Positions 1-64,000 of a stretch of 64,000 nt of DNA are shown here, in pieces (position 1 is the first letter of the stretch; every line of letters starts with the position of its first letter). Source of the DNA: Labrys wisconsinensis (GTDB lineage: Bacteria; Pseudomonadota; Alphaproteobacteria; Rhizobiales; Labraceae); contig NZ_JAUSVX010000011.1 of NCBI RefSeq assembly GCF_030814995.1, positions 1-64,000 of the forward strand. Direction: 5' to 3'. Made by a program: the position numbers and the translations under genes. The notes under the pieces were generated by a model. The model was not told the origin of the DNA, ran no database searches, and was given only the letters and a program-made list of their open reading frames with translations.

Positions 1-70
1 CCGTTAAACTCCTCCGCGCCGATGGTACTATGTCTCAAGACCTGGGAGAGTAGGTCGTCGCCAGGCCTGC
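1..70 (+). rRNA. rrf: 5S ribosomal RNA, 3' end
   Basis: The first bases match the 3' half of bacterial 5S rRNA: the CCGATGGTACTATGTCTC stretch, a GGGAGAGTAGGTCG segment and a closing CCAGGCCT that would pair with the missing 5' end. The 5' part lies outside the window, so an rRNA operon ends here. The exact 3' end is uncertain by a few bases. Confidence 0.9.
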
Positions 71-128
71 CAAGAACACGTCCTCCTCACAATGCACCGC
101 ATAGCGCCCAACACGCGCAAGCCACTTC

Positions 129-205
<77 letters not shown>

Positions 206-214
206 TCTCAACCA

Positions 215-248
215 AAAGCCCCGGTCCGCTCAACGCGGCCGGGGCTTT
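215..248 (+). terminator. Intrinsic terminator of the rRNA-tRNA operon
   Basis: AAAGCCCCGG (215-224) pairs perfectly with CCGGGGCTTT (239-248), and an inner CCGC/GCGG stem (226-229 with 235-238) closes a TCAAC loop. The strong GC stem ending in three T residues lies 10 bases after the tRNA and should end the rRNA transcript. Confidence 0.85.
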
Positions 249-334
249 CCGGCGTCTGACACCCCCCGCCCCACCGCGCCGCCAAGTCTATCTTACGCTT
301 CTCGAACGCGACCATCTTGTGACGCCCTCCGGGC

Positions 335-1144
335 CTATTGCCGTGCTGCGTCTGTCTCCATGCGCGACAGCGCGGCCTCGAAGGGGGCCGTCGAGACTCG
401 GAAGTCGCCGCGAAACGGGTTGCTGAGGGCGACGATCAGGATCAACACCAGCGCCCCGGAGGCAGCCAGCACGGCGGACATCGCAATTTGCATCCGTACA
501 CTGGGAGCGCCGAGGAAAGAGCCGAACGACACCGTCAAAGTACCGCCGGCGATCAGCACGAACCAGACAATATCGGGAATTGTGGATTGCGCGGCGAGCA
601 GTCTTTCGTGCCTGGCATTCCACAGGCGCTCGAGCGCCTGCAACACAAGGAGGCGCACATCGCGATCAGCCTGGTTGGGAAGGGGAGGGTTCAGAGCCAT
701 CCTGTTCAGGTCGTCGAGATGAGCCGAATCCAGATCGGGCGGGCGTCCTTCCGCCTGCTGCGGCCATTCGACTGCCACGACATGGCGTGCATAGGCCACG
801 ACCTCCTTTCGAACCGACATCTTTTCCGGATCGGTCAATCCCGCGGTCAGATTGTAGAGGTCCCCGACAATGGAAGCCTCCGCGTAACTGGCTGCCTTGG
901 CCCTGTTGAACCCTTCCCAGGCGAGCATGGCGACGAACGCCAACAGGACGGCATAGGTCACGCCGATTATTGAAAAGATCGCCGCTGCAACATCGTTGTG
1001 CCCCCGGCGCAATTCGAGCGGCAGCAGGCGGCGGGCACATAGCTCGATCAGGACCGAGCCGACAACGGCCACACCGATGACGAGCAGGCCAATGGCCCAT
1101 GTCGGGTATTGGTAGATCATGTCCGGGGTCATGACGGAACCCAT
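335..1144 (-). CDS. DUF4239 (bestrophin-like) membrane protein
   Basis: A 269-residue membrane protein that fits the DUF4239 family. There are two N-terminal membrane segments (about residues 14-35 and 55-75), the second inside the family block [21 protein letters not shown] soluble central part (about 80-190) contains the conserved EASIVGDLY run, and two further helices lie at about 192-212 and 220-243. The biochemical role of the family is unknown; a distant link to bestrophin channels has been suggested. An in-frame ATG at 1132 is an alternative start, and neither start has a strong ribosome site. It stands alone between the tRNA and a gap of about 780 bases. Confidence 0.75.
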
Positions 1145-1697
1145 GAATTGGCCTGGCTACGGGACGGACGTCGTTGTGGAACGCCGCCCAACGCAGAGCG
1201 CCCATGCGCTCCAGAGCGGAAACACGACGGAAAATCACCTCGAAAGACCAGCCGGGAGAACATGCATCGAGACGGGGAGCGAGACGGCCGATGTTCGGAA
1301 GTGGCGCACAGCGCTTACGGGTCTTGCCTTCGGGTGAAATTTCGGAGAGCGCACCGATTACTTCGTCGAACGGGGGCGCAACGTTACAAGCCGACAGAAG
1401 CCGGCGCTGCGACCGTCGCTCACGAGGAGAAGTGCTTCGGTGTTGCGCTGAAGGGCTGGAATGATTGCGCGGCCGGACCGGGTGCCACCTGCCGCGGGGG
1501 CTTCCACCGTCGATTTCCGCGGCAACTCCTGGAAGTTCGTCCAGGGCAGGAGCCTTGCGTCGATCGTCCTACCCAACGGCGGGCATGGTTCGCCGACGCG
1601 GTCCCGGGCGCTGTCGACACCGACGTTCGCGGCACAGGCCCGTTCAATCGCGGCCCTGCTTCAGAGCGGGCGACAACGCGTGGCTATTTGCCTAAAA
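1145..1697. other. Long gap without a convincing gene
   Basis: Open frames exist on both strands here, but none has a family signature, a good ribosome site or sensible composition; they are rich in Arg, Pro and Ser as expected for random GC-rich sequence. Repeat sequences occupy the rest of the gap up to 1882. Confidence 0.6.
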
Positions 1698-1797
1698 CGT
1701 CGTCCAGCGAACCGGTTATCGGTTCGCGTGAAGACAATGCGTCGAAACAAGGAGATGGAGAGCGTGACCGATTCAACTTGAAGCGATCACGCTCTAG
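1698..1797. repeat. Composite palindromic intergenic repeat
   Basis: Two inverted repeats lie back to back. GCGAACCG (1707-1714) pairs with CGGTTCGC (1720-1727) around GTTAT. GAGCGTGA (1760-1767) pairs with TCACGCTC (1787-1794) around the core ATTCAACTTGAAG. The words CGCGAACCGGT, AGACAATGCGTCG and ATTCAACTTG...CACGCTCTAG are, from memory, typical of dispersed palindromic repeats in Hyphomicrobiales genomes. I see no second copy in this window. Confidence 0.6.
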
Positions 1798-1810
1798 TGT
1801 TCCGACTCTA

Positions 1811-1882
1811 ACGGTTCGTTCCGAACCGTCAGCCCGGAACCCTAGTTGGTTCAATGCATTGTGTTGTGCTTCCAACACAATG
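1811..1882. repeat. Two perfect hairpins upstream of a stop codon
   Basis: ACGGTTCG (1811-1818) pairs with CGAACCGT (1822-1829), reusing the CGAACCG word of the neighbouring repeat. CATTGTGTTG (1857-1866) pairs perfectly with CAACACAATG (1873-1882) around a 6-base loop. They sit just beyond the 3' end of the minus-strand methyltransferase gene (stop at 1928), so one of them could work as its terminator or RNA 3'-end stabiliser. Confidence 0.5.
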
Positions 1883-1927
1883 GTCGTACTCCATCGGGAA
1901 GGAGCTTCCTGACTTGAGGAGAGTTGG

Positions 1928-2494
1928 TCAAGCTGCCTGGCGCGTGATCCTGTAGACGGAAGCCGGTGGCAGGTTGAACAGGGTTCCGCCCACTCTCTCA
2001 GCCTCAAGACCCAAGCGACCCAGAATATTGGACGCGATCGGGCAGCGTGGCCCGTAGGTAAACTGATAGAATGCGCCGCCTGGCCTCAGACATTGAAACG
2101 AGCCGCGAAGGATATCGACCACCTGTCGGGTCGGCAGCGATGGAAGTCCCAGGCCGCTCAGGACGGCACCGGCGCAGTTGCCGGACAGGACCGGTATCGT
2201 ACGCAGATCGGCAGCGTTCATCTGCAGCACCCGCGCTGCCGGAAAACGGCGCCGAAGCAGTTCGGCGAATTTCGGGTTCAACTCCACCAGGGTAAGGCTG
2301 CCTTCCCTTATGCCGCGTTCACAAAGCGCGGCCGTGAACACGCCGGTTCCCGGGCCAAGCTCGATGACCGGTCCGGTCTGCGGCGTGATGTCTTGGGTCA
2401 TGAGCCTCGCCAGCGTGCGGCTCGAAGGCGCGACGGCCGCTGTGCGCAGGGGAGCCGCCATCCATTGGCTCAAGAAAAACATGGCATTCTTCAT
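1928..2494 (-). CDS. PmtA-like SAM-dependent methyltransferase
   Basis: A 188-residue class I methyltransferase of the phospholipid N-methyltransferase-like group (COG3963). The SAM-binding motif I is VIELGPGTGVFTAAL near residues 43-57, followed by the acidic end of strand 2 (LVELNP) and a motif IV region GAVLSGLGLPSLP. PmtA enzymes convert phosphatidylethanolamine to its methylated forms at the inner membrane face; the short N-terminus beginning MKNAMFFLSQW is typical. Lipid as substrate is inferred from family only. It is divergent from a two-component system 142 bp away, which may control it or sense envelope state. Confidence 0.7.
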   Translation of the reverse strand: MKNAMFFLSQWMAAPLRTAAVAPSSRTLARLMTQDITPQTGPVIELGPGTGVFTAALCERGIREGSLTLVELNPKFAELLRRRFPAARVLQMNAADLRTIPVLSGNCAGAVLSGLGLPSLPTRQVVDILRGSFQCLRPGGAFYQFTYGPRCPIASNILGRLGLEAERVGGTLFNLPPASVYRITRQAA

Positions 2495-2636
2495 GCGGTG
2501 CCGCCATCGGTCGGTCTCTGGTCTCCGACGGTCTGGCGGAAACGGCTGATGTCAGCATTGCGGAAAAACGTCATGTTGCCGCAAGGCGGCTGATGCAGGA
2601 GACGGTGGGGAAGACCGAGAAGCGAGGAAACAGCCG

Positions 2637-3311
2637 GTGCGGCTCTTGTTGGTGGAGGACGAGCCCGAAATGGCGATGGCCTTGCAATCGGCGTTGCGGC
2701 GGCACGATATTGTTGCCGATCACGCCGAAGGGCTGGCAACCGCATCCGAGATGATCGAGGCCGGCACCTATGATGTCATTGTTCTCGATCGCGGGCTTCC
2801 GGATGGCGACGGCCTATCGTTCATTCCGACTCTGAGGCGTCGCGACATCAAGATCCCCGTTCTTGTGCTGACTGCGCGCGGGCGCCTCGCCGAGCGGGTG
2901 GCGGGGCTGGATGGCGGGGCGGACGACTATCTGGCCAAGCCGTTCGCGTTCGCGGAGCTGCTGGCTCGACTGCGGGCGGTCATGCGGCGCCCGGAACAGC
3001 TGCGGCCCGTGGTGGTCCGGCTGGGGCGCCTTACGCTGGATCTCGACCATCGCGAGGCGCAGGTGGAGGGAATGCGCTTCGATTTGCCGAGGCGCGAGCT
3101 GCTTGTGCTGGAGGCGTTGATGCGGCGCGTGGGCCGCATGGTGACGCGCGAGGTCCTGATGGAGGCGGTCTTCGGGCTCGCGGACGAGGTTCAGTCGAAC
3201 ACGCTGGATTCTCACGTTTCCCGATTGCGCCGCAAGCTGGCCGACGCCGATGCCGATGTCGTCATCAACGGCATCCGCGGCGTCGGTTATGTGTTGATGG
3301 AGCGTCCATGA
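2637..3311 (+). CDS. OmpR/PhoB-family response regulator
   Basis: A 224-residue two-domain regulator. The receiver domain (about 1-115) has the acidic pair E7-D8, the phosphoacceptor Asp51 in VIVLDRGLPDGDG, and the switch Thr and Lys in VLTARG and LAKPF. The C-terminal winged helix (about 128-222) ends with the DSHVSRLRRKL recognition helix and GVGYVL wing. The start is a GTG with a purine-rich AGCGAGGAA site upstream. The stop overlaps the downstream kinase by ATGA, so the two are co-translated. The closest type is QseB/TctD/PetR-like; the signal is unknown. Confidence 0.93.
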   Translation: MRLLLVEDEPEMAMALQSALRRHDIVADHAEGLATASEMIEAGTYDVIVLDRGLPDGDGLSFIPTLRRRDIKIPVLVLTARGRLAERVAGLDGGADDYLAKPFAFAELLARLRAVMRRPEQLRPVVVRLGRLTLDLDHREAQVEGMRFDLPRRELLVLEALMRRVGRMVTREVLMEAVFGLADEVQSNTLDSHVSRLRRKLADADADVVINGIRGVGYVLMERP

Positions 3312-4678
3312 AGGGAGATGAGGGCCGCTCCCTGAAATGGCAGCTGGTTCGGCATCTGGTCATCCTGCAGAGTCTCATCCTGCTTGCCGTGCTGGGCGGC
3401 CTGTTCCTCAAGGGTGACCTGTTCTCCTTCCGCTCCTCCGACCGGACCATCGAAGCCCTTCGGGGAGCGGTGGAGCGCGACCTGTCGGGCGCGCTGCGCC
3501 TGCGAGAGACGTCCGAGCTGAGAGCCTTGCGCGCGGCCGAGGCCGGCCTATGGTTTGTCATCCGCGACGAGAGGGGTAGCCGGATCGCCGAAGGGCCGGT
3601 TCCGCCGCCCTTCGCCCGCATCGCCGACATGCTGTCGGGGATCGGTCAAGCGCGTTTCGGCTCGACGGTCGACAGCGCGGCCATGGACAATCCGGAAGCG
3701 CGCATGCGTCAGGTGACGACGCCGGTCGGCGAGCTTCAGATCCTGACGGGAACCGAAAGCCGGGCTCCGTTCGGCATGGTGGCTCTGGGAGCCGTCCTCG
3801 TCTTCGTCAAGATCGGGATGCCGATCCTGCTGGTCATCGTCATCGGCATCGTCATCGCGACACCGCTCGTCGTCCGCGCAGCGGTCGCCGGGATCGCGAA
3901 AGCCGAGGAGCAGGCGGCCCTGATCGACATCGGCCAACGCGGCGTCAGGCTGGAAACCACCGGTACGCCTCCCGAAATCGCCGCGCTCATCAGGGCGGTC
4001 AATGAGGCGCTCCGCCGGCTGGACGAGGGATATGAGCGGCAGCAGCGCTTCCTGGCCGATGCCGCGCATGAGCTCAGAACGCCGATCGCGATCCTCGACA
4101 CCCGCATCGCTTCGCTGCCGCCCATGCCGGAGCGGACGCGCCTCGTCGCCGATGTTGCCCGATTGATCGTGCTGACGGAGCAATTGCTCGATCTCGAACG
4201 CCTGCGACGCGAGGTGAGGGCCTCGGAGCCGGTGCCGATCCAACATATGGCCAAGCGTGTCGTCTGCGACATGGCGCCGCTCGCTTTCGCCTCCGGCTAC
4301 GAGCTGGACCTCGCATCGGAGGGGGCCGATCCAATCGTCCGGGGCGATGAGGGAGCCTTGGAGCGGGCTCTGGCGAGCTTGATCCAGAACGCCATCGATC
4401 ACGGTGGGGGGCGGGGCACAATCAGGGTCCGCGTCGCCGCTCCCGGCATGATGGAAGTCAGCGATGACGGCCCCGGTATTCCCCCCGCGGAGCGCGAGCG
4501 CATCTTCGAGCCGTTCCACCGGCTCCACTCGCGCTCGCGCGGCACCGGCTTGGGCCTGCATCTGGTCAAGCAGATTGTGGACCTGCACGGTGGTCGAGTT
4601 GTAGCGGGCAACAGCCCGGCGGGCGGTGCGCGCGTCACCATCTGGATCCCAGCCGCTGCCACTGGAGCCGGGAGTTAG
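3308..4678 (+). CDS. Sensor histidine kinase
   Basis: A 456-residue membrane kinase. The first membrane helix is at about residues 14-34, followed by a periplasmic sensor of about 120 residues and a second hydrophobic segment at about 156-190. The dimerisation box FLADAAHELRTPI carries the phosphoacceptor His254. The catalytic domain has the N box (LIQNAIDHG, Asn361), G1 (DDGPGIP), F box (EPFHR) and G2 (GTGLGLHL). There is no canonical periplasmic PAS or CACHE motif I can recognise. ATGA overlap with the regulator gene makes a two-gene operon. The ligand is unknown. Confidence 0.92.
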   Translation: MKGDEGRSLKWQLVRHLVILQSLILLAVLGGLFLKGDLFSFRSSDRTIEALRGAVERDLSGALRLRETSELRALRAAEAGLWFVIRDERGSRIAEGPVPPPFARIADMLSGIGQARFGSTVDSAAMDNPEARMRQVTTPVGELQILTGTESRAPFGMVALGAVLVFVKIGMPILLVIVIGIVIATPLVVRAAVAGIAKAEEQAALIDIGQRGVRLETTGTPPEIAALIRAVNEALRRLDEGYERQQRFLADAAHELRTPIAILDTRIASLPPMPERTRLVADVARLIVLTEQLLDLERLRREVRASEPVPIQHMAKRVVCDMAPLAFASGYELDLASEGADPIVRGDEGALERALASLIQNAIDHGGGRGTIRVRVAAPGMMEVSDDGPGIPPAERERIFEPFHRLHSRSRGTGLGLHLVKQIVDLHGGRVVAGNSPAGGARVTIWIPAAATGAGS

Positions 4679-4985
4679 CGCGCTCTCCCTTCAAGCAGCG
4701 CAACGCCAGGCGGACGAGCGCTCGGTTTCCCCTTCGTGTCGCGTCGCAGTGATCACGACTCGTTGGGAGAGGGGGCGGGATAGGCGAGGCTGATGCGTCC
4801 GAGCGACCGGAGGCGGTTGTGCTGACCATCGTCTGCGCCTGATCGGCAGGCAGATGGTGCGCGAGGACTTCGAAAAGACCTTGCACGCTGCCAGCGACAA
4901 CAAACAGCACCCTGATTGCCACGGTCCGAAGGAAGATCGTCGCAGCATTGATGACGAAGCTGGCACCTGGACTTGTGCCCTTCCG
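4679..4985. other. Gap without a recognised gene
   Basis: Two overlapping minus-strand frames of about 90 codons cover this stretch, but they have no family signature and no ribosome site. No strong terminator hairpin is seen after the kinase gene. It may be eroded mobile-element DNA, given the toxin-antitoxin pair and recombinase fragment that follow. Confidence 0.5.
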
Positions 4986-5014
4986 TTGAAAGGGTCGTAT
5001 AGAAATGCTATCTA
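4986..5014 (+). promoter_or_regulatory. Probable vapBC promoter with small palindrome
   Basis: TTGAAA (4986-4991) and TATCTA (5009-5014) are 17 bases apart and fit a sigma-70 promoter 28 bases before the antitoxin start. ATAG (4999-5002) and CTAT (5008-5011) form a small inverted repeat over the -10 region, where an antitoxin repressor could bind. A strong AAGGAGG ribosome site follows. Confidence 0.5.
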
Positions 5015-5041
5015 GAAAGCCAATCTGCGAAGGAGGCGACG

Positions 5042-5314
5042 ATGGCTTTGAGCATCAAAACGGAGGAGGCGGACCGGCTGGCACGAGAGCTCTCCCGCCT
5101 TACCGGCGAAACCATGACGGACGCCATCACCCGAGCTATGCGCGAGCGACTGGAACGCCTCCGTGTCGAGCAGGCGGCGCAGGGCGATTATGTCACGCGC
5201 GCTCAGGCTTTCGTGCGCGAACATGCCCATTTGTTCGACCGCCGTCCGGTCACGAAGCAGGAGTGGGATGAAGCCGTGGGCGACACGCCCGAAGACCTGG
5301 GATTGTCGAAATGA
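5042..5314 (+). CDS. vapB: VapB-family antitoxin (Rv0623-like)
   Basis: A 90-residue antitoxin of the Rv0623-like/PSK transcription-factor family. The N-terminal ribbon-helix-helix type segment [20 protein letters not shown] is followed by [20 protein letters not shown] and a C-terminal acidic tail ([17 protein letters not shown]) that normally wraps the toxin. The ribosome site AAGGAGGCGACG is very strong, as expected for excess antitoxin. The stop codon overlaps the toxin start in ATGATGG. It probably represses its own promoter. It may now serve only as a regulator, because its partner toxin looks damaged. Confidence 0.88.
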
Positions 5315-5724
5315 TGGTCGTCCACAGCTCGGCTCTGATCGCCATTCTGTTCGATGAGCTGGAAGGACCGGATTGCACCAAGGCGCTTGAGGCAGCATCG
5401 TCCCGGTCGATTTCGGCCGTCAACTATGTGGAAACCGGAACTGTTCTTGCTGGCAGGCTCAGCAACGAACATCGGCCCGAGGCGATCCACATCCTTGACG
5501 ATTTTCTAGCTACTCTGCGTATCGACATCGCGCCACTTGACGAAAGTCTCGCCCGCTCGGCGATGAAGGCCCGTCTCACCTTTGGCAAAGGCTTTGGTAC
5601 TCGGGGAGGGCTGAATTTCGGCGGCTGCTTTGCCTATGCACTGGCGAAGAGCCATTCAGCCCCGCTCCTCTATGTTGGCGACGACTTCGCTCTGACTGAC
5701 ATCGAATCCGCTCTCGCGACTTGA
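5311..5724 (+). CDS. vapC: VapC-family PIN-domain toxin, probably inactive
   Basis: A 137-residue PIN-domain protein of normal length and good overall similarity to VapC ribonucleases. The family's first acidic residue, in the usual VVDTSALIAIL, is His5 here ([14 protein letters not shown] at 5323-5325). The third, in the usual LNFGDCFAYALA, is Gly105 ([15 protein letters not shown] at 5623-5625). Glu41 (NYVETGTVL) and the C-terminal GDDFALTDI acids remain. Both changes are single-base changes from an Asp codon. Since these acids bind the catalytic Mg2+, ribonuclease activity is probably lost or much reduced. The gene is still translationally coupled to vapB. Confidence 0.88.
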
Positions 5725-5788
5725 TTGCCGTGGAGACCGAAGCTCGCCGGCGGGGCAGGAGCATCCGACAGACGAAAAGAAGGATCGG

Positions 5789-5847
5789 ATGACCCGCGCA
5801 GCGCTCCATGCCCGTTATTCCTCCGACAACCAGAGCGAGGCGTCTTC
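5789..5847 (+). pseudogene. N-terminal fragment of a serine recombinase
   Basis: The frame starting at ATG 5789 (ribosome-site-like AAGAAGGATC before it) reads MTRAALHARYSSDNQSEAS. That closely matches the start of large serine recombinases and resolvases, usually RAA-YARYSSDNQREAS, including the catalytic Ser region. The similarity ends where the convergent isomerase gene begins (stop at 5848), after which the frame runs through antisense sequence and stops near 5938. No catalytic core or zinc domain remains. It looks like the stump of a mobile-element integrase joined to chromosomal DNA. Confidence 0.65.
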
Positions 5848-6624
5848 TCAGGCGATGGTCGTTGCGTGCCGGATCGCGGCGAGGCTGTCGAGCGTCGAGC
5901 CCGTGGGCTTGTACTCGAGCCCGACCAGGCCTCGATAGCCGTTCTCGCGCAGCCAGCGGATGCGTGTCGGCCAGTCGAGCTTGCCGCTGCCCGGCTGGTG
6001 ACGGCCGGGCGCGTCGGCGAGATGCGCATGGGCGAGGCGGTCGACGCGTCCGGCCAGGACCTCGGCGATGTCTTCCGACATCACGGCCGAATGGTAGATG
6101 TCGTAGAGGATACGAATTTCGGGCCGCCCCACCTCGTCGACGATATCGAGTCCCTCCAAGGTCGAGGGCAGGAAATAGCCGACATGATCGACCAGCGTGT
6201 TGAGCGGCTCGACGGCGAGCCGCACGCCCGAGCCCGCCAGCACCTCCGCCGCGCGGCCGAGGCAATCGACGAGAGCCTGGCGTTGCTCCGGCCGGCTCCG
6301 GCCCGGCAGGTCGGCGCCGGCCTGGGCGATGAGGGTGGGGGCCTTCAGCCGGCGCGCGACGTCGATGCTGGCCTTCAGCCCTTCGAGGAAGTCTGCGTGG
6401 CAGGCCGGGTCGGTCAGCGGCACCATCGGTTCCGCGACGAAGCCGGTCAGCCGGAGCCCGGTCTCGCCAAGGGCGGCCTCGATGGATGGAATGTCCTTGT
6501 TGCGCCAGAGCCAGAACTCGACGCCGGCAAGGTCGGCACGCGCGGCGGCCCTGATGCGGTCGGCGAAGTCGGGGGCCTCGGCTGCGAACAGCCATTCGAT
6601 GCAGGCGGAATAGGGGAGGGGCAT
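5848..6624 (-). CDS. Hydroxypyruvate isomerase-like sugar isomerase/epimerase
   Basis: A 258-residue TIM-barrel protein of the AP-endonuclease-2/xylose-isomerase-like family, closest in pattern to hydroxypyruvate isomerase (Hyi). Metal and substrate residues sit at strand ends: Glu in LAVEPLN, Asp and His in LYDIYHSAVM, His in LAHAHLAD, and Glu in LVGLEYKP. Start: ATG at 6624 with AGGA upstream; a longer TTG frame to 6642 overlaps the dehydrogenase stop and is less likely. It is the last gene of a LacI-controlled transporter operon, so it probably isomerises an imported sugar or its oxidised product. The substrate is not defined. Confidence 0.75.
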   Translation of the reverse strand: MPLPYSACIEWLFAAEAPDFADRIRAAARADLAGVEFWLWRNKDIPSIEAALGETGLRLTGFVAEPMVPLTDPACHADFLEGLKASIDVARRLKAPTLIAQAGADLPGRSRPEQRQALVDCLGRAAEVLAGSGVRLAVEPLNTLVDHVGYFLPSTLEGLDIVDEVGRPEIRILYDIYHSAVMSEDIAEVLAGRVDRLAHAHLADAPGRHQPGSGKLDWPTRIRWLRENGYRGLVGLEYKPTGSTLDSLAAIRHATTIA

Positions 6625-6638
6625 GGCGTCCTGTCGCT

Positions 6639-7682
6639 TCAAGCGCTGTAGTCGATGAGAACCTGCATCACGTCGGGCGAACCCTGGTCGAGCAGGGCAT
6701 AGCCGCGATCCGCCTCGGCGAGGGGGACGCGATGGGAGATGAAGCCCTTGAGATCCGGCGACAGGGCGGCAAGGAACTCACGCGCGATGCTGCCGCGCCG
6801 CTGGGTGGACCAGAGAGGGCCGAGGAAGGGGTTCACCTGGCCGACCTGCGAGGAGACGATGCGCGGCCGGTTGTGGTGGAACTCGCCCGACAGGCTGAGG
6901 GTCTCGAAGCTGCCGCCATACCAGGACATGACGACCACCAGCCCGTTGTAGCCGGTGGTGCGGATCGCCTCGTTGAGGGCCGGCGCGGCGCCGGAGACCT
7001 CGATCACGGCATCGGCGCCCCGGCCGCCCGTCAGGCCGCGCACCGTCTCGGCCACCTTGTCCCTGCCGGGGTGCAGCACGTGGTCGGCGCCCCCCTCTCG
7101 AGCCCGGGCGCGGCGCGGCTCGATCGCATCGACGCCGATGATGGTGCGTGCCCCGCCGCGCTTGAGCAGGCGCACCACGATCTGGCCGATGACGCCGAGG
7201 CCCATGACCACGACATCCGAGCCGAGCGGCAGGTTGGCGTCGAGCACGCCGTTATAGGCGGTGTTGAGATTGGCGTAGAAGATGCCGATCTCGGCGTCGT
7301 CGAGGCCGGGCAGCGGCACGAGGGTACGCTCGGCCACCACGGCATGGTCCCCGTGCGGCGCATAGGCGAAGGCGAGATCTCCCGGCTTCAGCGTGGTGAC
7401 GTCGCTGCCGACGGCGGACGCCCGCCCTACCATGGCGTAGCCGTAGCGCTGCGGCCAGCTCCAGTCCGACGGGCCGTCGGGGAGGAAGAGGCGCGTGGCG
7501 GGATCCATGTGCTGGCGCCACTGCGGGGCGAGGCCGCGGAAGACATTGAGCTCCGTTCCGGCCGAGATGCCCGAGGTGACGGCCTCCAGCAGCACCTCGC
7601 CGGGGCCGGGATCGCGCAATGGCTCCTCGTGGACCGCCACCTGGCGGGGGCCGGTGAAGTAGAGAGAGCGTGTGGACGCCAT
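6639..7682 (-). CDS. Zinc-independent MDR-superfamily dehydrogenase
   Basis: A 347-residue medium-chain dehydrogenase. The GroES-like N domain is followed by a Rossmann fold (GLGVIGQIVVRLL near residue 160). The usual catalytic CGICGTD is SGISAGTE, the GHE motif is GYA (RYGYAMVG), and the structural-zinc lobe with four Cys is replaced by DPATRLFLPDGPSDWSWP. This matches the zinc-less BchC-like branch of the family, whose members act on sugars, inositols or tetrapyrrole side chains. It is located between the permease and isomerase genes, so a polyol or sugar is the likely substrate, oxidised with NAD(P). Confidence 0.75.
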   Translation of the reverse strand: MASTRSLYFTGPRQVAVHEEPLRDPGPGEVLLEAVTSGISAGTELNVFRGLAPQWRQHMDPATRLFLPDGPSDWSWPQRYGYAMVGRASAVGSDVTTLKPGDLAFAYAPHGDHAVVAERTLVPLPGLDDAEIGIFYANLNTAYNGVLDANLPLGSDVVVMGLGVIGQIVVRLLKRGGARTIIGVDAIEPRRARAREGGADHVLHPGRDKVAETVRGLTGGRGADAVIEVSGAAPALNEAIRTTGYNGLVVVMSWYGGSFETLSLSGEFHHNRPRIVSSQVGQVNPFLGPLWSTQRRGSIAREFLAALSPDLKGFISHRVPLAEADRGYALLDQGSPDVMQVLIDYSA

Positions 7683-7686
7683 GACA

Positions 7687-8514
7687 TCAGCCTTTCACGC
7701 CGCCGGCCAGGAGGCCGCCGACCAATTGCTTGCGGAACAGGAGGAAGAGCAGGATCGCCGGCATGGCGATGACGCTGCCGCCGGCCATGATCTGGCCCCA
7801 GGAGAAGGAATAGGGATCGAACAGCGCCTGCAGCGCCAGAGGCAGTGTCTTGACCTCGGATTTGGTGATCAGGGCCAGCGCCATGATGTATTCGCCCCAG
7901 GACAGCACGAAGGCGAAGGTGCCGACCGCGACGATGGCCGGGCGGATCAGCGGGATGACGATGCGCAGCGCGGCGCCGACATGGCTGCAGCCATCGATCA
8001 TCGCCGCCTCTTCGAGCTCGCGGGGGATGGCGTCGACATAGCCTTTCAGCATCCAGACGGCGATCGGCATGCCCAGGGCGAGATGGGTGATGGTCAGGCC
8101 CGTCAGGGTGTTGTTGAGGCCGAGATTGCGGAAGATGACGACGAGCGGCACCATGACCACGAGGCTCGGCAGCATCTGCGTGCCCAGGATCAGGAAGCCG
8201 AACAACCCCTTGCCGCCGAAGCGCAGTCGGCTCAGCGCGAAGGCGGCGGGCACGGCCAGCGCCGTGGTGACGAGCGTGACGGCTATGCCGACGATCAGGC
8301 TGTTGCCGAGCGCGATCATGAAATCGCGCCGGCCTATGATGGCGGCGTAGTGCTCCAGCGTCAGGCGCGTCGGCATGAGGCCGCCGCCGGTAATGTCGGT
8401 CTCGGGCCTCAGCGAGGCGGCGAAGACCCAGAGGATCGGCAGCAGCAGCAGGCCGACGCAGATCAGCGTGATGAGGTCGAGGGCGGCGCTGCGGCAGGCG
8501 GAGGTCCGTCGCAT
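7687..8514 (-). CDS. Carbohydrate ABC transporter permease (UgpE/MalG type)
   Basis: A 275-residue inner-membrane permease with about six hydrophobic segments and the cytoplasmic EAA loop (ELEEAAMIDGCS, about residues 167-178) that docks the ATPase. The TLPLALQAL and C-terminal GGVKG stretches are typical of the MalG group. Its ATG overlaps the stop of the first permease (ATGA at 8514), so the pair is co-translated. A longer in-frame extension upstream would lie inside that permease gene and is rejected. Confidence 0.9.
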   Translation of the reverse strand: MRRTSACRSAALDLITLICVGLLLLPILWVFAASLRPETDITGGGLMPTRLTLEHYAAIIGRRDFMIALGNSLIVGIAVTLVTTALAVPAAFALSRLRFGGKGLFGFLILGTQMLPSLVVMVPLVVIFRNLGLNNTLTGLTITHLALGMPIAVWMLKGYVDAIPRELEEAAMIDGCSHVGAALRIVIPLIRPAIVAVGTFAFVLSWGEYIMALALITKSEVKTLPLALQALFDPYSFSWGQIMAGGSVIAMPAILLFLLFRKQLVGGLLAGGVKG

Positions 8515-9437
8515 CACGCCTCCTTCCGGGCGCCGAGCGCGATCAGGGAGGCGATGGCGAGCAGGACCAGCATCACCACGCTGATCGCCGCGCCATAGGC
8601 CGGCCTGAGGTCGAGGAAGATCGCCTTGTACATCGCGATGCCGATGACGGTGGTGGCATCCTGCGGGCCGCCCTTGGTCATGATCCAGGGCAGGTCGAAG
8701 GAGTAGAAGGCGAGGATGCCGAGCACCAGGGCCATGGTGACGGTGGTGTTGCGCACCGCCGGGACCGTGATGTGCCAGAAACGCGCCGGCCAGCCGGCGC
8801 CGTCGACCTCGGCCGCTTCGTAGAGCTCGTCCGGTATGGCTTTCAGCGCCGCCAGCAGCGCAATGGCGAGGAAGGGGGTGCCCTTCCAGCCCGAGATGAA
8901 GATGATGGTTGCAAAAGCCAGGACTGGATCGTTCAGCACGGAGCTGGAGCCGGCGATGCCGACGGCGTGAAGCGCGGCATGGATCGGGCCGACATTGCTG
9001 TCGAGCAGGAAGCGCCAACCGAAGCCCAGCACCACGAAAGGCGTCACCCAGGGCAGCAGGATCAGCGCCGAGGCCCCGCGCGCAATGGGCGTATCGCGAT
9101 TGAGCAGCAGCGCGAGCGGCACCGCCAGCACCACTTCGACGAAGACGGTGCCGAGCGTCCAGACCCAGGTGCGGCCGAAGGCGGACCATAGCGTGCCGTC
9201 CTGGAGCAATTGACGGTAGTTGATCAGCCCGCCCCATCGGGGAACCGGGCTGCGCAGCAGATACCAGTCCTGAAGCGAGAGCCAGACCGCGTAGCAGAGC
9301 GGTATGACGGCAACGAGGAGGGCGACCAGAACGGCCGGGCCGATCAGTCCATAGGCAAGCAAGGCTTCCCGCGCCCTTGGCCGGCGCAGGGAACCCGGCC
9401 GCGGCTGGGTCGACGACAAGGCCAGGCTACCGCCCAT
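8514..9437 (-). CDS. Carbohydrate ABC transporter permease (UgpA/MalF type)
   Basis: A 307-residue permease. A basic cytoplasmic N-terminus precedes the first helix (LLAYGLIGPAVLVALLVAVI), a periplasmic stretch and five more helices. The EAA loop ELYEAAEVDGAGWPARFWHI (about residues 202-221) contacts the ATPase. IMTKGGPQDAT is a family hallmark. With the MalG-type partner it forms the membrane channel for the binding protein encoded just upstream. Confidence 0.9.
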   Translation of the reverse strand: MGGSLALSSTQPRPGSLRRPRAREALLAYGLIGPAVLVALLVAVIPLCYAVWLSLQDWYLLRSPVPRWGGLINYRQLLQDGTLWSAFGRTWVWTLGTVFVEVVLAVPLALLLNRDTPIARGASALILLPWVTPFVVLGFGWRFLLDSNVGPIHAALHAVGIAGSSSVLNDPVLAFATIIFISGWKGTPFLAIALLAALKAIPDELYEAAEVDGAGWPARFWHITVPAVRNTTVTMALVLGILAFYSFDLPWIMTKGGPQDATTVIGIAMYKAIFLDLRPAYGAAISVVMLVLLAIASLIALGARKEA

Positions 9438-9455
9438 GATCGTCTCCCGCCGGGA

Positions 9456-10736
9456 TCAGCGGGATAGAACGTCGTTGATGGTCGTGCAGAGCTGTTTTGT
9501 CGCCTCGTCCGCCGACTGACGGCCGAGCGCGACGGCCTGAACCGCCTTCTGGATGGTGTCGACCTCCAGCTGGCCCATCTGCGGGATGGCGTCGCTGGGA
9601 TATTGGTAGGGCCGGGCGTCGCTGAGCTGTTGCACGAAGAGCGGATAGGGATAGTCCGTCCAGGGCGCCGTCCTGGCCAGGGCCGTGCTGCCTGGAATGG
9701 CGCCGGCGACCTGGGCAAGGTGGCGCAAGGGCTCGCCGTGGGTGGCGAACATGATCCACTTGGCTGCCGCATCCTTGTTCTCGGAGGCGTTCCACAGGAC
9801 CAGCGGCCAGCCGCCGAGAAAGCCGCTGCGGTTCTTCGGTCCGGCAGGCACCATGGCGATGCCGATATCCCCAAGGAATGGTTGATTATCCGTCTTGAGG
9901 TCGGTGTAGAACCCCGGATCCGAGAGGATCATCGCGAACTTGCCGTCCCGGAAGCCCTTGCGGAAGACGTCGCCGTTCATCGTCGGCGCATCCGGATGGG
10001 TCGCCTTGTCCTTGTAGACGCTGGTGTAGACATCGAGCGCCGCGGTGAACTCCGGCGTGTCGAAACCGCATTTGTGGTCATCGCCCAGCATGCGCGCGCC
10101 ATAGCCGAGATAGGCGGCCATGAAGTTCTGCACGGTGGCATAGTCGAGGCTCATCGGCAGGGCGGCGCCATAGATGCCGTCCTTGTTGGCCTTGGTCAGC
10201 TTGTCGGCATCGGCGGCGAAATCAGCCCAGGTCTGCGGCGGCTTGTCGGGATCGAGGCCGGCAGCCTTGAACAGATCCTTGCGGTAATAGAGGGCGCGCG
10301 TTTCAACGGCGATCGGTGAAGCCCACCAGTGGCCGGCGATATTGTAGTATCCCTTGTCGCCCGGCCAGATCTCGGAGGCGACATTGGTTCCGTGCTCCTT
10401 GTCATAAGCCGCAAAATAGTCGTCCAGCGGGGCGAGAGCCCCGGCAGCCTGGAATTGTGCCACGACGTTGTTGCCGAGCATCGATACGTCCGGCAGACCG
10501 CCGGTCGACAGGGCGCTGACCAGGCGCTGCTGCTGCTCGGACCAGGGCACCAGCTCCATCTCCACGGTGATGTCAGGATTGGCCTTCTCGAACTCGGCGA
10601 TGGCGGCCTTCCAGGAGGCAATATCCGCCTCGCGGGTCGAAAACTGCCAAAAGGTCACCTTTGTCGCGGCCAATGCCGGACCGACCAGCGTCGCTGCGGC
10701 AATCGCGGTTGCCGCCATGAGCTTGGCTATGCGCAA
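9456..10736 (-). CDS. Sugar-type extracellular solute-binding protein
   Basis: A 426-residue family 1 binding protein with a Sec signal peptide (RIAKLMAATAIAAATLVGPALA) and a mature start near ATKVTFWQF. The body has the usual FEKANPDITVEMELVPW, SALSTGGLPDV and ALYYRKDLFKAAG stretches. The best start is a TTG at 10736, with GGGGAGGG six bases upstream; the first ATG (10718) would shorten the signal peptide. It delivers ligand to the two downstream permeases. No ATPase gene lies in this operon, so a shared one must serve it. The ligand is probably a mono- or oligosaccharide or a polyol. Confidence 0.9.
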   Translation of the reverse strand: MRIAKLMAATAIAAATLVGPALAATKVTFWQFSTREADIASWKAAIAEFEKANPDITVEMELVPWSEQQQRLVSALSTGGLPDVSMLGNNVVAQFQAAGALAPLDDYFAAYDKEHGTNVASEIWPGDKGYYNIAGHWWASPIAVETRALYYRKDLFKAAGLDPDKPPQTWADFAADADKLTKANKDGIYGAALPMSLDYATVQNFMAAYLGYGARMLGDDHKCGFDTPEFTAALDVYTSVYKDKATHPDAPTMNGDVFRKGFRDGKFAMILSDPGFYTDLKTDNQPFLGDIGIAMVPAGPKNRSGFLGGWPLVLWNASENKDAAAKWIMFATHGEPLRHLAQVAGAIPGSTALARTAPWTDYPYPLFVQQLSDARPYQYPSDAIPQMGQLEVDTIQKAVQAVALGRQSADEATKQLCTTINDVLSR

Positions 10737-10855
10737 GTCTACCCTCCCCAATCTGAAGCTCTGCAGGGCGCCATGCCGGCGCAGGACCGTTTCCTCGGCC
10801 TGTGAACCAGGCTCGTTTTGGCGCGTTTTCCGCCAAATTTGCTTTATTCTCTATA

Positions 10856-10869
10856 TGTCATCGATAACA
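10856..10869. promoter_or_regulatory. LacI-type operator candidate
   Basis: TGTCATCGATAACA is a near-perfect palindrome centred on CG, with one mismatched pair, as is usual for LacI-family sites. It lies between the LacI gene and the binding-protein gene, about 120 bases before the latter, in an AT-rich stretch (TTTATTCTCTATA) that could hold the promoter. Confidence 0.55.
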
Positions 10870-10926
10870 CAGTGAGTTTTATCCGTCAATTCTGAACCTC
10901 TCCAGGGCGACACGGCGTGGCGGGCG

Positions 10927-11973
10927 TCAGCGCGCGGGAGCGGTGGAACGGCGCAGGACGAGGCGGCTCGCAAGAGGGGGCGCGGCGTCGAGTGTCCGCT
11001 CTTCGATGGCGGCGAGCGCCGCCCTGAAGCCGGCCCGGCCGAGCTCCTGCATCGGCTGCGCCACGGTGGTGAGCGCCGGCGTGAGGTTCATGCCGATGGT
11101 GTCGTCGAAGCCGATGAGGGAAATGTCGTCGGGAACCCTGAGACCCGCCTCATAGATCGCCTGCAGCGCGCCGGCCGCCAGGATATCGCAGGTGGCGAAG
11201 ATGGCTGTGGGGCGGGAGGCCAGCGCCAGAAGATCCTTCATATGGCGATAGCCTTCGATGCCGGAGCCGCCGTCCTCGATATTGTAGTAGCGCCCAAGCC
11301 TCACCGCGCCCTCCGGCTGTTCGAGCCCGGCTGCTGCGAGTGCGTCGCGATAGGCGCCGAGGCGTTCCTGCTCCACGGAGGGGACGTGCTTGCCATAGGG
11401 CGCGATCAGGCTGGGATCGCCGCCCATGAAGGCTATGCGGTGATGCCCGAGCTCGATGAGATGCCGCATCGCCTGGAGGGCGCCCACCCTGTTGTCCACC
11501 ACGATGGCGGGCGCCTCTGCAAGCGCCACGCGCTCGAGCTGGACGACCGGAATGGCGGCTGCCTGCAGCAGGCGGACATTTGCCGGATCGACGGCATTGG
11601 TGAACAGCACGGCGTCCACCCGCCTTTCGATGAAGTGCTCGACGCCGAGGCGTTCGCGCTCGGCCATGCCATTGTGGTTGAAGAGGAAGGTCTTGTAGCC
11701 ATGCACCAGCGCTTCTTCCTCGGCCCAATGGGCGACGTTGACGAAGAAGGGATTGGCGGTGATCGCCGTCAGCATGTGCCCGACGGTGAAGCTCCTTTGC
11801 TGGCGCAGGCCGCGCGCCATCGCGTTGGGGCGATAGCGGGTCTCGCGCAGGGCGGTTTCGACGCGGCTGCGGGCATCCTCGGACACATAGCCCTTGCCCT
11901 TGAGGACGCGTGCGACCGTGGCCGTCGACACCCCGGCGCGCTCGGCCACCATCATCAATGTCGATGTCTTCAT
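10927..11973 (-). CDS. LacI-family transcriptional regulator
   Basis: A 348-residue regulator. The N-terminal helix-turn-helix and hinge (TLMMVAERAGVSTATVARVLKG, then YRPNAMARGLRQQRS) precede a periplasmic-binding-protein-like effector domain with FATCDILAAGALQAIYEAG and GFDDTIG. The usual first helix TIKDVA is TLMMVA. Start: ATG 11973 is chosen because the HTH begins there; 11982 is possible. An extension far upstream in the same frame runs through the acyltransferase gene and is not real. It should control the downstream transporter-dehydrogenase-isomerase operon through the palindrome at 10856. Confidence 0.92.
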   Translation of the reverse strand: MKTSTLMMVAERAGVSTATVARVLKGKGYVSEDARSRVETALRETRYRPNAMARGLRQQRSFTVGHMLTAITANPFFVNVAHWAEEEALVHGYKTFLFNHNGMAERERLGVEHFIERRVDAVLFTNAVDPANVRLLQAAAIPVVQLERVALAEAPAIVVDNRVGALQAMRHLIELGHHRIAFMGGDPSLIAPYGKHVPSVEQERLGAYRDALAAAGLEQPEGAVRLGRYYNIEDGGSGIEGYRHMKDLLALASRPTAIFATCDILAAGALQAIYEAGLRVPDDISLIGFDDTIGMNLTPALTTVAQPMQELGRAGFRAALAAIEERTLDAAPPLASRLVLRRSTAPAR

Positions 11974-12157
11974 TGCCTTCATCCGAACGGCCGGCGAAGG
12001 CACCGACCGCACCGGCCACGATAGCCGAGAGTGGGTCCGGGGCGATATGCCGGCAAATTGGAGCGCTGGGTGCGCTGCGAACGGACCAGGCCGTCGCGCC
12101 ACGCCGCGGCTTTGCGCGGGACATGCGTGCTCTTTAAAGCCGTGGATCGCTGGCCGA

Positions 12158-12823
12158 TCAGGGCTTCTGGCCGTCGCTTGCGAAAGCGCGCCGTGCTCCT
12201 GCCGACTGTCCGCCTGCATGTTTCTCGAGAAAAGCTTCGACGGACAGGTTGCGAAAATCCTCGAGAGCCGCCCTGAGCGTGGCGTGATCCCAGTCCCACC
12301 ACGCCAGGGCTCGAAGCCTTTCACCGATCTCGGGCGCAAAGCGGTTCCTGATCTTGCGGGCCGGAACGCCGCCGACGATCGTGTATGGCGCAACATCCCT
12401 GGCGACGACCGCGCCGGCCGCAACGATCGCCCCATCGCCGACCGTTACGCCCTGTATGATCGTCACACCGTGCCCGATCCAGGTGTCGTGACCGATCACG
12501 ACGGCGTTTTCCCGCCGATTCGAGAAAAAATCCTCCTCGTCGGAGGCATCGGGCCAATAGTCCCCGGCGCGATAGGTGAAGTGGTGCAGGCTGGCACGCG
12601 TGATCGGATGATTGGTTGCGTTGATTCGTGTCGAAGCGGCTATGTTGGCAAATTTGCCGACGCGCGAGCACCAGATCTGGCAATGCTGCATGGCGTAGGA
12701 ATAGTCGCCCAATTCGGTTTCCGCGATGCGGCACCCCTCTTCCACCTCTGTATAGCGTCCGAGCTTGCTGTCCGTGACGACGGCGGATGGATGAATGAGA
12801 GGGGCTGCGGAATATTTTACCAT
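12158..12823 (-). CDS. Hexapeptide acyltransferase, phosphonate-associated type
   Basis: A 221-residue left-handed beta-helix protein. Hexapeptide turns run through [24 protein letters not shown] and [34 protein letters not shown], ending with [10 protein letters not shown]. The whole pattern, including [22 protein letters not shown], matches the transferase subfamily often found in phosphonate (phn) operons (TIGR03308), which is related to chloramphenicol/streptogramin acetyltransferases. No C-P lyase genes are present in this window. It is encoded divergently from a PhnF-like regulator, separated by one palindromic operator, so it is probably part of that regulon. Confidence 0.8.
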
Positions 12824-13019
12824 GCCTGAGTTCCTGCAAGACGGCCCGATGCCATCGATACCGGGATAGACAGCTCGATCGCGAACCGCCTAAGTCTGGG
12901 CGGACGGGACCGACGGCCTCTCGTTTGGGGAAAACGTCCCGCAGCGTGAGCGGACTGGAGGGGAAAACTTTAGCGCTTGGGCTTTACACAGCGCTGCCTC
13001 GCTCGCGCTCTTTCCGCGC

Positions 13020-13048
13020 TTGACGTCAGTCGGTTATCTAGATCTATA
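13020..13048 (+). promoter_or_regulatory. Candidate promoter of the GntR regulator
   Basis: TTGACG (13020-13025) and TCTATA (13043-13048) are separated by 17 bases. The 14-bp palindrome begins three bases downstream, so the regulator would block its own promoter. The leader to the ATG at 13289 is about 230 bases and holds no gene I recognise. Confidence 0.45.
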
Positions 13049-13050
13049 TA

Positions 13051-13064
13051 AACATATAGATGTC
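13051..13064. promoter_or_regulatory. GntR/PhnF operator, copy 1
   Basis: AACATATAGATGTC differs at one base from the two other copies (18347 and 19551), which read GACATATAGATGTC. The three AT-rich palindromes sit in front of the acyltransferase/regulator pair, the ABC operon and the PHP gene. Here it is embedded in a larger symmetrical block, ATCTATAT-AAAC-ATATAGAT. Confidence 0.8.
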
Positions 13065-13288
13065 TTTGATGGCAATCGGTGAAAGCGAAGGTTGGGCAGC
13101 GGAAACACGGTTTGGCTCGCCGTTCGGCTCCCCGCCGAAAAGCGGGCGGATTTGACCGGGCCGCCGGCAGGGATGTCGCGTCTGCGCCGCCGACCACGAT
13201 GGCTGGAACGCGTGGCAAGCCTTGTGGCGAGCGGCGGAAGTCCCGAGAGGAGCGCATCCGCGTAGTGTCGAGGGGTAGGAGAAGCTTT

Positions 13289-14002
13289 ATGCGCACCTCC
13301 GGTGTGATCATATACAAGCGCGTCGTGGACGAACTTGTGGACGACATTGCGAGCGGCAAGCTCGAGCCCGGTGCGCAATTGCCACCCGAACAGGACCTTT
13401 CGGCACGTTTCAGCGTGCATCGGCATACGCTTCGCAGGGCCATTTCAGTCCTGTCGGACATGGGACTGGTGACGGTCGAGCACGGACGCGGAACCTTCGT
13501 CACGGCGGGGGCGCTCAATTATCCCGTTGCTCGACGAACACGGTTTACCGAAGTCATCTCCAGGCAGAATCTGACTCCGTCCTCGACGGTTCTTCGCACC
13601 GCCATCGTGTCCGCGAAATCGCAGCTGGCCGCCGATCTGCAGGTCGGGGACGGCACGCCCTGCATCATGATCGACATGCTGCGCTATGCTTCCGGCCTTC
13701 CGGTGTCGCTTGCATCCCACTACTTCGTTCAGGCCAGATTTCCGACCCTCATCGACGCCATCGAAAGCAAGGGATCGCTCTCCCGCGCGTTGAAAGAGTG
13801 CGGCGTGGAGGAATATTTTCGAAAGACGACCCGCGTTTCGGCGCGAAGCGCGACCATGGAAGAGGCAAAGCTTCTCCGGCAGACCCCTTCGAAGCCCGTT
13901 CTGGTTTCTGAGACCGTCAATGTCGACAAGGACAACGGGCCGATCGAATATGGCGTGATCCGGAGCGCGTGCGAAAGGCTGCAACTGGTCTTCGAGACCT
14001 GA
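13289..14002 (+). CDS. PhnF-like GntR-family regulator (HutC subfamily)
   Basis: A 237-residue regulator. The GntR winged helix (about 5-75) contains KLEPGAQLPPEQDLSARFSVHRHTLRRAISVL and the wing VEHGRGTFV. The C-terminal UTRA effector domain (about 95-235) has YPVARRTRFTEVIS, FPTLIDAI and PVLVSETVNVD. The YPxxRRTRF block is characteristic of the PhnF branch that controls phosphonate or phosphate-ester uptake genes. Start: ATG 13289 with AGGAGAAG before it; upstream in-frame codons are Arg-rich and unlikely. It converges with the ABC operon, with stops six bases apart. It presumably binds the three 14-bp palindromes. Confidence 0.88.
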   Translation: MRTSGVIIYKRVVDELVDDIASGKLEPGAQLPPEQDLSARFSVHRHTLRRAISVLSDMGLVTVEHGRGTFVTAGALNYPVARRTRFTEVISRQNLTPSSTVLRTAIVSAKSQLAADLQVGDGTPCIMIDMLRYASGLPVSLASHYFVQARFPTLIDAIESKGSLSRALKECGVEEYFRKTTRVSARSATMEEAKLLRQTPSKPVLVSETVNVDKDNGPIEYGVIRSACERLQLVFET

Positions 14003-14007
14003 GAACC

Positions 14008-14841
14008 TCACCCTTTCACCGCCCCCGCGGTGAGCCCCGCCACAAGGAAGCGTTGGATGGCGGCGAAGAAAAGGACTGCGGGCAGAAGCGCGATCAGCCC
14101 CGCGGCGCTCACCTGCCCCCAGTCGACGCCGAGCTTCGAGACGAGGGAGAGAAGACCTGCGGGCAGTGTCTTCTCCGTTTCGGTGTTGAGCAATGTCAGG
14201 GCGAGGAACAATTCGCTCCAGGCTTCCACGAAGACAAATCCGAGGGTTGCCCCCAGGCCGGGCAAAGCGAGGGGCACCACGATCGTCGTGAAGGTTTCGA
14301 AGCGGCCATAGCCGTCGAGCCTCGCCGCTTCCTCGACCTGAACCGGCAATACGTCGAAAAAGGACTGCATCAGGAAAATCGCGAAGGGCAGATTGATGGC
14401 CGAATAGACCAGGCTCAATCCGAGGAGGGAATCCAAGAGGCCCACTGTCGCCAGCAGCTTCATCAGCGGCACGATGATCAGGATGATCGAGACCATCTGC
14501 GTGACCAGGAAGGTCACGCCAACCGTCTTCTTGCCGGCGAAGTCCCAACGCGACAGGCCATAGCCGGCGAGGGCGGCGAGGCACGTCGTGACCGCCGAGG
14601 CGGTCAGAGCCGTGACGAGGCTGTTGGCGAAATAGGATTGAAACGAGGCCCATCGCCAGATCTCGGCGAAATGATCGAAGGTGACGCGGCTCGGCCATAA
14701 GCGAACGCCCTCGGAATACAGCAATGCGGTCGGTGTTATCGACGTCTTCGCAATCCAGAAGAGCGGGAACAGAGTAAAAACAAGAAAGGACACGAGAATC
14801 AGCGACCGCAGGATGGCGAGCAAGGGAATCGGCCGGCTCAT
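14008..14841 (-). CDS. ABC transporter permease (UgpE/MalG type)
   Basis: A 277-residue permease with six predicted helices and the EAA loop VQVEEAARLDGYGRFETF (about residues 168-185). It is the last gene of the PhnF-linked transporter operon, and its ATG overlaps the previous stop (ATGA). With the partner encoded at 14838 it forms the inner-membrane channel. Family resemblance covers glycerol-phosphate, sugar and other carriers, so the substrate has to come from context. Confidence 0.9.
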   Translation of the reverse strand: MSRPIPLLAILRSLILVSFLVFTLFPLFWIAKTSITPTALLYSEGVRLWPSRVTFDHFAEIWRWASFQSYFANSLVTALTASAVTTCLAALAGYGLSRWDFAGKKTVGVTFLVTQMVSIILIIVPLMKLLATVGLLDSLLGLSLVYSAINLPFAIFLMQSFFDVLPVQVEEAARLDGYGRFETFTTIVVPLALPGLGATLGFVFVEAWSELFLALTLLNTETEKTLPAGLLSLVSKLGVDWGQVSAAGLIALLPAVLFFAAIQRFLVAGLTAGAVKG

Positions 14842-15773
14842 CCCAGCCTCCCGAGTTTTCGACGGAAGCGCAGGATGACGATGCTGTATGCCAGCAGGAC
14901 GAAAACCTGAACGAGCGCCGCCGCCGCGGCTCCGCCCTCGTCGAGCTCCACGAACGCCTTGGTGTAGATGTAGGTCGGGACGATCTGGGTGGCACCGGCC
15001 GGCCCGCCCTGGGTCATGACCCATATCAGATCGCCGAAATTGGCGATCCAGGCGGTCCTTAAGAGGATCGCGGTCAGAAACATCGGCGCGATGAGCGGCA
15101 GCGTGATCGAGCAGAATTGCTCCCAGGCCGAAGCGCCGTCCAGTTCCTTGGCTTCGTAGAGCTCTTGCGGGATCGTCTGCAGCGCAGCAAGGCAGGTGAT
15201 GGCGAAGAAGGGAACGCCGATCCAGACATAGGCGACGATGGGTCCCCAGATGGCGACGGCGGGTTCGGCCAGCATGTCGCTCGGCTGCCTGAGAAGGCCG
15301 GCGGAAACGAGCAGACCGGGCAGAACGCTGGTGCCGGGATTGAAGAGCTCTTCCCAGAACAGGCCGACCAGGATCGAAGGGATGGCCCAGGGCAGGAACA
15401 GGATCGGCTGGAGGCATTTCAGAAGGCGGCTCTTCCCGTGCAGGGCGAGAGCCAGGATCAAGCCGAGGGTGGATTGGATCAGCAGCGTCGTCAGCGTCCA
15501 GAACAGCGTGTTGCCGGCGACGCGGGCGAAGCCGCCGTCGGCGATCAGCGCTTGGAAATTGGCAAGCCCGACGAAGCCTCCCGGCGAAAAGGGATCGTCG
15601 GGCGTGGATCCGATGAAGGCCTGGAAGACCCCGAGCGCCAGCGGCGCAAAGAGGACAAGGCCGATCAGAGCGAGCGCCGGCAGAAGGCACAGCCATGGCG
15701 CGACGTTGAAATTGGACCGGCGACGACCGCCGGCCCCTTTCGTCACAGCGAAGTGCGCCGAGTCGGACGTCAT
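14838..15773 (-). CDS. ABC transporter permease (UgpA/MalF type)
   Basis: A 311-residue permease whose basic N-terminus (GGRRRSN) precedes the first helix APWLCLLPALALIGLVLFAP. The EAA loop is ELYEAKELDGASAWEQF, with Lys in place of the second Ala, which is a tolerated variant. MTQGGPAGATQIVP is the usual family signature. The ATG follows the binding-protein stop after one base, so the genes are coupled. Confidence 0.9.
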   Translation of the reverse strand: MTSDSAHFAVTKGAGGRRRSNFNVAPWLCLLPALALIGLVLFAPLALGVFQAFIGSTPDDPFSPGGFVGLANFQALIADGGFARVAGNTLFWTLTTLLIQSTLGLILALALHGKSRLLKCLQPILFLPWAIPSILVGLFWEELFNPGTSVLPGLLVSAGLLRQPSDMLAEPAVAIWGPIVAYVWIGVPFFAITCLAALQTIPQELYEAKELDGASAWEQFCSITLPLIAPMFLTAILLRTAWIANFGDLIWVMTQGGPAGATQIVPTYIYTKAFVELDEGGAAAAALVQVFVLLAYSIVILRFRRKLGRLG

Positions 15774-15774
15774 G

Positions 15775-17058
15775 TCATCGATCGGCGAGATAGCGCTTCT
15801 GGGCGGCGGTCAGGACGGCGGCCCATTTTTCTGCCGTTTCCTTGACGTCCTTCTGGCCGAGCAGGATGGCCTGGCCGTCCTCCATCATGGTCTTGTCATA
15901 GAGCGTGCCCCATTCGGGCAGATAGGCCGGCTGCGTCCAGGTCTGATAGGTCTGGGGCTGCTGCAGCGTGGTGAGGAAAGCCTTCCACACGTCGGCCGCA
16001 TAGAACGGATCCTTCTCGGCGCCGACATGGACCGGCGCCATGAACAGGTATTTGTCCAGCGCGAGGTTCTGCTTGTCCGCCATCAGGAAGGCGATCAGCT
16101 TCCAGGCTTCGTCCTTGTTCCTGGAGGCCGCCGACATCGCCCACGAGAAATAGCCCATCGAAGGAAAGGCCTTGCCCGTCGCGCCGGTCGGAATCGGCAC
16201 GACACCGAACTTCGACGGGTCCATCTTCTTCAGGATGTCCGGGAGCGCATCGGGATCCTGATCGAGAAGCGCGCATTGGCCGCTGGTGAAGCCGGCGACG
16301 GAGTCGCCAAAACCCCAGGCGATGCTTTCCCTGGGCGAATAACCCTTCCTATACAGGTCGGCATATTTCTGCATGCCTTCCTGGAAGGCGGGGAAGGCAT
16401 ACAGGCTGTTGCCGTCGGCGTCGAAGAAGGATCCGGTCGCGCCGAACTGCATGGGGAACGATCCCCAGCCATAGCCGCCGCCCTTGCCGGCACGCATGCA
16501 GTAGCCATACTTGCCCGGCAGCTTTTCGGTCACGATGGCCGCGGCCTTGAAGAAGTCGTCCATGGTCCTCGGCGGCTCGACGCCGGCCTGCTGCAGCATA
16601 TCCTTGCTGTAATAGAGAGCCCTGATGTCGAAGCCGTAGGGCAGCCGATAGACGCTCTTCGTGCCGACCTTGCCGAGCTCGATGACGCTGGGAAGGATGG
16701 AGGCGAGCTCCGGCGTCTTCGCGATGTAGCGGTCCAGCGGCTCCAGCTGGTGGCCTTTCACGTAGAGGCCGCCCCAACGGTCGGCGAGCTCCACGACGTC
16801 CGGCGCCTGGCCCGACTTGTACATCGTCAGAAGCTTTTCGAACGACGAGTCGTAGGGCAGGGAAATCAGGTTGACCTTGATATCCGGATTGGCCTTCTCG
16901 AATTCGGCGAGCTGGCTGGTGATCAGCTCCGTTCTGGCCGGGCTGGTCAACACTTCGACCATGGTCAGCTCTCCGGCCTGCGCGGCGCCGGCGAGGGCAA
17001 GACAGCATGTCGAAGCGGCGGCGGCCAGGAGGCTGGCCACCTTGCGGCGTAGGCTCAT
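15775..17058 (-). CDS. Extracellular solute-binding protein (Ugp/sugar type)
   Basis: A 427-residue family 1 binding protein. The Sec signal peptide covers about residues 1-28 (RRKVASLLAAAASTCCLALAGAAQA). Typical stretches are FEKANPDIKVNLISLPYDSSFEKLL, MYKSGQAPDVVEL and ALYYSKDMLQQAGV. Start: ATG 17058 has GGAG six bases upstream; a second in-frame ATG at 17070 is possible. The context (PhnF-like regulator, PHP hydrolase) suggests a phosphate ester, phosphonate or similar charged ligand rather than a plain sugar. That is inference, because this family does not show its ligand by sequence. Confidence 0.9.
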   Translation of the reverse strand: MSLRRKVASLLAAAASTCCLALAGAAQAGELTMVEVLTSPARTELITSQLAEFEKANPDIKVNLISLPYDSSFEKLLTMYKSGQAPDVVELADRWGGLYVKGHQLEPLDRYIAKTPELASILPSVIELGKVGTKSVYRLPYGFDIRALYYSKDMLQQAGVEPPRTMDDFFKAAAIVTEKLPGKYGYCMRAGKGGGYGWGSFPMQFGATGSFFDADGNSLYAFPAFQEGMQKYADLYRKGYSPRESIAWGFGDSVAGFTSGQCALLDQDPDALPDILKKMDPSKFGVVPIPTGATGKAFPSMGYFSWAMSAASRNKDEAWKLIAFLMADKQNLALDKYLFMAPVHVGAEKDPFYAADVWKAFLTTLQQPQTYQTWTQPAYLPEWGTLYDKTMMEDGQAILLGQKDVKETAEKWAAVLTAAQKRYLADR

Positions 17059-17112
17059 TGCGATCTCCATGAGGTCGGTTGCGATGTCGTCAAGTTCGGC
17101 CGTACGGGCCGG

Positions 17113-18288
17113 TCATGCCGAAGACGTCATGAGCAGACGGGCTGGTCCGGACGGCTCTTCGCGCATGTGGAGGGACAGCCGAAATCCGCTTTCGTCGAAG
17201 AAGACGGGATGGCCCGCTCGCGGATTGACCGAAACGGGAGAGCCCTCCTGCAGCTGCGCGGTATCGTGGGGATCGCGCCTTGCGAGGATCTCGTCGCCTT
17301 GCCGATCCAGGGCGATGTGAAGGATGAGCTCGCTGCCGAGATGCTCGATCCGGCGGATCGTGCCGGTCCAGCCGCGATCGCCGGAGGGACCGACGACGAG
17401 CGCCTCGGGCCTTACCGCGACGGTGACGCGCTGGGGCGGCGCATGTCCCGTCACCGGAATTCGCAGATTGCCGCTTTGAACGAAGCCTTCGGCGCGCAGA
17501 TCGCCCCCGACCAGATTGATCCGCGGCGCCCCGACAAACTCGGCGACCGCGCGAGAGGCGGGATTGGCGTAAATGTCGGCCGGCGTGCCGACCTGGAGGA
17601 TCTCGCCGGCGTGCATGACGGCGATCTTGTCGGCCATCGTCATGGCCTCGGCCTGATCGTGGGTGATGTAGACGATGGTTGCCGACAGGCGACGATGAAG
17701 CTCGACGAGCTCGTTTCGCATCTGCGCGCGAAGATTGTAGTCGAGATTGGACAGCGGCTCGTCCATCAGGAAGATCTGAGGGCGGCGGACGACCGCGCGG
17801 CCGATCGCCACGCGCTGGCGTTGCCCGCCCGAAAGAGTGTCCGGCCTACGGTCCAGGAGATGCCCGATCTTCAGCGAGGCCGCCACGTCCTGGACTTCGC
17901 GCCGGATCTCCCGAAGCTTGCCCTTCGTCGAAGGCAGCAAGGATCCCAGCACCGGAAGCCGCTGAAAGACATCCAGCTTTCTCACGCGCAGCGGCGATGC
18001 GATATTCTGCGCCACCGTCATGTGCGGATACAGCGCATAGGATTGGAACACCATGGCGATGTCGCGCTTGGCGGCTCTCACATCGTCGATCCGCCGTCCC
18101 GCGACATGGATTTCACCCGCGTCCTGCCTTTCAAGACCTGCGATGATGCGCAGGAGCGTCGATTTTCCGCAGCCCGATGCGCCGAGGAGGGCGACGAACT
18201 GGCCGTCTTCAATCGCAAGAGAAACGCCGCGGAGCACGGGCGTGTCGCCGAAGCTCTTTTCGATGCGCCTGAGCTCTATCGCCGCCAC
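17113..18288 (-). CDS. UgpC/MalK-type ABC transporter ATPase
   Basis: A 391-residue ATPase. Walker A is GASGCGKST (about residues 38-46), followed by the Q-loop, signature SGGQRQRVAIGRA, Walker B FLMDEP and D-loop SNLD. A C-terminal OB/TOBE region (about 240-380) is typical of MalK-like subunits. Start: GTG at 18288 with GGCGGAGG upstream; a longer frame reaching 18387 overlaps the operator at 18347 and is rejected. It is the first gene of the operon. As the only ATPase of this class in the window, it may also energise the LacI-linked transporter at 7687-10736. Confidence 0.92.
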   Translation of the reverse strand: MAAIELRRIEKSFGDTPVLRGVSLAIEDGQFVALLGASGCGKSTLLRIIAGLERQDAGEIHVAGRRIDDVRAAKRDIAMVFQSYALYPHMTVAQNIASPLRVRKLDVFQRLPVLGSLLPSTKGKLREIRREVQDVAASLKIGHLLDRRPDTLSGGQRQRVAIGRAVVRRPQIFLMDEPLSNLDYNLRAQMRNELVELHRRLSATIVYITHDQAEAMTMADKIAVMHAGEILQVGTPADIYANPASRAVAEFVGAPRINLVGGDLRAEGFVQSGNLRIPVTGHAPPQRVTVAVRPEALVVGPSGDRGWTGTIRRIEHLGSELILHIALDRQGDEILARRDPHDTAQLQEGSPVSVNPRAGHPVFFDESGFRLSLHMREEPSGPARLLMTSSA

Positions 18289-18346
18289 AATCGCCTCCGC
18301 CCACCGACTATGGACGGAACTTGGCAAAGATTTGCTACGTTCCCAT

Positions 18347-18360
18347 GACATATAGATGTC
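18347..18360. promoter_or_regulatory. GntR/PhnF operator, copy 2
   Basis: GACATATAGATGTC lies 59 bases upstream of the ATPase start and includes a -10-like TATATG on the minus strand. It is identical to the copy at 19551. A repressor bound here would block transcription of the whole four-gene transporter operon. Confidence 0.85.
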
Positions 18361-18493
18361 TCGCAAATGTCCGAGGACTTCTGGCATCGTCAGGGCCGTT
18401 CAGGCGCGTATCGGCCCGGACGGCGGACGGCATGTGTCGGGTCGAAATCGATCTATCCCATTGAAGGGACTTTCATTTTTCTATGGGATGGTG

Positions 18494-19399
18494 TCAGTCA
18501 GGCCAGATGGGATTCGTCCAGGCCTGATGGCCGGCGTCGTCCATGACGACGATGCGGCACCAGTCGCCGGCAAAGCGCGCGAGCGACAGCACCGTTTCCG
18601 TCGAAGACCGGCCGCCATGGTCGACATTTTCCACCCGCGATCCTCGGCCGAGGATCGCCGCCCCTCGTATCGCAGAAGACGCGATACGGACGGCATCTCC
18701 GTCAATTTCGATGTGCTTGATCGTCGGGCCGCGCGAGGAATAGTAGTGGCCTCGCTTCATGGCGCTCAAAAGAGCCTGGGGCGTGTTCTCTTGCGCTTTG
18801 ACCATCATCCAGCCGCCGAACCAGTCCCTCGCCTTGAAATGCGCATCGTCGGCGGCGTATGCGAGCAGGCGGTGGCCTTCGTTGAGAAGAGCGTCCAGAA
18901 ACGTCGTGCCGTCTCCGCGGTCGCATTCCACGGCGCTGGTGGTATTCCAGATCTCGATCGCATGCGCGATGCCTGCCATCTGTCGCCCGTCCTCGATCGA
19001 GAGGCCGGACCATTGCGGGTGAGCAATGCCGAGAAAGGCACCTGCCGCGACGGCTCTCTTCGCCAGCGCAACGGCATTCTCATCCGCTCCGAGCGGAGGG
19101 AAGCCGGGCGGCAGACCGCAAGCGAGCAAATGCCAGATCTCGCCGTGGCTGTTGGCCGGAGCATGGATCTCGGCGCCGATGATCGTCGTGAATCGATCCG
19201 AGCGATAGGGAGCGGTGTCGACGAGAGGGAAGTCGTAGATTGCAAGGAAATGATCGGAGAGGCAGAGAAAGTCGTAGCCCGCCCTGCGATAAATTCCACA
19301 TACGTCTTCGGGAGAAAGAATGCCGTCCGACCTCGTCGAGTGCGTATGGATGTTGCCACGGTAAAAGCGGCCCTGCGCGGCGAACGCTGAGACAGTCAT
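18494..19399 (-). CDS. PHP-domain metal-dependent hydrolase (CehA/McbA-like)
   Basis: A 301-residue PHP-fold protein. Metal ligands are visible in order: HTH (His18, His20) in GNIHTHSTRSDG, Asp25, SDH (Asp49-His50), Glu77 and His79 in GAEIHA, His127 in GIAHPQWS, and a late AADDAHF. PHP enzymes hydrolyse phosphoesters, and CehA-like members also cleave carbamate or ester bonds. No signal peptide is seen, so it should act in the cytoplasm on the imported compound. Start: ATG 19399 with AGGAC upstream; a longer frame to about 19556 would overlap the operator at 19551. It is transcribed alone from an operator-controlled promoter and belongs to the PhnF-like regulon. Confidence 0.82.
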   Translation of the reverse strand: MTVSAFAAQGRFYRGNIHTHSTRSDGILSPEDVCGIYRRAGYDFLCLSDHFLAIYDFPLVDTAPYRSDRFTTIIGAEIHAPANSHGEIWHLLACGLPPGFPPLGADENAVALAKRAVAAGAFLGIAHPQWSGLSIEDGRQMAGIAHAIEIWNTTSAVECDRGDGTTFLDALLNEGHRLLAYAADDAHFKARDWFGGWMMVKAQENTPQALLSAMKRGHYYSSRGPTIKHIEIDGDAVRIASSAIRGAAILGRGSRVENVDHGGRSSTETVLSLARFAGDWCRIVVMDDAGHQAWTNPIWPD

Positions 19400-19550
19400 C
19401 TGATATTTGTCCTGGTTTACGGCGGTCACGGAAATCCGGCGGCGCGAAGCGATCGCCACACGTCCATCTGCGCACCTGAGACCATCGATGATCCGGGCGA
19501 GCCGGCATTGCTCCACCCGGGAAGCTAGGCGGCAGCGATGGCATGCGTGT

Positions 19551-19564
19551 GACATATAGATGTC
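19551..19564. promoter_or_regulatory. GntR/PhnF operator, copy 3
   Basis: GACATATAGATGTC again, 152 bases upstream of the PHP hydrolase start, with the -10-like TATATG on the minus strand. The exact repeat of a 14-base palindrome in front of a second transcription unit supports a shared regulator. Confidence 0.85.
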
Positions 19565-19922
19565 TTGCGCTTCGTGGTCCCTGACTTCGGCGGGCGTGGG
19601 CCGCGATCCCCGGTGATTTGCATTGCGATGCGAAGCGTGATTGCGTTGCCGTATCGAAGCGAGGGTGAGGCCTTCAATGCGGCCAGAAAAGCGACCGGAC
19701 GGCGGGCAGGTCGACTTGTCCGACGCGGGCGGCGTCGTCCTCGCCGCCGCCGGCCCTGACCTCAGTTCGGTCCACAAATGGTCGAGGGTCCTTTGCGCCC
19801 TGACCTTGGCAGTACCGGTCAAAGACCCATCCCGCTTCGGAGCCGCCTGACCGCGGCGGCCTCGCCGACGGCCCTGTACCCATCCTCGGTCAGCGACAAT
19901 CCGGAAGAGGGCGCCGCCGGCC
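19565..19922. other. Gap between the PHP promoter and the GlxA regulator
   Basis: These 358 bases contain no frame with a family signature. They should hold the minus-strand promoter upstream elements of the PHP gene and the plus-strand promoter of the GlxA-type regulator. I see no clear hairpin or repeat. Confidence 0.5.
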
Positions 19923-20930
19923 ATGACACAGAGGCAGACCGCGAACGCCCTCGAGGTCCTGGCCGCTGCGGACGAGCCGATCAGCATCGGCATTCTGCTG
20001 CTGCGGCATTTCCCCTTCATGACCTTCGGGGCGGCGCTCGACCCGTTGCGTCAGGGCAATCGCCTGGCCGGACGACCGGTGTTCAAATGGACCCTGATCT
20101 CCGTGGATGGCGCCGGGGTGATGGCCAGCGCCGGCCTGACGATGCCGGTCGACTGCTCGATCGACACGATGCCGCACTGCGACATGGTGATCGTCTGCGC
20201 CGGATTGGAGCATGCCAGCCACTACAGCCCCCGGCTGTTCACGTGGCTGCGCCGGCTTCACCGGCAAGGCTGCGTCCTCGGCGCCATCAGCACGGCCCCG
20301 TTCATCCTCGCGCGGGCAGGGCTTCTCGAAGGGCGCCGCTGCGCCGTCCACTGGGAGCAGTTGCCGCTGTTCCAGGAGGAGTTTCCCAACTGCATCGTCA
20401 CCAACGAGATCTTCGCCATCGACGGGCTCTTCGTCACCTGCTCGGGCGGCACGGTGACGCTCGACATGATGCTCTACATCGTCGCCGCCTGCCGGGGACG
20501 GCCTCTGGCCGCTGCGATCTCGGACCAGTTCAACCATCCGGAAATCCGGCAGCAGCACGATTTCCAGCGCATGAAGCCGCAATCGCGCTTCTCCATCCGG
20601 CATGCCAAGCTGGCGGACGTGATCACCGCCATGGAGGATAGTATCCAGGACCCGGTGGACCTCCAGGTGCTGGCCCGCCGCGTGCACCTGTCGACGCGGC
20701 AGATGGAGCGGTTGTTTCTCCTGCATCTGGGGAAGACGCCCTCCGCCTTCTACACCGGCCTGCGCATGGCGCGGGCGCGCGACCTCGTCCTGCAGACGGA
20801 TCTTTCGATCTCTACTGTCGCCCAGATCTGCGGATACATGTCGACGACGCATTTCGCCCGCACCTATCGCGCCCATTTCGGGGTGACGCCGCGCGTCATG
20901 CGCAGCGAGGGCATCTTGCCGCGCAATTGA
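19923..20930 (+). CDS. GlxA-type AraC-family regulator with DJ-1/PfpI domain
   Basis: A 335-residue regulator. The N-terminal class I glutamine-amidotransferase-like domain (about 20-200) has GAISTAPFILARAGLL at the nucleophile elbow, with Ser-Thr-Ala where active members have Cys, so it is a ligand-sensing and not an enzymatic domain. The C-terminal AraC domain (about 230-330) has two helix-turn-helix units ending in TTHFARTYRAHFGVTP. Relatives such as GbdR, CdhR and ArgR sense small amines, betaines or amino acids. It lies directly upstream of a dipeptide-type transporter operon on the same strand and probably activates it. Confidence 0.9.
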   Translation: MTQRQTANALEVLAAADEPISIGILLLRHFPFMTFGAALDPLRQGNRLAGRPVFKWTLISVDGAGVMASAGLTMPVDCSIDTMPHCDMVIVCAGLEHASHYSPRLFTWLRRLHRQGCVLGAISTAPFILARAGLLEGRRCAVHWEQLPLFQEEFPNCIVTNEIFAIDGLFVTCSGGTVTLDMMLYIVAACRGRPLAAAISDQFNHPEIRQQHDFQRMKPQSRFSIRHAKLADVITAMEDSIQDPVDLQVLARRVHLSTRQMERLFLLHLGKTPSAFYTGLRMARARDLVLQTDLSISTVAQICGYMSTTHFARTYRAHFGVTPRVMRSEGILPRN

Positions 20931-20964
20931 GCACGCCGGGCATTTGGGCAGAATGGCGCCGGTC

Positions 20965-20992
20965 ATGTCGCCTATTGTAGGTCAAATGTCGC
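20965..20992 (+). promoter_or_regulatory. Direct-repeat operator candidate for the GlxA-type regulator
   Basis: ATGTCGC occurs at 20965-20971 and 20986-20992, exactly 21 bases apart, each preceded by GGTCA or GGTCAA. Two same-direction half-sites two helical turns apart are the usual layout for AraC-family activators. They sit about 200 bases before the first transporter gene. Confidence 0.5.
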
Positions 20993-21195
20993 ATCAGTGC
21001 GTTTCCACGCCTCTGGAAGCGGCTTAGTTCTCATTCATACGACAATCCTGCTCCAGTCGTTGTGAGCGGGTTGTGCTGTATCGATGAAGAGCAGAAATCT
21101 GGAAAAGACCGAAGGGAATGCCGTCTCGCATCGAGATTGGCCGGAAGTTTGAAGAATACCCTGCAGAACAAGCTATCCGAGATGGGGATCATCCA

Positions 21196-22869
21196 GTGAC
21201 GACGAATCCGCATTCACATATTCCGACCTTGTTCGAAGAGTTCAGGACCGGCCAGGCCAGCCGCAGGCAATTCCTGCGCATGGCGACGTTGCTGGGCCTG
21301 TCCGCGGCGCTCGCCTATGAGGCGGTCGGGGAGATCGACCCCGTCGGCACGGCGCAGGCGGCGGACATGCCCAAGGGCGGCAACCTGCGCATCGGCATGC
21401 GCTGCATGGAGATCAAGAGCCCGCACCTGGCCGATTTCGCCGAGCGCTCCAACGTCATCCGCCAGGTGTGCGAGTATCTCACCTTCACCGGCCGCGACAA
21501 CATCACCCGTCCCTATCTCCTGGAGAAGTGGGACGTCAGCGACGACCTCAAGACCTGGACGCTCCATATCCGCAAGGACGTCAAATGGCACAATGGCCGG
21601 CCGCTCACCGCCGATGACGTGGTCTGGAATCTGAGGCGCGTCAGCGATCCGGCGGTCGGCTCCTCGGTGCTCGGCCTGTTCACCGGCTATCTCGTGGAGG
21701 AATACCAGACCGGCGAGAAGGACAAGGACGGCAAGCCGAAGACGTCGAGCCGCCTGTGGTCGGACAAGGCGATCGAGAAGGTCGACGATCATACCGTGCG
21801 GCTGAATGCCTTCGCGCCGCAGATCGCTGTGCCCGAGCACCTGTTCCACTATCCCATGTTCATCATCGATCCCGCCGAGAACGGCGCGTTCGGGCCCGGC
21901 TCCAACGGCACCGGGCCGTTCGAGCTCGTCGAGTTCACGGTCGGCAAGAGCGCCAAGTACAAGGCCCGCAAGGACTATTGGGGATCCGCCCCCTACCTCG
22001 ACACGTTCGAGTTCGTCGATCTCGGCGACAATCCGGGCGCTCAGATTGCTGCGATCGCGTCGCGCCAGGTCGACGGCCTGTCGGAAGCCGATGCCGTGCA
22101 GATCAACGCGATGAAGACCTTCCCGCATGTCGCGGTGCACAAGGTCGACACCACGCAGACCGCCGTCGCCCGCATGCACCCGGACCAGAAGCCCTTCAAC
22201 GACAAGCGCGTGCGCCAGGCCATGCGCCTCGCCGTCGACCACGACAAGGTCATCCAGACCGTGCTGCTCGGCGCCGGCACCTCGGCCGAGGACCATCACG
22301 TCGCCCCGACGCATCCCGAATATGCGGCCCTGCCGAAATACGGCAAGGACGTGGACAAGGCCAAGACGTTGCTCGCCGATGCCGGCTATCCCGACGGCTT
22401 CGAGATCGACATGGTGACCCGGCCCGATCCGATCTGGGAGCTCAACACCGTTCAGGTCCTGGCGGAGCAGTTCAAGGACATCGGCGTCAGGATCAACATC
22501 AAGGCCCTGCCCAGCGCCCAATATTGGGATGTCTGGACCACGGTGCCCTTCAGCCTCACCGCCTGGGGCCACCGCCCCCTCGGCATCATGACGCTGTCGC
22601 TCGCCTACCGCTCGAACGCGGCGTGGAACGAGTCGGGCTATTCCAACCCCGAGTTTGACAAGCTGCTGAGCCAGGCCGAGGGCATCCTCGATCCGAAGCA
22701 GCGCAGCGCCGTCATGGCGAAGATCGAAGCGCTGATGCAGGATGACGGCCCGATCGTCCAGCCGTTCTGGCGGGTCTTCTCGACGGTGATGGACAAGAAG
22801 GTGATGGGCTTCCAGCTCCATCCCTCGCAGTACATCTTCGCCAACGAATACGCGGTGGCAGCCGCCTGA
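21196..22869 (+). CDS. Dipeptide/oligopeptide-type ABC solute-binding protein (SBP_bac_5)
   Basis: A binding protein of about 557 residues of family 5. The N-terminus has a twin-arginine motif (ASRRQFLRMATLLGLSA, Arg24-Arg25) before a hydrophobic stretch, so export by Tat rather than Sec is likely. The mature protein has RPYLLEKWDVSDDLKTWTLH, VKWHNGRPLTADDVVW and SNGTGPFELVEF blocks typical of DppA/OppA. Start: GTG 21196 after GAGATGGGG; an ATG at 21118 would add 26 residues. It is the first gene of a long operon. The ligand could be a peptide, opine, glycoside or other amide-bearing compound; the downstream enzymes favour a cyclic amide or ureide-like molecule. Confidence 0.9.
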   Translation: MTTNPHSHIPTLFEEFRTGQASRRQFLRMATLLGLSAALAYEAVGEIDPVGTAQAADMPKGGNLRIGMRCMEIKSPHLADFAERSNVIRQVCEYLTFTGRDNITRPYLLEKWDVSDDLKTWTLHIRKDVKWHNGRPLTADDVVWNLRRVSDPAVGSSVLGLFTGYLVEEYQTGEKDKDGKPKTSSRLWSDKAIEKVDDHTVRLNAFAPQIAVPEHLFHYPMFIIDPAENGAFGPGSNGTGPFELVEFTVGKSAKYKARKDYWGSAPYLDTFEFVDLGDNPGAQIAAIASRQVDGLSEADAVQINAMKTFPHVAVHKVDTTQTAVARMHPDQKPFNDKRVRQAMRLAVDHDKVIQTVLLGAGTSAEDHHVAPTHPEYAALPKYGKDVDKAKTLLADAGYPDGFEIDMVTRPDPIWELNTVQVLAEQFKDIGVRINIKALPSAQYWDVWTTVPFSLTAWGHRPLGIMTLSLAYRSNAAWNESGYSNPEFDKLLSQAEGILDPKQRSAVMAKIEALMQDDGPIVQPFWRVFSTVMDKKVMGFQLHPSQYIFANEYAVAAA

Positions 22870-22990
22870 TCCCGCCGGGCCTGCCCCTTTTGCGAGCCTG
22901 TCCCCCGCCCAGCCGGAGGGCAGGCTCCGGAATTGCGTCCTGCCTGCCGCGGCCGGCGGCGCAACCCGAACCGGATATCGGCTTGTCTCG

Positions 22991-24004
22991 ATGGTCTCCT
23001 TTCTCATCCGGCGCCTGATCATGATGCTGCTCACCATGCTGGTGGCGTCCTTCGTGGTCTTCGCCGTGTCCGAGCTCACGCCGGGGAGCGTCGCCAGGAA
23101 ATCGCTGGGGCCGTTCGCGACCCAGCAACAGGTCGACATCCTGACCGAACGCCTCAAGGCGAACGATCCGCTGCTCATCCGCTATGGCCGCTGGCTCGGC
23201 GTCCTGACCGGCGTCCTGGCCGACCCGCTCCAGGACCCGGCCAGCGGCCTCAACTTCACCGATCCGCGCGGCCGGCGCTATTTCGGCAATTTCGGCTATT
23301 CGACCCTCTACAAATTGCCGGTCAACGACGTGATCTGGGACCGCCTCGGCCACACGGCCATTCTCGCCGGGCTCGCTTTCGCCCTCATCGTGCCGCTCTC
23401 GATCGTCGTCGGCGTCCTGTCCGGCCTGAAGGAGGGCGGCGCGCTCGACCGTATCCTGTCGGTCGTCTCGATCACCTTCACCTCCGTCCCCGAATTCGCC
23501 TCCGGCGTGTTCCTGGTCACCGGGTTCGTGATCCTCTGGCCGGTCCTGCCGGGAACTAGCCCGATGGACGCGAGCGGCGGCTGGTCGGTGCCCTCCCAGC
23601 TCGTCCTGCCGGTCGCGGTGCTCGTCATCTACGATTTCGGCTATGTCGCCCGCATGATCCGCGTCTCGATGATCGAGGTGATGGAGAAGCCCTATATCCG
23701 TACCGCCATCCTCAAGGGCCTGAGCCCGCGGCAGGTCATCTTCGGCCACGCCCTGCGCAATGCCATGATCGCGCCCTTCACGGTGCTGCTGCTGCAGCTC
23801 AACTTCCTGATCAGCGGCGTGGTGGTCACCGAGCTCGTCTTCGCCTATCCCGGCTTCGGCCGCATGCTGCTGGAGGCGAGCCTGTTCGGCGACATCTCGA
23901 CGGTGGAGGCTGCCACGCTCGTCACGGTCGCCGTCGCCATCGTGACGCAGTTCCTCGGCGATCTCGGCTACATGGCCCTCAATCCGCGCATCAGGGTGGC
24001 CTGA
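22991..24004 (+). CDS. DppB-type ABC permease
   Basis: A 337-residue inner-membrane protein with the first helix at residues 9-29 (MMLLTMLVASFVVFAVSEL), a long periplasmic loop (about 45-120) and five more helices. The ATPase-contact loop reads RTAILKGLSPRQVIFGHALRNA, the usual AxxKGLS...RNA motif. The gene lies 121 bases after the binding protein and three bases before dppC. Confidence 0.92.
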   Translation: MVSFLIRRLIMMLLTMLVASFVVFAVSELTPGSVARKSLGPFATQQQVDILTERLKANDPLLIRYGRWLGVLTGVLADPLQDPASGLNFTDPRGRRYFGNFGYSTLYKLPVNDVIWDRLGHTAILAGLAFALIVPLSIVVGVLSGLKEGGALDRILSVVSITFTSVPEFASGVFLVTGFVILWPVLPGTSPMDASGGWSVPSQLVLPVAVLVIYDFGYVARMIRVSMIEVMEKPYIRTAILKGLSPRQVIFGHALRNAMIAPFTVLLLQLNFLISGVVVTELVFAYPGFGRMLLEASLFGDISTVEAATLVTVAVAIVTQFLGDLGYMALNPRIRVA

Positions 24005-24007
24005 GCC

Positions 24008-24883
24008 ATGGCCTCCGATCGCATCGAGACGCTCCCCGCCACCCGGCGCAAGCCCGTCCGCCGGACGAGCGGCTGGCTTCGGATCTTCGGCTCCCGCACG
24101 GCGGTGATCGGCCTCATCCTGATCCTGGTCTGGGTCGTTCTGGCCATCCTCGCGCCGGTGCTGCCGATCCCTTCACCCACCGACCAGGACGTCATGGCGA
24201 TCGCCGATCCCACGCCCTCGCCCGCCCATTGGCTCGGCACCGACATCCTCGGCCGCGACATCCTTTCCCGCCTGATCTTCGGGGCGCGGACGGTGCTGGT
24301 GGTGGCGCCGCTCTCCGTGGCGGTCGCCGTGTCGGTCGGCATCCTTATCGGCATGCTGTCCGGCTATTTCGGCGGCGTCGTCGACATGCTGGTCAGCCGC
24401 CTGTCCGACGTGATCCTCGCCTTCCCGGTCCTGGTGCTCTACGTCATCCTGATCGCCAATATCGGCCCCTCCGTCCTCAACATCATCATCGCCACCACCA
24501 TCGCCTCGGCGCCCGGCATCGGGCGCATCGTGCGCGGGCTGGTGCTCGACCTCAAGGAGCGCGACTATGTCGCCGCGGCGCGCCTGCGGGCGGAGAGCAC
24601 GCTCTACATCATGATCGTCGAGCTCCTGCCCAATTGCCGGGGGCCGCTGATCGTCGATGCCTGCCTGCGCCTGGGCTACACCATCATCACCATCGGCATT
24701 CTCGGCTTCCTCGGCCTCGGCCTGCCGCCGCCCAATCCCGACTGGGGCGGCATGGTGCGCGAGACGACCACCGTGATCAGCGTCTGGCCGCTGATGTCGG
24801 TGGCCCCGTCGATCGCCATCGTCAGCCTGGTCCTCGGCTTCAATCTCCTGGCCGACGGCATGCGGGAGGCGTTCAAGCCATGA
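24008..24883 (+). CDS. DppC-type ABC permease
   Basis: A 291-residue permease with the OppC N-terminal helix (TAVIGLILILVWVVLAILAPVLP), the hallmark HWLGTDILGRDILSRLIFGAR and the ATPase-contact segment DYVAAARLRAES...ELLPN. It pairs with the DppB-type protein. Its stop overlaps the ATPase start (ATGA at 24880). Confidence 0.92.
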   Translation: MASDRIETLPATRRKPVRRTSGWLRIFGSRTAVIGLILILVWVVLAILAPVLPIPSPTDQDVMAIADPTPSPAHWLGTDILGRDILSRLIFGARTVLVVAPLSVAVAVSVGILIGMLSGYFGGVVDMLVSRLSDVILAFPVLVLYVILIANIGPSVLNIIIATTIASAPGIGRIVRGLVLDLKERDYVAAARLRAESTLYIMIVELLPNCRGPLIVDACLRLGYTIITIGILGFLGLGLPPPNPDWGGMVRETTTVISVWPLMSVAPSIAIVSLVLGFNLLADGMREAFKP

Positions 24884-26976
24884 CCTTGCATGAACGAAGC
24901 CGTGCAACCCAGCCCTCCCCGGCAGGCGACGCCCTGCTGGAGGTCCGCAATCTGCGCATCGAGTTCAAGGGCCGGGACGACACGGTGCTGGCGGTGCCCG
25001 ATGTCTCCTTCCGCATCGCGCCCGGCGAAGCCTATGGGCTGGTGGGCGAATCCGGCTGCGGCAAGACCACCACCGCCATGGCCGTGATGGGCTATCTCGG
25101 CGGCAATGGCCGGGTCGTCGGCGGCAGCATCCGCTTCGAGGGGCAGGAGCTCGTCGGCGCCCGGCCGGACGTGCTGCGCTCCATCCGCGGGCGGCGCATC
25201 GCCATGGTCTATCAGGAGCCGATGAGCGCCCTCAATCCGGTGAAGACGATCGGCGCGCAGCTGGCCGAGGTGCCGCTTCGCCATCTCGGCGCCGGCAAGG
25301 CCGAGGCGATGGACATGGCTGCCGCCATGATCGAGGACGTCCGCCTGCCGGACCCGCGCGAGATCCTGAAGCGCTATCCCCATCAGCTTTCCGGCGGCCA
25401 GCAGCAGCGCATCGTCATCGCCATGGCCCTGCTGGCAAAGCCGGCGCTGCTGCTGCTCGACGAGCCCACCACCGGCCTCGACGTCACGGTCGAGGCCGCG
25501 GTCCTCGACCTGATCGGCGATCTGCGCCGGCGCTACGGCACCAGCCTGCTCTACATCTCGCACAATCTCGGCCTGATCGCCGCCACCTGCGCCCGTGTCG
25601 GCATCATGTATTCCGGCGAGATCGTCGAGGAGGCGCCGACCGCGCAGCTCTTCCGGAACCCGCGCCATCCCTATGCGCAGGGTCTGCTCGGCTGCATCCC
25701 CGATATCCGCGCCGACAAGCGCTCGCGGGCCCTGATGCCGATCCAGGGGCAGATTCCCCTGCCGCACGAGCGCCCGGAAGGCTGCTTCTTCGGGCCGCGC
25801 TGCGGCCATTTCCAGGCCGCGCGCTGCGGCGGCGCGCCGATCGCCATGCAGCAGGCCGGCGTGACGGATCATGCGGTGCGCTGCGTGCGCTGGAACGAGA
25901 TCGAGGCGCCGCAGCCGGTCGGCCACGACGACACCCACGCCATGACGGCGGCGCAGCAGGCGCTCGATGTCGAGGACGTCACCAAGCTCTATGTCCTCGG
26001 CCGCGGCAAGGCGCGGACGGTGGTGGCCAACGAGGCAGTGTCGCTGACGGCGGGCAAGGGCGAGATCCTTGCCCTGGTCGGGGAGTCCGGCTGTGGCAAG
26101 TCGAGCCTCGCCCGCATCGTCGTCGGCCTGGAGGAGGCGACGTCCGGTCGGATCCGCTTTGCCGGCGACGACATTGCCCGGGCCGATGCCCGGCACCGCT
26201 CGAAGGCGATGCTGCAATCGATCCAGATGGTGTTCCAGAACCCGGACGGCACGCTCAATCCCTCCCATCCCGCGGCCTTCTCGATCCGACGCACCATCAG
26301 CAAGTTCGGCATCCGCAAGGGCCGTGCGGCGATCGACCAGCGCGTGCGCGAGCTCCTCGACATGGTTCGCCTGCCGCCGGCCCTGGCCGAGCGCCGGCCC
26401 AGCCAGCTGTCCGGCGGCCAGAAGCAGCGCATCGCCATCGCCCGCGCCTTCGCCTCCGATCCCAGCCTCATCGTGGCCGACGAGCCCGTCTCGGCGCTTG
26501 ATGTCTCGGTGCAGGCCGCCATCGTCACGCTGCTGCTCGACATCCAGCGCGAGAAGCACGCCACGCTCGTCTTCATCAGCCACGACCTCGCCCTCGTGCG
26601 GCACGTCGCCGACAGCGTCGTCGTGATGTATCTCGGCAAGGTGATGGAGCGCGGGCGCGTGGAGGAGATCTTCAGCCCGCCCTGTCATCCCTATACCGAG
26701 GCGCTGCTGTCGGCGGTCCACAGCCCCGATCCGGATGCTGCGCCGAAGGCGCGGATCCGCCTCGCCGGCGAGACGCCGAGCCCGATCAACGTGCCGCCCG
26801 GCTGCCGCTTTGCCTCGCGCTGCCACCGCAAGCTGGGGACGATCTGCGATATCGTGGCGCCGCCGATCCGCAGCCTTTCGCCGACGCATGAGATTGCCTG
26901 CCATATCGAGCCGGATGCCCTGGCGGGGCTGCCTCCTGCCTTCGCCGAGCCGGACCGGGACAAGCAGCCCGCATGA
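24880..26976 (+). CDS. Fused DppD-DppF dipeptide-type ABC ATPase
   Basis: A single 698-residue protein with two complete ATPase units. Unit 1 has Walker A GESGCGKTT (from Gly56), signature LSGGQQQRIVIAMAL and Walker B LLLLDEPTTGLD. Unit 2 has Walker A GESGCGKSS (from Gly401), signature LSGGQKQRIAIARAF and LIVADEPVSALD. Each half ends with the Cys-containing oligopeptide C-terminal element (GCFFGPRCGHF and GCRFASRCHRK). Start: ATG 24880, coupled by ATGA to dppC; longer upstream frames lie inside dppC. Most systems encode DppD and DppF separately, but fusions of this type are known. Confidence 0.93.
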   Translation: MTLHERSRATQPSPAGDALLEVRNLRIEFKGRDDTVLAVPDVSFRIAPGEAYGLVGESGCGKTTTAMAVMGYLGGNGRVVGGSIRFEGQELVGARPDVLRSIRGRRIAMVYQEPMSALNPVKTIGAQLAEVPLRHLGAGKAEAMDMAAAMIEDVRLPDPREILKRYPHQLSGGQQQRIVIAMALLAKPALLLLDEPTTGLDVTVEAAVLDLIGDLRRRYGTSLLYISHNLGLIAATCARVGIMYSGEIVEEAPTAQLFRNPRHPYAQGLLGCIPDIRADKRSRALMPIQGQIPLPHERPEGCFFGPRCGHFQAARCGGAPIAMQQAGVTDHAVRCVRWNEIEAPQPVGHDDTHAMTAAQQALDVEDVTKLYVLGRGKARTVVANEAVSLTAGKGEILALVGESGCGKSSLARIVVGLEEATSGRIRFAGDDIARADARHRSKAMLQSIQMVFQNPDGTLNPSHPAAFSIRRTISKFGIRKGRAAIDQRVRELLDMVRLPPALAERRPSQLSGGQKQRIAIARAFASDPSLIVADEPVSALDVSVQAAIVTLLLDIQREKHATLVFISHDLALVRHVADSVVVMYLGKVMERGRVEEIFSPPCHPYTEALLSAVHSPDPDAAPKARIRLAGETPSPINVPPGCRFASRCHRKLGTICDIVAPPIRSLSPTHEIACHIEPDALAGLPPAFAEPDRDKQPA

Positions 26977-28235
26977 CCGCCATGCCTTCTTCCGCTCCGG
27001 GATTGCGGCAGACGCTTGCTCTGGCGCGCGAGATCCTGCCCCTGATGGCCGCGATCTGCATCGCCGGGTCGGGCAATGGACTGCTCACCACGGTGGTTTC
27101 GCTCCATCTCGGCAGCGGCCGCTTCGATGCCGGCGCTGTCCGGATGATCCTGTCCGGCTTTCCCGCCGGCTTCCTGCTCGGATGCCTCCTCGCGCATGGC
27201 ATCGTGGCGCGCCTCGGCCATGAAAGGACGTTCCGCGCCCTGGCCGTGCTCACCGCCCTGGCCGGGCTCGGCTTCGCGCCGGGCGAGCAGCCGCTGCTCT
27301 GGTTCGGCCTGCGCCTCGTCAACGGCCTGTCGATGGCGATCCTGTTCATCGTGGCCGAGAGCTGGATCAACCTCTATGCCGGGGCGCGCAATCGCGGCAC
27401 GCTGTTCTCCCTCTACATGCTGATGACCTCGCTGAGCGTGCTGCTCGGCCAGCTCATGGTGCGGCTCGCCGATCCCCAGGGCGCGGCGCCGTTCATCCTT
27501 GCCGCCGGCGTCGGTCTCGGCGGCGTGCTGGTGTCCAGGTTCGTGACGCGCCCGTGGCCGGCCTTGCCGGTGCCGGAGCCGCCGCTGCCGGCCGAGCCTG
27601 CCCGGGTGCGGGAAAGCTTCGGCCTGTGGCGCCTCGCCTGCCTCGCGCCGGTGACCGTCATCGCCGCCTTCCAGGCGGGCATGACCAATCTGAACGTCTT
27701 TGCCATGACCCCGCTCTATGGCGAGCAGGTCGGCCTGCCCGCCACCACCGTCATCGGCCTCACCACCGCGTTCAGCATCGGCGGGCTCCTTGCCCAGTCG
27801 CCGATCGGCTGGCTGTCCGATCATGTCGACCGGCGCCTGCTGCTGGTGCTGACCGCCGGGCTGGCGGCGCTGCTGTGCGGATCCATCGCGCTGGCGAGCG
27901 ACGGTCCGGCCCTGCTGCTCTTCGCGCTGTTCTTCGCCTACGGCGCGGTAACGCTGACGATCTATCCCCTCGCCGTCGCCTACGGCAATGCCCGGCTCGA
28001 GAGCCGGTTCATGGTCCTGGTCTCCGGCCGGCTCCTGCTGCTCTACGCCATCGGCGGCGTCGCGGCGCCCCTCCTGTCGACCGACCTGATGCAGCGTTTC
28101 GGGCCGGGGGCGCTCTTTGTCCTCCTGGGCAGCGGCGCGTTCTGCGTGACGGTCGCGGCCTGCTTCAACCTGCTGCGATCGCCAGTTCCCGCCGGCGGCA
28201 CCGAGAGCGCGCCGGCTCTCGACATCGGAGACTAG
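26973..28235 (+). CDS. MFS transporter (YcaD/sugar-like)
   Basis: A 420-residue carrier with about twelve hydrophobic segments in two bundles. The loop 2-3 region reads HGIVARLGHERTFR, a weak form of the MFS signature, and the cytoplasmic centre holds the Pro-rich segment WPALPVPEPPLPAEPARV. The second half has IGWLSDHVDRRLLLVL, matching the repeated motif A. ATG overlaps the ATPase stop. With an ABC importer in the same operon it may export a product or provide low-affinity uptake. The substrate is not predictable. Confidence 0.85.
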   Translation: MTAMPSSAPGLRQTLALAREILPLMAAICIAGSGNGLLTTVVSLHLGSGRFDAGAVRMILSGFPAGFLLGCLLAHGIVARLGHERTFRALAVLTALAGLGFAPGEQPLLWFGLRLVNGLSMAILFIVAESWINLYAGARNRGTLFSLYMLMTSLSVLLGQLMVRLADPQGAAPFILAAGVGLGGVLVSRFVTRPWPALPVPEPPLPAEPARVRESFGLWRLACLAPVTVIAAFQAGMTNLNVFAMTPLYGEQVGLPATTVIGLTTAFSIGGLLAQSPIGWLSDHVDRRLLLVLTAGLAALLCGSIALASDGPALLLFALFFAYGAVTLTIYPLAVAYGNARLESRFMVLVSGRLLLLYAIGGVAAPLLSTDLMQRFGPGALFVLLGSGAFCVTVAACFNLLRSPVPAGGTESAPALDIGD

Positions 28236-28239
28236 CGCC

Positions 28240-28344
28240 ATGGTTCAGGCGTCGAGCAAGGGCAATGCCATGCCGCACCACGCCGCCGATCACACGCCCC
28301 ATGAGGGCAGGGTGGTGCGCGGCTGGCCGGTGCTCGCGTCATGA
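28240..28344 (+). CDS. Candidate 34-codon small ORF, His-rich
   Basis: ATG 28240 begins four bases after the MFS stop, with CGGAG about ten bases upstream. The frame reads 34 residues including HHAADHTPHEG and ends in an ATGA overlap with the SDR start at 28341. Its neat fit between two genes suggests it could be translated or could couple SDR translation. It matches no family I know and may be only a leader. Confidence 0.3.
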   Translation: MVQASSKGNAMPHHAADHTPHEGRVVRGWPVLAS

Positions 28345-29114
28345 TCGGGATATCGCCTGCCTCCCCCGGCCGCCTTGCCGGCCGAGCCATCCTGATCAGC
28401 GGCGGCGCCAGCGATATCGGCGTGGCGACGGCCCGGCGCTGCGTGGCGGAAGGCGCCCGCGTCGCCTGCGCCGATCTCGACCGGGACGCCGCACGGCGTG
28501 TTGCCGGCGAGCTGGGCGCGCAGGCGATCGGGGTGCATTGCGACGTGACGCAGGCCCATTCCGCCAAGGGCGCGGTGGACGCCGCCATCGCCGCCTTCGG
28601 GCATCTCGACGGCTATGTCCACAATGCCGCCGCTCCCTCGCGCGACGGCGATGTCGTCGAGCTGGACCCGATGGACTGGCATCGCGAGATCGACGTCACG
28701 CTCACCGGCGCCTTCCTGATGGGCAAATATGTGGTGCCCGCGCTGGCAAAGGCCGGCGGCGGCTCGATCGTGCTGGTCGCCTCGCAGCTCGGCCATGTCG
28801 CGACGGCCCGCTCGGTCGCCTATTGCTCGGCCAAGGCCGGGCTGATCCACCTCGCCCGGCTGATGGCCGTCGACCACGCCGCCGCGGGCATCCGCGTCAA
28901 CAGCCTGTCGCCGGGCGCGGTGCGGACGACGCGGCTGTTGCAGCGCTGGCCGGATCTCGACGCGGCCGATGCCGGCCTCGCCGGACATTACCTCGCCGGG
29001 CGCATCGGCCGGCCCGACGAGATCGCCGCGGGCGCCGCCTTTCTTCTTTCCGGCGACGCCTCCTTCGTGACGGGCACGGACCTGCTCGTCGACGGGGGCT
29101 ATGCCGCCCGTTGA
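28341..29114 (+). CDS. SDR-family oxidoreductase
   Basis: A 257-residue classical short-chain dehydrogenase. The cofactor motif is GGASDIG (about residues 21-27); an Asp at the end of strand 2 (CADLDRD) favours NAD. The NAA motif is HNAAAP. The catalytic Ser is in VASQLG, with Tyr and Lys in YCSAK at the normal 13 and 4 residue spacings, and the C-terminus is LLVDGGYAAR. It probably oxidises a hydroxyl group in the pathway encoded by this operon. Confidence 0.88.
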   Translation: MIGISPASPGRLAGRAILISGGASDIGVATARRCVAEGARVACADLDRDAARRVAGELGAQAIGVHCDVTQAHSAKGAVDAAIAAFGHLDGYVHNAAAPSRDGDVVELDPMDWHREIDVTLTGAFLMGKYVVPALAKAGGGSIVLVASQLGHVATARSVAYCSAKAGLIHLARLMAVDHAAAGIRVNSLSPGAVRTTRLLQRWPDLDAADAGLAGHYLAGRIGRPDEIAAGAAFLLSGDASFVTGTDLLVDGGYAAR

Positions 29115-29165
29115 CGTCGAGCCACGCCGGCCGGACCCGGCGACAACAAGGAGAAGGGAGCGACC

Positions 29166-30209
29166 ATGACCCTCTTGGTGACCGGCGGCGGCGGCTTCGT
29201 CATGAGCGTCGTCGTGGGCGAATGGCTGGCGCGCGACCCCGCCAACAAGGCGGCGATCCTCGACCGAGGGCCGCTCGATGCCGCGGCCGAACGCTACTTC
29301 GCGCCGGTCCGCGAGCGCCTGACCGTCATCGAGGGTGATGTTTGCCGGGCGGAGACCTGGGCGAGCGCGCTCGACGGGCTCGACATCACGGCCGTGGTCC
29401 ACGGCGCCACCGTCACGCCGATCTCGCGCGGCAGCGCCGCGGAAGCCAGGCGCCAGCCGGAGGCGGAAGATCCCGCCCGCATCGTCGAGGTCAACCTGAT
29501 GGGCACCGTGCGCGTGCTGGAATGGGCGCGCGGCAATCCCGCCGTGCGGCGCTTCGTCTATGTCAGCTCAGGGTCCGTCTATCGCCATCACGGGCCGGAC
29601 TGGCAGGGCGAGCCGTTGCCGGAGGACGGCTATGTCGCGCCGCTGACCCTCTACGGCATTGCCAAACATGCCTCCGAGATGGTGGTCAACCGCTATGCCG
29701 ACCTCTTCGGTCTTCCGGCCGCCTCGGTGCGGCTGTCGTCGATCTATGGCCCGATGGACCGCGTCACCGCGAGCCGCAGCTTCCGCCATGTGCCGAACCG
29801 GGTCGCCCATTTGGCGCTGGCGGGCGAGGAGATCAGGCCGAACAGCCTGGACAGCGCCGGCGACTATCTGAGCTCGGTCGATGTCGCGGCTGCGATCCTC
29901 GGCCTGATCGAGGCGCCGGCCCTGCGCTATCGCCACTACAACGTCGCGAGCGGCGCCATCACCACCAGCGGCGATTTCATCCGCTGGGCCGCGGAAAAAG
30001 TGCCGGGCCTGCGCTGCCGGGTCACGCCCGATGCGAGCGCCAACATCGTGCAGGATCCGGCGCTGCGCGACGGCATGTGGGGGGCCTACGACACCGCCCG
30101 TATCGAGCGCGATACCGGCTGGCGCCCGCGGCCGCTGCGCGAGGCCTTCCACGCCTACATGGACTGGATCCTCGCCCATGAATCGGCCGCGGCCGACGGC
30201 CAGGCCTGA
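29166..30209 (+). CDS. NAD-dependent epimerase/dehydratase (extended SDR)
   Basis: A 347-residue extended SDR. The nucleotide-binding motif is TGGGGFVMS (residues 6-14), a strand-end Asp (ILDRG) favours NAD, and the active site has YVSSGSVY and YGIAK (Tyr and Lys). It resembles UDP-sugar epimerases in fold but is related to oxidoreductases found in catabolic operons. RIERDTGWRPRPLREAF is the usual C-terminal motif. A GAAGGGAG ribosome site precedes the ATG, 51 bases after the SDR gene. Confidence 0.82.
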   Translation: MTLLVTGGGGFVMSVVVGEWLARDPANKAAILDRGPLDAAAERYFAPVRERLTVIEGDVCRAETWASALDGLDITAVVHGATVTPISRGSAAEARRQPEAEDPARIVEVNLMGTVRVLEWARGNPAVRRFVYVSSGSVYRHHGPDWQGEPLPEDGYVAPLTLYGIAKHASEMVVNRYADLFGLPAASVRLSSIYGPMDRVTASRSFRHVPNRVAHLALAGEEIRPNSLDSAGDYLSSVDVAAAILGLIEAPALRYRHYNVASGAITTSGDFIRWAAEKVPGLRCRVTPDASANIVQDPALRDGMWGAYDTARIERDTGWRPRPLREAFHAYMDWILAHESAAADGQA

Positions 30210-30236
30210 ACTGGTCCTTCCTCTCGAGAGATTGCC

Positions 30237-31175
30237 ATGAGCGATGATCTGAATGCCGTCTTCCAGGGTCCGGGCCGCGACTTCATCGGCTATGGCCGGA
30301 ACGCTCCCGACGTCGTGTGGCCCGGCGGCGCCAGGGTCGCGGTCAACCTCGTGCTCGTCTACGAGGAAGGCTCCGAATATTCCTGGCTCGAGGACGGCCG
30401 CAACGACAATTGGGGGGAGTACAATATCCCCAATAGCCCGCCCGTGCGCGATCTCGGCACGGAGACCCATTTCGAATACGGCAGCCGTGCCGGCGTCTGG
30501 CGCCTCGCCCGCCTGTTCGATCGCCACCAGGTGCCGGTGACGGTCTCGGCCTGCGCCGTGGCGCTCCAGCGCAATCCCGACGTCGTCGCCTGGATGAAGG
30601 CGAGGGGGCACGACCTGCTCGGCCATGGCCTGCGCTGGTCGGAATATTGGACCTTGAGCCGAGCGGAGGAGCGCGAGCAGATGCGCCGGGCGAACGAGCT
30701 CTATCGCTCGCTCCTCGGCGTGCATCCGCCGGGCTGGAACTGCCGCTCCTTCCCCAGCGTCAACACGCGGGACCTCATCATCGAGGACGGCGAGTTCCTG
30801 TATTATTCCGACCCCTGCAACGACGACATTCCCTATTTCGTCGAGCACGCGGCAGGGCGCCTCCTCGTGGTGCCCTATTCGAAGACCCTCAACGACAGCC
30901 GCTACCTGATCGCACCGGGCTACGGCAATCCGCGGGATTTCGCCGAGGATTGCCGCTCGGCCATCGGCTATCTCCTCGAGGACGCCGAGGAGGCGGGCGG
31001 CAAGATGCTCACCATCGCCGTCCATGCCCGCTGGACGGGCCAGCCCAACCGGGCCTCGGGCCTGCGCGAGGTGATCGACTTCGTCAACCGCACCGAGGGG
31101 GCGATCTTCATGCGGCGCCAGGACATCGCGCGCTACTGGCTGGACAACCACGCCTCCTTCCTGCCGAGGGGCTGA
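30237..31175 (+). CDS. PuuE-like polysaccharide deacetylase/allantoinase-family protein
   Basis: A 312-residue NodB-fold protein with the PuuE signature: WPGGARVAVNLVLVYEEGSE, then FEYGSRAGVWRLARLFDRH and VTVSACAVALQRNPDVV. GHDLLGHGLRW supplies a metal His, and VHARWTG supplies a late His. PuuE proteins hydrolyse the ring amide of allantoin without relation to classical allantoinase. Other members act on cyclic imides or formamides. In this operon it may open or deacylate a cyclic amide together with the amidohydrolase encoded downstream. Confidence 0.8.
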   Translation: MSDDLNAVFQGPGRDFIGYGRNAPDVVWPGGARVAVNLVLVYEEGSEYSWLEDGRNDNWGEYNIPNSPPVRDLGTETHFEYGSRAGVWRLARLFDRHQVPVTVSACAVALQRNPDVVAWMKARGHDLLGHGLRWSEYWTLSRAEEREQMRRANELYRSLLGVHPPGWNCRSFPSVNTRDLIIEDGEFLYYSDPCNDDIPYFVEHAAGRLLVVPYSKTLNDSRYLIAPGYGNPRDFAEDCRSAIGYLLEDAEEAGGKMLTIAVHARWTGQPNRASGLREVIDFVNRTEGAIFMRRQDIARYWLDNHASFLPRG

Positions 31176-31177
31176 CG

Positions 31178-32896
31178 ATGTCGTTCGGTGCCGCCGACTA
31201 TGATCCCCACCTGTCGGCTCCCACGTCGAAGACGCGTCTGAAGGGGGCCGAGATCGTCGCCGCCATCCTCAAGCGGGAGGGCCTGAAGCAGATCATCGGC
31301 TTTCCCAACAGCGAATTGTTCGATGCCCTGGCCGAGCTCGACATTCCCCCGGTCATCACGCGCACGCCGCGCGTGGCGGTGAACATCGCCGAAGGCTATG
31401 CCAGGGTCACGGGGGGCCGGGAGCTCGCTGCCGTCACGGTCCAATATGGCCCGGGCGCCGAGAGCGCCTTCGGCGGCATTGCCCAGGCGTTCAACGATCG
31501 TTCGCCGATCCTGTTCCTGCCGACCGGCTATCCGCGCGGGCACGAGGCGGTGACGCCCAATTTCGAGGCGAGGCGCAATTTCCGCCATGTCACCAAATGG
31601 TGCGAGGCGATCGCCCGCATCCAGGACCTGCCCCGGCTCATGCATGCGGCGCTATCGCGCGTGCGCAACGGCGCGCCCTCGCCGGTGCTGCTCGAATTGC
31701 CGGTCGATCTTCTCGCCGAGCTTGGGGAGGTCGACCTTGCCGAGTATCGGCGCCCGGGCCGGTCGCTGCCGCAGGCCGGGGCGGGGGAGATCCGCGAGCT
31801 GGTCGGCATCCTCCTGAAGGCGCGCGATCCCCTGATCCTCGCGGGGCAGGGCGTGCTGTCGTCGCAGGCCTCGGCGGAGCTGGTCGCCTTCGCCGAATTG
31901 CTCGGGATACCGGTGGCGACCACGCCGAACGGCAAGAGCGCCTTTCCCGAGACCCATGCGCTGTCGCTGGGCACCGCGGGCCGCGCGCGACCCGCGACAG
32001 TCGATCATTTCATGACACGGGCGGATGTGGTCCTGGCTATCGGTTCGAGCCTGACGCGCTCGCACTACATCCTGCCGATTCCGGCCGACAAGACCCTGCT
32101 GCAGGTCACGCTCGGCGAGGCCGATCTCGGCAAGGACTACCCGATCGCTCAGGGCGTGATCGGCGATGCCCGCGCGGCGCTGCGCCAGATGCACGACGAG
32201 GCCGCCGAAGCGCTGAGCGGCGGCGAAGGGCGAGGCGCGAGGCGCGCCGCGGTCGAGAGGGAGATCGCCACGATTCGCGCCGCCTTCATGCAGCGCTGGA
32301 TGCCGCTGCTGACAGCCGAGAGCGTGCCGATCTCGCCCTATCGGCTCGTCTGGGAGCTGGTTCAGGAGATCGACCCGGAACGCACCATCGTCACCCATGA
32401 CGCCGGCAATCCGCGTGACCAGTTCACGCCGTTCTACCAGGCGGTGACGCCCGGCTTCTATCTCGGCTGGGGCAAGACCACGCAACTCGGCAGCGGCCTC
32501 GGCTTTGCCATGGGCGCCAAGCTGGCCCGACCGGACGCAACCGTCGTCAACATCATGGGCGAAGCCGCCTTCGGCATGGTTGGCATCGATTTCGAGACGG
32601 CGATCCGCTGCAACCTGCCGATCCTGACCGTCGTGCTGCGCAATCACGTGCTAGGCGGCTATGCCGCCAGCATGCCGGTTGCCACCCGCAAATATGGCGC
32701 CAACCGCATGTCGGGCGAATATGCCCCGATCGCGCGGGCGCTGGGGGGGCATGGCGAATGCGTCACCGATCCCGCCGAGCTTCGACCCGCGCTGTTGCGC
32801 TGCCTCGGCGAGGTCCGCGGCGGACGCGCCGCGCTGCTGGAGGTCGTCACCCATGAGGAGAGCCGTCTGGCCGGGCTGAGCCCGGAGATGCGCTGA
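31178..32896 (+). CDS. ThDP-dependent enzyme, acetolactate-synthase-like
   Basis: A 572-residue protein with the three-domain ThDP enzyme layout. The Pyr domain covers about 20-185, the central domain about 200-330 and the PP domain about 370-560 (GEAAFGMVGIDFETA...NLPILTVVLRN). The cofactor-activating Glu of the family, in the usual RHEQGA, is replaced: the aligned segment reads RTPRVA with Pro64 at that position. Glyoxylate carboligase also lacks this Glu, so catalysis is still possible. ATG 31178 follows two bases after the PuuE-like gene. It is probably a carboligase or decarboxylase acting on a 2-oxo acid. Confidence 0.8.
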   Translation: MSFGAADYDPHLSAPTSKTRLKGAEIVAAILKREGLKQIIGFPNSELFDALAELDIPPVITRTPRVAVNIAEGYARVTGGRELAAVTVQYGPGAESAFGGIAQAFNDRSPILFLPTGYPRGHEAVTPNFEARRNFRHVTKWCEAIARIQDLPRLMHAALSRVRNGAPSPVLLELPVDLLAELGEVDLAEYRRPGRSLPQAGAGEIRELVGILLKARDPLILAGQGVLSSQASAELVAFAELLGIPVATTPNGKSAFPETHALSLGTAGRARPATVDHFMTRADVVLAIGSSLTRSHYILPIPADKTLLQVTLGEADLGKDYPIAQGVIGDARAALRQMHDEAAEALSGGEGRGARRAAVEREIATIRAAFMQRWMPLLTAESVPISPYRLVWELVQEIDPERTIVTHDAGNPRDQFTPFYQAVTPGFYLGWGKTTQLGSGLGFAMGAKLARPDATVVNIMGEAAFGMVGIDFETAIRCNLPILTVVLRNHVLGGYAASMPVATRKYGANRMSGEYAPIARALGGHGECVTDPAELRPALLRCLGEVRGGRAALLEVVTHEESRLAGLSPEMR

Positions 32897-32913
32897 AGCG
32901 ACGGGATCCCGTG

Positions 32914-34278
32914 ATGTTCGATCTCATCCTGCGTGGCGGCACGGTGGTCAATGCCGATGGGCCCGCCCGCGCCGATGTCGCCATCGCCGCGGGAAAGGTG
33001 GCGGCGCTGATGCCGCCGGGCGAGGGCGCGCCGGCGCGCCTGGAGATCCGGGTCGACGGGCTGCACCTGCTGCCGGGCCTCGTCGATGCCCATGTCCACC
33101 TGCGCGAGCCCGGCCTGACCCACAAGGAGGATTTTGCCTCCGGCTCGCTCGCTGCGGCAGCGGGCGGGGTCACCACCCTCCTCGACATGCCCACGGACGA
33201 GCCCTGGACGGCAGCGGCAGCGGATCTTGAGGCCAAGATACGGTCGGCGCAGGGGCGCATCCATGTCGATGTCGGCTTCCAGGTCGCCCTGCGGCGCGAT
33301 CTTGCCGACGTCGCGGCGCTGCGTCGGCTCGATCCCGTCTCCTTCGAGCTCTTCACCGCGGATGTGCCGGAGCCTTTCCTGCACGCGACGATGGACGATG
33401 TCGTGCAGGCCCTGCGGGTGATGGCGCCTCTGGACGTCCTCGTCGGCATATCCCCGGGCGACCAGTCGATCCTCGCGGGGGAGACGGCGCGCGGCCTCGA
33501 TTTGCCAAGGGATGCCGCCGCCTTCTGCAGAAGCCGTCCGCCCCTCGCTGAGGCGGCCGGCATCAGCCGGGCCTTGCTTGCGGCTTCGCAGACCGGCGCC
33601 CGCATCCATGTGCGCCAGACGAGCTCGGCCCTCGGCATCCGAACCTGGCAGCGCCTGCGCGATATCGCCGACGCCAGCATCGAGACGACGCCCCAATGCC
33701 TGCTCTTCGCCACGGATGCCTATGACCGGTTCGGCGCCAGCCTGAAAGCCTCGCCGCCGCTGCGCGACAGGGAGGATGTCGCCAACCTGCGCGAGGCCTT
33801 GCGGTCCGGCGCCATCGACATCGTGGCGACCGACCACGCTCCGCACAGCCCGGCGGAAAAGGCGGCCGCCTATCCCGCCTTCGCTGACATTCCCGGCGGC
33901 ATCCCCGGGGTTCAGACCCTGCTCGCGGCGATGCTGCATCTCGTCGACGCGGGTGAGCTCAGGCTGCAGGACGTGGTGCGGGTCTGCAGTGTCAATCCTG
34001 CCGCACGCTTCGGCCTTGCCGGGCGCAAGGGCGCGATCCGCCCCGGCCATGATGCGGATATTCTCGTGCTCGATCCCGGGGCGACAACCATGGTGCGCCA
34101 CGCCGACCAGCTGTCGAAGGCGGGCTATACGCCGTTCGACGGCCTCGAAATATCCTGGCGCCTGCGGACGGTCTTCCTGCGGGGCCGGGCGATCTTCGAC
34201 GGGGGTGGGCCGGTGGCCGCGGCGAGCGGCCGCGTCGTGACGGCCTGCGCCCCCTTTCTATCCTTGCCCGGGAGGTGA
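32914..34278 (+). CDS. Dihydroorotase/allantoinase-like cyclic amidohydrolase, atypical metal site
   Basis: A 454-residue amidohydrolase-fold protein. HVH (His60, His62) in VDAHVHLREPG and Asp307 in IVATDHAPHSP are kept. The bridging Lys of hydantoinase, allantoinase and dihydroorotase (SFKxF) is Glu145 (SFELF). The strand-5 His region (HAE) reads VGISPGD, and the strand-6 His (VVHLSS) is Gln235 (VRQTSS). Only three of six usual ligands remain, so a mononuclear site or a non-catalytic role is possible. ATG 32914 is preferred to the GTG three bases earlier. It follows the ThDP gene by 17 bases. Confidence 0.78.
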   Translation: MFDLILRGGTVVNADGPARADVAIAAGKVAALMPPGEGAPARLEIRVDGLHLLPGLVDAHVHLREPGLTHKEDFASGSLAAAAGGVTTLLDMPTDEPWTAAAADLEAKIRSAQGRIHVDVGFQVALRRDLADVAALRRLDPVSFELFTADVPEPFLHATMDDVVQALRVMAPLDVLVGISPGDQSILAGETARGLDLPRDAAAFCRSRPPLAEAAGISRALLAASQTGARIHVRQTSSALGIRTWQRLRDIADASIETTPQCLLFATDAYDRFGASLKASPPLRDREDVANLREALRSGAIDIVATDHAPHSPAEKAAAYPAFADIPGGIPGVQTLLAAMLHLVDAGELRLQDVVRVCSVNPAARFGLAGRKGAIRPGHDADILVLDPGATTMVRHADQLSKAGYTPFDGLEISWRLRTVFLRGRAIFDGGGPVAAASGRVVTACAPFLSLPGR

Positions 34279-34280
34279 CG

Positions 34281-35054
34281 ATGGTGCTGCTCGAGAACAA
34301 GGTCGCGGTGGTCACCGGCGCGAGCTCGGGCCTGGGGCGGGCGATCGCCCTTGCCTATGCCCGCGAGGGCGCGCGCGTCGTCCTCGCCGACCTGCGCGAG
34401 GAGCCGGTCGAGGGCGGCCTGCCCACCCTGGAGCTCATCCGGCAATCCGGCGGCACCGCGATCAGCCGTCCCACCGACGTGTCGCAATGGGCCGATATCG
34501 ATGAGCTGGTGACGGCGGCGGTCGAGACCTATGGTCGCCTCGACGTGATGGTGAACAATGCCGCGACCTATACCAGCACCAACCTGGTCGAGACGGCGGA
34601 GGACCAATGGCAGCGCGTGATCGCGGTCAATCTCACCGGCGTCTTCTTCGGCTGCAAGCGGGCCGTCCGGCAGATGCTGAAGCAGGAGGCGGTCAACGAG
34701 GTGCGGGGGCGCATCGTCAACATCTCCTCCCAGCACGGCATGGTCGCCTCGCCCGGGGACCTGCCCTATGGCGTCAGCAAGGGCGGCGTGGTGCAGATGA
34801 CGCGCCAGGTCGCGGTCGATCACGCCAAGGACCTCATCGTCTGCAATGCGGTCGCCCCGGGCAAGATCATCACCGGCAAGCCCGGCATCGCCAATGATCC
34901 CCAGGCCCTCGACTATTCCGTGCGCCGCACGCCCTGGCCTCGGCTCGGGCGCCCCGAGGACGTGGCCGGCGCGGCCCTGTTCCTGGCAAGCGACCTCGCA
35001 ACCTACGTGACCGGCATCAATCTGCTCGTCGATGGCGGCTGGATGGCTGGTTAG
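34281..35054 (+). CDS. SDR-family oxidoreductase
   Basis: A 257-residue short-chain dehydrogenase. The nucleotide-binding motif is TGASSGLG, with Asp in VLADLRE at the end of strand 2 (NAD preference). Other motifs are NNAA, catalytic Ser in NISSQHG, Tyr and Lys in YGVSK, and the end LLVDGGWMAG. The ATG at 34281 has a very strong GGAGG five bases upstream that overlaps the preceding stop. It is the last gene of the operon and resembles glucose/sorbitol dehydrogenase-type enzymes. Confidence 0.88.
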   Translation: MVLLENKVAVVTGASSGLGRAIALAYAREGARVVLADLREEPVEGGLPTLELIRQSGGTAISRPTDVSQWADIDELVTAAVETYGRLDVMVNNAATYTSTNLVETAEDQWQRVIAVNLTGVFFGCKRAVRQMLKQEAVNEVRGRIVNISSQHGMVASPGDLPYGVSKGGVVQMTRQVAVDHAKDLIVCNAVAPGKIITGKPGIANDPQALDYSVRRTPWPRLGRPEDVAGAALFLASDLATYVTGINLLVDGGWMAG

Positions 35055-35110
35055 GATTTGCCGGCGACTCGCTGGATCGAAGCGGCGCGAGGATCCTCTC
35101 TCCCGGCCGA

Positions 35111-35140
35111 AGGGCTCTGCGTGGCGCGCCGGAGAGCCCT
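35111..35140. terminator. Possible bidirectional terminator between convergent genes
   Basis: AGGGCTCT (35111-35118) pairs with AGAGCCCT (35133-35140), and the loop contains the self-complementary GGCGCGCC. It lies between an operon end on the plus strand and one on the minus strand. There is no T run, so intrinsic termination would be weak. Confidence 0.4.
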
Positions 35141-35150
35141 CATTCCTCGA

Positions 35151-36146
35151 TCAGGCGATTGTCCGGGCTCGCTTCAAGGCCATCCAGCGCGCGAGAACGA
35201 TCGCCGCGAGCAGCGCCCCGCCGTTGAAGAACTGCTCCACGTAGAAGGCCGCGCCGAGTTGCTGGAGACCGGCGATTCCGGCTGCCAGCGTATAGACCGC
35301 GAGAATCGTTCCCCAGCTGTTGAAACGTCCCGGGCCCAGCGGCGCTGCGCCGAGGAAGACTGCGGCGAAGGCCGGCAGCAGGAAGTTCACGCCGATATTG
35401 GGATTGGCCGAGCCGAGCATCGCCGCCGAAAGAACGCCGGCGACGGCGGAAAGCAGGCTGCCGAGGACGAACGCCTGGAGCGTCATGCGCCGTATCGGAA
35501 TGCCGACGAGCTCGGCCGCCCGGCTGTTGCCTCCGATCGCGAAGGCACGACGTCCCCAGGACGTGTGCTCATAGGCAAACCACAGGGCGCAGCCGGCAAG
35601 GATGACATAGATGCAGGGGAGCGGCACGCCGAGAACGGTGGCCCGCCCGAAGCCGAGGAAGGCGCCCGGCATCGCGCCGAAGATGGATGTTCCATCCGTA
35701 TACCACTGGGTCGCTCCCTGAATGACGATCCCGGTGGCCAATGTCGTGATGAAGGCGTTGAGCCCGCAATAGGCGACGAGCCAGCCGTTCATGGCCCCGA
35801 GCGCCAGTCCGACGGCCAGCGTCAGCCCTATGGCGACCAGGGGCGACAGCCCCCCATAGACGATCAGGCCTGCGCAGAGCGACTGGGCGAGGGCGAGCTG
35901 GAACCCGATCGAGAGATCGAACTGGCCCGAGACCAGCGTCGGGATGGCCGCAAGCGCCAGCAGGGCGAGAACGGCATTCGTCGACGCGATCGTCTGCGCG
36001 TTGATGAGCGTGGGATAGGTCCTGGGCAGGGCGAGGGAAAACGCGAGGATGACCCCCACGAACAGCAGGTGCAGGCTGTATCGCAGGACGAGGCTCGACA
36101 GGCGCACCTGCGGGACGGCCCCTATGACATCGGCCTTGGCGGTCAT
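35151..36146 (-). CDS. RbsC-type ABC permease
   Basis: A 331-residue permease of the ribose/branched-chain class with eight to ten hydrophobic helices. Hallmarks are PTLVSGQFDLSIGFQLAL, LNAFITTLATGIVIQGATQW, GGNSRAAELVGI and SANPNIGVNFLLPAFAAVFLGAA. Its ATG overlaps the ATPase stop (ATGA at 36143). It is the channel of the LysR-linked importer. This transporter class handles pentoses, polyols, autoinducer-2 and sometimes aromatic-linked ligands. Confidence 0.92.
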   Translation of the reverse strand: MTAKADVIGAVPQVRLSSLVLRYSLHLLFVGVILAFSLALPRTYPTLINAQTIASTNAVLALLALAAIPTLVSGQFDLSIGFQLALAQSLCAGLIVYGGLSPLVAIGLTLAVGLALGAMNGWLVAYCGLNAFITTLATGIVIQGATQWYTDGTSIFGAMPGAFLGFGRATVLGVPLPCIYVILAGCALWFAYEHTSWGRRAFAIGGNSRAAELVGIPIRRMTLQAFVLGSLLSAVAGVLSAAMLGSANPNIGVNFLLPAFAAVFLGAAPLGPGRFNSWGTILAVYTLAAGIAGLQQLGAAFYVEQFFNGGALLAAIVLARWMALKRARTIA

Positions 36147-37651
36147 GCGGAAAGCTCCCGGAGGGCGGTGGGATCGCTGGAGGCGTCTTGCGCGACCCTC
36201 ATAAGGATGTTCCAGTCGAGTTCGCCCACGGCCAGCCTGCTGGCGGGCGCGCCGCGGCGCACGACGACGACGCTGTCGGCGATGTCGACGATCTCCTCGA
36301 AATCGCTCGAGCCATAGAGGATCGCGGTGCCGGCCCGCGCGGCATGGCGGACCAGGTCGTGCAGGTCCCGACGTGCGCCGATATCGACGCCGGCGGTCGG
36401 GTCGATGAACACGATCACCCTGGGCAGGCGGTCCAGCGCCCGCGCAAAGATCACCTTCTGCTGGTTGCCGCCGCTCAACGTCGCCATGATCCGTTCCGCG
36501 GCACGCGCGGGACGGACGTCGAGGCGCCCGAGGGAGTCGGCCGCTCGTTCGCCTTCCCGACGGCGCCCGCCAGTCAGGGCCGCGGGAAAGAGGTTCTCGC
36601 GCACGGTGAGATCGGCGAAGGCGGCCAGGGAGCGGTCACCCAAGACGATGTCCACGCCGACGCTGCGGGCCTGTCTGGGGTCGCCGCTCAGTCTCCTGCC
36701 GTCGAGACGGATTTCCCCGCCCGGGCAGGACTCGATGCCGGCGAGCCAGCGGCAAAGGCGATCATAGCCCGAGCCTCGGATGCCGGTCACCCCGAGGATC
36801 TCGCCTGCGCGCAGATCGATGTCGATCGGCACCTCGATCTCCCTTCCGGCGAGGGTCCGGCCGGTCAGACGGCTCGATCCGTCGATCGCCGAGGCCGTCG
36901 CCGTCCGGCGCGGCCGTGGTTCGCTGCCGGTAATCCAGCGCACGATATCGGCCATCCCGATTGTCGAGACCTCGCAGCTCGCCACGTTGCGGCCGTCGGC
37001 GAGCACGGTGGCCCGATCGCACAGGGAGAACACGTCCTCGAGGCGATGCGTCACATAGAGAAAGGCGGTGCCGTGCTCCTTCGCGGCTCGCACGGCATCG
37101 TGGATGCGAGCAGCGTCGGGAGAGGGAAGGCTGGCCGTCACCTCGTCGAGCACGATGACGTTCGCCTCGCCCTGCATCGCGCGGGCGAGCGCGACGATGG
37201 TCTTGTCGGCGTGGGAGAGTTCGCCCACCATGCTTCGCGGATCGATGCCGGCTCCGAGGCGGGCGAGCGCCCTGGTTGCCGCGGCGATGCAGGCCTTCTT
37301 GTCGATGATTCCGGCGCGGCAGACGAACCCGGTCTGGAATGCCATGTTCTCGTAGACCGGCAGGGTGTCGACGAGGCCGAGGTCCTGATGGACGAAGCGA
37401 AGCCCGGCGGCGGCCACGTCGGAGGGTCCGAAGCCGACCGGCAAGGTCCGCCCGCCGATCGCGACCATGCCTTCGTCCGGCCGATGGATGCCTGCGAGCA
37501 CCTTGATCACCGTGGACTTGCCGGCGCCGTTCTCGCCGAGAAGGGCGTGAACCTCGCCCGCCTGCAAGTCGAGATCGATGCCGGAGAGAGCACGAACACC
37601 GCCGAAGCTCTTGACGATGCCTTTCGCCGAGAGAAGAGCGCCCGTCGTCAC
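36143..37651 (-). CDS. RbsA-type double ATPase
   Basis: A protein of about 502 residues with two ATPase domains. Domain 1 has Walker A GENGAGKST and Walker B VIVLDEVTASL, with the signature changed to LSHADKT. Domain 2 lacks the Walker A Lys (GIRGSGYD) but keeps LSGGNQQKVIFARAL and a Walker B ending in Asp (FIDPTAGVD). This asymmetry is normal for RbsA. Start: GTG 37651 overlaps the binding-protein stop as GTGA; a second GTG at 37663 would add four residues. It powers uptake with the adjacent RbsC- and RbsB-like proteins. Confidence 0.9.
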   Translation of the reverse strand: MTTGALLSAKGIVKSFGGVRALSGIDLDLQAGEVHALLGENGAGKSTVIKVLAGIHRPDEGMVAIGGRTLPVGFGPSDVAAAGLRFVHQDLGLVDTLPVYENMAFQTGFVCRAGIIDKKACIAAATRALARLGAGIDPRSMVGELSHADKTIVALARAMQGEANVIVLDEVTASLPSPDAARIHDAVRAAKEHGTAFLYVTHRLEDVFSLCDRATVLADGRNVASCEVSTIGMADIVRWITGSEPRPRRTATASAIDGSSRLTGRTLAGREIEVPIDIDLRAGEILGVTGIRGSGYDRLCRWLAGIESCPGGEIRLDGRRLSGDPRQARSVGVDIVLGDRSLAAFADLTVRENLFPAALTGGRRREGERAADSLGRLDVRPARAAERIMATLSGGNQQKVIFARALDRLPRVIVFIDPTAGVDIGARRDLHDLVRHAARAGTAILYGSSDFEEIVDIADSVVVVRRGAPASRLAVGELDWNILMRVAQDASSDPTALRELSA

Positions 37652-38697
37652 TGCTTGACCCACAGCTTGCGGAACTCGGCGGCGTAATCGACATCGCCGG
37701 TCCAGCCTGCGGTGGCAGGGGCATTGCCGGCATCGATCAAGCGGAAGGGGACCGATACGTCAGCGGCGGAGGCACCCGCGAAGGCCCGCGCCAGCTCGTC
37801 GGCTGCCTCCCACCCCATCCATTCCGCCGGATTGGCGATGGTCATCGCCTGATTGCCGTCGCGGATGGCGGCAATGCTCTGAGGGTCTCCTTCGTAGCCG
37901 GCAACCTTTATCGCGCCCGTCCGTCCGGCCTGACGCACGCCTTCGGCTGCAAAGAAGGCATTCGAATCGAACGGTGCCACGAGATAGGTCACGTCGGGAT
38001 GCCGGCTCAAGGCCGAGGCGACGGCCCCCGGCAGGCGCTGGGCCATGGTGCCGATCGTCGACTCCACGCTCTCGATGATCGTGCAGCCGCCGCAGGAAGC
38101 GAGGCCCTCCCGGAATCCCTTGGATCGCTGGGCAAGCTCGGGAAACTGATTGTCCTCCACGAGCAGCACCTTGGCCGCCCCGCCGCTGTCCTTGGCCACC
38201 CAGGCGGCGACGAGCCTGCCCTGAGCCTCGTGATCCGGCCGGACCCAGGCGAACAGGCCACCCGCCTCGGCAGGCACCGGATTGAAGACCGAGACGACGA
38301 CGATGCCGGCGGATTTCGCCCGGTCGAGAGCGTCGCCGACCAGCATCGGCGGAACCGCGGCGAGGACGATGCCGTCCGCGCCTGCGGCAATCGCCGACAG
38401 GATCGCGCCGTTCCAGGCGCCGGGGTCGCCCCGGCCGTCGATGACCTGGACCTTCCAGCCGAGCTCCTGGCCGGCCGCAACGACGCCATTGGCAGCCCGC
38501 ACGCAGCCGATGCCCTGCGAGGAGCAGGTGATCACGTAGATCGTCTTGCCGGCCTTGACCTGGACGGCCTGGGTGGGGCCGGGCCAGGCTGCCAGGGGTT
38601 GGCGAGCCTGATCGACGGACAGATCGGCGGCGGCTGCCGCGACGGATACGATCACGCAGGCGCCCGCCAGAAGCGCGCCGCACACCCTCTTCAACAT
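37648..38697 (-). CDS. RbsB-type substrate-binding protein
   Basis: A 349-residue periplasmic binding protein of the ribose family. The Sec signal peptide is MLKRVCGALLAGACVIVSVAA with cleavage after AAAAA. Typical stretches are IYVITCSSQGIGCVRAANGVVAAGQELGW, ILSAIAAGADGIVLAAVPP and VTYLVAPFDSNAFFAAEGVRQAG. The CSSQG motif, where sugar binders have a different strand-1 pattern, suggests a non-ribose ligand. Start: ATG 38697 after GGGAGGAGACC. It is divergent from a LysR gene, which probably controls it through the palindrome at 38798. The downstream aromatic cluster suggests an aromatic ligand or conjugate. Confidence 0.9.
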   Translation of the reverse strand: MLKRVCGALLAGACVIVSVAAAAADLSVDQARQPLAAWPGPTQAVQVKAGKTIYVITCSSQGIGCVRAANGVVAAGQELGWKVQVIDGRGDPGAWNGAILSAIAAGADGIVLAAVPPMLVGDALDRAKSAGIVVVSVFNPVPAEAGGLFAWVRPDHEAQGRLVAAWVAKDSGGAAKVLLVEDNQFPELAQRSKGFREGLASCGGCTIIESVESTIGTMAQRLPGAVASALSRHPDVTYLVAPFDSNAFFAAEGVRQAGRTGAIKVAGYEGDPQSIAAIRDGNQAMTIANPAEWMGWEAADELARAFAGASAADVSVPFRLIDAGNAPATAGWTGDVDYAAEFRKLWVKQ

Positions 38698-38797
38698 GGT
38701 CTCCTCCCGAAGTGGCGGCCTCTGAGGTCGGGCTCGTCCATCCGGGGACGGTACAGGTGGATCTGCCTCCGCAAAAATATATAATTCCCACACGATA

Positions 38798-38815
38798 CAT
38801 AGCCGTTCGACTATG
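38798..38815. promoter_or_regulatory. LysR operator candidate, copy 1
   Basis: CATAG-N8-CTATG, an 18-base interrupted palindrome, lies between the divergent RbsB-type and LysR starts, 14 bases before the latter. An AT-rich AAAAATATATAATTCC stretch beside it could hold the promoters. The same arms and spacing recur at 39867. Confidence 0.75.
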
Positions 38816-38828
38816 GTTGGAGCGCTCC

Positions 38829-39785
38829 ATGCAACGTGTCTTCGCGTCTCAAACCACTCTGCACAAGCTCGAGCTGTTCTGCATGGTGTGCGAGCTGCAG
38901 AGCGTGACGCGCGTCGCCGACCGCATGAGCGTGGCCCAGCCGGTCGTGACGGCCCATATCCGCTTCCTGGAAGAGAAGCTGGGCGTCCGGCTCTTCGAGC
39001 GCAGCGGCCGGCGACTGGTCCTCACGCCGGCCGGCAAGCGCGTCCACGTCTGGGCGAACGACGTGATCACGCGGACGCGGGAGCTGGAGCGCGAGCTCGA
39101 CCTATCGGTCGACGGCGAGGCGGGAAATGCCATCGTCGCGGCGTCGATGACGGTTGCGTCCTATGTGCTGCCGCCGCTCTTCGCCGCGTTCCGGCAGCGC
39201 CATCGCCATGGCGGGATCAGCGTGCAGATCTCCAATCCGCAACTGGTGACCGCCGCCGTGCGGGATGGATCATGCGACTTCGGCGTCTGCATTCTCGATC
39301 CGCGGCACGATGTCGACGGGCTCGATGTCGAGCGCCTGTGGATCGAGCAGCTCATCCTCGTGGCGGCCGCCGGCAGCACCCTGGTGGGCGATGTCGCAAC
39401 GGCGGACGAGATCGGCAGGCTGCCCTTCGTTTCCTCGCCGCGCAACCAGGTCCGCCGCGAGCTGGAGGAAGACGGCCTGCGGGCGCATGGCATCGTCGAC
39501 AGGCGGATCATGCTGGAATTCGGGCATCCCGAGGCGATGAAGCAGGCCGTGCGCAGCGGTGCCGGTGTCGCCTTCGTCATGGAAACCTCGGTGCGCGACG
39601 AGCTGGAGCGGGGCTTGCTGCGCCATGTCCGCACACCGGGCCTGGATCTGCCCATCCCGGTCTTTCTCGTGCATCGACGCGGCAAGGGCTTCTCCGAGTT
39701 TCAGGCCAGGCTGATGGCGTTCGTGCGCGATGCCGTCGTCGCGGAGCGTCCGCCTGGCGATGGCGGCGTGACGAAGCCCCAATGA
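38829..39785 (+). CDS. LysR-family regulator of the transporter and carboxylase operons
   Basis: A 318-residue LysR protein. The winged helix (about 10-70) has LELFCMVCELQSVTRVADRMSVAQPVVTAHI and LFERSGRRLVLTPAGKRV, and the effector domain runs from about 95 to 300. ATG 38829 is chosen because the HTH begins normally from there and the palindrome at 38798 remains upstream; a longer frame to 38712 would overlap it. The paired operators before the RbsBAC genes and before the carboxylase operon suggest it controls both. Its effector is probably the substrate or an intermediate. Confidence 0.9.
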   Translation: MQRVFASQTTLHKLELFCMVCELQSVTRVADRMSVAQPVVTAHIRFLEEKLGVRLFERSGRRLVLTPAGKRVHVWANDVITRTRELERELDLSVDGEAGNAIVAASMTVASYVLPPLFAAFRQRHRHGGISVQISNPQLVTAAVRDGSCDFGVCILDPRHDVDGLDVERLWIEQLILVAAAGSTLVGDVATADEIGRLPFVSSPRNQVRRELEEDGLRAHGIVDRRIMLEFGHPEAMKQAVRSGAGVAFVMETSVRDELERGLLRHVRTPGLDLPIPVFLVHRRGKGFSEFQARLMAFVRDAVVAERPPGDGGVTKPQ

Positions 39786-39866
39786 AGGGCGGCGCGTCCG
39801 TCGTGGCGTCTGCCCCACGATCCTGCCCATGCGCCCGGCTTCCCGAGGGAATGGGCGGGTTCAATT

Positions 39867-39884
39867 CATAGTCAAATGACTATG
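39867..39884. promoter_or_regulatory. LysR operator candidate, copy 2
   Basis: CATAGTCAAATGACTATG has the same CATAG-N8-CTATG design as at 38798, with an extended palindrome CATAGT-N6-ACTATG. It lies 182 bases before the HyuA-type start and is followed by AT-rich sequence (GAGAAATATATATTGG) suited to a promoter. Confidence 0.75.
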
Positions 39885-40065
39885 GATTTCTGAGAAATAT
39901 ATATTGGATCGAAGAGATTCCTCCCGCTAGCGTCCAGACATGGATGCGGGACCTCGGACCGCGGCAAAGCAGGATTCCTCTGACGGACGATTTGACGCTT
40001 CCCGGCCCAAGTGGCTGGACGAGCGGCAAAAAACAGATCCGCAGCGGGAGCCTGGGAGGAAACCT

Positions 40066-42186
40066 ATGTTCTTGGGTGTCGACATCGGCGGTACGTTCAC
40101 CGACCTCGTCATGCTCGACGGGGATGGCGGCCTGGTCACGGCAAAGGCGCTGTCGACACCGGGCGAGCTCGAGCTCGGCGTCTTCGCCGCTGTTGCGGAG
40201 GCTGCGGCCCAGCGCGGGATGACCGGCGAGGAGCTGCTGGCGAAGGTCACGGCCTTCGGCCATGGGACGACGCAGGCCACGAACGCCGTCATCGAGCGGG
40301 ACGGGGCACGGACGGGGCTCCTGGCCACCCGCGGTTTTGGCGATACGCTGGCGATCCAGCGCCTGATGGGCTTCACCGCCGGCGTGCCGGTGGATCGCCT
40401 GGGCTGGTATTCCCGCCGCCGATATCCCGCGCCCATCGTGCCGCGCCATCTCGTGCGTGAACTGCGCGAGCGCGTCGATCATGCCGGCAAGATCCTCCTG
40501 CCGCTCGATGAGGACGAGGTGCGCAAGGCCGTCCGCGAGCTCGTTGCCGCCGGCGTCGAGACCTTCGCCGTCGCCTTGCTGTGGTCCTTCCGCAATCCCG
40601 AGCACGAGCACCGGGTGGGGCGCGTCATCCGCGAGGAGGCGCCCGGCGCCTTCGTCAGCCTCTCCAGCGAGATCGCGCCGGTTCTCGGCGAGTACGAGCG
40701 CACGGCCACGGCGGCGCTCAATTCATACCTGGCGCCGAAGGTCGTCTCCTATCTCGACGGCATCGAGCAGATGCTTCGCAAGCGCGGCTTCAAGGGCGCG
40801 TTCTCGATCCTGAATTCGGCCGGCGGGGTCATGCCCGTGGCGGAAGCAGCCCGCCGGCCGGTCACTCTCGTCACCTCCGGGCCGACGGGCGGCGTGATGG
40901 GCTCCATCCATCTGGCCAAGAAGCTCGGCTACCGCAACATCATCACCACGGACATGGGCGGCACCTCGTTCGACGTCGCGATCGTGGTCGAGGGCAAGCC
41001 GCTGATGTCGACCAATCACGAGGCCGGCGGCTTCCACATCGCCACGCCGATGGTCGAGGTGCGGGCCATCGGTGCGGGCGGGGGATCGATTGCCCGTGTC
41101 GTCGATGGCCAGCTGCGCATCGGCCCGGACAGCGCCGGCGCCCGTCCCGGCCCGGTCTGCTACGGGCGCGGCGGCACCCGTCCCACGGTGACGGATGCCG
41201 ACGTCGTCCTCGGCATCATCGATCCCGACACGTTCCTGGGCGGCAAGATGAAGCTCGACCGCGCGGCCGCGGCCCTGGCGATCGAGGAGCAGATCGCAAA
41301 GCCTCTGGGCCTTTCGGTGGAGCAAGCCGCGGCCGGCATGCGCCGCATCGTCGACGCGCAGATGGCCGACACGCTGCGGGAGGTGACGATCGGGCGCGGC
41401 TTCGATCCGCGCGATTTCGTCATCTTCGCCTATGGCGGGGCCGGCCCGGTCCATTGCGCCGGCTACGGCGTGGAGCTGGGAGTGCCCAGGATGGTGGTGC
41501 CGGTCACCTCCATGGCCCATTCCGCCTACGGTGCGCTGGCTGCCGACCTGCAGTTTTCCACCGAGCGGGCCTTGCTCATGCGCGGCGGCGGCGGGGACCG
41601 CGACGCCAGCGAAGGGCTCGATGCCGCCCGCATCCAGACCGCCTTCGGCGAGCTGGAGGCCGAGTGCCTGGACGCGATGAGCCGGGCCGGCGTTGAGGCC
41701 GCCGATATCCGTCTCGTGCGCAGCGCCGACCTGCGCTACCGGCGGCAGACCAACGACCTCATCATTCCCCTCGATGCCGGCGCCGTGACGGCGAGCTCGC
41801 TCGCCGATCTGGCGGCCCGCTTCGAGCAGACCTACGAGCAGACCTATGGGAAGGGCTCGGCTTTCCGCGAGGCCGGCATCGAGCTCACCACTGTGCGCGT
41901 CGAGGCATTCGGCAAGGCGCGGCGGCCGGAAATCGCCCTGCATGCCCCGACCGAGGCACCCGCGCCCGGCCGCCGTTCGATCTTCGAGCCCGTCGTCGGC
42001 CGCCGCATGGACTGCGCCGTCCACAACTGGCGCGACCTGCCGATGGGCTTCACCGTCGAGGGGCCGGCCGTCATCGAACACCCGGAAACCTCGGTCTTCG
42101 TGGCGGCTGGGCAGGTCGCCCGCCTCGATGCCCATTCCAACATCACCATCGAGCAACGCCAGGAGAGCCGTGATGGCCGCCGCTGA
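40066..42186 (+). CDS. HyuA-type hydantoinase/acetone carboxylase beta-like subunit
   Basis: A 706-residue protein of the hydantoinase A/oxoprolinase family. The N-terminal ATP-site motif is GVDIGGTFTDLVML (about 4-17), followed by FGHGTTQATNAVIER, a LVTSGPTGGVMGS segment and TTDMGGTSFDVAIV. The C-terminal HyuA domain includes FAYGGAGPVHCAGYG. In acetone and acetophenone carboxylases this subunit activates bicarbonate or the ketone with ATP; in hydantoinases and 5-oxoprolinase it opens a ring amide. ATG 40066 follows GGGAGGA; longer upstream frames overlap the promoter region. Its partner overlaps by 14 bases. Confidence 0.9.
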   Translation: MFLGVDIGGTFTDLVMLDGDGGLVTAKALSTPGELELGVFAAVAEAAAQRGMTGEELLAKVTAFGHGTTQATNAVIERDGARTGLLATRGFGDTLAIQRLMGFTAGVPVDRLGWYSRRRYPAPIVPRHLVRELRERVDHAGKILLPLDEDEVRKAVRELVAAGVETFAVALLWSFRNPEHEHRVGRVIREEAPGAFVSLSSEIAPVLGEYERTATAALNSYLAPKVVSYLDGIEQMLRKRGFKGAFSILNSAGGVMPVAEAARRPVTLVTSGPTGGVMGSIHLAKKLGYRNIITTDMGGTSFDVAIVVEGKPLMSTNHEAGGFHIATPMVEVRAIGAGGGSIARVVDGQLRIGPDSAGARPGPVCYGRGGTRPTVTDADVVLGIIDPDTFLGGKMKLDRAAAALAIEEQIAKPLGLSVEQAAAGMRRIVDAQMADTLREVTIGRGFDPRDFVIFAYGGAGPVHCAGYGVELGVPRMVVPVTSMAHSAYGALAADLQFSTERALLMRGGGGDRDASEGLDAARIQTAFGELEAECLDAMSRAGVEAADIRLVRSADLRYRRQTNDLIIPLDAGAVTASSLADLAARFEQTYEQTYGKGSAFREAGIELTTVRVEAFGKARRPEIALHAPTEAPAPGRRSIFEPVVGRRMDCAVHNWRDLPMGFTVEGPAVIEHPETSVFVAAGQVARLDAHSNITIEQRQESRDGRR

Positions 42187-44350
42187 GAGGAGCATCGACC
42201 CGATCACCTTCGAGGTGGTGCGCAACAAGCTCCAGGCCATCACCGAGGAGCAGGCGATCACGCTGAAATCGGTCTCCGGCTCGCCGGTCGTCACCGAAGC
42301 CACCGATTTCAACAACGGTCTCTATCTTGCCGACGGCTCGATCGTCACCATGGGGCCGCAGGTCCTGTTCCACACCGGAACGATGTCCTCGGTCATCCGC
42401 TCGATCAACGCCAATTTCGCCGAGAATCCCGGCATCCGCGAGGGTGACATGTTCATCCTCAACGATCCCTATCGCGGCGCCATCCACCAGCCCGACGTCT
42501 CGATCGTCGCGCCGGTCTTCCACGAGGGACGCCATGTCGCCTGGGCGGGCTCCTGTGCCCACCAGCTCGACGTCGGCGGCATGAGCTTCGGATCCTGGGC
42601 GATCGGCGCCACCGAGATCCAGCAGGAGGCCATGCTGCTTCCCGGCATCAGGATCGTGGAAGGCGGCGTGCTGCGCCAGGACCTCTGGCAGATGATCATG
42701 GGCATGACGCGCCTGCCGCATATGCTCGGTCTCGACCTGAAGGCGATGATCGCGGCGAACAATGTCGCCGCCCGCCGGCTCGTCGAGCTCATGGGCCGGT
42801 ACGGCGGCGAGACCGTCGAGACCATCATGCGAGAGGAGATCGCAAGCTCCGAGCGGCAGATGCGCCAGGTTCTCGCCGCCCTGCCGGACGGTGTGTTCCG
42901 CGCCAGGGACTATATCGAGCACGACGGCCATCAGAACGCGCTCTACCAGGTCTGCGTCACCGCCACCAAGACAGGCGACCGGCTCACCCTCGACATGACC
43001 GGCACCTCGCCGCAGGCGCCCGGCTTCATCAATTGCACGGCCTCGGGAATGCGCGGCGCCGCAATGTCCGGGCTGCTGCCGATCCTTGCGCCGCGCATCC
43101 GCTGGAACGAGGGGATCCTGCACGCCGTCGATTTCGTGGCGCCGGAAGGCATTCTCTGCAATGCGACCTGGCCGGCGCCGATCTCGTCCGGCACGATCTC
43201 GACGGCGTGGATCGTGCAGAACGTCGTCGTCGCAGCGCTTTCGCGCCTGGTCGCGTTCTCTCCCGACAACAGGAACGAGGGGCAGGCCGTCACCAAGGGC
43301 CACATGATGGTGATGACGCTTGCCGGCAAGGATCGGGAAGGCGCGCCGTTCGGCACCTTCCTGCTGGATTCGACCGCCGGCGGCGGCGGCGCCTTTCCCG
43401 ATCACGACGGCCTCGACGGCTCGGGGGACTACTGCGTGCCCCGCCCGGCAATCGCCAATGTCGAGGCGAACGAGGCGAACGGCCCCTTCCTCTATCTCTT
43501 CCGCTCCTTCGTTCGCGACACGGGAGGGCCGGGGCGCCAGAGAGGCGGCGCGGGAACCGCATTGGCCATCGTGCCCTACGGCACCCCGGGATTGCAGGCC
43601 ATGATGCTGGGCCACGGCGTCGAGGTCCCCAATGCGACCGGTCAGTTCGGCGGGCTTCCCGGAGCTTGCGGACGCAATTTCAGGCTGAGCGGCGCGGGTT
43701 CGGTGGAGCGCATCGTGGGCCTGGCCGGCAATCTCGAGGAGATGCTCGCGGCCGGGGTGGAGGAGCTCGGGCCGAAGCCCGGCCGGATGCCGCTGACCTC
43801 GCACGACATACTCGGCTATGCCTTCCAGGGCGGCGGCGGCTATGGCGATCCCCTGAAGCGGCTGCCTGCGGCCGTGCGGACCGACGTTCTGAACGGCCAT
43901 GTCAGCCTCGAAGCTGCGCGTGCGCAGTTCGGCGTCGCGATCCGCGATGGCGAGGTCGATATCGCCGCGACCGAGCGGGCACGGGATGCGATGCGCATTC
44001 GCCGTCTCGGCGGGCGGGCGCCCGCCCGCCGTCCCGGCGATGGCGAGATGCGCCTTCGGCGGGGACGCTTCGCCTGCTCCTGCGGCTGCGATCTCGGTGC
44101 GGCCGGCGAGAACTGGAAGGACCAGGCTCGAAGCTATCGTGTCGAGCCCGACGCCTACGGCCCGCACATCCGCACCCATGCCGAGCTCGAACTGCGCGAG
44201 CATGTCTGCCCGGACTGCGGCTCGCTCCTCGAGGCCGAAGTGGTGCGCAAGGGCGATCCCTCTCTCGTCACGGTGCTGCTGGAGGCGGGGGACGGGGGCG
44301 AAGCGGGGAAGGCGCCCTCACGCCGAGAGACGGCAACGGTTGCGGCTTAG
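42173..44350 (+). CDS. HyuB-type subunit fused to an acetone carboxylase gamma-like zinc domain
   Basis: A 725-residue protein. Residues 1 to about 600 are HyuB/alpha-subunit-like (DPITFEVVRNKLQAITEEQA, ILNDPYRGAIHQPDV, CTASGMRGAAM, GGAGTALAIVPYG). After a basic linker, residues 626 to about 705 resemble AcxC, the gamma subunit of acetone carboxylase. CSCGCDLGAAGENWKDQA (Cys635, Cys637) aligns with CECGHDF...NWK, and REHVCPDCGSLLEAEV (Cys679, Cys682) aligns with REYFCPECGTL. A zinc or other metal site is likely. The fusion points to carboxylation rather than simple hydantoin hydrolysis. ATG 42173 overlaps hyuA. Substrate unknown, probably a ketone. Confidence 0.9.
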   Translation: MAAAERSIDPITFEVVRNKLQAITEEQAITLKSVSGSPVVTEATDFNNGLYLADGSIVTMGPQVLFHTGTMSSVIRSINANFAENPGIREGDMFILNDPYRGAIHQPDVSIVAPVFHEGRHVAWAGSCAHQLDVGGMSFGSWAIGATEIQQEAMLLPGIRIVEGGVLRQDLWQMIMGMTRLPHMLGLDLKAMIAANNVAARRLVELMGRYGGETVETIMREEIASSERQMRQVLAALPDGVFRARDYIEHDGHQNALYQVCVTATKTGDRLTLDMTGTSPQAPGFINCTASGMRGAAMSGLLPILAPRIRWNEGILHAVDFVAPEGILCNATWPAPISSGTISTAWIVQNVVVAALSRLVAFSPDNRNEGQAVTKGHMMVMTLAGKDREGAPFGTFLLDSTAGGGGAFPDHDGLDGSGDYCVPRPAIANVEANEANGPFLYLFRSFVRDTGGPGRQRGGAGTALAIVPYGTPGLQAMMLGHGVEVPNATGQFGGLPGACGRNFRLSGAGSVERIVGLAGNLEEMLAAGVEELGPKPGRMPLTSHDILGYAFQGGGGYGDPLKRLPAAVRTDVLNGHVSLEAARAQFGVAIRDGEVDIAATERARDAMRIRRLGGRAPARRPGDGEMRLRRGRFACSCGCDLGAAGENWKDQARSYRVEPDAYGPHIRTHAELELREHVCPDCGSLLEAEVVRKGDPSLVTVLLEAGDGGEAGKAPSRRETATVAA

Positions 44351-44365
44351 ACAGAGGCATACACC

Positions 44366-45127
44366 ATGCAACGCTATCCCGAAAAAGGCGCCGTGATCGT
44401 CACGGGCGCGGCGCAGGGCATCGGGCGCCGCCTGGCGCTCACGCTCGTTGCCGAAGGGGTCGATGTCCTGATTGCGGACTGGAACGCCGAAAAGGGCGAG
44501 GCCGTGGCCCGCGAGGAGACGCCGGGAACCGGCAGGCGACTGTTCGTGCGCACGGACGTGGCCAGCGAGGATAGCTGCCGCGAGGCCGCCGACCGGGCGT
44601 CGGAAGCCTTCGGCGGCGTTTTCGGCCTCGTCAACAATGCCTCGATCTTCTCCACGCTGAAGATGAGGCCGTTCTGGGAAATCCCGGGAGACGAGTGGGA
44701 CCGGGTCCAGGCCATCAACCTGAAGGGGGTCTTCAACATGACCCGCGCGGCCCGCGAGGCGCTGGTCGGATCGGGGGAGGCCTCGATCGTCAACATTGCC
44801 TCTTCGACCCTGCTCTTCGGCAGGCCGAACTATGCGCATTACGTATCGTCCAAGGCCGGCGTGATGGGGCTGTCGCGAGCCATGGCGCGAGAGCTGGGCG
44901 ATCACGGCGTGCGCGTCAACACGCTGACCCCGGGGCCGACCTTCACCGAAGTCGAGCGGGCGACCGTCACGCCGGAGCAGAAGGCGGCGATGATCCAGCA
45001 GCAATGCCTCAAGCGTGCCGGCGGCCCGGACGACATCGCCGATGCGATCGCCTTCCTGCTGTCGCGGCAGGCCCGCTGGATCACCGGCCAGCTCCTCAAT
45101 GTCGACGGCGGCATGATCACCCATTGA
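44366..45127 (+). CDS. SDR-family oxidoreductase
   Basis: A 253-residue classical SDR: TGAAQGIG cofactor motif, Asp in IADWNAEK (NAD preference), NNASIF, Ser in IASSTLL, Tyr and Lys in YVSSK, and LLNVDGGMITH. It lies 15 bases after the fused carboxylase subunit and 40 bases before an aldehyde dehydrogenase. It probably oxidises an alcohol or 3-hydroxy acid in the same pathway. Confidence 0.88.
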   Translation: MQRYPEKGAVIVTGAAQGIGRRLALTLVAEGVDVLIADWNAEKGEAVAREETPGTGRRLFVRTDVASEDSCREAADRASEAFGGVFGLVNNASIFSTLKMRPFWEIPGDEWDRVQAINLKGVFNMTRAAREALVGSGEASIVNIASSTLLFGRPNYAHYVSSKAGVMGLSRAMARELGDHGVRVNTLTPGPTFTEVERATVTPEQKAAMIQQQCLKRAGGPDDIADAIAFLLSRQARWITGQLLNVDGGMITH

Positions 45128-45167
45128 AAGCGGGCGGCGGCGCGGCCCGCCCCTGAAGCAGGAGCCC

Positions 45168-46625
45168 ATGATGGCTTATGTCACGAACTCGGACCGCATG
45201 CTGATCGGCGGCGAGCTGGTCCACAGCTCGAACGGCGAATTCGATCCCTCCATCAATCCGGCGAACGAGGCGGTGATCGGGCGCTCGCCGCGCGGAACGA
45301 CGGAGGATGTGGCGCGCGCCGTGGCGAGCGCGCAGGCGGCCTGGCCCGCCTGGGCAGCCACGACGCCCGGCGAGCGCGGGGCCCGGATGCGCGCGTTCGG
45401 CCAGGCGCTGAAGGCCCGGGCCGAGGAGATCCTGCATGTCGAAGTGGCGGACACCGGCAACACCATCACGCCGATGCGCGGCGACGTGGGAATGGCCGTG
45501 GAAAGCCTCGACTACTATGCCGGCCTGATCCACGAGCTGAAGGGGGAGACCATCCCGGCGACGCCGGACAATCTGCACATCACGCTTCGCGAACCCTATG
45601 GGGTCGTCGCCCGCATTGCGCCGTTCAACCATCCGCTGATGTTCGCCGTGGCGCGCACGGCCGCCGCGCTCGCCGCCGGAAACGCGGTCATCGTCAAGCC
45701 GCCGGAGACGAGCCCGCTCTCGGCCATGGTGCTCGCCGAAATCGCCCGGGAGGCGCTGCCGCAGGGCGTCTTCAACATCGTCACCGGGACGGGTGCGACG
45801 GTCGGCGATGCCATCGTGCGTCATCCCGACATCAAGCGCATCGCCTTCATCGGCTCGCCCGGGACCGGTCGCGCCATCCAGCGCGCCGCCGCCGATGTGG
45901 CGGTCAAGCACGTGACGCTGGAACTCGGCGGCAAGAACCCGCTGATCGCCTTTCCCGACACCGATCCGGACGTGATCGCGGCGGCCGCCATGCGCGGCAT
46001 GAATTTCACCTGGCAGGGGCAGTCCTGCGGCTCGACGAGCCGGCTCCTCCTGCACGAGGACATTCACGATGCGGTCCTGGACCGCGTGGTGGAGCGCGTC
46101 TCGAAGCTGAGGCTCGGCGATCCCGCCGATCCGGCGACGGATATGGGGCCGGTGAATTCGCGCGTGCAGCTCGAGAAGGTGCTCGCCTTCTTCGAGGCGG
46201 CCAAGGTGGACGGCGCGAGGCTGATGACGGGCGGGGGCCGGCCGGACGGAGCGCCGTTCCGCAGGGGCTTCTGGGTGGAGCCGACCGTCTATGCCGATGT
46301 CAGGCCCGGCATGCGGCTGTGGCAGGAGGAGGTCTTCGGCCCGATCCTCTCGGTCGGACGCTGGAAGACCGTCGACGAGGCGGTCGAGCTCGCCAACAGC
46401 ACCGAATACGGCCTCACCGGCGCCGTGTGGACCAACGACATCCGCAACGCGCTCAACGTCGCGCGCCGCGTGCGGTCCGGCCACATCTGGATCAACGGCT
46501 GCTCGAGCCACTTCCTGGGCGTCCCCTTCGGCGGGATGAAGAATTCCGGCGTGGGGCGGGAGGAGGGGATCGAGGAGATGGTCTCCTACACCGAGGCCAA
46601 GACCATCAACATCATGCTGAACTGA
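45168..46625 (+). CDS. NAD(P)-dependent aldehyde dehydrogenase
   Basis: A 485-residue aldehyde dehydrogenase: cofactor region IAPFNHPLMFAV, NAVIVKPPETSPL and GSPGTGRAI, catalytic Glu in LELGGKNP, and nucleophile Cys in GQSCGSTSR. The C-terminal FGPILSVGRWK and PFGGMKNSGVGRE are typical. It resembles betaine/aromatic aldehyde dehydrogenases. AGGAG precedes the ATG; a second ATG follows immediately. It probably turns an aldehyde intermediate into an acid feeding the 3-hydroxybenzoate/gentisate branch. Confidence 0.9.
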   Translation: MMAYVTNSDRMLIGGELVHSSNGEFDPSINPANEAVIGRSPRGTTEDVARAVASAQAAWPAWAATTPGERGARMRAFGQALKARAEEILHVEVADTGNTITPMRGDVGMAVESLDYYAGLIHELKGETIPATPDNLHITLREPYGVVARIAPFNHPLMFAVARTAAALAAGNAVIVKPPETSPLSAMVLAEIAREALPQGVFNIVTGTGATVGDAIVRHPDIKRIAFIGSPGTGRAIQRAAADVAVKHVTLELGGKNPLIAFPDTDPDVIAAAAMRGMNFTWQGQSCGSTSRLLLHEDIHDAVLDRVVERVSKLRLGDPADPATDMGPVNSRVQLEKVLAFFEAAKVDGARLMTGGGRPDGAPFRRGFWVEPTVYADVRPGMRLWQEEVFGPILSVGRWKTVDEAVELANSTEYGLTGAVWTNDIRNALNVARRVRSGHIWINGCSSHFLGVPFGGMKNSGVGREEGIEEMVSYTEAKTINIMLN

Positions 46626-46634
46626 GAGCGAGCC

Positions 46635-47441
46635 ATGTGCACATCCGCCGGCCACGGCCACCCCATCGCCGTCGACGTCGCCGACAGCGCTCCCGCGAGC
46701 GCGGCGGCCTCCCCTCGGCTCATCGAGACCCTCGTCCTCGCCAACCATATCCTGTTCGACCAGGGCGTGGTCGATGCATTCGGCCATGTCAGCGTGCGCC
46801 ATGACGAGCGGCCCGACCGCTTCCTCCTGGCGCGCAACATGGCGCCGGGCCGCGTCCACGCCGAGGACATCATCGAATTCACGCTCGACGGCGAAGCCGT
46901 CAACGCCGGCGGCCGCAAGGTCTATCTCGAACGGTTCATCCACGGCGAAATCTACCGTCGGCGGCCGGATGTGCAGGCCGTCGTGCACAGCCATTCCCAT
47001 GCGATCGTGCCCCTGAGCGTCGTCAAGGGCGTGAGGCTCAGGGCGCTGTTCCACATGGCCGGCTTCGTCGGGCAGGGCGCGCCCGTCTTCGAGATCAGGG
47101 AGACGGGCGGAGAGGCGACCGATCTGCTGATCAGCAACCGGCGGCTCGGCGCCGCGCTGGCCGAGACGTTCGATGCGAGCGACATCGTGCTGATGCGCGG
47201 CCACGGCTCCACCGTGGTCGGCGGCTCCCTGCAGCAGGTGGTCTACCGGGCCGTCTACGCGGAGATCAACGCACGCTATCAGCTCGAGGCCACCCGCCTC
47301 GGCGAGGTCGTCTATCTCACGGAGGGCGAGAGCCAGGCCGCGGTCCGCAACGTGGAGGCGCAGGTGCAGCGCCCCTGGGACCTGTGGGTCGAGCAGGCGA
47401 AGGCCCGCCGCGCCGGCAGCGAGCAGGGGAGGCCGGCATGA
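46635..47441 (+). CDS. Class II aldolase/adducin-family protein
   Basis: A 268-residue zinc-dependent aldolase-fold protein. The metal ligands are His in the VVHSHSHA box (two His) and a later His in MRGHGSTVVG; Glu in YLERFIHGEIY lies near the active site. Members split or decarboxylate sugar phosphates and hydroxy-oxo acids, and some belong to aromatic pathways. The first ~30 residues are a low-complexity extension. ATGA overlap with gentisate dioxygenase (47438) places it firmly in the aromatic operon. It could release a C2 or C3 unit, or decarboxylate an intermediate. Confidence 0.85.
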   Translation: MCTSAGHGHPIAVDVADSAPASAAASPRLIETLVLANHILFDQGVVDAFGHVSVRHDERPDRFLLARNMAPGRVHAEDIIEFTLDGEAVNAGGRKVYLERFIHGEIYRRRPDVQAVVHSHSHAIVPLSVVKGVRLRALFHMAGFVGQGAPVFEIRETGGEATDLLISNRRLGAALAETFDASDIVLMRGHGSTVVGGSLQQVVYRAVYAEINARYQLEATRLGEVVYLTEGESQAAVRNVEAQVQRPWDLWVEQAKARRAGSEQGRPA

Positions 47442-48553
47442 ACGGCCTGCCGGACGCCAGGGATCACGCAGCGGTCAAGAATACGATGCAGCCCGAGGAT
47501 ACGCCGGAGCTTCGCGAGCTCTATGCCGGCTTCGAGCGGGAGCACCTCATCCCGCTCTGGACGCAACTCGGCGACCTCATGCCGATTCATCCCCGGCCGA
47601 AGGCCGTGCCCCATGTCTGGAAATGGGCGAGCCTCTATCCGCTGGCGCGCCGCTCGGGCGATCTCGTCCCGGTCGGACGCGGTGGCGAGCGGCGGGCGAT
47701 CGGCCTTGCCAATCCCGGCCTCGGCGGCCGGGCCTATGTGAGTCCGACGCTCTGGGCGGCGATCCAGTTCCTCGGGCCGAAGGAGACGGCGCCGGAGCAC
47801 CGCCATTCGCAGAACGCCTTTCGCTTCGTCGTGGAGGGAGAGGGGGTCTGGACCGTCGTCAACGGCGATCCCGTCCGCATGAGCCGCGGCGATTTCCTCC
47901 TGACCCCGGGTTGGCATTTCCACGGCCATCACAACGAGACCGACAAGCCCATGGCCTGGATCGACGGGCTCGACATTCCGTTCTCCTATCAGAACGATGT
48001 CGGCTTCTTCGAGTTCGGCTCCGAGCGCGTGACCGACACCGCGACGCCCCGCTTCTCGCGCGGCGAGCGGCTGTGGTGCCATCCCGGCCTTCGGCCCTTG
48101 TCGGGCCTGCAGAACACGGTCAGCTCGCCGATCTCGGCCTATCGCTGGGAGCATACCGATCGCGCCCTGACCGAGCAGCTGCTGCTGGAGGACGAAGGGC
48201 AACCGGCGACGCTGGAGCAGGGCCACGCGGCGGTCCGCTATGTCAATCCCACGACCGGCGGCGACGTCATGCCGACAATTCGGGCCGAGTTCCACCGGCT
48301 GCGGGCGGGGACACGGACGCCCGCCCGCCGGGACGTCGGCTCCTCGGTCTTCCAGGTCTTCTCCGGCCGCGGCTCCGTCGTTCTGGCGGGAGAGGAGACC
48401 GTGCTCGATGTCGGCGACCTCTTCGTCGTTCCCTCCTGGGTATCCTGGTCCCTGCAGGCCGAGACGAGCTTCGATCTCTTCCGCTTTTCCGACGCGCCGA
48501 TCATGGAGCGGCTGCATTTCGATCGCAGCCATGTCGAGGGGCGGCAGGGATGA
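47438..48553 (+). CDS. Gentisate 1,2-dioxygenase
   Basis: A 371-residue bicupin. The iron-binding first cupin has EHRHSQNAFRFVVEGEG, matching the HRH motif of gentisate dioxygenases, plus a GWHFHGHHNE His. The second cupin (about 285-345) lacks obvious ligands. WKWASLYPLA is a family stretch. The enzyme opens the gentisate ring with O2 to maleylpyruvate. Downstream genes for maleylpyruvate isomerase and fumarylpyruvate hydrolase confirm the pathway. ATG 47438 couples it to the aldolase gene; a longer frame from 47384 is rejected. Confidence 0.92.
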   Translation: MNGLPDARDHAAVKNTMQPEDTPELRELYAGFEREHLIPLWTQLGDLMPIHPRPKAVPHVWKWASLYPLARRSGDLVPVGRGGERRAIGLANPGLGGRAYVSPTLWAAIQFLGPKETAPEHRHSQNAFRFVVEGEGVWTVVNGDPVRMSRGDFLLTPGWHFHGHHNETDKPMAWIDGLDIPFSYQNDVGFFEFGSERVTDTATPRFSRGERLWCHPGLRPLSGLQNTVSSPISAYRWEHTDRALTEQLLLEDEGQPATLEQGHAAVRYVNPTTGGDVMPTIRAEFHRLRAGTRTPARRDVGSSVFQVFSGRGSVVLAGEETVLDVGDLFVVPSWVSWSLQAETSFDLFRFSDAPIMERLHFDRSHVEGRQG

Positions 48554-49185
48554 CCGGGACGCTGCGGCCGCGCGAGGAGGAGCAGGCGCTCGTGGCTTTG
48601 CGCGAGCGGCAGGGCAAGGGCGCGCGCTACGATTCGCCGGCCGCTCCGGCGCGCGAGCTCCTGTGGGCCCGGCGCGGCGCGGCCTATTTCGCGCGCCGGC
48701 TCGGAGAGCTCGACGACGAGGGCCTGGACGGGCCGTCGCTGGTGCCGGGCTGCGGCCGCCGCCTTCTCGTGTCCCATGTCGGCTACCAGGCTCGCGCGCT
48801 GGCGCGCATCGCCGAGGCGGCACACGAGGGGCGGGAGAAGGAAGGCCTCGGAGATCCGGACCAGCCGCCGGACGACGTGGCGCTCGGCGCGACGCTGCCG
48901 GCCCATGCCCTGCGCTACCTCTTCGAGCATGCCCAGGCTCACCTGAGCGTCGCATGGCGCGATCTTTCGGATGCCGCCTGGGACAGGCCCGTCGAGTCGC
49001 TGAGCGGGCGGAGCGTGACGCCGCGCGGCACGGTGCGCGAGCGCGCCGCGTCGATCTGGATCCACGCCGTCGATCTCGGCAATGGCGGCTCGATCCATGA
49101 CCTTCCACCGGAGCTTCTCGCCGCGGTCGAGGCGGAGGGACGGCCTCGCCCGCCCTTCGCGCTGCCGGCGGCGCGTCTGGGATGA
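48550..49185 (+). CDS. Maleylpyruvate isomerase, DinB/MDMPI-type
   Basis: A 211-residue helical protein of the mycothiol-dependent maleylpyruvate isomerase-like family. The N-terminal metal His pattern is near VPGCGRRLLVSHVGYQARALAR, and a late RERAASIWIHAVDLGNG supplies another His. Alphaproteobacteria do not make mycothiol, so a glutathione-using or thiol-free version is implied. ATG overlaps the dioxygenase stop (ATGA). It should isomerise maleylpyruvate to fumarylpyruvate. A GST-type isomerase is encoded two genes later, so the pathway has two candidates for one step. Confidence 0.75.
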   Translation: MTGTLRPREEEQALVALRERQGKGARYDSPAAPARELLWARRGAAYFARRLGELDDEGLDGPSLVPGCGRRLLVSHVGYQARALARIAEAAHEGREKEGLGDPDQPPDDVALGATLPAHALRYLFEHAQAHLSVAWRDLSDAAWDRPVESLSGRSVTPRGTVRERAASIWIHAVDLGNGGSIHDLPPELLAAVEAEGRPRPPFALPAARLG

Positions 49186-49219
49186 TCCCGAACACCGTCT
49201 TGCTGAGGACCCGAGCCCG

Positions 49220-49924
49220 ATGAGCGCAACCAAGAGAGTGTTTCCTGCCGCGGAATTCACGGCGATCCCCGTGCGGGGCGAGGAGGGCGCCTATCCCGTG
49301 CATCGGATCTTCTGCGTCGGCCGCAACTATGCCGACCATGCCAGGGAGATGGGGGTCGAGGTGGACCGGGAGGCGCCGTTCTACTTCCTGAAGTCGCCGC
49401 TTGCCGCGGTCGCGAGCGGACTGACGCTGCCCTATCCGCCGGGAACCGCCAATTACCATTATGAGATGGAGCTCGTCGTCGCCATCGGCCGACCGGCGTT
49501 CCGTATCGGCGCCGCCGATGCGCCGTCCGCCGTCTACGGCTATGCCGCCGGGCTCGACATGACGCGCCGGGATCTGCAGCTCGAGGCACGGGCCAAGGGG
49601 CGGCCCTGGGACCTGGGCAAGGATTTCGAGCAATCGGCGGTCATTGCCGCGATCACCAAGGCCGGCGATTTCGGTCCCATCGGTCCCCAGCGCATCCGCC
49701 TCGCAGTGGACGGGCAGGTGCGCCAGGATGCGCATCTGGCCGACCTGGTCTGGCCGGTGCCGGACATCATCGCGCATCTGTCGGGGTACTACCACCTCGT
49801 CCCCGGCGACCTCATCTTCACCGGCACGCCCGCCGGCGTCGGGCCGATCGTCGCCGGCCATGTGGTCTGCGGCGAAATCGATGGCCTCGAGCCGGTCTCG
49901 CTGAGGATCGGAGCGGCGGAATGA
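49220..49924 (+). CDS. Fumarylpyruvate hydrolase
   Basis: A 234-residue FAH-family protein. Conserved blocks are IFCVGRNYADHAREMG, APFYFLKSPLAAV, YHYEMELVVAIG (metal Glu), GKDFEQSA and IFTGTPAGVGP. It cleaves fumarylpyruvate to fumarate and pyruvate, the last step of the gentisate route. ATG 49220 is chosen from the normal family start. Its stop overlaps the GST-type isomerase start (ATGA at 49921). Confidence 0.92.
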   Translation: MSATKRVFPAAEFTAIPVRGEEGAYPVHRIFCVGRNYADHAREMGVEVDREAPFYFLKSPLAAVASGLTLPYPPGTANYHYEMELVVAIGRPAFRIGAADAPSAVYGYAAGLDMTRRDLQLEARAKGRPWDLGKDFEQSAVIAAITKAGDFGPIGPQRIRLAVDGQVRQDAHLADLVWPVPDIIAHLSGYYHLVPGDLIFTGTPAGVGPIVAGHVVCGEIDGLEPVSLRIGAAE

Positions 49925-50568
49925 TCACGCTCCGGGGCTATTTCCGCAGCTCGGCCGCCTATCGCTGTCGCATCGCCTTCAATCTGAAGGGCGTGCCGTA
50001 CGAGCTCGTGCCGGTGCATCTGCGCCGAGACGGCGGGGAGCAGAAGAAGCCGGCCTATCGCGCGCTGAATCCGCAGGCGCTGGTGCCGGCCCTGCAGATC
50101 GACGGAGCGATCCTCACCCAGTCGCTCGCCATCATCGAATGGCTGGATGAGACCCATCCGGACCCGCCGCTGCTGCCGGTGGATCGCAACGAACGGGCCC
50201 GTGCGCGCGCCTTCGCCCAGGCCATCGCCTGCGACATCCACCCGCTGCAGAACCTGAGGGTGCTCGACTATCTCAAGACGGAGCTCGGGCAGCCGCAGGC
50301 CGTGCTCGACGCCTGGTGCCGGCACTGGATCGGCGAAGGGCTTTCGGCGTGTGAGGCCCTCCTGGCGCGTGCAGGCCAGCCCGGGTCTTTTGCCTTCGGC
50401 GACAGGCCCGGGCTGGCCGACATCTGCCTGGTGCCGCAGCTCTTCTCCGCCGATCGCTTCGGCATCGATCTCACCGCCATGCCGCGCCTGACGGCGGTGC
50501 GCGCGGCCTGCGAGGCCCTGCCGGCCTTCGCGGCGGCTCATCCCTCGCGCCAGCCGGACAGCGAATAA
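49921..50568 (+). CDS. maiA: Zeta-class GST, maleylacetoacetate/maleylpyruvate isomerase
   Basis: A 215-residue glutathione transferase. The zeta active-site motif is SSAAYRCRIAFNLKGVPYE (Ser-Ser near residues 10-11), with NPQALVPAL and LTQSLAIIEWLDE binding glutathione. The helical C domain contains QNLRVLDYL. The enzyme performs the cis-trans isomerisation of maleylpyruvate using glutathione. It is coupled to fumarylpyruvate hydrolase, so it is probably the main isomerase, with the DinB-type protein as an alternative. Confidence 0.9.
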   Translation: MITLRGYFRSSAAYRCRIAFNLKGVPYELVPVHLRRDGGEQKKPAYRALNPQALVPALQIDGAILTQSLAIIEWLDETHPDPPLLPVDRNERARARAFAQAIACDIHPLQNLRVLDYLKTELGQPQAVLDAWCRHWIGEGLSACEALLARAGQPGSFAFGDRPGLADICLVPQLFSADRFGIDLTAMPRLTAVRAACEALPAFAAAHPSRQPDSE

Positions 50569-50627
50569 CCGCGAGGACCGGCGCCCCAGCGCGGAGCCGG
50601 ACACCTGATGCTCAGGGAGGAGACTGC

Positions 50628-51863
50628 ATGAGCGAACGGCTTCCCATCATCATCGCCGGTGGCGGCATCGGCGGCCTGGCGACCGCCGCGGGCCTTGCCC
50701 GAAAGGGGTTCAGATCCATCGTCCTGGAAAAGGCGCCCCAGCTCGGCGAGATCGGCGCCGGCATCCAGCTCGGACCCAATGCTTTCCACGCCTTCGACTA
50801 TCTCGGCGTGGGCGACACGGCGCGCCGCATGGCGGTCTATATCGACAGCCTGCGGTTCATGGATGCCATGACCGGGGACGAGGTGACCCGCATTCCCCTC
50901 GACGAGGCTTTCCGCAAACGCTTCGGCAACCCGTATGCCGTCGTTCATCGCGGTGAGCTGTTCGGCGTTTTCCTGCGAGCCTGCCAAGCGAGCCCGCTGG
51001 TCGAGCTGCGAGCCGGCTGCGAGGTGAGGAGCTACGAGCAGGACGGAACCGGCGTCACCGCCGTTCTCGCCGACGGCGGTCGCATCCGGGGTTCGGCCCT
51101 GCTGGGAGCGGACGGGCTGTGGTCGAACATTCGCAAGCAGGTCGTCGGAGACGGGGCACCGCGCGTGTCCGGGCATACGACCTATCGCTCCGTCATTCCG
51201 GTGGAGGATATGCCGGAGGATCTGCGCTGGAACGCGGCAACGCTTTGGGCGGGGCCGAAGTGCCACATCGTGCACTATCCGCTTTCGGGTTGGAAGCTCT
51301 TCAACCTCGTCGTCACCTGCCACAACGACGCCCCGGAACCCGTGGCCGGCAAGCCCGCGACGCATGAGGAGGTCTCCAAGGGCTTCGCCCATGTCGCGCC
51401 CGTCGCGCGCCAGATCATCGAGCGTGGCCGGGACTGGAAGCTCTGGGTGCTGTGCGATCGCGAGCCGGTCTCCAACTGGGTCGATGGCCGCGTCGCCCTG
51501 CTCGGAGATGCCGCCCATCCCATGCTGCAATATTTCGCGCAAGGCGCCTGCATGGCCATGGAGGATGCGGTCTGCCTCGTGGCCGAGATGGAAGCAGCCG
51601 GTGGGGACGCGGAAAAGGCGCTTCCGTCCTACAATCGCAAGCGCGCGCTGCGCACTGCGCGCGTCCAGCTGCAATCGCGCGAGATCGGCCAGCACATCTA
51701 CCACCCCGCCGGCGCTCATGCTCAATTGCGCAACGCCGTCATGCGCGCCAAGTCGCCGGCCGATTGGTATGACGCCATCGCCTGGCTCTACGGATCGACC
51801 GGACTCGATGGGGTGGTGTCCAGGGAAACGCTGCAAGCCGCCTTACCTGGCGAAGCGGCATAG
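50628..51863 (+). CDS. 3-hydroxybenzoate 6-monooxygenase
   Basis: A 411-residue class A flavoprotein hydroxylase. The FAD motif GGGIGGLATAAGLARKG is at the N-terminus, DG in LLGADGLWSNIRK is in the middle, and GDAAHPMLQYFAQGACMAMEDA binds FAD ribityl and pyrophosphate. The ALLGDAAHPM...AQGACMAMEDA pattern and length fit 3-hydroxybenzoate 6-hydroxylase (salicylate hydroxylase-like), which makes gentisate with NADH and O2. Neighbouring gentisate genes support this. GGGAGGAGACTGC precedes the ATG. Salicylate 5- or 1-hydroxylase activity is the alternative. Confidence 0.88.
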   Translation: MSERLPIIIAGGGIGGLATAAGLARKGFRSIVLEKAPQLGEIGAGIQLGPNAFHAFDYLGVGDTARRMAVYIDSLRFMDAMTGDEVTRIPLDEAFRKRFGNPYAVVHRGELFGVFLRACQASPLVELRAGCEVRSYEQDGTGVTAVLADGGRIRGSALLGADGLWSNIRKQVVGDGAPRVSGHTTYRSVIPVEDMPEDLRWNAATLWAGPKCHIVHYPLSGWKLFNLVVTCHNDAPEPVAGKPATHEEVSKGFAHVAPVARQIIERGRDWKLWVLCDREPVSNWVDGRVALLGDAAHPMLQYFAQGACMAMEDAVCLVAEMEAAGGDAEKALPSYNRKRALRTARVQLQSREIGQHIYHPAGAHAQLRNAVMRAKSPADWYDAIAWLYGSTGLDGVVSRETLQAALPGEAA

Positions 51864-51908
51864 GTCTGTCATTCCGAAAGGGCGCGAGCCGGGCTGGAGC
51901 AGAACGCG

Positions 51909-52394
51909 TCAGCCCGCGCCCATCGGGCGGGTGTCGATCCAGTCGACCATCAGCTTTCGTTGCCGGAAGTACCAATGGCCGTCCAGCTTCACGAAATGAT
52001 CGAGGTACCGGATCGAAGCGATCATCAGGCTCCGGCCGGGACCATCGGATCTGACGTGATGGGCCAGGCAGTAGGAGATCCCCGTTGCGGAGTCCGGTGC
52101 CCATGTCACGGTGCACTGACCGTTGAAGTGCGTCGTCGCCTCATACGTGCTCAGATTTTCGAACACGGGGCGCAGGCCGTCGCGACCGTGAATGGCCTGC
52201 GTCGGGGCGGCGTTGCGGCTGTCCATGTAGACCAGGAACTCGGTATCCGCCGTGAACAGGGACATCTGGCCCTCGACGTCGCGGCGGTCGGCGCAGTGGG
52301 CATAGGCGTCGACGAGCTCGCGAATGGCGAGACGATCGGCAACCTCTCGCGAGGTGAGATCACGATGGTCGGGTCGTTGCATGGAAAGGGTCAT
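51909..52394 (-). CDS. SnoaL/NTF2-like protein
   Basis: A 161-residue NTF2-fold protein: IRELVDAYAHCADRRDVEGQMSLFTADTEF, then HFNGQCTVTW and HWYFRQRKLMVDWIDTRP. The family includes hydratases, isomerases and dioxygenase beta-subunit relatives. The Asp/His residues of scytalone dehydratase-like members (YAHCADRRD) are present. It is the last gene after an aldehyde dehydrogenase and a GMC oxidoreductase. A second NTF2-like protein is encoded at 58637. The reaction is unknown. Confidence 0.8.
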   Translation of the reverse strand: MTLSMQRPDHRDLTSREVADRLAIRELVDAYAHCADRRDVEGQMSLFTADTEFLVYMDSRNAAPTQAIHGRDGLRPVFENLSTYEATTHFNGQCTVTWAPDSATGISYCLAHHVRSDGPGRSLMIASIRYLDHFVKLDGHWYFRQRKLMVDWIDTRPMGAG

Positions 52395-52446
52395 CGGCTG
52401 CTCCCTGGCTCCGCGCTCTCCGGCCGCGCGATGTCCTGCTTCTTCA

Positions 52447-54168
52447 TCATGTGGCGGCCTTGATCAGGTCGGCGGCGCGGCCGCCGATCATGAAGGCCGG
52501 AGCATTGGTCGGGCCCGAAATGATCGACGGCATGACGGAGGCGTCCGCCACGCGCAGGCCGCGCAGGCCGTGGACGCGAAGCTCGCTGTCCACGACGGCA
52601 TCGGCGCCGGTGCCGATCTTCGCAGTCCCCACCGCGTGACCGAAGCTCGCTGCCGCCGTCCGCGCCAGGTCGACCAGGTCCCGCCGGCTGGCGGCCTTGG
52701 GGCCTGGCACCACCTCCGCTTCGCGGACGCCGTCCAGGGCAGCCTTGCTGCCGAGCTCGCGCGCCGCTTCGATCGCCCGCACGATGGCGGCGAGGTCGCG
52801 GTCCGTGCCGAGATGGTTGCCCTCGATGACGGGCGCATCGCGCCAATCCGCGCTGGCAAGCCGGACATGGCCGCGGCTGGTCGGCTGGATGAGCGCCGGC
52901 GCGATCGTGAAGCCTTCCCCAGGGGGCGTGGCGCCGAACCGGGCAGCCGCCTCCGGCGTCGCGATCGGAAGCTGCTCCAGCACGAGGTTGATATCGGTGG
53001 TATGGCCGTCGATGCCGCTGGAGAAGTAGACTTCGGCCTCGACGGCGTTGCTGTCCGCGGGACGGTCGGGCATCTTCCCCTTGTATTGGTAGACGACGCC
53101 AGAGACGAGGACATGATCCTGCAGGTTCTGGCCGACACCCCGCAAGTTCGCGACCGGCTTGATTCCGAGCTTCTGCAATTGCGCGGCGTCGCCGATGCCC
53201 GACAGCATCAGCAGCTTCGCGCCGTTGACGGTGCCGGCCGAGAGGATCACTTCCCGGGTTGCCTGCACGTTCCGGACGCCGTCGCCGGTGACGAGCTCCA
53301 CGCCGCTTGCCCGATCGCCCTCGAAGAGCACCTTTGTGACGTTGGTGTTCAGCGCGAGGGTGAGGTTCGGCCGATCGAGGTTCGGCCGCAGGAAGGCGCG
53401 CGCCGAGCTCACCCGGGTGCCGTCGGCGGCGATGTTCATGTTGATATAGCCGGCTCCGGCGCGCACCGGGTCGTTGGTGTCGTCGAGGATGGGAAAGCCC
53501 ATCTGGCGTGCGGCCTCGATGAAGGCCGGCGCCGTCGGATGAGGGTCTCCCGGCCTGCGGATGTGGACGGGACCGCCGGCGCCGCGCCATTGGTTCGCGC
53601 CGCCCTCCCAATCCTCCTGCGCCTTGTAGGTCGGCAGGACGTCCTTGAAGGCCCAGCCTTTCGCGCCGCGCCGCTCCCAGGCGTCGTAGTCGCGCGCCAG
53701 GCCGCGCGACCACACCATCGCGTTGATGGAGCTGCCGCCGCCGAGAACGTGGCCGAGCGCCATGTTGAACTTTCGATTGTTCAGCTGGGGAACGGGGGCG
53801 ATCGGCAGCTTCCAGTCCAGGGGGCCGCCGACATTGTAGAACCAGATGCTTGGATTGCCGATGGTGGGAGCCGTATCGGCACCGCCGGATTCGACGACCA
53901 GGACCTTGGCGCCGGTCTTCGACAGCTCGCCGGCGACGATCGCGCCGGACGCGCCCGCACCCACGACAATGTAGTCGTAGGCGCCCTCGAGCTTGGCCTG
54001 GTTGGCCGCCTGATTGTCGCCGGCGGCGAACGCCTGGTCCGCCGCCGCGGCCGAAAGCCCGGCGGTCAGACCGGCAGCGCCCGCCACCGCCAGGAAGCGG
54101 CGCCTCGTCAATTGCCCGCTCGCCACCTGGTCCAGAAGGACCTGCATCATTTCGTGGGCATTGGTCAT
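52447..54168 (-). CDS. Tat-exported GMC-family oxidoreductase
   Basis: A 573-residue FAD enzyme. The N-terminus has a twin-arginine signal (LTRRRFLAVAGAAGLTAGLS), then the FAD motif DYIVVGAGASGAIVAGELS, the GMC signature GHVLGGGSSINAMVWSRG, and the catalytic FGHAVGTAKIG His with SGPTNAPAFMIG Asn near the end. It should oxidise an alcohol in the periplasm. Its electron acceptor is not encoded nearby. An aldehyde dehydrogenase precedes it in the same operon, suggesting oxidation of an alcohol to an acid. A GGAGGA ribosome site supports the ATG at 54168. Confidence 0.9.
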   Translation of the reverse strand: MTNAHEMMQVLLDQVASGQLTRRRFLAVAGAAGLTAGLSAAAADQAFAAGDNQAANQAKLEGAYDYIVVGAGASGAIVAGELSKTGAKVLVVESGGADTAPTIGNPSIWFYNVGGPLDWKLPIAPVPQLNNRKFNMALGHVLGGGSSINAMVWSRGLARDYDAWERRGAKGWAFKDVLPTYKAQEDWEGGANQWRGAGGPVHIRRPGDPHPTAPAFIEAARQMGFPILDDTNDPVRAGAGYINMNIAADGTRVSSARAFLRPNLDRPNLTLALNTNVTKVLFEGDRASGVELVTGDGVRNVQATREVILSAGTVNGAKLLMLSGIGDAAQLQKLGIKPVANLRGVGQNLQDHVLVSGVVYQYKGKMPDRPADSNAVEAEVYFSSGIDGHTTDINLVLEQLPIATPEAAARFGATPPGEGFTIAPALIQPTSRGHVRLASADWRDAPVIEGNHLGTDRDLAAIVRAIEAARELGSKAALDGVREAEVVPGPKAASRRDLVDLARTAAASFGHAVGTAKIGTGADAVVDSELRVHGLRGLRVADASVMPSIISGPTNAPAFMIGGRAADLIKAAT

Positions 54169-54211
54169 CTCGGGTCCTCCATCTCGGCGGTCGAGCCGGG
54201 TGCATTGCGGC

Positions 54212-55699
54212 TCAGATCGGGTATTGGCGCTGGCCGCTGTGGGCGTTGATCCAGATGACGTCCTGGAACTCCTTCAGGCTGTCGGGACCGGTGCGGCCCC
54301 AGCCGCTGTCTCGCACGCCGCCCATCGGCGCATGAATCTCGTCGTTCACGGTCGGCGAGTTGACGTTGACGATGCCGGCCAGGATCTTCGGCGCCAGCTC
54401 GAACGCGCGATAGGTGTCGCCCGCGAGGATGGATGAGGTGAGCCCGTACAGGGTGCGGTTCGCCGCCTCGACTGCCTGCTCGGGGGTATCGACGACCTCG
54501 ACCACGACGACCGGTCCGAAAGTCTCCTCATTGGCGACGGCGACATCGAGCGGCACGTTGCTGAGGATGGTCGGCTGGTAGATCTGGCCCTCGAAGACGC
54601 CGCCGGTATGCAATGTGGCGCCCTTGGCGAGCGCTTCCTTGACACGGTCGTCGCACAGCTTGACGGCAGCCGGCGTGATCAGCGGGCCGATGATGGTCTT
54701 GTGATCCTGGGGATCGCCGGATGGCAGCGTCCTGGTCCGGGCGGCGAATTTTTCGAGGAACTCGTCGGCGATCTTGCGCTGGATGATGATGCGGCGCGTG
54801 TTGAGGCAGATCTGTCCCTGGTGGAAGAAGGAGCCGAACGTCGCGGTGCGCACCGCATAGTCCACATCCACGTCATCGAGGATGATCATCGGGTTGTAGC
54901 CGCCCAGCTCCATCGTCGTGCGCTTGAGCGTTTCGCCGGCGCGCTTGGCGAGCATCTTCGCGGTCTTGACCCCGCCGATCAGGTTGATGACCCGCACGTC
55001 CGGGCTCTCGAAGAAGACATCGGCGATGGCGCCCGCGGCGCCCGGGGCATGGGTCACGACGTTGATGACCCCTGCCGGGAAGCCGGCCTCTTCCGCGATC
55101 TCAGCGAGAATGAGGCCGGCCGAAATCGGCGCGAGCTCGGACGGCTTCACCACCACCGTGTTGCCGGCAGCCACCGGCGACAGGACCGCGCGCCACGACA
55201 GGACGTTGGCGCCGTTCCACGGCGTGAAGCTCGCCACCACGCCCAGCGGCCGGCGCACCCCGATCGAGTGCGTGCCGGGCATGTTGGTCTCCAGGACCTC
55301 GCCCTTCGGCAGGTACATCCATCCGGCCGCCTGCTCGATGGTGGCGGCCACGAGGTCCTGCTGGAACGTGGCGAAGGAGATGGTGCTGCCGGTTTCGATG
55401 GCCAGGATTTCGGCGATCTCGGCGCGGCGCCGCTTGACGATCTCGGCCGCCCTGAAGAACAATTTTGCCCGCTCGGCCGGGGTCGTCTGCGACCAGGCCG
55501 GGAATGCCTTGGCGGCCGCGTCGACCGCCAGCTGCGCTTCCGGCCGGCCGCCCGCGGCGACGCGTGCATAGAGGCCGCGATCATAGGGCCGATAGACGTC
55601 GAACAGCTTGTGAGCTTCTGCCGTGCGCCATTCGCCGCCCGCGAAGTACTCATATTCCCTGATGCCGTTCACTTCGGTTACGCCACGTGCATGGGACAT
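54212..55699 (-). CDS. Aldehyde dehydrogenase
   Basis: A 495-residue aldehyde dehydrogenase with FTPWNGANVLSWRAVLSP, NTVVVKPSELAPI, catalytic Glu in MELGGYNP, and Cys in GQICLNTRR. FGPVVVVEVVDTPEQAV and GVRDSGWGRTG close the fold. The N-terminal REYEYFAGGEWRTAEAHKLFDVYRP is typical of the salicylaldehyde/benzaldehyde dehydrogenase group. ATG 55699 has AGGAG upstream; the frame to 55876 is unsupported. It is the first gene of the operon continuing into the GMC enzyme, downstream of a conserved block at 55995. Confidence 0.9.
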   Translation of the reverse strand: MSHARGVTEVNGIREYEYFAGGEWRTAEAHKLFDVYRPYDRGLYARVAAGGRPEAQLAVDAAAKAFPAWSQTTPAERAKLFFRAAEIVKRRRAEIAEILAIETGSTISFATFQQDLVAATIEQAAGWMYLPKGEVLETNMPGTHSIGVRRPLGVVASFTPWNGANVLSWRAVLSPVAAGNTVVVKPSELAPISAGLILAEIAEEAGFPAGVINVVTHAPGAAGAIADVFFESPDVRVINLIGGVKTAKMLAKRAGETLKRTTMELGGYNPMIILDDVDVDYAVRTATFGSFFHQGQICLNTRRIIIQRKIADEFLEKFAARTRTLPSGDPQDHKTIIGPLITPAAVKLCDDRVKEALAKGATLHTGGVFEGQIYQPTILSNVPLDVAVANEETFGPVVVVEVVDTPEQAVEAANRTLYGLTSSILAGDTYRAFELAPKILAGIVNVNSPTVNDEIHAPMGGVRDSGWGRTGPDSLKEFQDVIWINAHSGQRQYPI

Positions 55700-55994
55700 C
55701 GCATTTCTCCTTTGAAGAGCGGGCGTGGGATTGGCGCCGTCACCGAAAGCCCCTGATCCCAAGCGCTTCGGAATGGGCCGGCGAGCTGTCGGGTGCCGAT
55801 GCCGATCGCGCCCGCGCCGGAGGCTGCGATCTGAGGCAGGCCGCCGGTCGTGATCAGGTTGCCGAAGCCTCGGCAACCCTGGCCCTGCCGGGACGACCGC
55901 TCGCGGCGCTCACACCGATTTTCATGATCATTGTTCCCGACGGCCCTTCACGCCTTGCAAGAGCAGCGCGAGGCAAGCACGCGGCGCGACTTGC

Positions 55995-56032
55995 GTCTTT
56001 CCCAGACTTGCGATTGTTTTGACCGCCTTTGC
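55995..56032 (-). promoter_or_regulatory. Conserved regulatory block, copy A (AraC site candidate)
   Basis: Read on the minus strand the block contains GCAA, GCGG, CAAAA, ATC, GCAAG and GGGAAAGAC in fixed order. The same words and spacing, apart from single-base insertions, occur at 59183-59220, also upstream of a minus-strand operon. It is in the 400-base gap before the aldehyde dehydrogenase, about 300 bases from its start. Confidence 0.6.
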
Positions 56033-56099
56033 GGGGAAGCACCGGCTGCGAGGCGCCGCGAGTCTCCGGCGACCTCGGCCGTGCTCCCGAGCGAGGGCT

Positions 56100-57062
56100 T
56101 CACGGACCCGCCTGCGCCAGCCTCTCGGCGAGGAAAGCGCCGACGGCATCCAGGGCCTGGGCTGCCGCCTTCAGCCTTCCGATGCTTCCGGGAAAGCCGT
56201 GCGGCATCCCCATCCACACATCGAGCCGGGCGTCGACGCCGGCGGCAGCCGCACGCTCGACATAGCGGCGCGAGTCGTCGAGCAGCACCTCGTCGTCACC
56301 GACGTGGATGCGGACGGGCGGCATGCCGGCAAGTCGACCGTAGAGCGGCGAAGCCAGCGGATGATCCGCGTCGGCGCCGTCCAGGTAGGACTGCACGAGC
56401 TCCGCGACCTGCGGGCGCGTGAACAGGGGATCGGCATCGGCACGCGTCTCGTAGCTCGCGCCCGAAAGCGTGAGGTCGGTGATCGGCGACAGCACGGCAA
56501 TGCCGAGGAGAGCCGTGTCGACGGCGGCGGCTTCGCCGGCAACGCGCGAGGCGAGCCCCAGCGCCAGATTGCCTCCGGCTGAGTCTCCCGTCAGGGCGAT
56601 CCGATGAACGCCGCTCGCGGCAAGGGCGCGGTAGCAGGCCAGCACGTCGTCCGGGGCCGCCGGAAACGGGTGCTCGCGAGCAAGCCGATAGTCCGGGATG
56701 AACGCCCTCGTTCCCGCCCTCGCGGCGATATGCCCGACAAGATGGCGGTAGGCCCTGGCGGATCCGAAGTTGAACCAGCCGCCGTGCAGATGGAGGATTG
56801 CCTCGTCCGCCCGCCAATTCGCAGGGCGGACCCAAAATCCCGATAGGCCGCCGACGGTGTCTGCCTCGAACGTCACGTCGTCGCGCGGCAGGGCGCTCTC
56901 CATGACGGCGTCGAACTGGCCGCGCGCTTCGAGCCCGCGTCGCGCGCCTTTGGCTGGCCTGACCATGGCGCGCATCGCGGCGGCGATCGCGGCATCTCCG
57001 GGATCGAGCGGATGGATGACGACGACGTCCGTCGATGGGTGATCCGTGGCCGATCCCTGCAT
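56100..57062 (-). CDS. HSL-family alpha/beta hydrolase
   Basis: A 320-residue esterase. The oxyanion motif is LHLHGGWFNFG (HGG), the nucleophile elbow is TGDSAGGNLALGLA, Asp is in IHVGDDEVLLDDS and His in MPHGFPGS. This matches the hormone-sensitive lipase/arylesterase family, acting on small esters. Start: ATG 57062 with AAGGAGG upstream. It is the last gene of the operon beginning with the NTF2-like gene at 59104. It may release an alcohol or acid for the neighbouring dehydrogenases. Confidence 0.9.
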   Translation of the reverse strand: MQGSATDHPSTDVVVIHPLDPGDAAIAAAMRAMVRPAKGARRGLEARGQFDAVMESALPRDDVTFEADTVGGLSGFWVRPANWRADEAILHLHGGWFNFGSARAYRHLVGHIAARAGTRAFIPDYRLAREHPFPAAPDDVLACYRALAASGVHRIALTGDSAGGNLALGLASRVAGEAAAVDTALLGIAVLSPITDLTLSGASYETRADADPLFTRPQVAELVQSYLDGADADHPLASPLYGRLAGMPPVRIHVGDDEVLLDDSRRYVERAAAAGVDARLDVWMGMPHGFPGSIGRLKAAAQALDAVGAFLAERLAQAGP

Positions 57063-57164
57063 GGACAGGTCCTCCTTGAGTGGGAGCCGCAAGGCCAGCG
57101 GCAGGCGCGAAGCCTCCCGGGCCCTCATGCCGTCCGGCTCGGGTCCAGCAGCGTTCGCGCGGCA

Positions 57165-57764
57165 TCAGCCGTGCAGCTTGTTCGCGACCTCCGCGACCCT
57201 GCGGCCCTGGTAGCGCGCACCGACCAGCTCGTTGGCCGTCGGCATGCGCGAGCCGTCGCCACCGGCGATCGTCGTGGCGCCGTACGGAGACCCGCCCGTA
57301 ATCTCGTCGAGGGTCATCTGGCCGGCATGGCCGTAATCGAGCCCGACGATCACCATGCCGAAGTGCAGGAGATTGGTGATGATCGAGAACAGCGTCGTTT
57401 CCTGCCCGCCATGCTGCGTGGCGGTCGAGGTGAAGGCCCCGCCGACCTTGCCGTGCAAGGCGCCGCGCGCCCAGAGGCCGCCGGCCTGGTCCAGGAAATT
57501 GGCCATTTGCGACGACAGCCGGCCGAACCGGGTGCCGGCGCCGATGATGATCGCGTCGTAGGCCGCGAGGTCATCGACCTTCGCGATGGGAGCGGCCTGA
57601 TCGATCTTGAAGTGCCAGGTGCGCGCGACCTCGTCGGGCACGAGCTCGGGAACGCGCTTGATGTCGACCTCTGCGCCGGCTTCCCGGGCTCCCTCGGCGA
57701 CGGCCGCCGCCATGGTCTCGATATGGCCGTATGACGAATAATAGAGCACCAGAACCTTCGCCAT
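57165..57764 (-). CDS. wrbA: WrbA-like NAD(P)H:quinone oxidoreductase
   Basis: A 199-residue flavodoxin-fold protein of WrbA type. The FMN phosphate loop [12 protein letters not shown] is at the N-terminus, followed by [38 protein letters not shown] and [20 protein letters not shown]. It reduces quinones by two electrons, protecting against aromatic redox cycling. It lies in an operon with a pirin and an esterase. Confidence 0.93.
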
Positions 57765-57794
57765 GATGTTCTCCTCCCACCAATCGTGTTGTCG

Positions 57795-58505
57795 TCACGC
57801 GTGTCCCTGAAGAATATCGACCATGACCACATCCGCGTCCTCGATTGCCGTGATGGTGACGATGTCGATGTCCCTGATGGCGGCGCCGTCATTGGCGTGA
57901 ATTCGGACGCCGTTGACGTCGACGGTCCCGAACGACGGCACGAGGTAGGCGAGCCGCGGTTCGCCGAGCCCGTGCTCGATCGACTCGCCACCCTTCAACC
58001 TGGCGTTCAGCACCCGGGCGCAGGCGCGAATGGGCAGGGCGTCGTGGTCGCCGTCCAAGCCACTCGCGATCGCCACGAAACATCCGGAGCGCTCGGTCGC
58101 GGGACATGGTTGAGCCCCCCAGGCGGGCGAGCCGCCGGACGACGTCGGCGTGATCCAGATCTGGAAGATTCGTGCCGACGCTTGCTCCAGGTTGTATTCG
58201 GCATGTCGGATGCCCGTACCGGCGCTGACGACCTGAACGTTTCCCGCTCCGAGCCTGCCTTCGTTGCCGAGACTGTCTCTGTGGGTGACGATGCCTTCGC
58301 GGACATAGATGATGATCTCGATATCGGCATGCACCTGCAGAGCAAAGCCCGCGTTTGGCGCGATCTCCTCGTCGTTCCAGCCGCGAATGCAGCCCCAGCC
58401 GCTCCGCGATGGATCGTCCTGCGCGGCCGGGGAAAAATGATGCCGGGCTTTGAGCCAGCCCAGGTCCTCGCCCGGGAGCTCGTCGAAGGGCCTGCGTTCG
58501 ATCAT
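57795..58505 (-). CDS. Pirin-family protein
   Basis: A 236-residue bicupin of the short YhhW-like type. The N-terminus MIERRPFDELPGEDLGWLKARHHFS and core IEIIIYVREGIVTHRDSLGN...GIRHAEYN match the family. The first metal-binding element, normally HPHRD, reads QVHAD, so one His ligand is Gln. YhhW-like pirins can be quercetinases. The second cupin is normal for the group. Start: ATG 58505; longer frames run into the upstream gap. It is 30 bases from wrbA, suggesting a link to quinone or aromatic stress. Confidence 0.85.
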   Translation of the reverse strand: MIERRPFDELPGEDLGWLKARHHFSPAAQDDPSRSGWGCIRGWNDEEIAPNAGFALQVHADIEIIIYVREGIVTHRDSLGNEGRLGAGNVQVVSAGTGIRHAEYNLEQASARIFQIWITPTSSGGSPAWGAQPCPATERSGCFVAIASGLDGDHDALPIRACARVLNARLKGGESIEHGLGEPRLAYLVPSFGTVDVNGVRIHANDGAAIRDIDIVTITAIEDADVVMVDILQGHA

Positions 58506-58636
58506 CGGCACCCTCGGTCGTGGCCAGGAAGGGGCGGGTATCGGCCGGCGGTCGCCTCGAGAAGCGCGAGGTCGCGGGCGATGCTCCATGCGGGACCGCG
58601 TGAGGTCCCGCTGAAGGATATCGCCGATGTTCCCCA

Positions 58637-59104
58637 TCAATGCCTGAGGGCCGCTCCGAGATTCATGAGCACACCGAGCTGCCCCAGAAGAATGGGAACC
58701 GCGACGTAGCAATGAAACGACGTGACCTTGCCATTCTCGATATGGAAGACGTCGCAGCACGGCGCGTGCATCTGCTTTCCCGTCGCAGGAATGGTTCCGG
58801 CCGGCATCACCAGATCGCCCTTATGCGTGCCGTTCAACGACAGCTCCACGATGACGACATTGTCGTGGAAATAGAAGCTGTCGAGTTGCCTGTGCATATC
58901 GGGAAAGGCGGCGGCATAGACGTCGACCGTCACGCCGATGTCGGAGCCATAGTATTTCTTGCCGGCAGCGACATCATAGAAGTAGCCGCCATCTGCAAAA
59001 AGCGAGACGAATTGCTGCGTGTCCTTCGAGTCTGCCTCCGCGAGATGGTACAGCCGGCGGATCAGTTGCTCGTTGCGGTCGTGCTCAGTCGTCTTGACGC
59101 TCAT
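58637..59104 (-). CDS. SnoaL-like (NTF2-fold) protein
   Basis: A 155-residue NTF2-fold protein: EQLIRRLYHLAEADSKDTQQFVSLFADGGYFYDVAAG, YAAAFPDMHRQLDSFYFHDNVVIVELSLNGTH and CCDVFHIENGKVTSFHCYVA. The FPDMH...G.H blocks are typical of SnoaL polyketide cyclases and related ester-cyclase-like proteins. It begins the operon continuing into pirin, wrbA and the esterase, with a conserved block at 59183 in front. The function is unknown. Confidence 0.8.
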   Translation of the reverse strand: MSVKTTEHDRNEQLIRRLYHLAEADSKDTQQFVSLFADGGYFYDVAAGKKYYGSDIGVTVDVYAAAFPDMHRQLDSFYFHDNVVIVELSLNGTHKGDLVMPAGTIPATGKQMHAPCCDVFHIENGKVTSFHCYVAVPILLGQLGVLMNLGAALRH

Positions 59105-59182
59105 CTCGCTGTCCCGCTGAAGTGCTCGCCGGCTTCGGCGAAGGAAAGGCCGGAGCGGGAACAACAGCATTCGGGCCTGGTT

Positions 59183-59220
59183 CTGTCTTTCCCCGGCTTG
59201 CGGATCTTTTTGCCGCTCTT
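59183..59220 (-). promoter_or_regulatory. Conserved regulatory block, copy B (AraC site candidate)
   Basis: On the minus strand this block shares GCAA, GCGG, CAAAA, ATC, GCAAG and GGGAAAGAC in order with 55995-56032, about 30 of 41 aligned positions by eye. It lies about 80-115 bases before the SnoaL-like start and just beyond the AraC gene's stop. It is a good candidate site for that regulator. Confidence 0.6.
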
Positions 59221-59300
59221 GCTGGCCAGTGCCCTCGCGGTCTGGAAGCCGGCGCGACCATCCTGCCGCGAGCACCCACGGAGGCGGCCTCTCCCGCGGG

Positions 59301-60197
59301 CTAGAGTCGACGGCGCTGATACTCCTTGGGCGTCATGCCGGTCGCGCGATGAAACGCTCGCGTGAAGCTCGCCTGCGACGAGAAGTGCGCATTGAGCGCG
59401 ATCTCCGCCAGCGGCAGCTTGCCCGCGGCCAACTCCGCCATCGCATTCTCCAGCCGCATGCGGCTGATATAGCGATACGGCGGGACGCCCATGGCGAGCG
59501 TGAACTTCCGCGCAAAGTGGAACGTGCTATAATCCGCAACTCCCGCGAGATTCACGAGCGTTATGTCGTCGTCGATATTTGCCGAGATATAGTCGAGAAC
59601 GCGGCGAAGCCGGCCCTGGTCGAGGTTGTGCGCGGACGATTCGGTGGATGCGCATGCCCCGCTGTCGCAATGCTTTCGAAGAAGCCTGGCCGCGAGCATC
59701 AGAGCGGCAGTTTCGACGTAGACGCGACTTGCGGCCGTCCCGACCGTGAGCTCGGAGAGGATTGAACGTCCGATCTGATCAATGACATCGTCGTCGATGC
59801 CGACGGCATGACGGATCGAATGGGCCGGTGCGGCCGGAAGGTTGAAATCGTCGTTCAACCGATCGAACAGCGTTGTCGGCAGGTACAGATGCAGTGTCTG
59901 GGGAATTGGCGCGGTTATGACGATCTCCTTGCCGACCCCGGCTGGGCTCAACCAGATCGCGCCGGTTCTCGGCATCGCCTCCTGGCAGAATCCGGCGCCG
60001 GTTCGCCTGACGAGACTGTCTTCGTTGCCGGCGACAACCAGGCAGATCTCCACATGCTGGGGAACGATCGCCGGAGCTTCGGCTACCCCATGCGCTCGCA
60101 GCTCCACCGATATCGTCGACCAGCCAAGCCCGGCGGACGAGGCCAGCAATGCCGACGTCGGAGGATATTTTCTGACGCCGTGTGTCTGCAGCTCCAT
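59301..60197 (-). CDS. AraC-family transcriptional regulator
   Basis: A 298-residue regulator. The N-terminal sensing domain (about 1-180) is followed by the AraC DNA-binding domain (about 200-298): ISANIDDDITLVNLAGVADYSTFHFARKF, then ELAAGKLPLAEIALNAHFSSQASFTRAFHRATGMTP. The ATG at 60197 has GGAGG five bases upstream; the ATG at 60221 lacks one. It is divergent from a LysR gene and precedes two minus-strand operons with matching upstream blocks, which it probably activates. Confidence 0.92.
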   Translation of the reverse strand: MELQTHGVRKYPPTSALLASSAGLGWSTISVELRAHGVAEAPAIVPQHVEICLVVAGNEDSLVRRTGAGFCQEAMPRTGAIWLSPAGVGKEIVITAPIPQTLHLYLPTTLFDRLNDDFNLPAAPAHSIRHAVGIDDDVIDQIGRSILSELTVGTAASRVYVETAALMLAARLLRKHCDSGACASTESSAHNLDQGRLRRVLDYISANIDDDITLVNLAGVADYSTFHFARKFTLAMGVPPYRYISRMRLENAMAELAAGKLPLAEIALNAHFSSQASFTRAFHRATGMTPKEYQRRRL

Positions 60198-60343
60198 CGA
60201 ATCCTCCGAGGCGGCTTGCATCCATGGCGGATCGCGTTCCCGCAGCTGTCGCGCGGTGCAGCGATCCCGCCGTGGAATCTATGGACAGCCGATGAACTTA
60301 GAAATAGAAACTATGGAAATCCGAGGTTTCGAAATTTGTAATC

Positions 60344-61258
60344 ATGGCCAGGCTGCCGGACCTTGAGGGGCTCGCCATCTTCGCGAAGGTCGCGGAGTGC
60401 CGCTCCTTCGCCGAGGCTGCCGCGGAGCTGCGGCTTGCGAAAGCAACCGTGTCGAAGGCGGTCGGCAGGATCGAGGCACGGCTCGGCGCGCGGCTGATCA
60501 TCCGCACGGCCCGCCGCTTCGAGCTGACGGATGCCGGACGGCAGCTGGTGGGGCGCGCGGCCCACATCCTTGCCGAAGGGGAGGCTGCCGAGGATGCGAC
60601 CCGGGCCCAGGCCCGATCGCCACGGGGATTGGTGCGTCTGGCGGCGCCCATGTCCTTCGGCACGATGCAGGTGGCCCCGCTGCTGCCGGACTTTCTTGCC
60701 GCCTTCCCCGAAATATCGATCGATCTGCATTTGAGCGACGCGACGACCGATGTGATCGGCGAAGGGTTCGACGCTGCGATCCGCATCGCCGTCCAGCCCG
60801 GAGCCTCGCTCGCCGCGCAGCGGCTGTGCGAGATGCCGCGCTATCTCGTCGGCTCGCCCGCCTACCTCGACAGGCATGGAAGACCCAGGCACCCGCTCCA
60901 CCTCACGGAGCACCGCTGCATCGGCTACAGCTACACCACGAACACGGAGGCCTGGCGCTTCACCAGGGGCAGCAAATCCGCCAGCGTGCGGCCTTCGGGC
61001 CCGCTTCGCGTGAACAATGGCGATGCGATGATGCCGGCGCTGATCGCGGGCACCGGCCTCGGCATATTGCCGGAATTCTTCCTGCGCGAGGCGATCGAAT
61101 CCCATCGGCTCGAGCGCCTGTTGCCCGACTGGTCGATTCCGCTCGGCGCCGTCTACTGGGTGACGCCGCCCGAGGGGCCGTTGCCCAAGCGCGTCGAAGT
61201 CCTCGGCAGCTATCTGATCGAGAAGCTGGCCCAACAACGGCCAGCATCCGCTTCATGA
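60344..61258 (+). CDS. LysR-family transcriptional regulator
   Basis: A 304-residue LysR protein with the HTH at the N-terminus: LEGLAIFAKVAECRSFAEAAAELRLAKATVSKAVGRIEARLGARL. RTARRFELTDAGRQ completes the wing. The effector domain starts near RLAAPMSFGTMQVAPLLPDFL. This form, with an SKAVGRIE helix, belongs to the large DhcR/PecT-like group that often controls an adjacent SDR or transporter gene. Here an SDR gene begins 216 bases downstream on the same strand. The target is not visible from sequence. Confidence 0.9.
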   Translation: MARLPDLEGLAIFAKVAECRSFAEAAAELRLAKATVSKAVGRIEARLGARLIIRTARRFELTDAGRQLVGRAAHILAEGEAAEDATRAQARSPRGLVRLAAPMSFGTMQVAPLLPDFLAAFPEISIDLHLSDATTDVIGEGFDAAIRIAVQPGASLAAQRLCEMPRYLVGSPAYLDRHGRPRHPLHLTEHRCIGYSYTTNTEAWRFTRGSKSASVRPSGPLRVNNGDAMMPALIAGTGLGILPEFFLREAIESHRLERLLPDWSIPLGAVYWVTPPEGPLPKRVEVLGSYLIEKLAQQRPASAS

Positions 61259-61474
61259 GCGTTTGCCCTGGAGGCGCATGCTTTGGCATTTCTTCCTCGG
61301 GGCCAGGCCGGCCGGAGCGCGGCGAGCCTCGCCGACGACGCCGAGACCGGACTGTCCGATAAATTTCTCTAATCCATGATCGGCGCTTAAATCTGTCTTA
61401 CGGGCAGTTTAGAAAAAGGCGTTTGCCATTTGCGCCCCTCCCTCCCGAAGTTACGGCGAGAGGAGTGCAGCACG

Positions 61475-62218
61475 ATGGATCTGACGGGAAAGAACGTGGT
61501 CGTCACGGGCGGCGCCAATGGCGTCGGCAAGGCGGTCTGCCTGAGCCTTGCCAAGGCCGGGGCAGCCTGCGCCGTCGTCGACCTCAACGCCGAGGCATCC
61601 TCGATCGCCGTCGCTGACATCGAGGCCGCCGGCGGGCGGGCTGCTGCGATCATCGGCGACATCACCCGCAAGGAGGGCGCGGACGCCCTGTTCGATCAGG
61701 CCGTCGCCGCCTTCGGCCATATCGACGGTCTGGTCAACAGCGCCGGCATCTATCCCCGTTCCCCCCTGCTGGAGATCAGCGACGAGGCCTGGGACAGCAA
61801 TTTCGCCGTCAATCTGCGCGGCCTCTACCACATGAGCGTCGCGGCGGTGCTGCACATGCGCGGGCGGGGCGGCGGGCGCATCGTCAACGTGAGCTCCGTC
61901 GCCGGACTGAAGCCGCACCCGGGGAATGCCCATTATGCCTGCATGAAGGCCGGCGTGATCAGCCTCACCAAGAGCTTCGGCCTCGAGTTCGCCAAGGACA
62001 AGGTGCTGGTCAACGGCATCGCCCCCGGCTGGATCGCCACCGACAAGGCCAAGGAGGCCGGCAACATCTTCCAGCCCTGGGCCCTGGCCGAGATGCCGAT
62101 CGGCCGCGCCGCCGAACCCGCCGAGATCGCGGACCTGATCCTTTTCCTCCTGTCGGACCACAACACCTATCTCGTCGGCGAGACCGTCACGATCTCGGGC
62201 GGGACCTACATTTCCTGA
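61475..62218 (+). CDS. SDR-family oxidoreductase
   Basis: A 247-residue classical SDR with TGGANGVG, Asp in VVDLNAEA (NAD preference), NSAGIY, Ser in VSSVAG, Tyr and Lys in YACMK, and VTISGGTYIS at the end. ATG 61475 follows GAGAGGAG. It lies 110 bases before a branched-chain-type binding-protein gene, so it probably acts on the imported compound. Confidence 0.88.
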   Translation: MDLTGKNVVVTGGANGVGKAVCLSLAKAGAACAVVDLNAEASSIAVADIEAAGGRAAAIIGDITRKEGADALFDQAVAAFGHIDGLVNSAGIYPRSPLLEISDEAWDSNFAVNLRGLYHMSVAAVLHMRGRGGGRIVNVSSVAGLKPHPGNAHYACMKAGVISLTKSFGLEFAKDKVLVNGIAPGWIATDKAKEAGNIFQPWALAEMPIGRAAEPAEIADLILFLLSDHNTYLVGETVTISGGTYIS

Positions 62219-62328
62219 CGCTCCGGGCGGCGGCAGCCGACCATGGACGCCGATGGAGAGAGAGCAGCCGAGCCCACGGCAAAGATGGGCCGGTCATCCA
62301 GAATTCTGCAGAGAATAAGGGGAACACA

Positions 62329-63561
62329 ATGACGATGAAGTCCTGGATTTTGTCTCTCGCGCTGCTCACGCCGGTGTCGAGCGCGGTGTATGCGCAGACG
62401 TCGGGGCCGGTGACGGACCCGATCGGCGTCGTCAAGCTCGCCCCGGGCGAGCCCATCGTGCTGGGCCAGTGGGGTTCGATGTCCGGCCCCGACTCGACCC
62501 AGGGCATCGACGAGCGCCGCGGCATGGAGGTCGCGATCAGCGACGCCGGCAGCCAGATCTCCGGCTTCCCGATCAAGCTCCTCTCCGAGGATGCGCAGTG
62601 CACCGCCGAGGGCGGCCAGCTGGCGGCGTCCAAGCTCGCGGGCACGTCGCAGCTCTTGGTGGCGCTCGGCCCGTCCTGCTCCAGCGGAGCGCGCTCCGGC
62701 GCCCCGATCCTGTGGAAGGCCGGCGTTCCCACCATCGGCATCGGCTCGAGCGCGCCGGCCCTGACCGATCCCGGCCGGCCGGAGGGATTCGCCGGCTTCA
62801 TGCGCGTCGTGCCCAACGACATCGACCAGGCCGCCTTCGCGGCGCACTATGCCGCGGACATCCAGAAATACACGACGGCTGCCACGATCCATGACGGCAG
62901 CCCCTTCACCGAGCAGCTCGTCCGCGCCTTCGAGAAGACCTTCAAGGAGAAGGGCGGCAAGATCGTCGCGGCCGAGGCGATCTCCCCGAGCGATACCGAC
63001 ATGCGGCCGGTGCTCACCCGCATCGGCACCAGCAAGCCCCAGATCGTGTTCATGCCGATCTTCGTCTCCGCGGCCGCCTTCGTCACGCGCCAGGCCAAGG
63101 AGATTCCCGATCTCGCCAAAACCGAGCTCTTCGGCGCCGGCAGCACCTTCAGCCCGGGCATGATCGAAGCCGCGGGAGACTCCGTCGTCGATTTCCGCGT
63201 GCTGGCCGCCGCGGCCAACTCCTACGGCAAAGACTATCCGGAATACCTGAAGAAATATGCGGCCGCCTATGGCGAGGAGCCGACGGGCTCGTTCAGCGCG
63301 CTCGGCCACGATGCGGCGGTGATGGCCATCGCCGCGATCAAGAAGGTGGCGAAGGTCGACGGTGACGGCACCATGTATGTCGGCCGGCAGGCCCTTCGCG
63401 ACGCCTTGCTCGAGACCAAGGACATCAGCGGCCTGAGCGGCCCGATCGCCTGCACCAAGCTGGGCGACTGCGGCTCTCAGGCCTATGCCGTCTGGAAATA
63501 TACCGGCGGCGAGGTCGGCAGCTTCGAGGCGGGCAAGAATCCCGTTCAGATCGCGCCGTGA
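62329..63561 (+). CDS. Branched-chain amino-acid-type ABC substrate-binding protein
   Basis: A 410-residue LivK-type binding protein with a signal peptide of about 21 residues (MKSWILSLALLTPVSSAVYA). The mature protein has PIVLGQWGSMSGPDSTQGIDERRGMEVAI, FPIKLLSEDAQCTAEGGQLAASKL, and ALGPSCSSGARSGAPIL, the ligand-site region. The ATG follows AAGGGGAACACA. Relatives bind amino acids, ureas or aromatic acids. The stop overlaps the permease start (ATGA). Confidence 0.9.
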   Translation: MTMKSWILSLALLTPVSSAVYAQTSGPVTDPIGVVKLAPGEPIVLGQWGSMSGPDSTQGIDERRGMEVAISDAGSQISGFPIKLLSEDAQCTAEGGQLAASKLAGTSQLLVALGPSCSSGARSGAPILWKAGVPTIGIGSSAPALTDPGRPEGFAGFMRVVPNDIDQAAFAAHYAADIQKYTTAATIHDGSPFTEQLVRAFEKTFKEKGGKIVAAEAISPSDTDMRPVLTRIGTSKPQIVFMPIFVSAAAFVTRQAKEIPDLAKTELFGAGSTFSPGMIEAAGDSVVDFRVLAAAANSYGKDYPEYLKKYAAAYGEEPTGSFSALGHDAAVMAIAAIKKVAKVDGDGTMYVGRQALRDALLETKDISGLSGPIACTKLGDCGSQAYAVWKYTGGEVGSFEAGKNPVQIAP

Positions 63562-64000
63562 TGACGAGCGCGATCGCGACGGCCGGCGCATTCCAGGACT
63601 GGATGCGCCGGAAGACCTGGGTCGACCATGCGTTGCTGGCGATCCGGCTCTGTGTTGCCGGCTTCCTGATCAGCGGATGCGTGCTGGGGCTCTCGGCCAA
63701 CCGTTATTCCGCCGAGAACTGGATGTCCTTCGCGGTGTTCGGCCTGATCATCGGCAGCATCTATGCGCTGATCGCGCTCGGCTACACCATGGTCTACGGC
63801 ATCCTGCGCATGATCAACTTCGCCCATGCCGATGTCATGATGGTGGGCTCCTATGCCGGCATGTTCGTGGCGACCACGCTGCAGGCCAAGGGCATGCTCC
63901 AGGAAGGGCCGCTCCTGTTCCTGCCGCTGATCATGGCGGCCGGCATGGCGGCGGGGGCGCTGGTCTCGCTGGGCATCGAGCGCGTCGCCTACCGCCCCTT
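63561..64000 (+). CDS. LivH-type ABC permease, 5' part
   Basis: The frame starts at ATG 63561, coupled to the binding-protein stop, and is still open at the window edge after about 146 codons. An N-terminal extension and a first helix (LLAIRLCVAGFLISGCVLGLS) precede the family hallmark GSIYALIALGYTMVYGILRM and NFAHADVMMVGSYAGM. It is the first permease of the transporter; the LivM, LivG and LivF partners should follow outside the window. Confidence 0.92.
   Translation, partial: MTSAIATAGAFQDWMRRKTWVDHALLAIRLCVAGFLISGCVLGLSANRYSAENWMSFAVFGLIIGSIYALIALGYTMVYGILRMINFAHADVMMVGSYAGMFVATTLQAKGMLQEGPLLFLPLIMAAGMAAGALVSLGIERVAYRP

Follow-up and report, generated by a model that had tools for sequence, protein, structure and literature searches.

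We identified a locus in Labrys wisconsinensis in which three near-identical copies of one palindrome precede the genes for a PhnF-type regulator, a hexapeptide acyltransferase, a Ugp-like ABC importer and a PHP-domain metallohydrolase. The locus lies in a window of 64,000 nucleotides, which is the whole stretch of DNA analysed here. Our preferred reading, which we regard as plausible while stopping a little short of calling it probable, is that a PhnF paralogue whose operator has changed controls the uptake and hydrolysis of esterified phosphonates, supplying a C-P lyase encoded elsewhere in the genome. Phosphonates contain a carbon-phosphorus bond.

Results

Gene content of the locus

Profile and domain matches showed that the transporter, PHP, PhnF and acyltransferase genes had been called correctly in the original prediction. 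The regulator gene (13289..14002, plus strand) encodes a GntR/HutC protein with a GntR HTH domain (PF00392) and a UTRA domain (PF07702). Its score of 230.1 bits against TIGR02325 lies above the curated cut-off of 156.8, confirming the proposed PhnF-like GntR identity, and it is one of 11 PhnF-type regulators in the genome. The divergent acyltransferase gene (12158..12823, minus strand) encodes a hexapeptide protein of the phosphonate-metabolism family TIGR03308. With 316.8 bits (cut-off 201.65), it is the higher-scoring of two proteins of the genome that exceed this threshold.

The importer genes are all on the minus strand and encode a UgpC/MalK-type ATPase (17113..18288, with a GTG start and GGAGG), a solute-binding protein of the SBP_bac_1/8 carbohydrate group (15775..17070), permease 1 of UgpA/MalF type (14838..15773) and permease 2 of MalG/UgpE type (14008..14841). 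All scores against the Ugp models fall under the cut-offs (UgpA, 93.8 against 335; UgpE, 83.4 against 297; UgpC, 380.5 against 432); the importer is thus related to Ugp but is not Ugp itself. The nearest same-order relatives of the binding protein share 40-45% identity with it (18 other genomes have a match at E<=1e-100) and its plasmid-borne relatives less than 60%, and we therefore rejected the existence of an orthologous locus elsewhere. Solved relatives of the binding protein are mostly sugar binders by name. Moreover, 19 stretches of about 4 kb around the nearest relatives of the importer (the window's own excluded, one coming from the same genome) contained no PhnF, acyltransferase or PHP gene within about 1.5 kb. 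We count both observations against our preferred reading. Next to the locus lie genes for a regulator of the LacI family and a further binding protein of SBP_bac_1 type.

Three operator copies mark the locus

The palindrome GACATATAGATGTC occurs exactly at 18347..18360, upstream of the ABC operon and 59-72 bp from the refined ATPase start at 18288, and at 19551..19564, upstream of the PHP gene and 152-165 bp from its refined start at 19399. A copy with one change, AACATATAGATGTC, lies at 13051..13064 in the intergenic region of the divergent acyltransferase-PhnF pair, 225-228 bp from both starts; no strand is assigned to the sites. Both the three occurrences and their placement before these genes agree with what had been predicted, and no other exact copy exists in the genome. 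A 14-mer offset to one side of the palindrome, ACATATAGATGTCT, is identical at 13052, 18348 and 19552; with up to two mismatches allowed, the window should contain 0.04 matches by chance. The 12-bp palindromic core, ACATMTAKATGT, has three exact matches in the whole genome (8,926,997 bases), all at this locus, where about 0.15 would be expected if the base composition of the window is applied to the genome. With up to one mismatch allowed, the core was found at nine places and a reversed control pattern at five. The copies had also been said to overlap or adjoin -10 elements, a claim that a sigma-70 consensus scan does not support, since none of the three sites gave a promoter match; TATATG is nevertheless present inside the minus-strand operator.

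Across 199 same-order genomes, the core was present in 23 genomes besides that of L. wisconsinensis, at 31 places against 23 for the reversed control. In 23 of these 31 places, retrieved with no more than 3 kb of sequence each, no relative of the window proteins is encoded (E<=1e-8). We therefore rejected the palindrome as the mark of a wider regulon. Since unlinked copies arise at about the control rate, they are also uninformative about the regulon itself. The exact gene set with its operator was not found in the 198 other same-order genomes searched.

The operator ACATATAGATGTCT differs from the C-P lyase PhnF operator, which we derived as TGTMTA-N6-TAKACA. The latter is exact at the phnF genes of L088, L137, L139, L140 and contig C8 of the L. 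wisconsinensis genome, where TGTCTAATGGTATAGACA is the counterpart of the putative PhnF sites of the window, and has one mismatch at L295. Within the window it has no match at up to one mismatch. At two mismatches, three matches were found where 0.27 would be expected, suggesting that the change of operator may be incomplete. Two overlapping matches of this degree, at 13035 and 13043, lie in 13035..13060 (no strand assigned), where the palindrome TTATCTAGATCTATATAA may provide degenerate extra sites around the first operator copy. The centre of the operator may also resemble that of mycobacterial PhnF, as had been suggested. According to PMC7866108, however, a PhnF of M. smegmatis controls a phosphate and not a phosphonate transporter, which counts against a phosphonate-ester reading.

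A probable link of the locus to C-P lyase metabolism

In tblastn searches of the whole window, nothing reached E<=1e-5 for phnG, phnH, phnI, phnJ, phnM or phnN, and the matches to phnK and phnL, 26-33% identical, were confined to stretches of ABC ATPase type. The window PhnF is not adjacent to C-P lyase genes. The proposed absence of phnGHIJKL hence holds for the window but not for the genome, which carries five copies of phnJ on contigs C8, C3, C7, C15 and C14 and none on C11. Given these copies, the locus can be no more than a satellite of phosphonate metabolism and does not form a stand-alone pathway, and the earlier description of a self-contained regulon without C-P lyase had to be corrected.

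The TIGR03308 acyltransferase is present in 79 of the 199 same-order genomes (L. wisconsinensis included), 77 of which carry phnJ. Among the 78 genomes other than that of L. wisconsinensis, 64 have it no more than 15 kb from phnJ. It is thus a C-P lyase operon gene elsewhere, whereas the window acyltransferase is not on a phnJ-bearing contig. Together with the neighbours of the PHP clade described below, this tie brings new evidence for the phosphonate connection that had been proposed.

Related PhnF proteins occur in solo modules

PhnF has a match at E<=1e-50 in 15 other genomes, within 3.5 kb of phnJ in 12 of them. The other three (G075, G064 and G094, from three families) are its nearest homologues not beside phnJ, and the window PhnF groups with them in the tree (support 92/92). 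Each of the three loci encodes PhnF, a binding protein, a UgpC-like ATPase, one or more permeases and a calcineurin-like phosphoesterase. The ATPases share 46-47% identity with that of the window. The binding proteins (for example that of L294, at 7854-9164 on the minus strand) share 63-83% identity among themselves, and the three modules are one related locus. With the window binding protein this identity drops to just 23%, and the transporters are therefore not orthologues.

A PDB search placed the phosphoesterase of L293 nearest to Rv0805 and to 2zo9/2dxl/3d03, which we take to be GpdQ, and the phosphodiesterases of these loci match the SpdA and CpdA models below their cut-offs. By analogy of gene layout, the PHP protein probably holds at the window locus the role of the calcineurin-like phosphodiesterase at the solo loci. 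No acyltransferase gene was seen in the fetched stretches of the solo loci, no operator common to them and the window was found, and neither the solo loci nor the other PhnF genes of the L. wisconsinensis genome showed a recurring palindrome of this kind.

The PHP protein and its clade

The PHP gene (18494..19399, minus strand) encodes a PHP-domain metallohydrolase of CehA/McbA type that passes the cut-off of NF038032 (103.3 bits against 80) and remains below that of Pfam PF02811 (20.4 against 26.4). The motifs HxHS, DH, AExH, AHP and DDxH are kept in all eight aligned sequences, as are the residues H17, H19, D48, H49, E76, H126, D184 and H186 (numbered from residue 2), which are presumably the metal ligands. 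Using a modest structural model (mean pLDDT 67), Foldseek returned 2anu (E 1.3e-4) and 7ug9 (6.1e-4) as the best matches, and comparison with the PDB, whether of profiles or of folds, gave relatives such as TM0559, PolX and RNase AM. PsfC (7rty), the fifth match (E 2.7e-3), was discarded for its poor fit (rmsd 14.3). PsfC belongs to a phosphonate pathway and is described in an excerpt of PMC12871164 as a dinuclear non-heme iron enzyme.

The PHP protein falls in a clade of 14 rows (support 100/99). Phosphonate markers lie within about 9.5 kb of 7 of the 13 clade relatives, compared with 1 of 60 random regions, which were hand-picked at round offsets in the genomes of the PHP set with none discarded. 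Four of these seven depend on DUF1045, a marker added after it had been seen there, and two of the four DUF1045 neighbours score just under the model cut-off; without this marker the comparison becomes 3 of 13 against 1 of 60 (p = 0.016). We removed phnL as a marker because ABC ATPases cross-match it, and the marker counts at no stage included phnF, phnK, phnY, psrA or aminotransferases. In two further clade relatives phnJ is 19-20 kb away. PHP homologues are found near C-P lyase genes in L088, L137, L139, L140 and L173, and adjoin DUF1045 in four genomes. These results cover 40 of 46 PHP places in other genomes and the neighbourhoods in 9 of 19 plasmid records; the five most distant members of the 12-locus set (L040-L044) were excluded from the counts and the tree.

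Over the 199 genomes, phnJ is present in 18 of 33 with a PHP gene and in 80 of 166 others (p = 0.57), and a general dependence between PHP proteins and C-P lyase was rejected on this basis. Frequent linkage to phosphonate genes is thus a feature of the PHP clade but not of the wider family. No phosphonate genes lie near the PHP homologues carried by five actinobacterial or archaeal plasmids, and close relatives in two Rhizobium genomes (70%), G066 and G130 show no phosphonate link. The missing co-occurrence and these unlinked relatives weigh against our preferred reading.

Discussion

The operators, the family scores, the tie of the acyltransferase to C-P lyase, the solo modules, the PHP clade, the gene arrangement on Haematobacter massiliensis pOT1-5 and the five phnJ copies all argue for a PhnF paralogue that serves the use of esterified phosphonates. 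We predict that PhnF binds the three operators and represses its own gene together with those of the acyltransferase, the importer and the PHP enzyme. This repression would be relieved by a phosphonate ester (an aminophosphonate esterified with a glyceryl or glycosyl group, for example) or by a product of its breakdown. The importer would take in the ester, the PHP enzyme would hydrolyse its ester bond, and the acyltransferase may acylate the released phosphonate in the manner of PhnO, which acylates aminophosphonates. The free phosphonate would then be broken down by C-P lyase encoded elsewhere in the genome. A broader proposal, possible but rather doubtful, is that bound phosphonates have a dedicated cytoplasmic route with a phosphonate-ester hydrolase of PHP fold, and that a solo PhnF, an ABC importer and an interchangeable phosphodiesterase, either PHP or GpdQ/SpdA-like, form a recurrent module for supplying C-P lyase from esters.

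The Ugp-like transporter would also suit the scavenging of phosphate diesters, with import of glycerophosphodiesters or nucleotide diesters, a PHP phosphodiesterase, a PhnF that senses a phosphate ester, and an acyltransferase that is a leftover or acts on an amino alcohol. The sub-threshold SpdA/CpdA matches at the comparable loci, one with GpdQ-type structures as its nearest, and the presence of TM0559, PolX and RNase AM among the PHP relatives point in the same direction. We consider this explanation unlikely, however, since the acyltransferase beside the same operator hardly occurs outside genomes with C-P lyase and the PHP clade has phn genes or DUF1045 as neighbours. Those same neighbours could indicate that the PHP protein stands in for PhnP, opening the cyclic ribose phosphate made by PhnJ while the importer brings in free phosphonates, and no phnP is annotated in the stretch of Haematobacter read. 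But a PHP gene was not found in 80 of the 98 genomes with phnJ, the window PHP gene is under an operator separate from that of the C8 C-P lyase operon, and the protein would be redundant beside DUF1045 in four relatives if, as we guess, the DUF1045 family performs the PhnP step; this role is quite improbable.

Hydrolysis of a carbamate, amide or carboxylic ester, in a regulon for an N-acylated or carbamoylated amine that might be an aminophosphonate, is suggested by the NF038032 match. This model describes a broad domain, though, a phosphoesterase occupies the comparable place at the solo PhnF loci, and the operator marks no gene known from carbamate or amide pathways. The carbamate-like substrate originally put forward thus finds no support beyond the family name, and we regard such chemistry as very unlikely. 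An equally small probability goes to the view that the locus serves the ordinary uptake of a sugar or polyol and that its regulator and acyltransferase genes have no more than a likeness to phosphonate genes. The carbohydrate-group binding protein and permeases, the adjoining LacI-family regulator and second binding protein, and the unlinked relatives of the importer would all fit it, but PhnF and the acyltransferase score well above their cut-offs, the distribution of the acyltransferase follows C-P lyase, and the operator marks no sugar catabolic gene.

Phosphonates esterified to polysaccharides are described in marine dissolved organic matter in a passage of PMC5649143, which postulates alkaline-phosphatase-like enzymes for releasing them from their esters for C-P lyase. 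In the literature searched, phosphonate-ester hydrolase activity was not found for any PHP protein. If our preferred reading is true, an importer linked to PhnF and paired with a hydrolase of its own, PHP or GpdQ-like, is a directly testable candidate for freeing esterified phosphonates. A bacterium with multiple C-P lyases would then keep its regulons apart through a changed PhnF operator.

Comparison with known systems

CehA and McbA are carbaryl and carbofuran hydrolases that share the broad NCBIfam domain with the window PHP protein; no pesticide pathway gene is under the window operator, and the regulator and acyltransferase are of phosphonate type. Phosphonate monoester hydrolases of the alkaline phosphatase superfamily are alike in the proposed reaction, whereas the PHP protein probably has an unrelated fold. 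PhnPP of Eggerthella lenta, a PHP-family cyclic phosphodiesterase with a PhnP-like role in the C-P lyase pathway, resembles the window protein in family and C-P lyase setting but differs in genome setting.

Ugp systems take up glycerol-3-phosphate and glycerophosphodiesters and include a UgpQ-type phosphodiesterase. The window ATPase and permeases match the models for UgpC, UgpE and UgpA with scores below the cut-offs, but the locus has a PhnF-type regulator, and a PHP enzyme instead of UgpQ. The solo PhnF loci have in common with it the PhnF clade, a UgpC-like ATPase and a putative metal-dependent phosphoesterase, the last probably of another fold.

Alphaproteobacterial phn operons (phnF-phnGHIJKL-acyltransferase-phnMN) share with the window locus a PhnF-type regulator and a TIGR03308 acyltransferase. 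Unlike them, the locus is without phnG-N, has a Ugp-like ABC importer and carries ACATATAGATGTCT in place of the C-P lyase PhnF operator. On pOT1-5 of Haematobacter massiliensis, a C-P lyase operon with a PhnF-type regulator and a TIGR03308 gene is followed within 18 kb by a Tn3-family transposase and, beyond it, by a second TIGR03308 acyltransferase, a PHP homologue and an ABC importer.

An operator-defined local regulon

The palindrome of the original prediction is present as described. The 14-mer ACATATAGATGTCT occurs in three identical copies, at 13052, 18348 and 19552, all on the plus strand, where shuffling gives an expectation of 0.04 matches with up to two mismatches. Its core, ACATMTAKATGT, has three exact matches in the whole genome (8,926,997 bases), all at this locus, with ~0.15 expected genome-wide from the base composition of the window. 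The locus comprises an acyltransferase gene (TIGR03308, minus strand), phnF (TIGR02325, plus strand) and, on the minus strand in transcription order, the gene for a CehA/McbA-type PHP-domain protein (18494-19399) and an ABC operon, which runs from the ATPase through the binding protein to two permeases and whose 3' end abuts that of phnF. Measured from refined starts, the operator precedes the ATPase gene by 59-72 bp and the PHP gene by 152-165 bp. A consensus scan shows no sigma-70 promoter at the three operator sites, which leaves the proposed -10 overlap unproven. Neither flank has an operator copy: the left-hand genes encode a LacI-family regulator and another SBP_bac_1 binding protein, and the right-hand gene encodes a GbdR-like AraC regulator; therefore, the regulon appears to span 12158-19564. 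A tRNA gene lies at 129-202, near the left end of the window, where the contig starts.

C-P lyase and the acyltransferase

The description of the system as lacking C-P lyase holds for the locus but not for the cell. A search of the full window gave no match to phnG, H, I, J, M or N and only cross-hits of phnK and phnL to ABC ATPase-type stretches, but five phnJ genes are located on other contigs (C8, C3, C7, C15 and C14). This is the highest number among the 199 same-order genomes, 98 of which (own included) have phnJ; the next, G137, has three. The genome encodes 11 PhnF-type regulators above the curated cut-off, five of them less than 8 kb from a phnJ and six, including that of the window, with no phnJ that near. 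One of these six, on C31, lies near a PEP-mutase-family gene.

ACYLTRANSFERASE ties the locus to phosphonates. The acyltransferase was found in 79 of the 199 genomes (E<=1e-60); 77 of these carry phnJ (Fisher p about 1e-32). Apart from the own genome, 64 of 78 have a copy no more than 15 kb from phnJ. Haematobacter massiliensis pOT1-5 has one in its phn operon that is over the TIGR03308 cut-off and 62% identical to that of the window; a passage in PMC10574752 has PhnO acylating aminophosphonates. In the window genome, the acyltransferase gene adjoins the operator of the regulon, and no C-P lyase operon was seen to carry one: the fetched 14-19 kb stretches around the five phnJ genes showed none, and the other of the two acyltransferases over the cut-off, which scores below the window copy, is on C29.

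The PHP protein and its relatives

The PHP protein falls within the broad CehA/McbA model and scores under the Pfam PHP cut-off; PHP motif residues are retained in 8/8 aligned sequences. A modest structural model (pLDDT 67) matches the PHP proteins 2anu and 7ug9. A single-sequence search of the PDB gave no relative at E<0.01, and a profile search reaches PolX and TM0559 via about 40 N-terminal residues.

The genomic context was sampled at 40 of 46 places in genomes, 7 of 12 further loci and 9 of 19 plasmid records. Specific phosphonate markers lay within about 9.5 kb at 9 of 47 genome loci versus 1 of 60 random regions taken from genomes of the PHP kind (p = 0.0025); one marker, DUF1045 (TIGR03223), was added after it was met beside PHP genes in L033 and L037, and without it the count is 5 of 47 (p = 0.057). 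L037 and L038 are over the TIGR03223 cut-off and L033 and L036 just under, and DUF1045 also occurs inside two C-P lyase operons fetched for other reasons (L295, L297). Phosphonate genes were present at four of the nine plasmid loci, all alphaproteobacterial: C-P lyase, separated from the PHP part by a Tn3-family transposase; phnA and phnY; phnX; and phnF with aepX. None was found at the five actinobacterial or archaeal plasmid loci.

The phosphonate label is clustered on a 57-protein PHP tree: it required 8 changes, compared with a mean of 12.7 after shuffling, and 2 of 500 shuffles gave a value this low. The window protein belongs to a 14-row clade (100/99) in which 7 of the 13 others are labelled; the p of 8e-6 against random regions is inflated by relatedness, the labelled members forming two lineages (three genomes of one genus and four Aurantimonadaceae). 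In two more members of that genus, phnJ lies 19 and 20 kb from the PHP gene. Some close relatives are surrounded by unrelated genes, and across genomes the occurrence of PHP is not tied to that of phnJ (18/33 versus 80/166, p = 0.57). The family is thus broad, but the clade of the window leans to phosphonates.

Other settings were seen among the homologues. Verrucosispora and Streptomyces plasmids (L241, L242, L244) carry them near conjugation-type genes; a small hypothetical gene and then a very large NUDIX-domain or hypothetical gene come next. The Clostridia and Oscillospiraceae metagenome contigs L040 and L041 hold two and three in tandem, about 30% identical to that of the window. On the Rhizobium leguminosarum Vaf10 plasmid (L091), PhnF, a Dpp-type ABC transporter and PHP genes stand beside a likely phosphonate-making cluster of aepX, an aminotransferase, a cytidylyltransferase, a CDP-alcohol phosphatidyltransferase and two asparagine-synthase-related genes.

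The transporter and PhnF relatives

The ATPase and permeases match Ugp models under their cut-offs. Relatives of the binding protein (E<=1e-100) occur in 18 of 198 other genomes and as a second copy in the own genome, 40-45% identical, and are followed by permease genes. The 4-kb stretches around these relatives show no PhnF, acyltransferase or PHP gene, which suggests that the importer was drawn from a wider family.

The window PhnF was matched in 15 other genomes (E<=1e-50), within 3.5 kb of phnJ in 12. The remaining three, from three other families (G075, G064, G094), each adjoin genes for a binding protein, a UgpC-like ATPase, permease(s) and a calcineurin-like metallophosphoesterase; in G075 the phosphoesterase precedes PhnF and the contig stops after the first permease. 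These phosphoesterases match SpdA and CpdA models under cut-offs, and L293, the only one searched against the PDB, came out closest to 2zo9/2dxl/3d03 and Rv0805. Because their binding proteins are 63-83% identical to one another and only 23% to that of the window, the three represent one related locus and one comparable case, whose transporter is not orthologous to the one studied here. A 20-protein PhnF tree places the window protein with these three (support 92/92, under the 95/80 level that earns the tool's star), and the PhnFs adjoining C-P lyase genes fall outside this group. Near the G075 locus (L292) are two genes of the PF01663 phosphodiesterase family, the product of one being 47% identical to the phosphonoacetate hydrolase PhnA.

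Discussion

Taken together, the families, the operators and their uniqueness, the company of the acyltransferase and a comparable module are established, and the local regulon is real and phosphonate-linked. A role in ester hydrolysis is plausible. PhnF would repress all units; the importer would take up a phosphorus diester, which the PHP enzyme would cleave; the acyltransferase may modify the cleavage product, and C-P lyase encoded elsewhere would complete the breakdown. We tentatively favor this reading, at somewhat below even chances, with esterified phosphonates as the substrate.

Phosphate diesters are a close competitor, and a passage in PMC7866108 cautions that PhnF can govern a phosphate transporter; the acyltransferase and the PHP clade tip the balance slightly towards phosphonate diesters. 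A further rival that still carries weight places the PHP protein within the C-P lyase pathway, in a PhnP-like role. We searched the literature on PHP/CehA and phosphonate ester hydrolysis, PhnF operators, phosphonate esters, phosphonate monoester hydrolase clusters, and GntR with glycerophosphodiester transport; by titles and abstract starts, with most subscription journals outside coverage, no description of this gene set was found. The enzyme that frees phosphonates from polysaccharide esters is left open in the relevant passage of PMC5649143.

The phnF-phnG intergenic regions of the C-P lyase operons examined share an operator-like inverted repeat, TGTMTA-N6-TAKACA. It precedes alphaproteobacterial C-P lyase operons (L088, L137, L139, L140, L023 and L295), with a single exact copy each in L088, L137, L139, L140 and the C8 operon of the window genome; the copy in L295 has one mismatch. 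Across the whole window genome, it has two exact places, one at phnF on C8 and one on C9, and five with up to one mismatch versus six for the control. The window has none with up to one mismatch and three with two mismatches versus 0.27 expected; two of these overlap at the first operator copy, and they may be remnants. The window operator thus differs from that of the C-P lyase PhnFs, and the two PhnFs of one cell would be expected to act without cross-talk.
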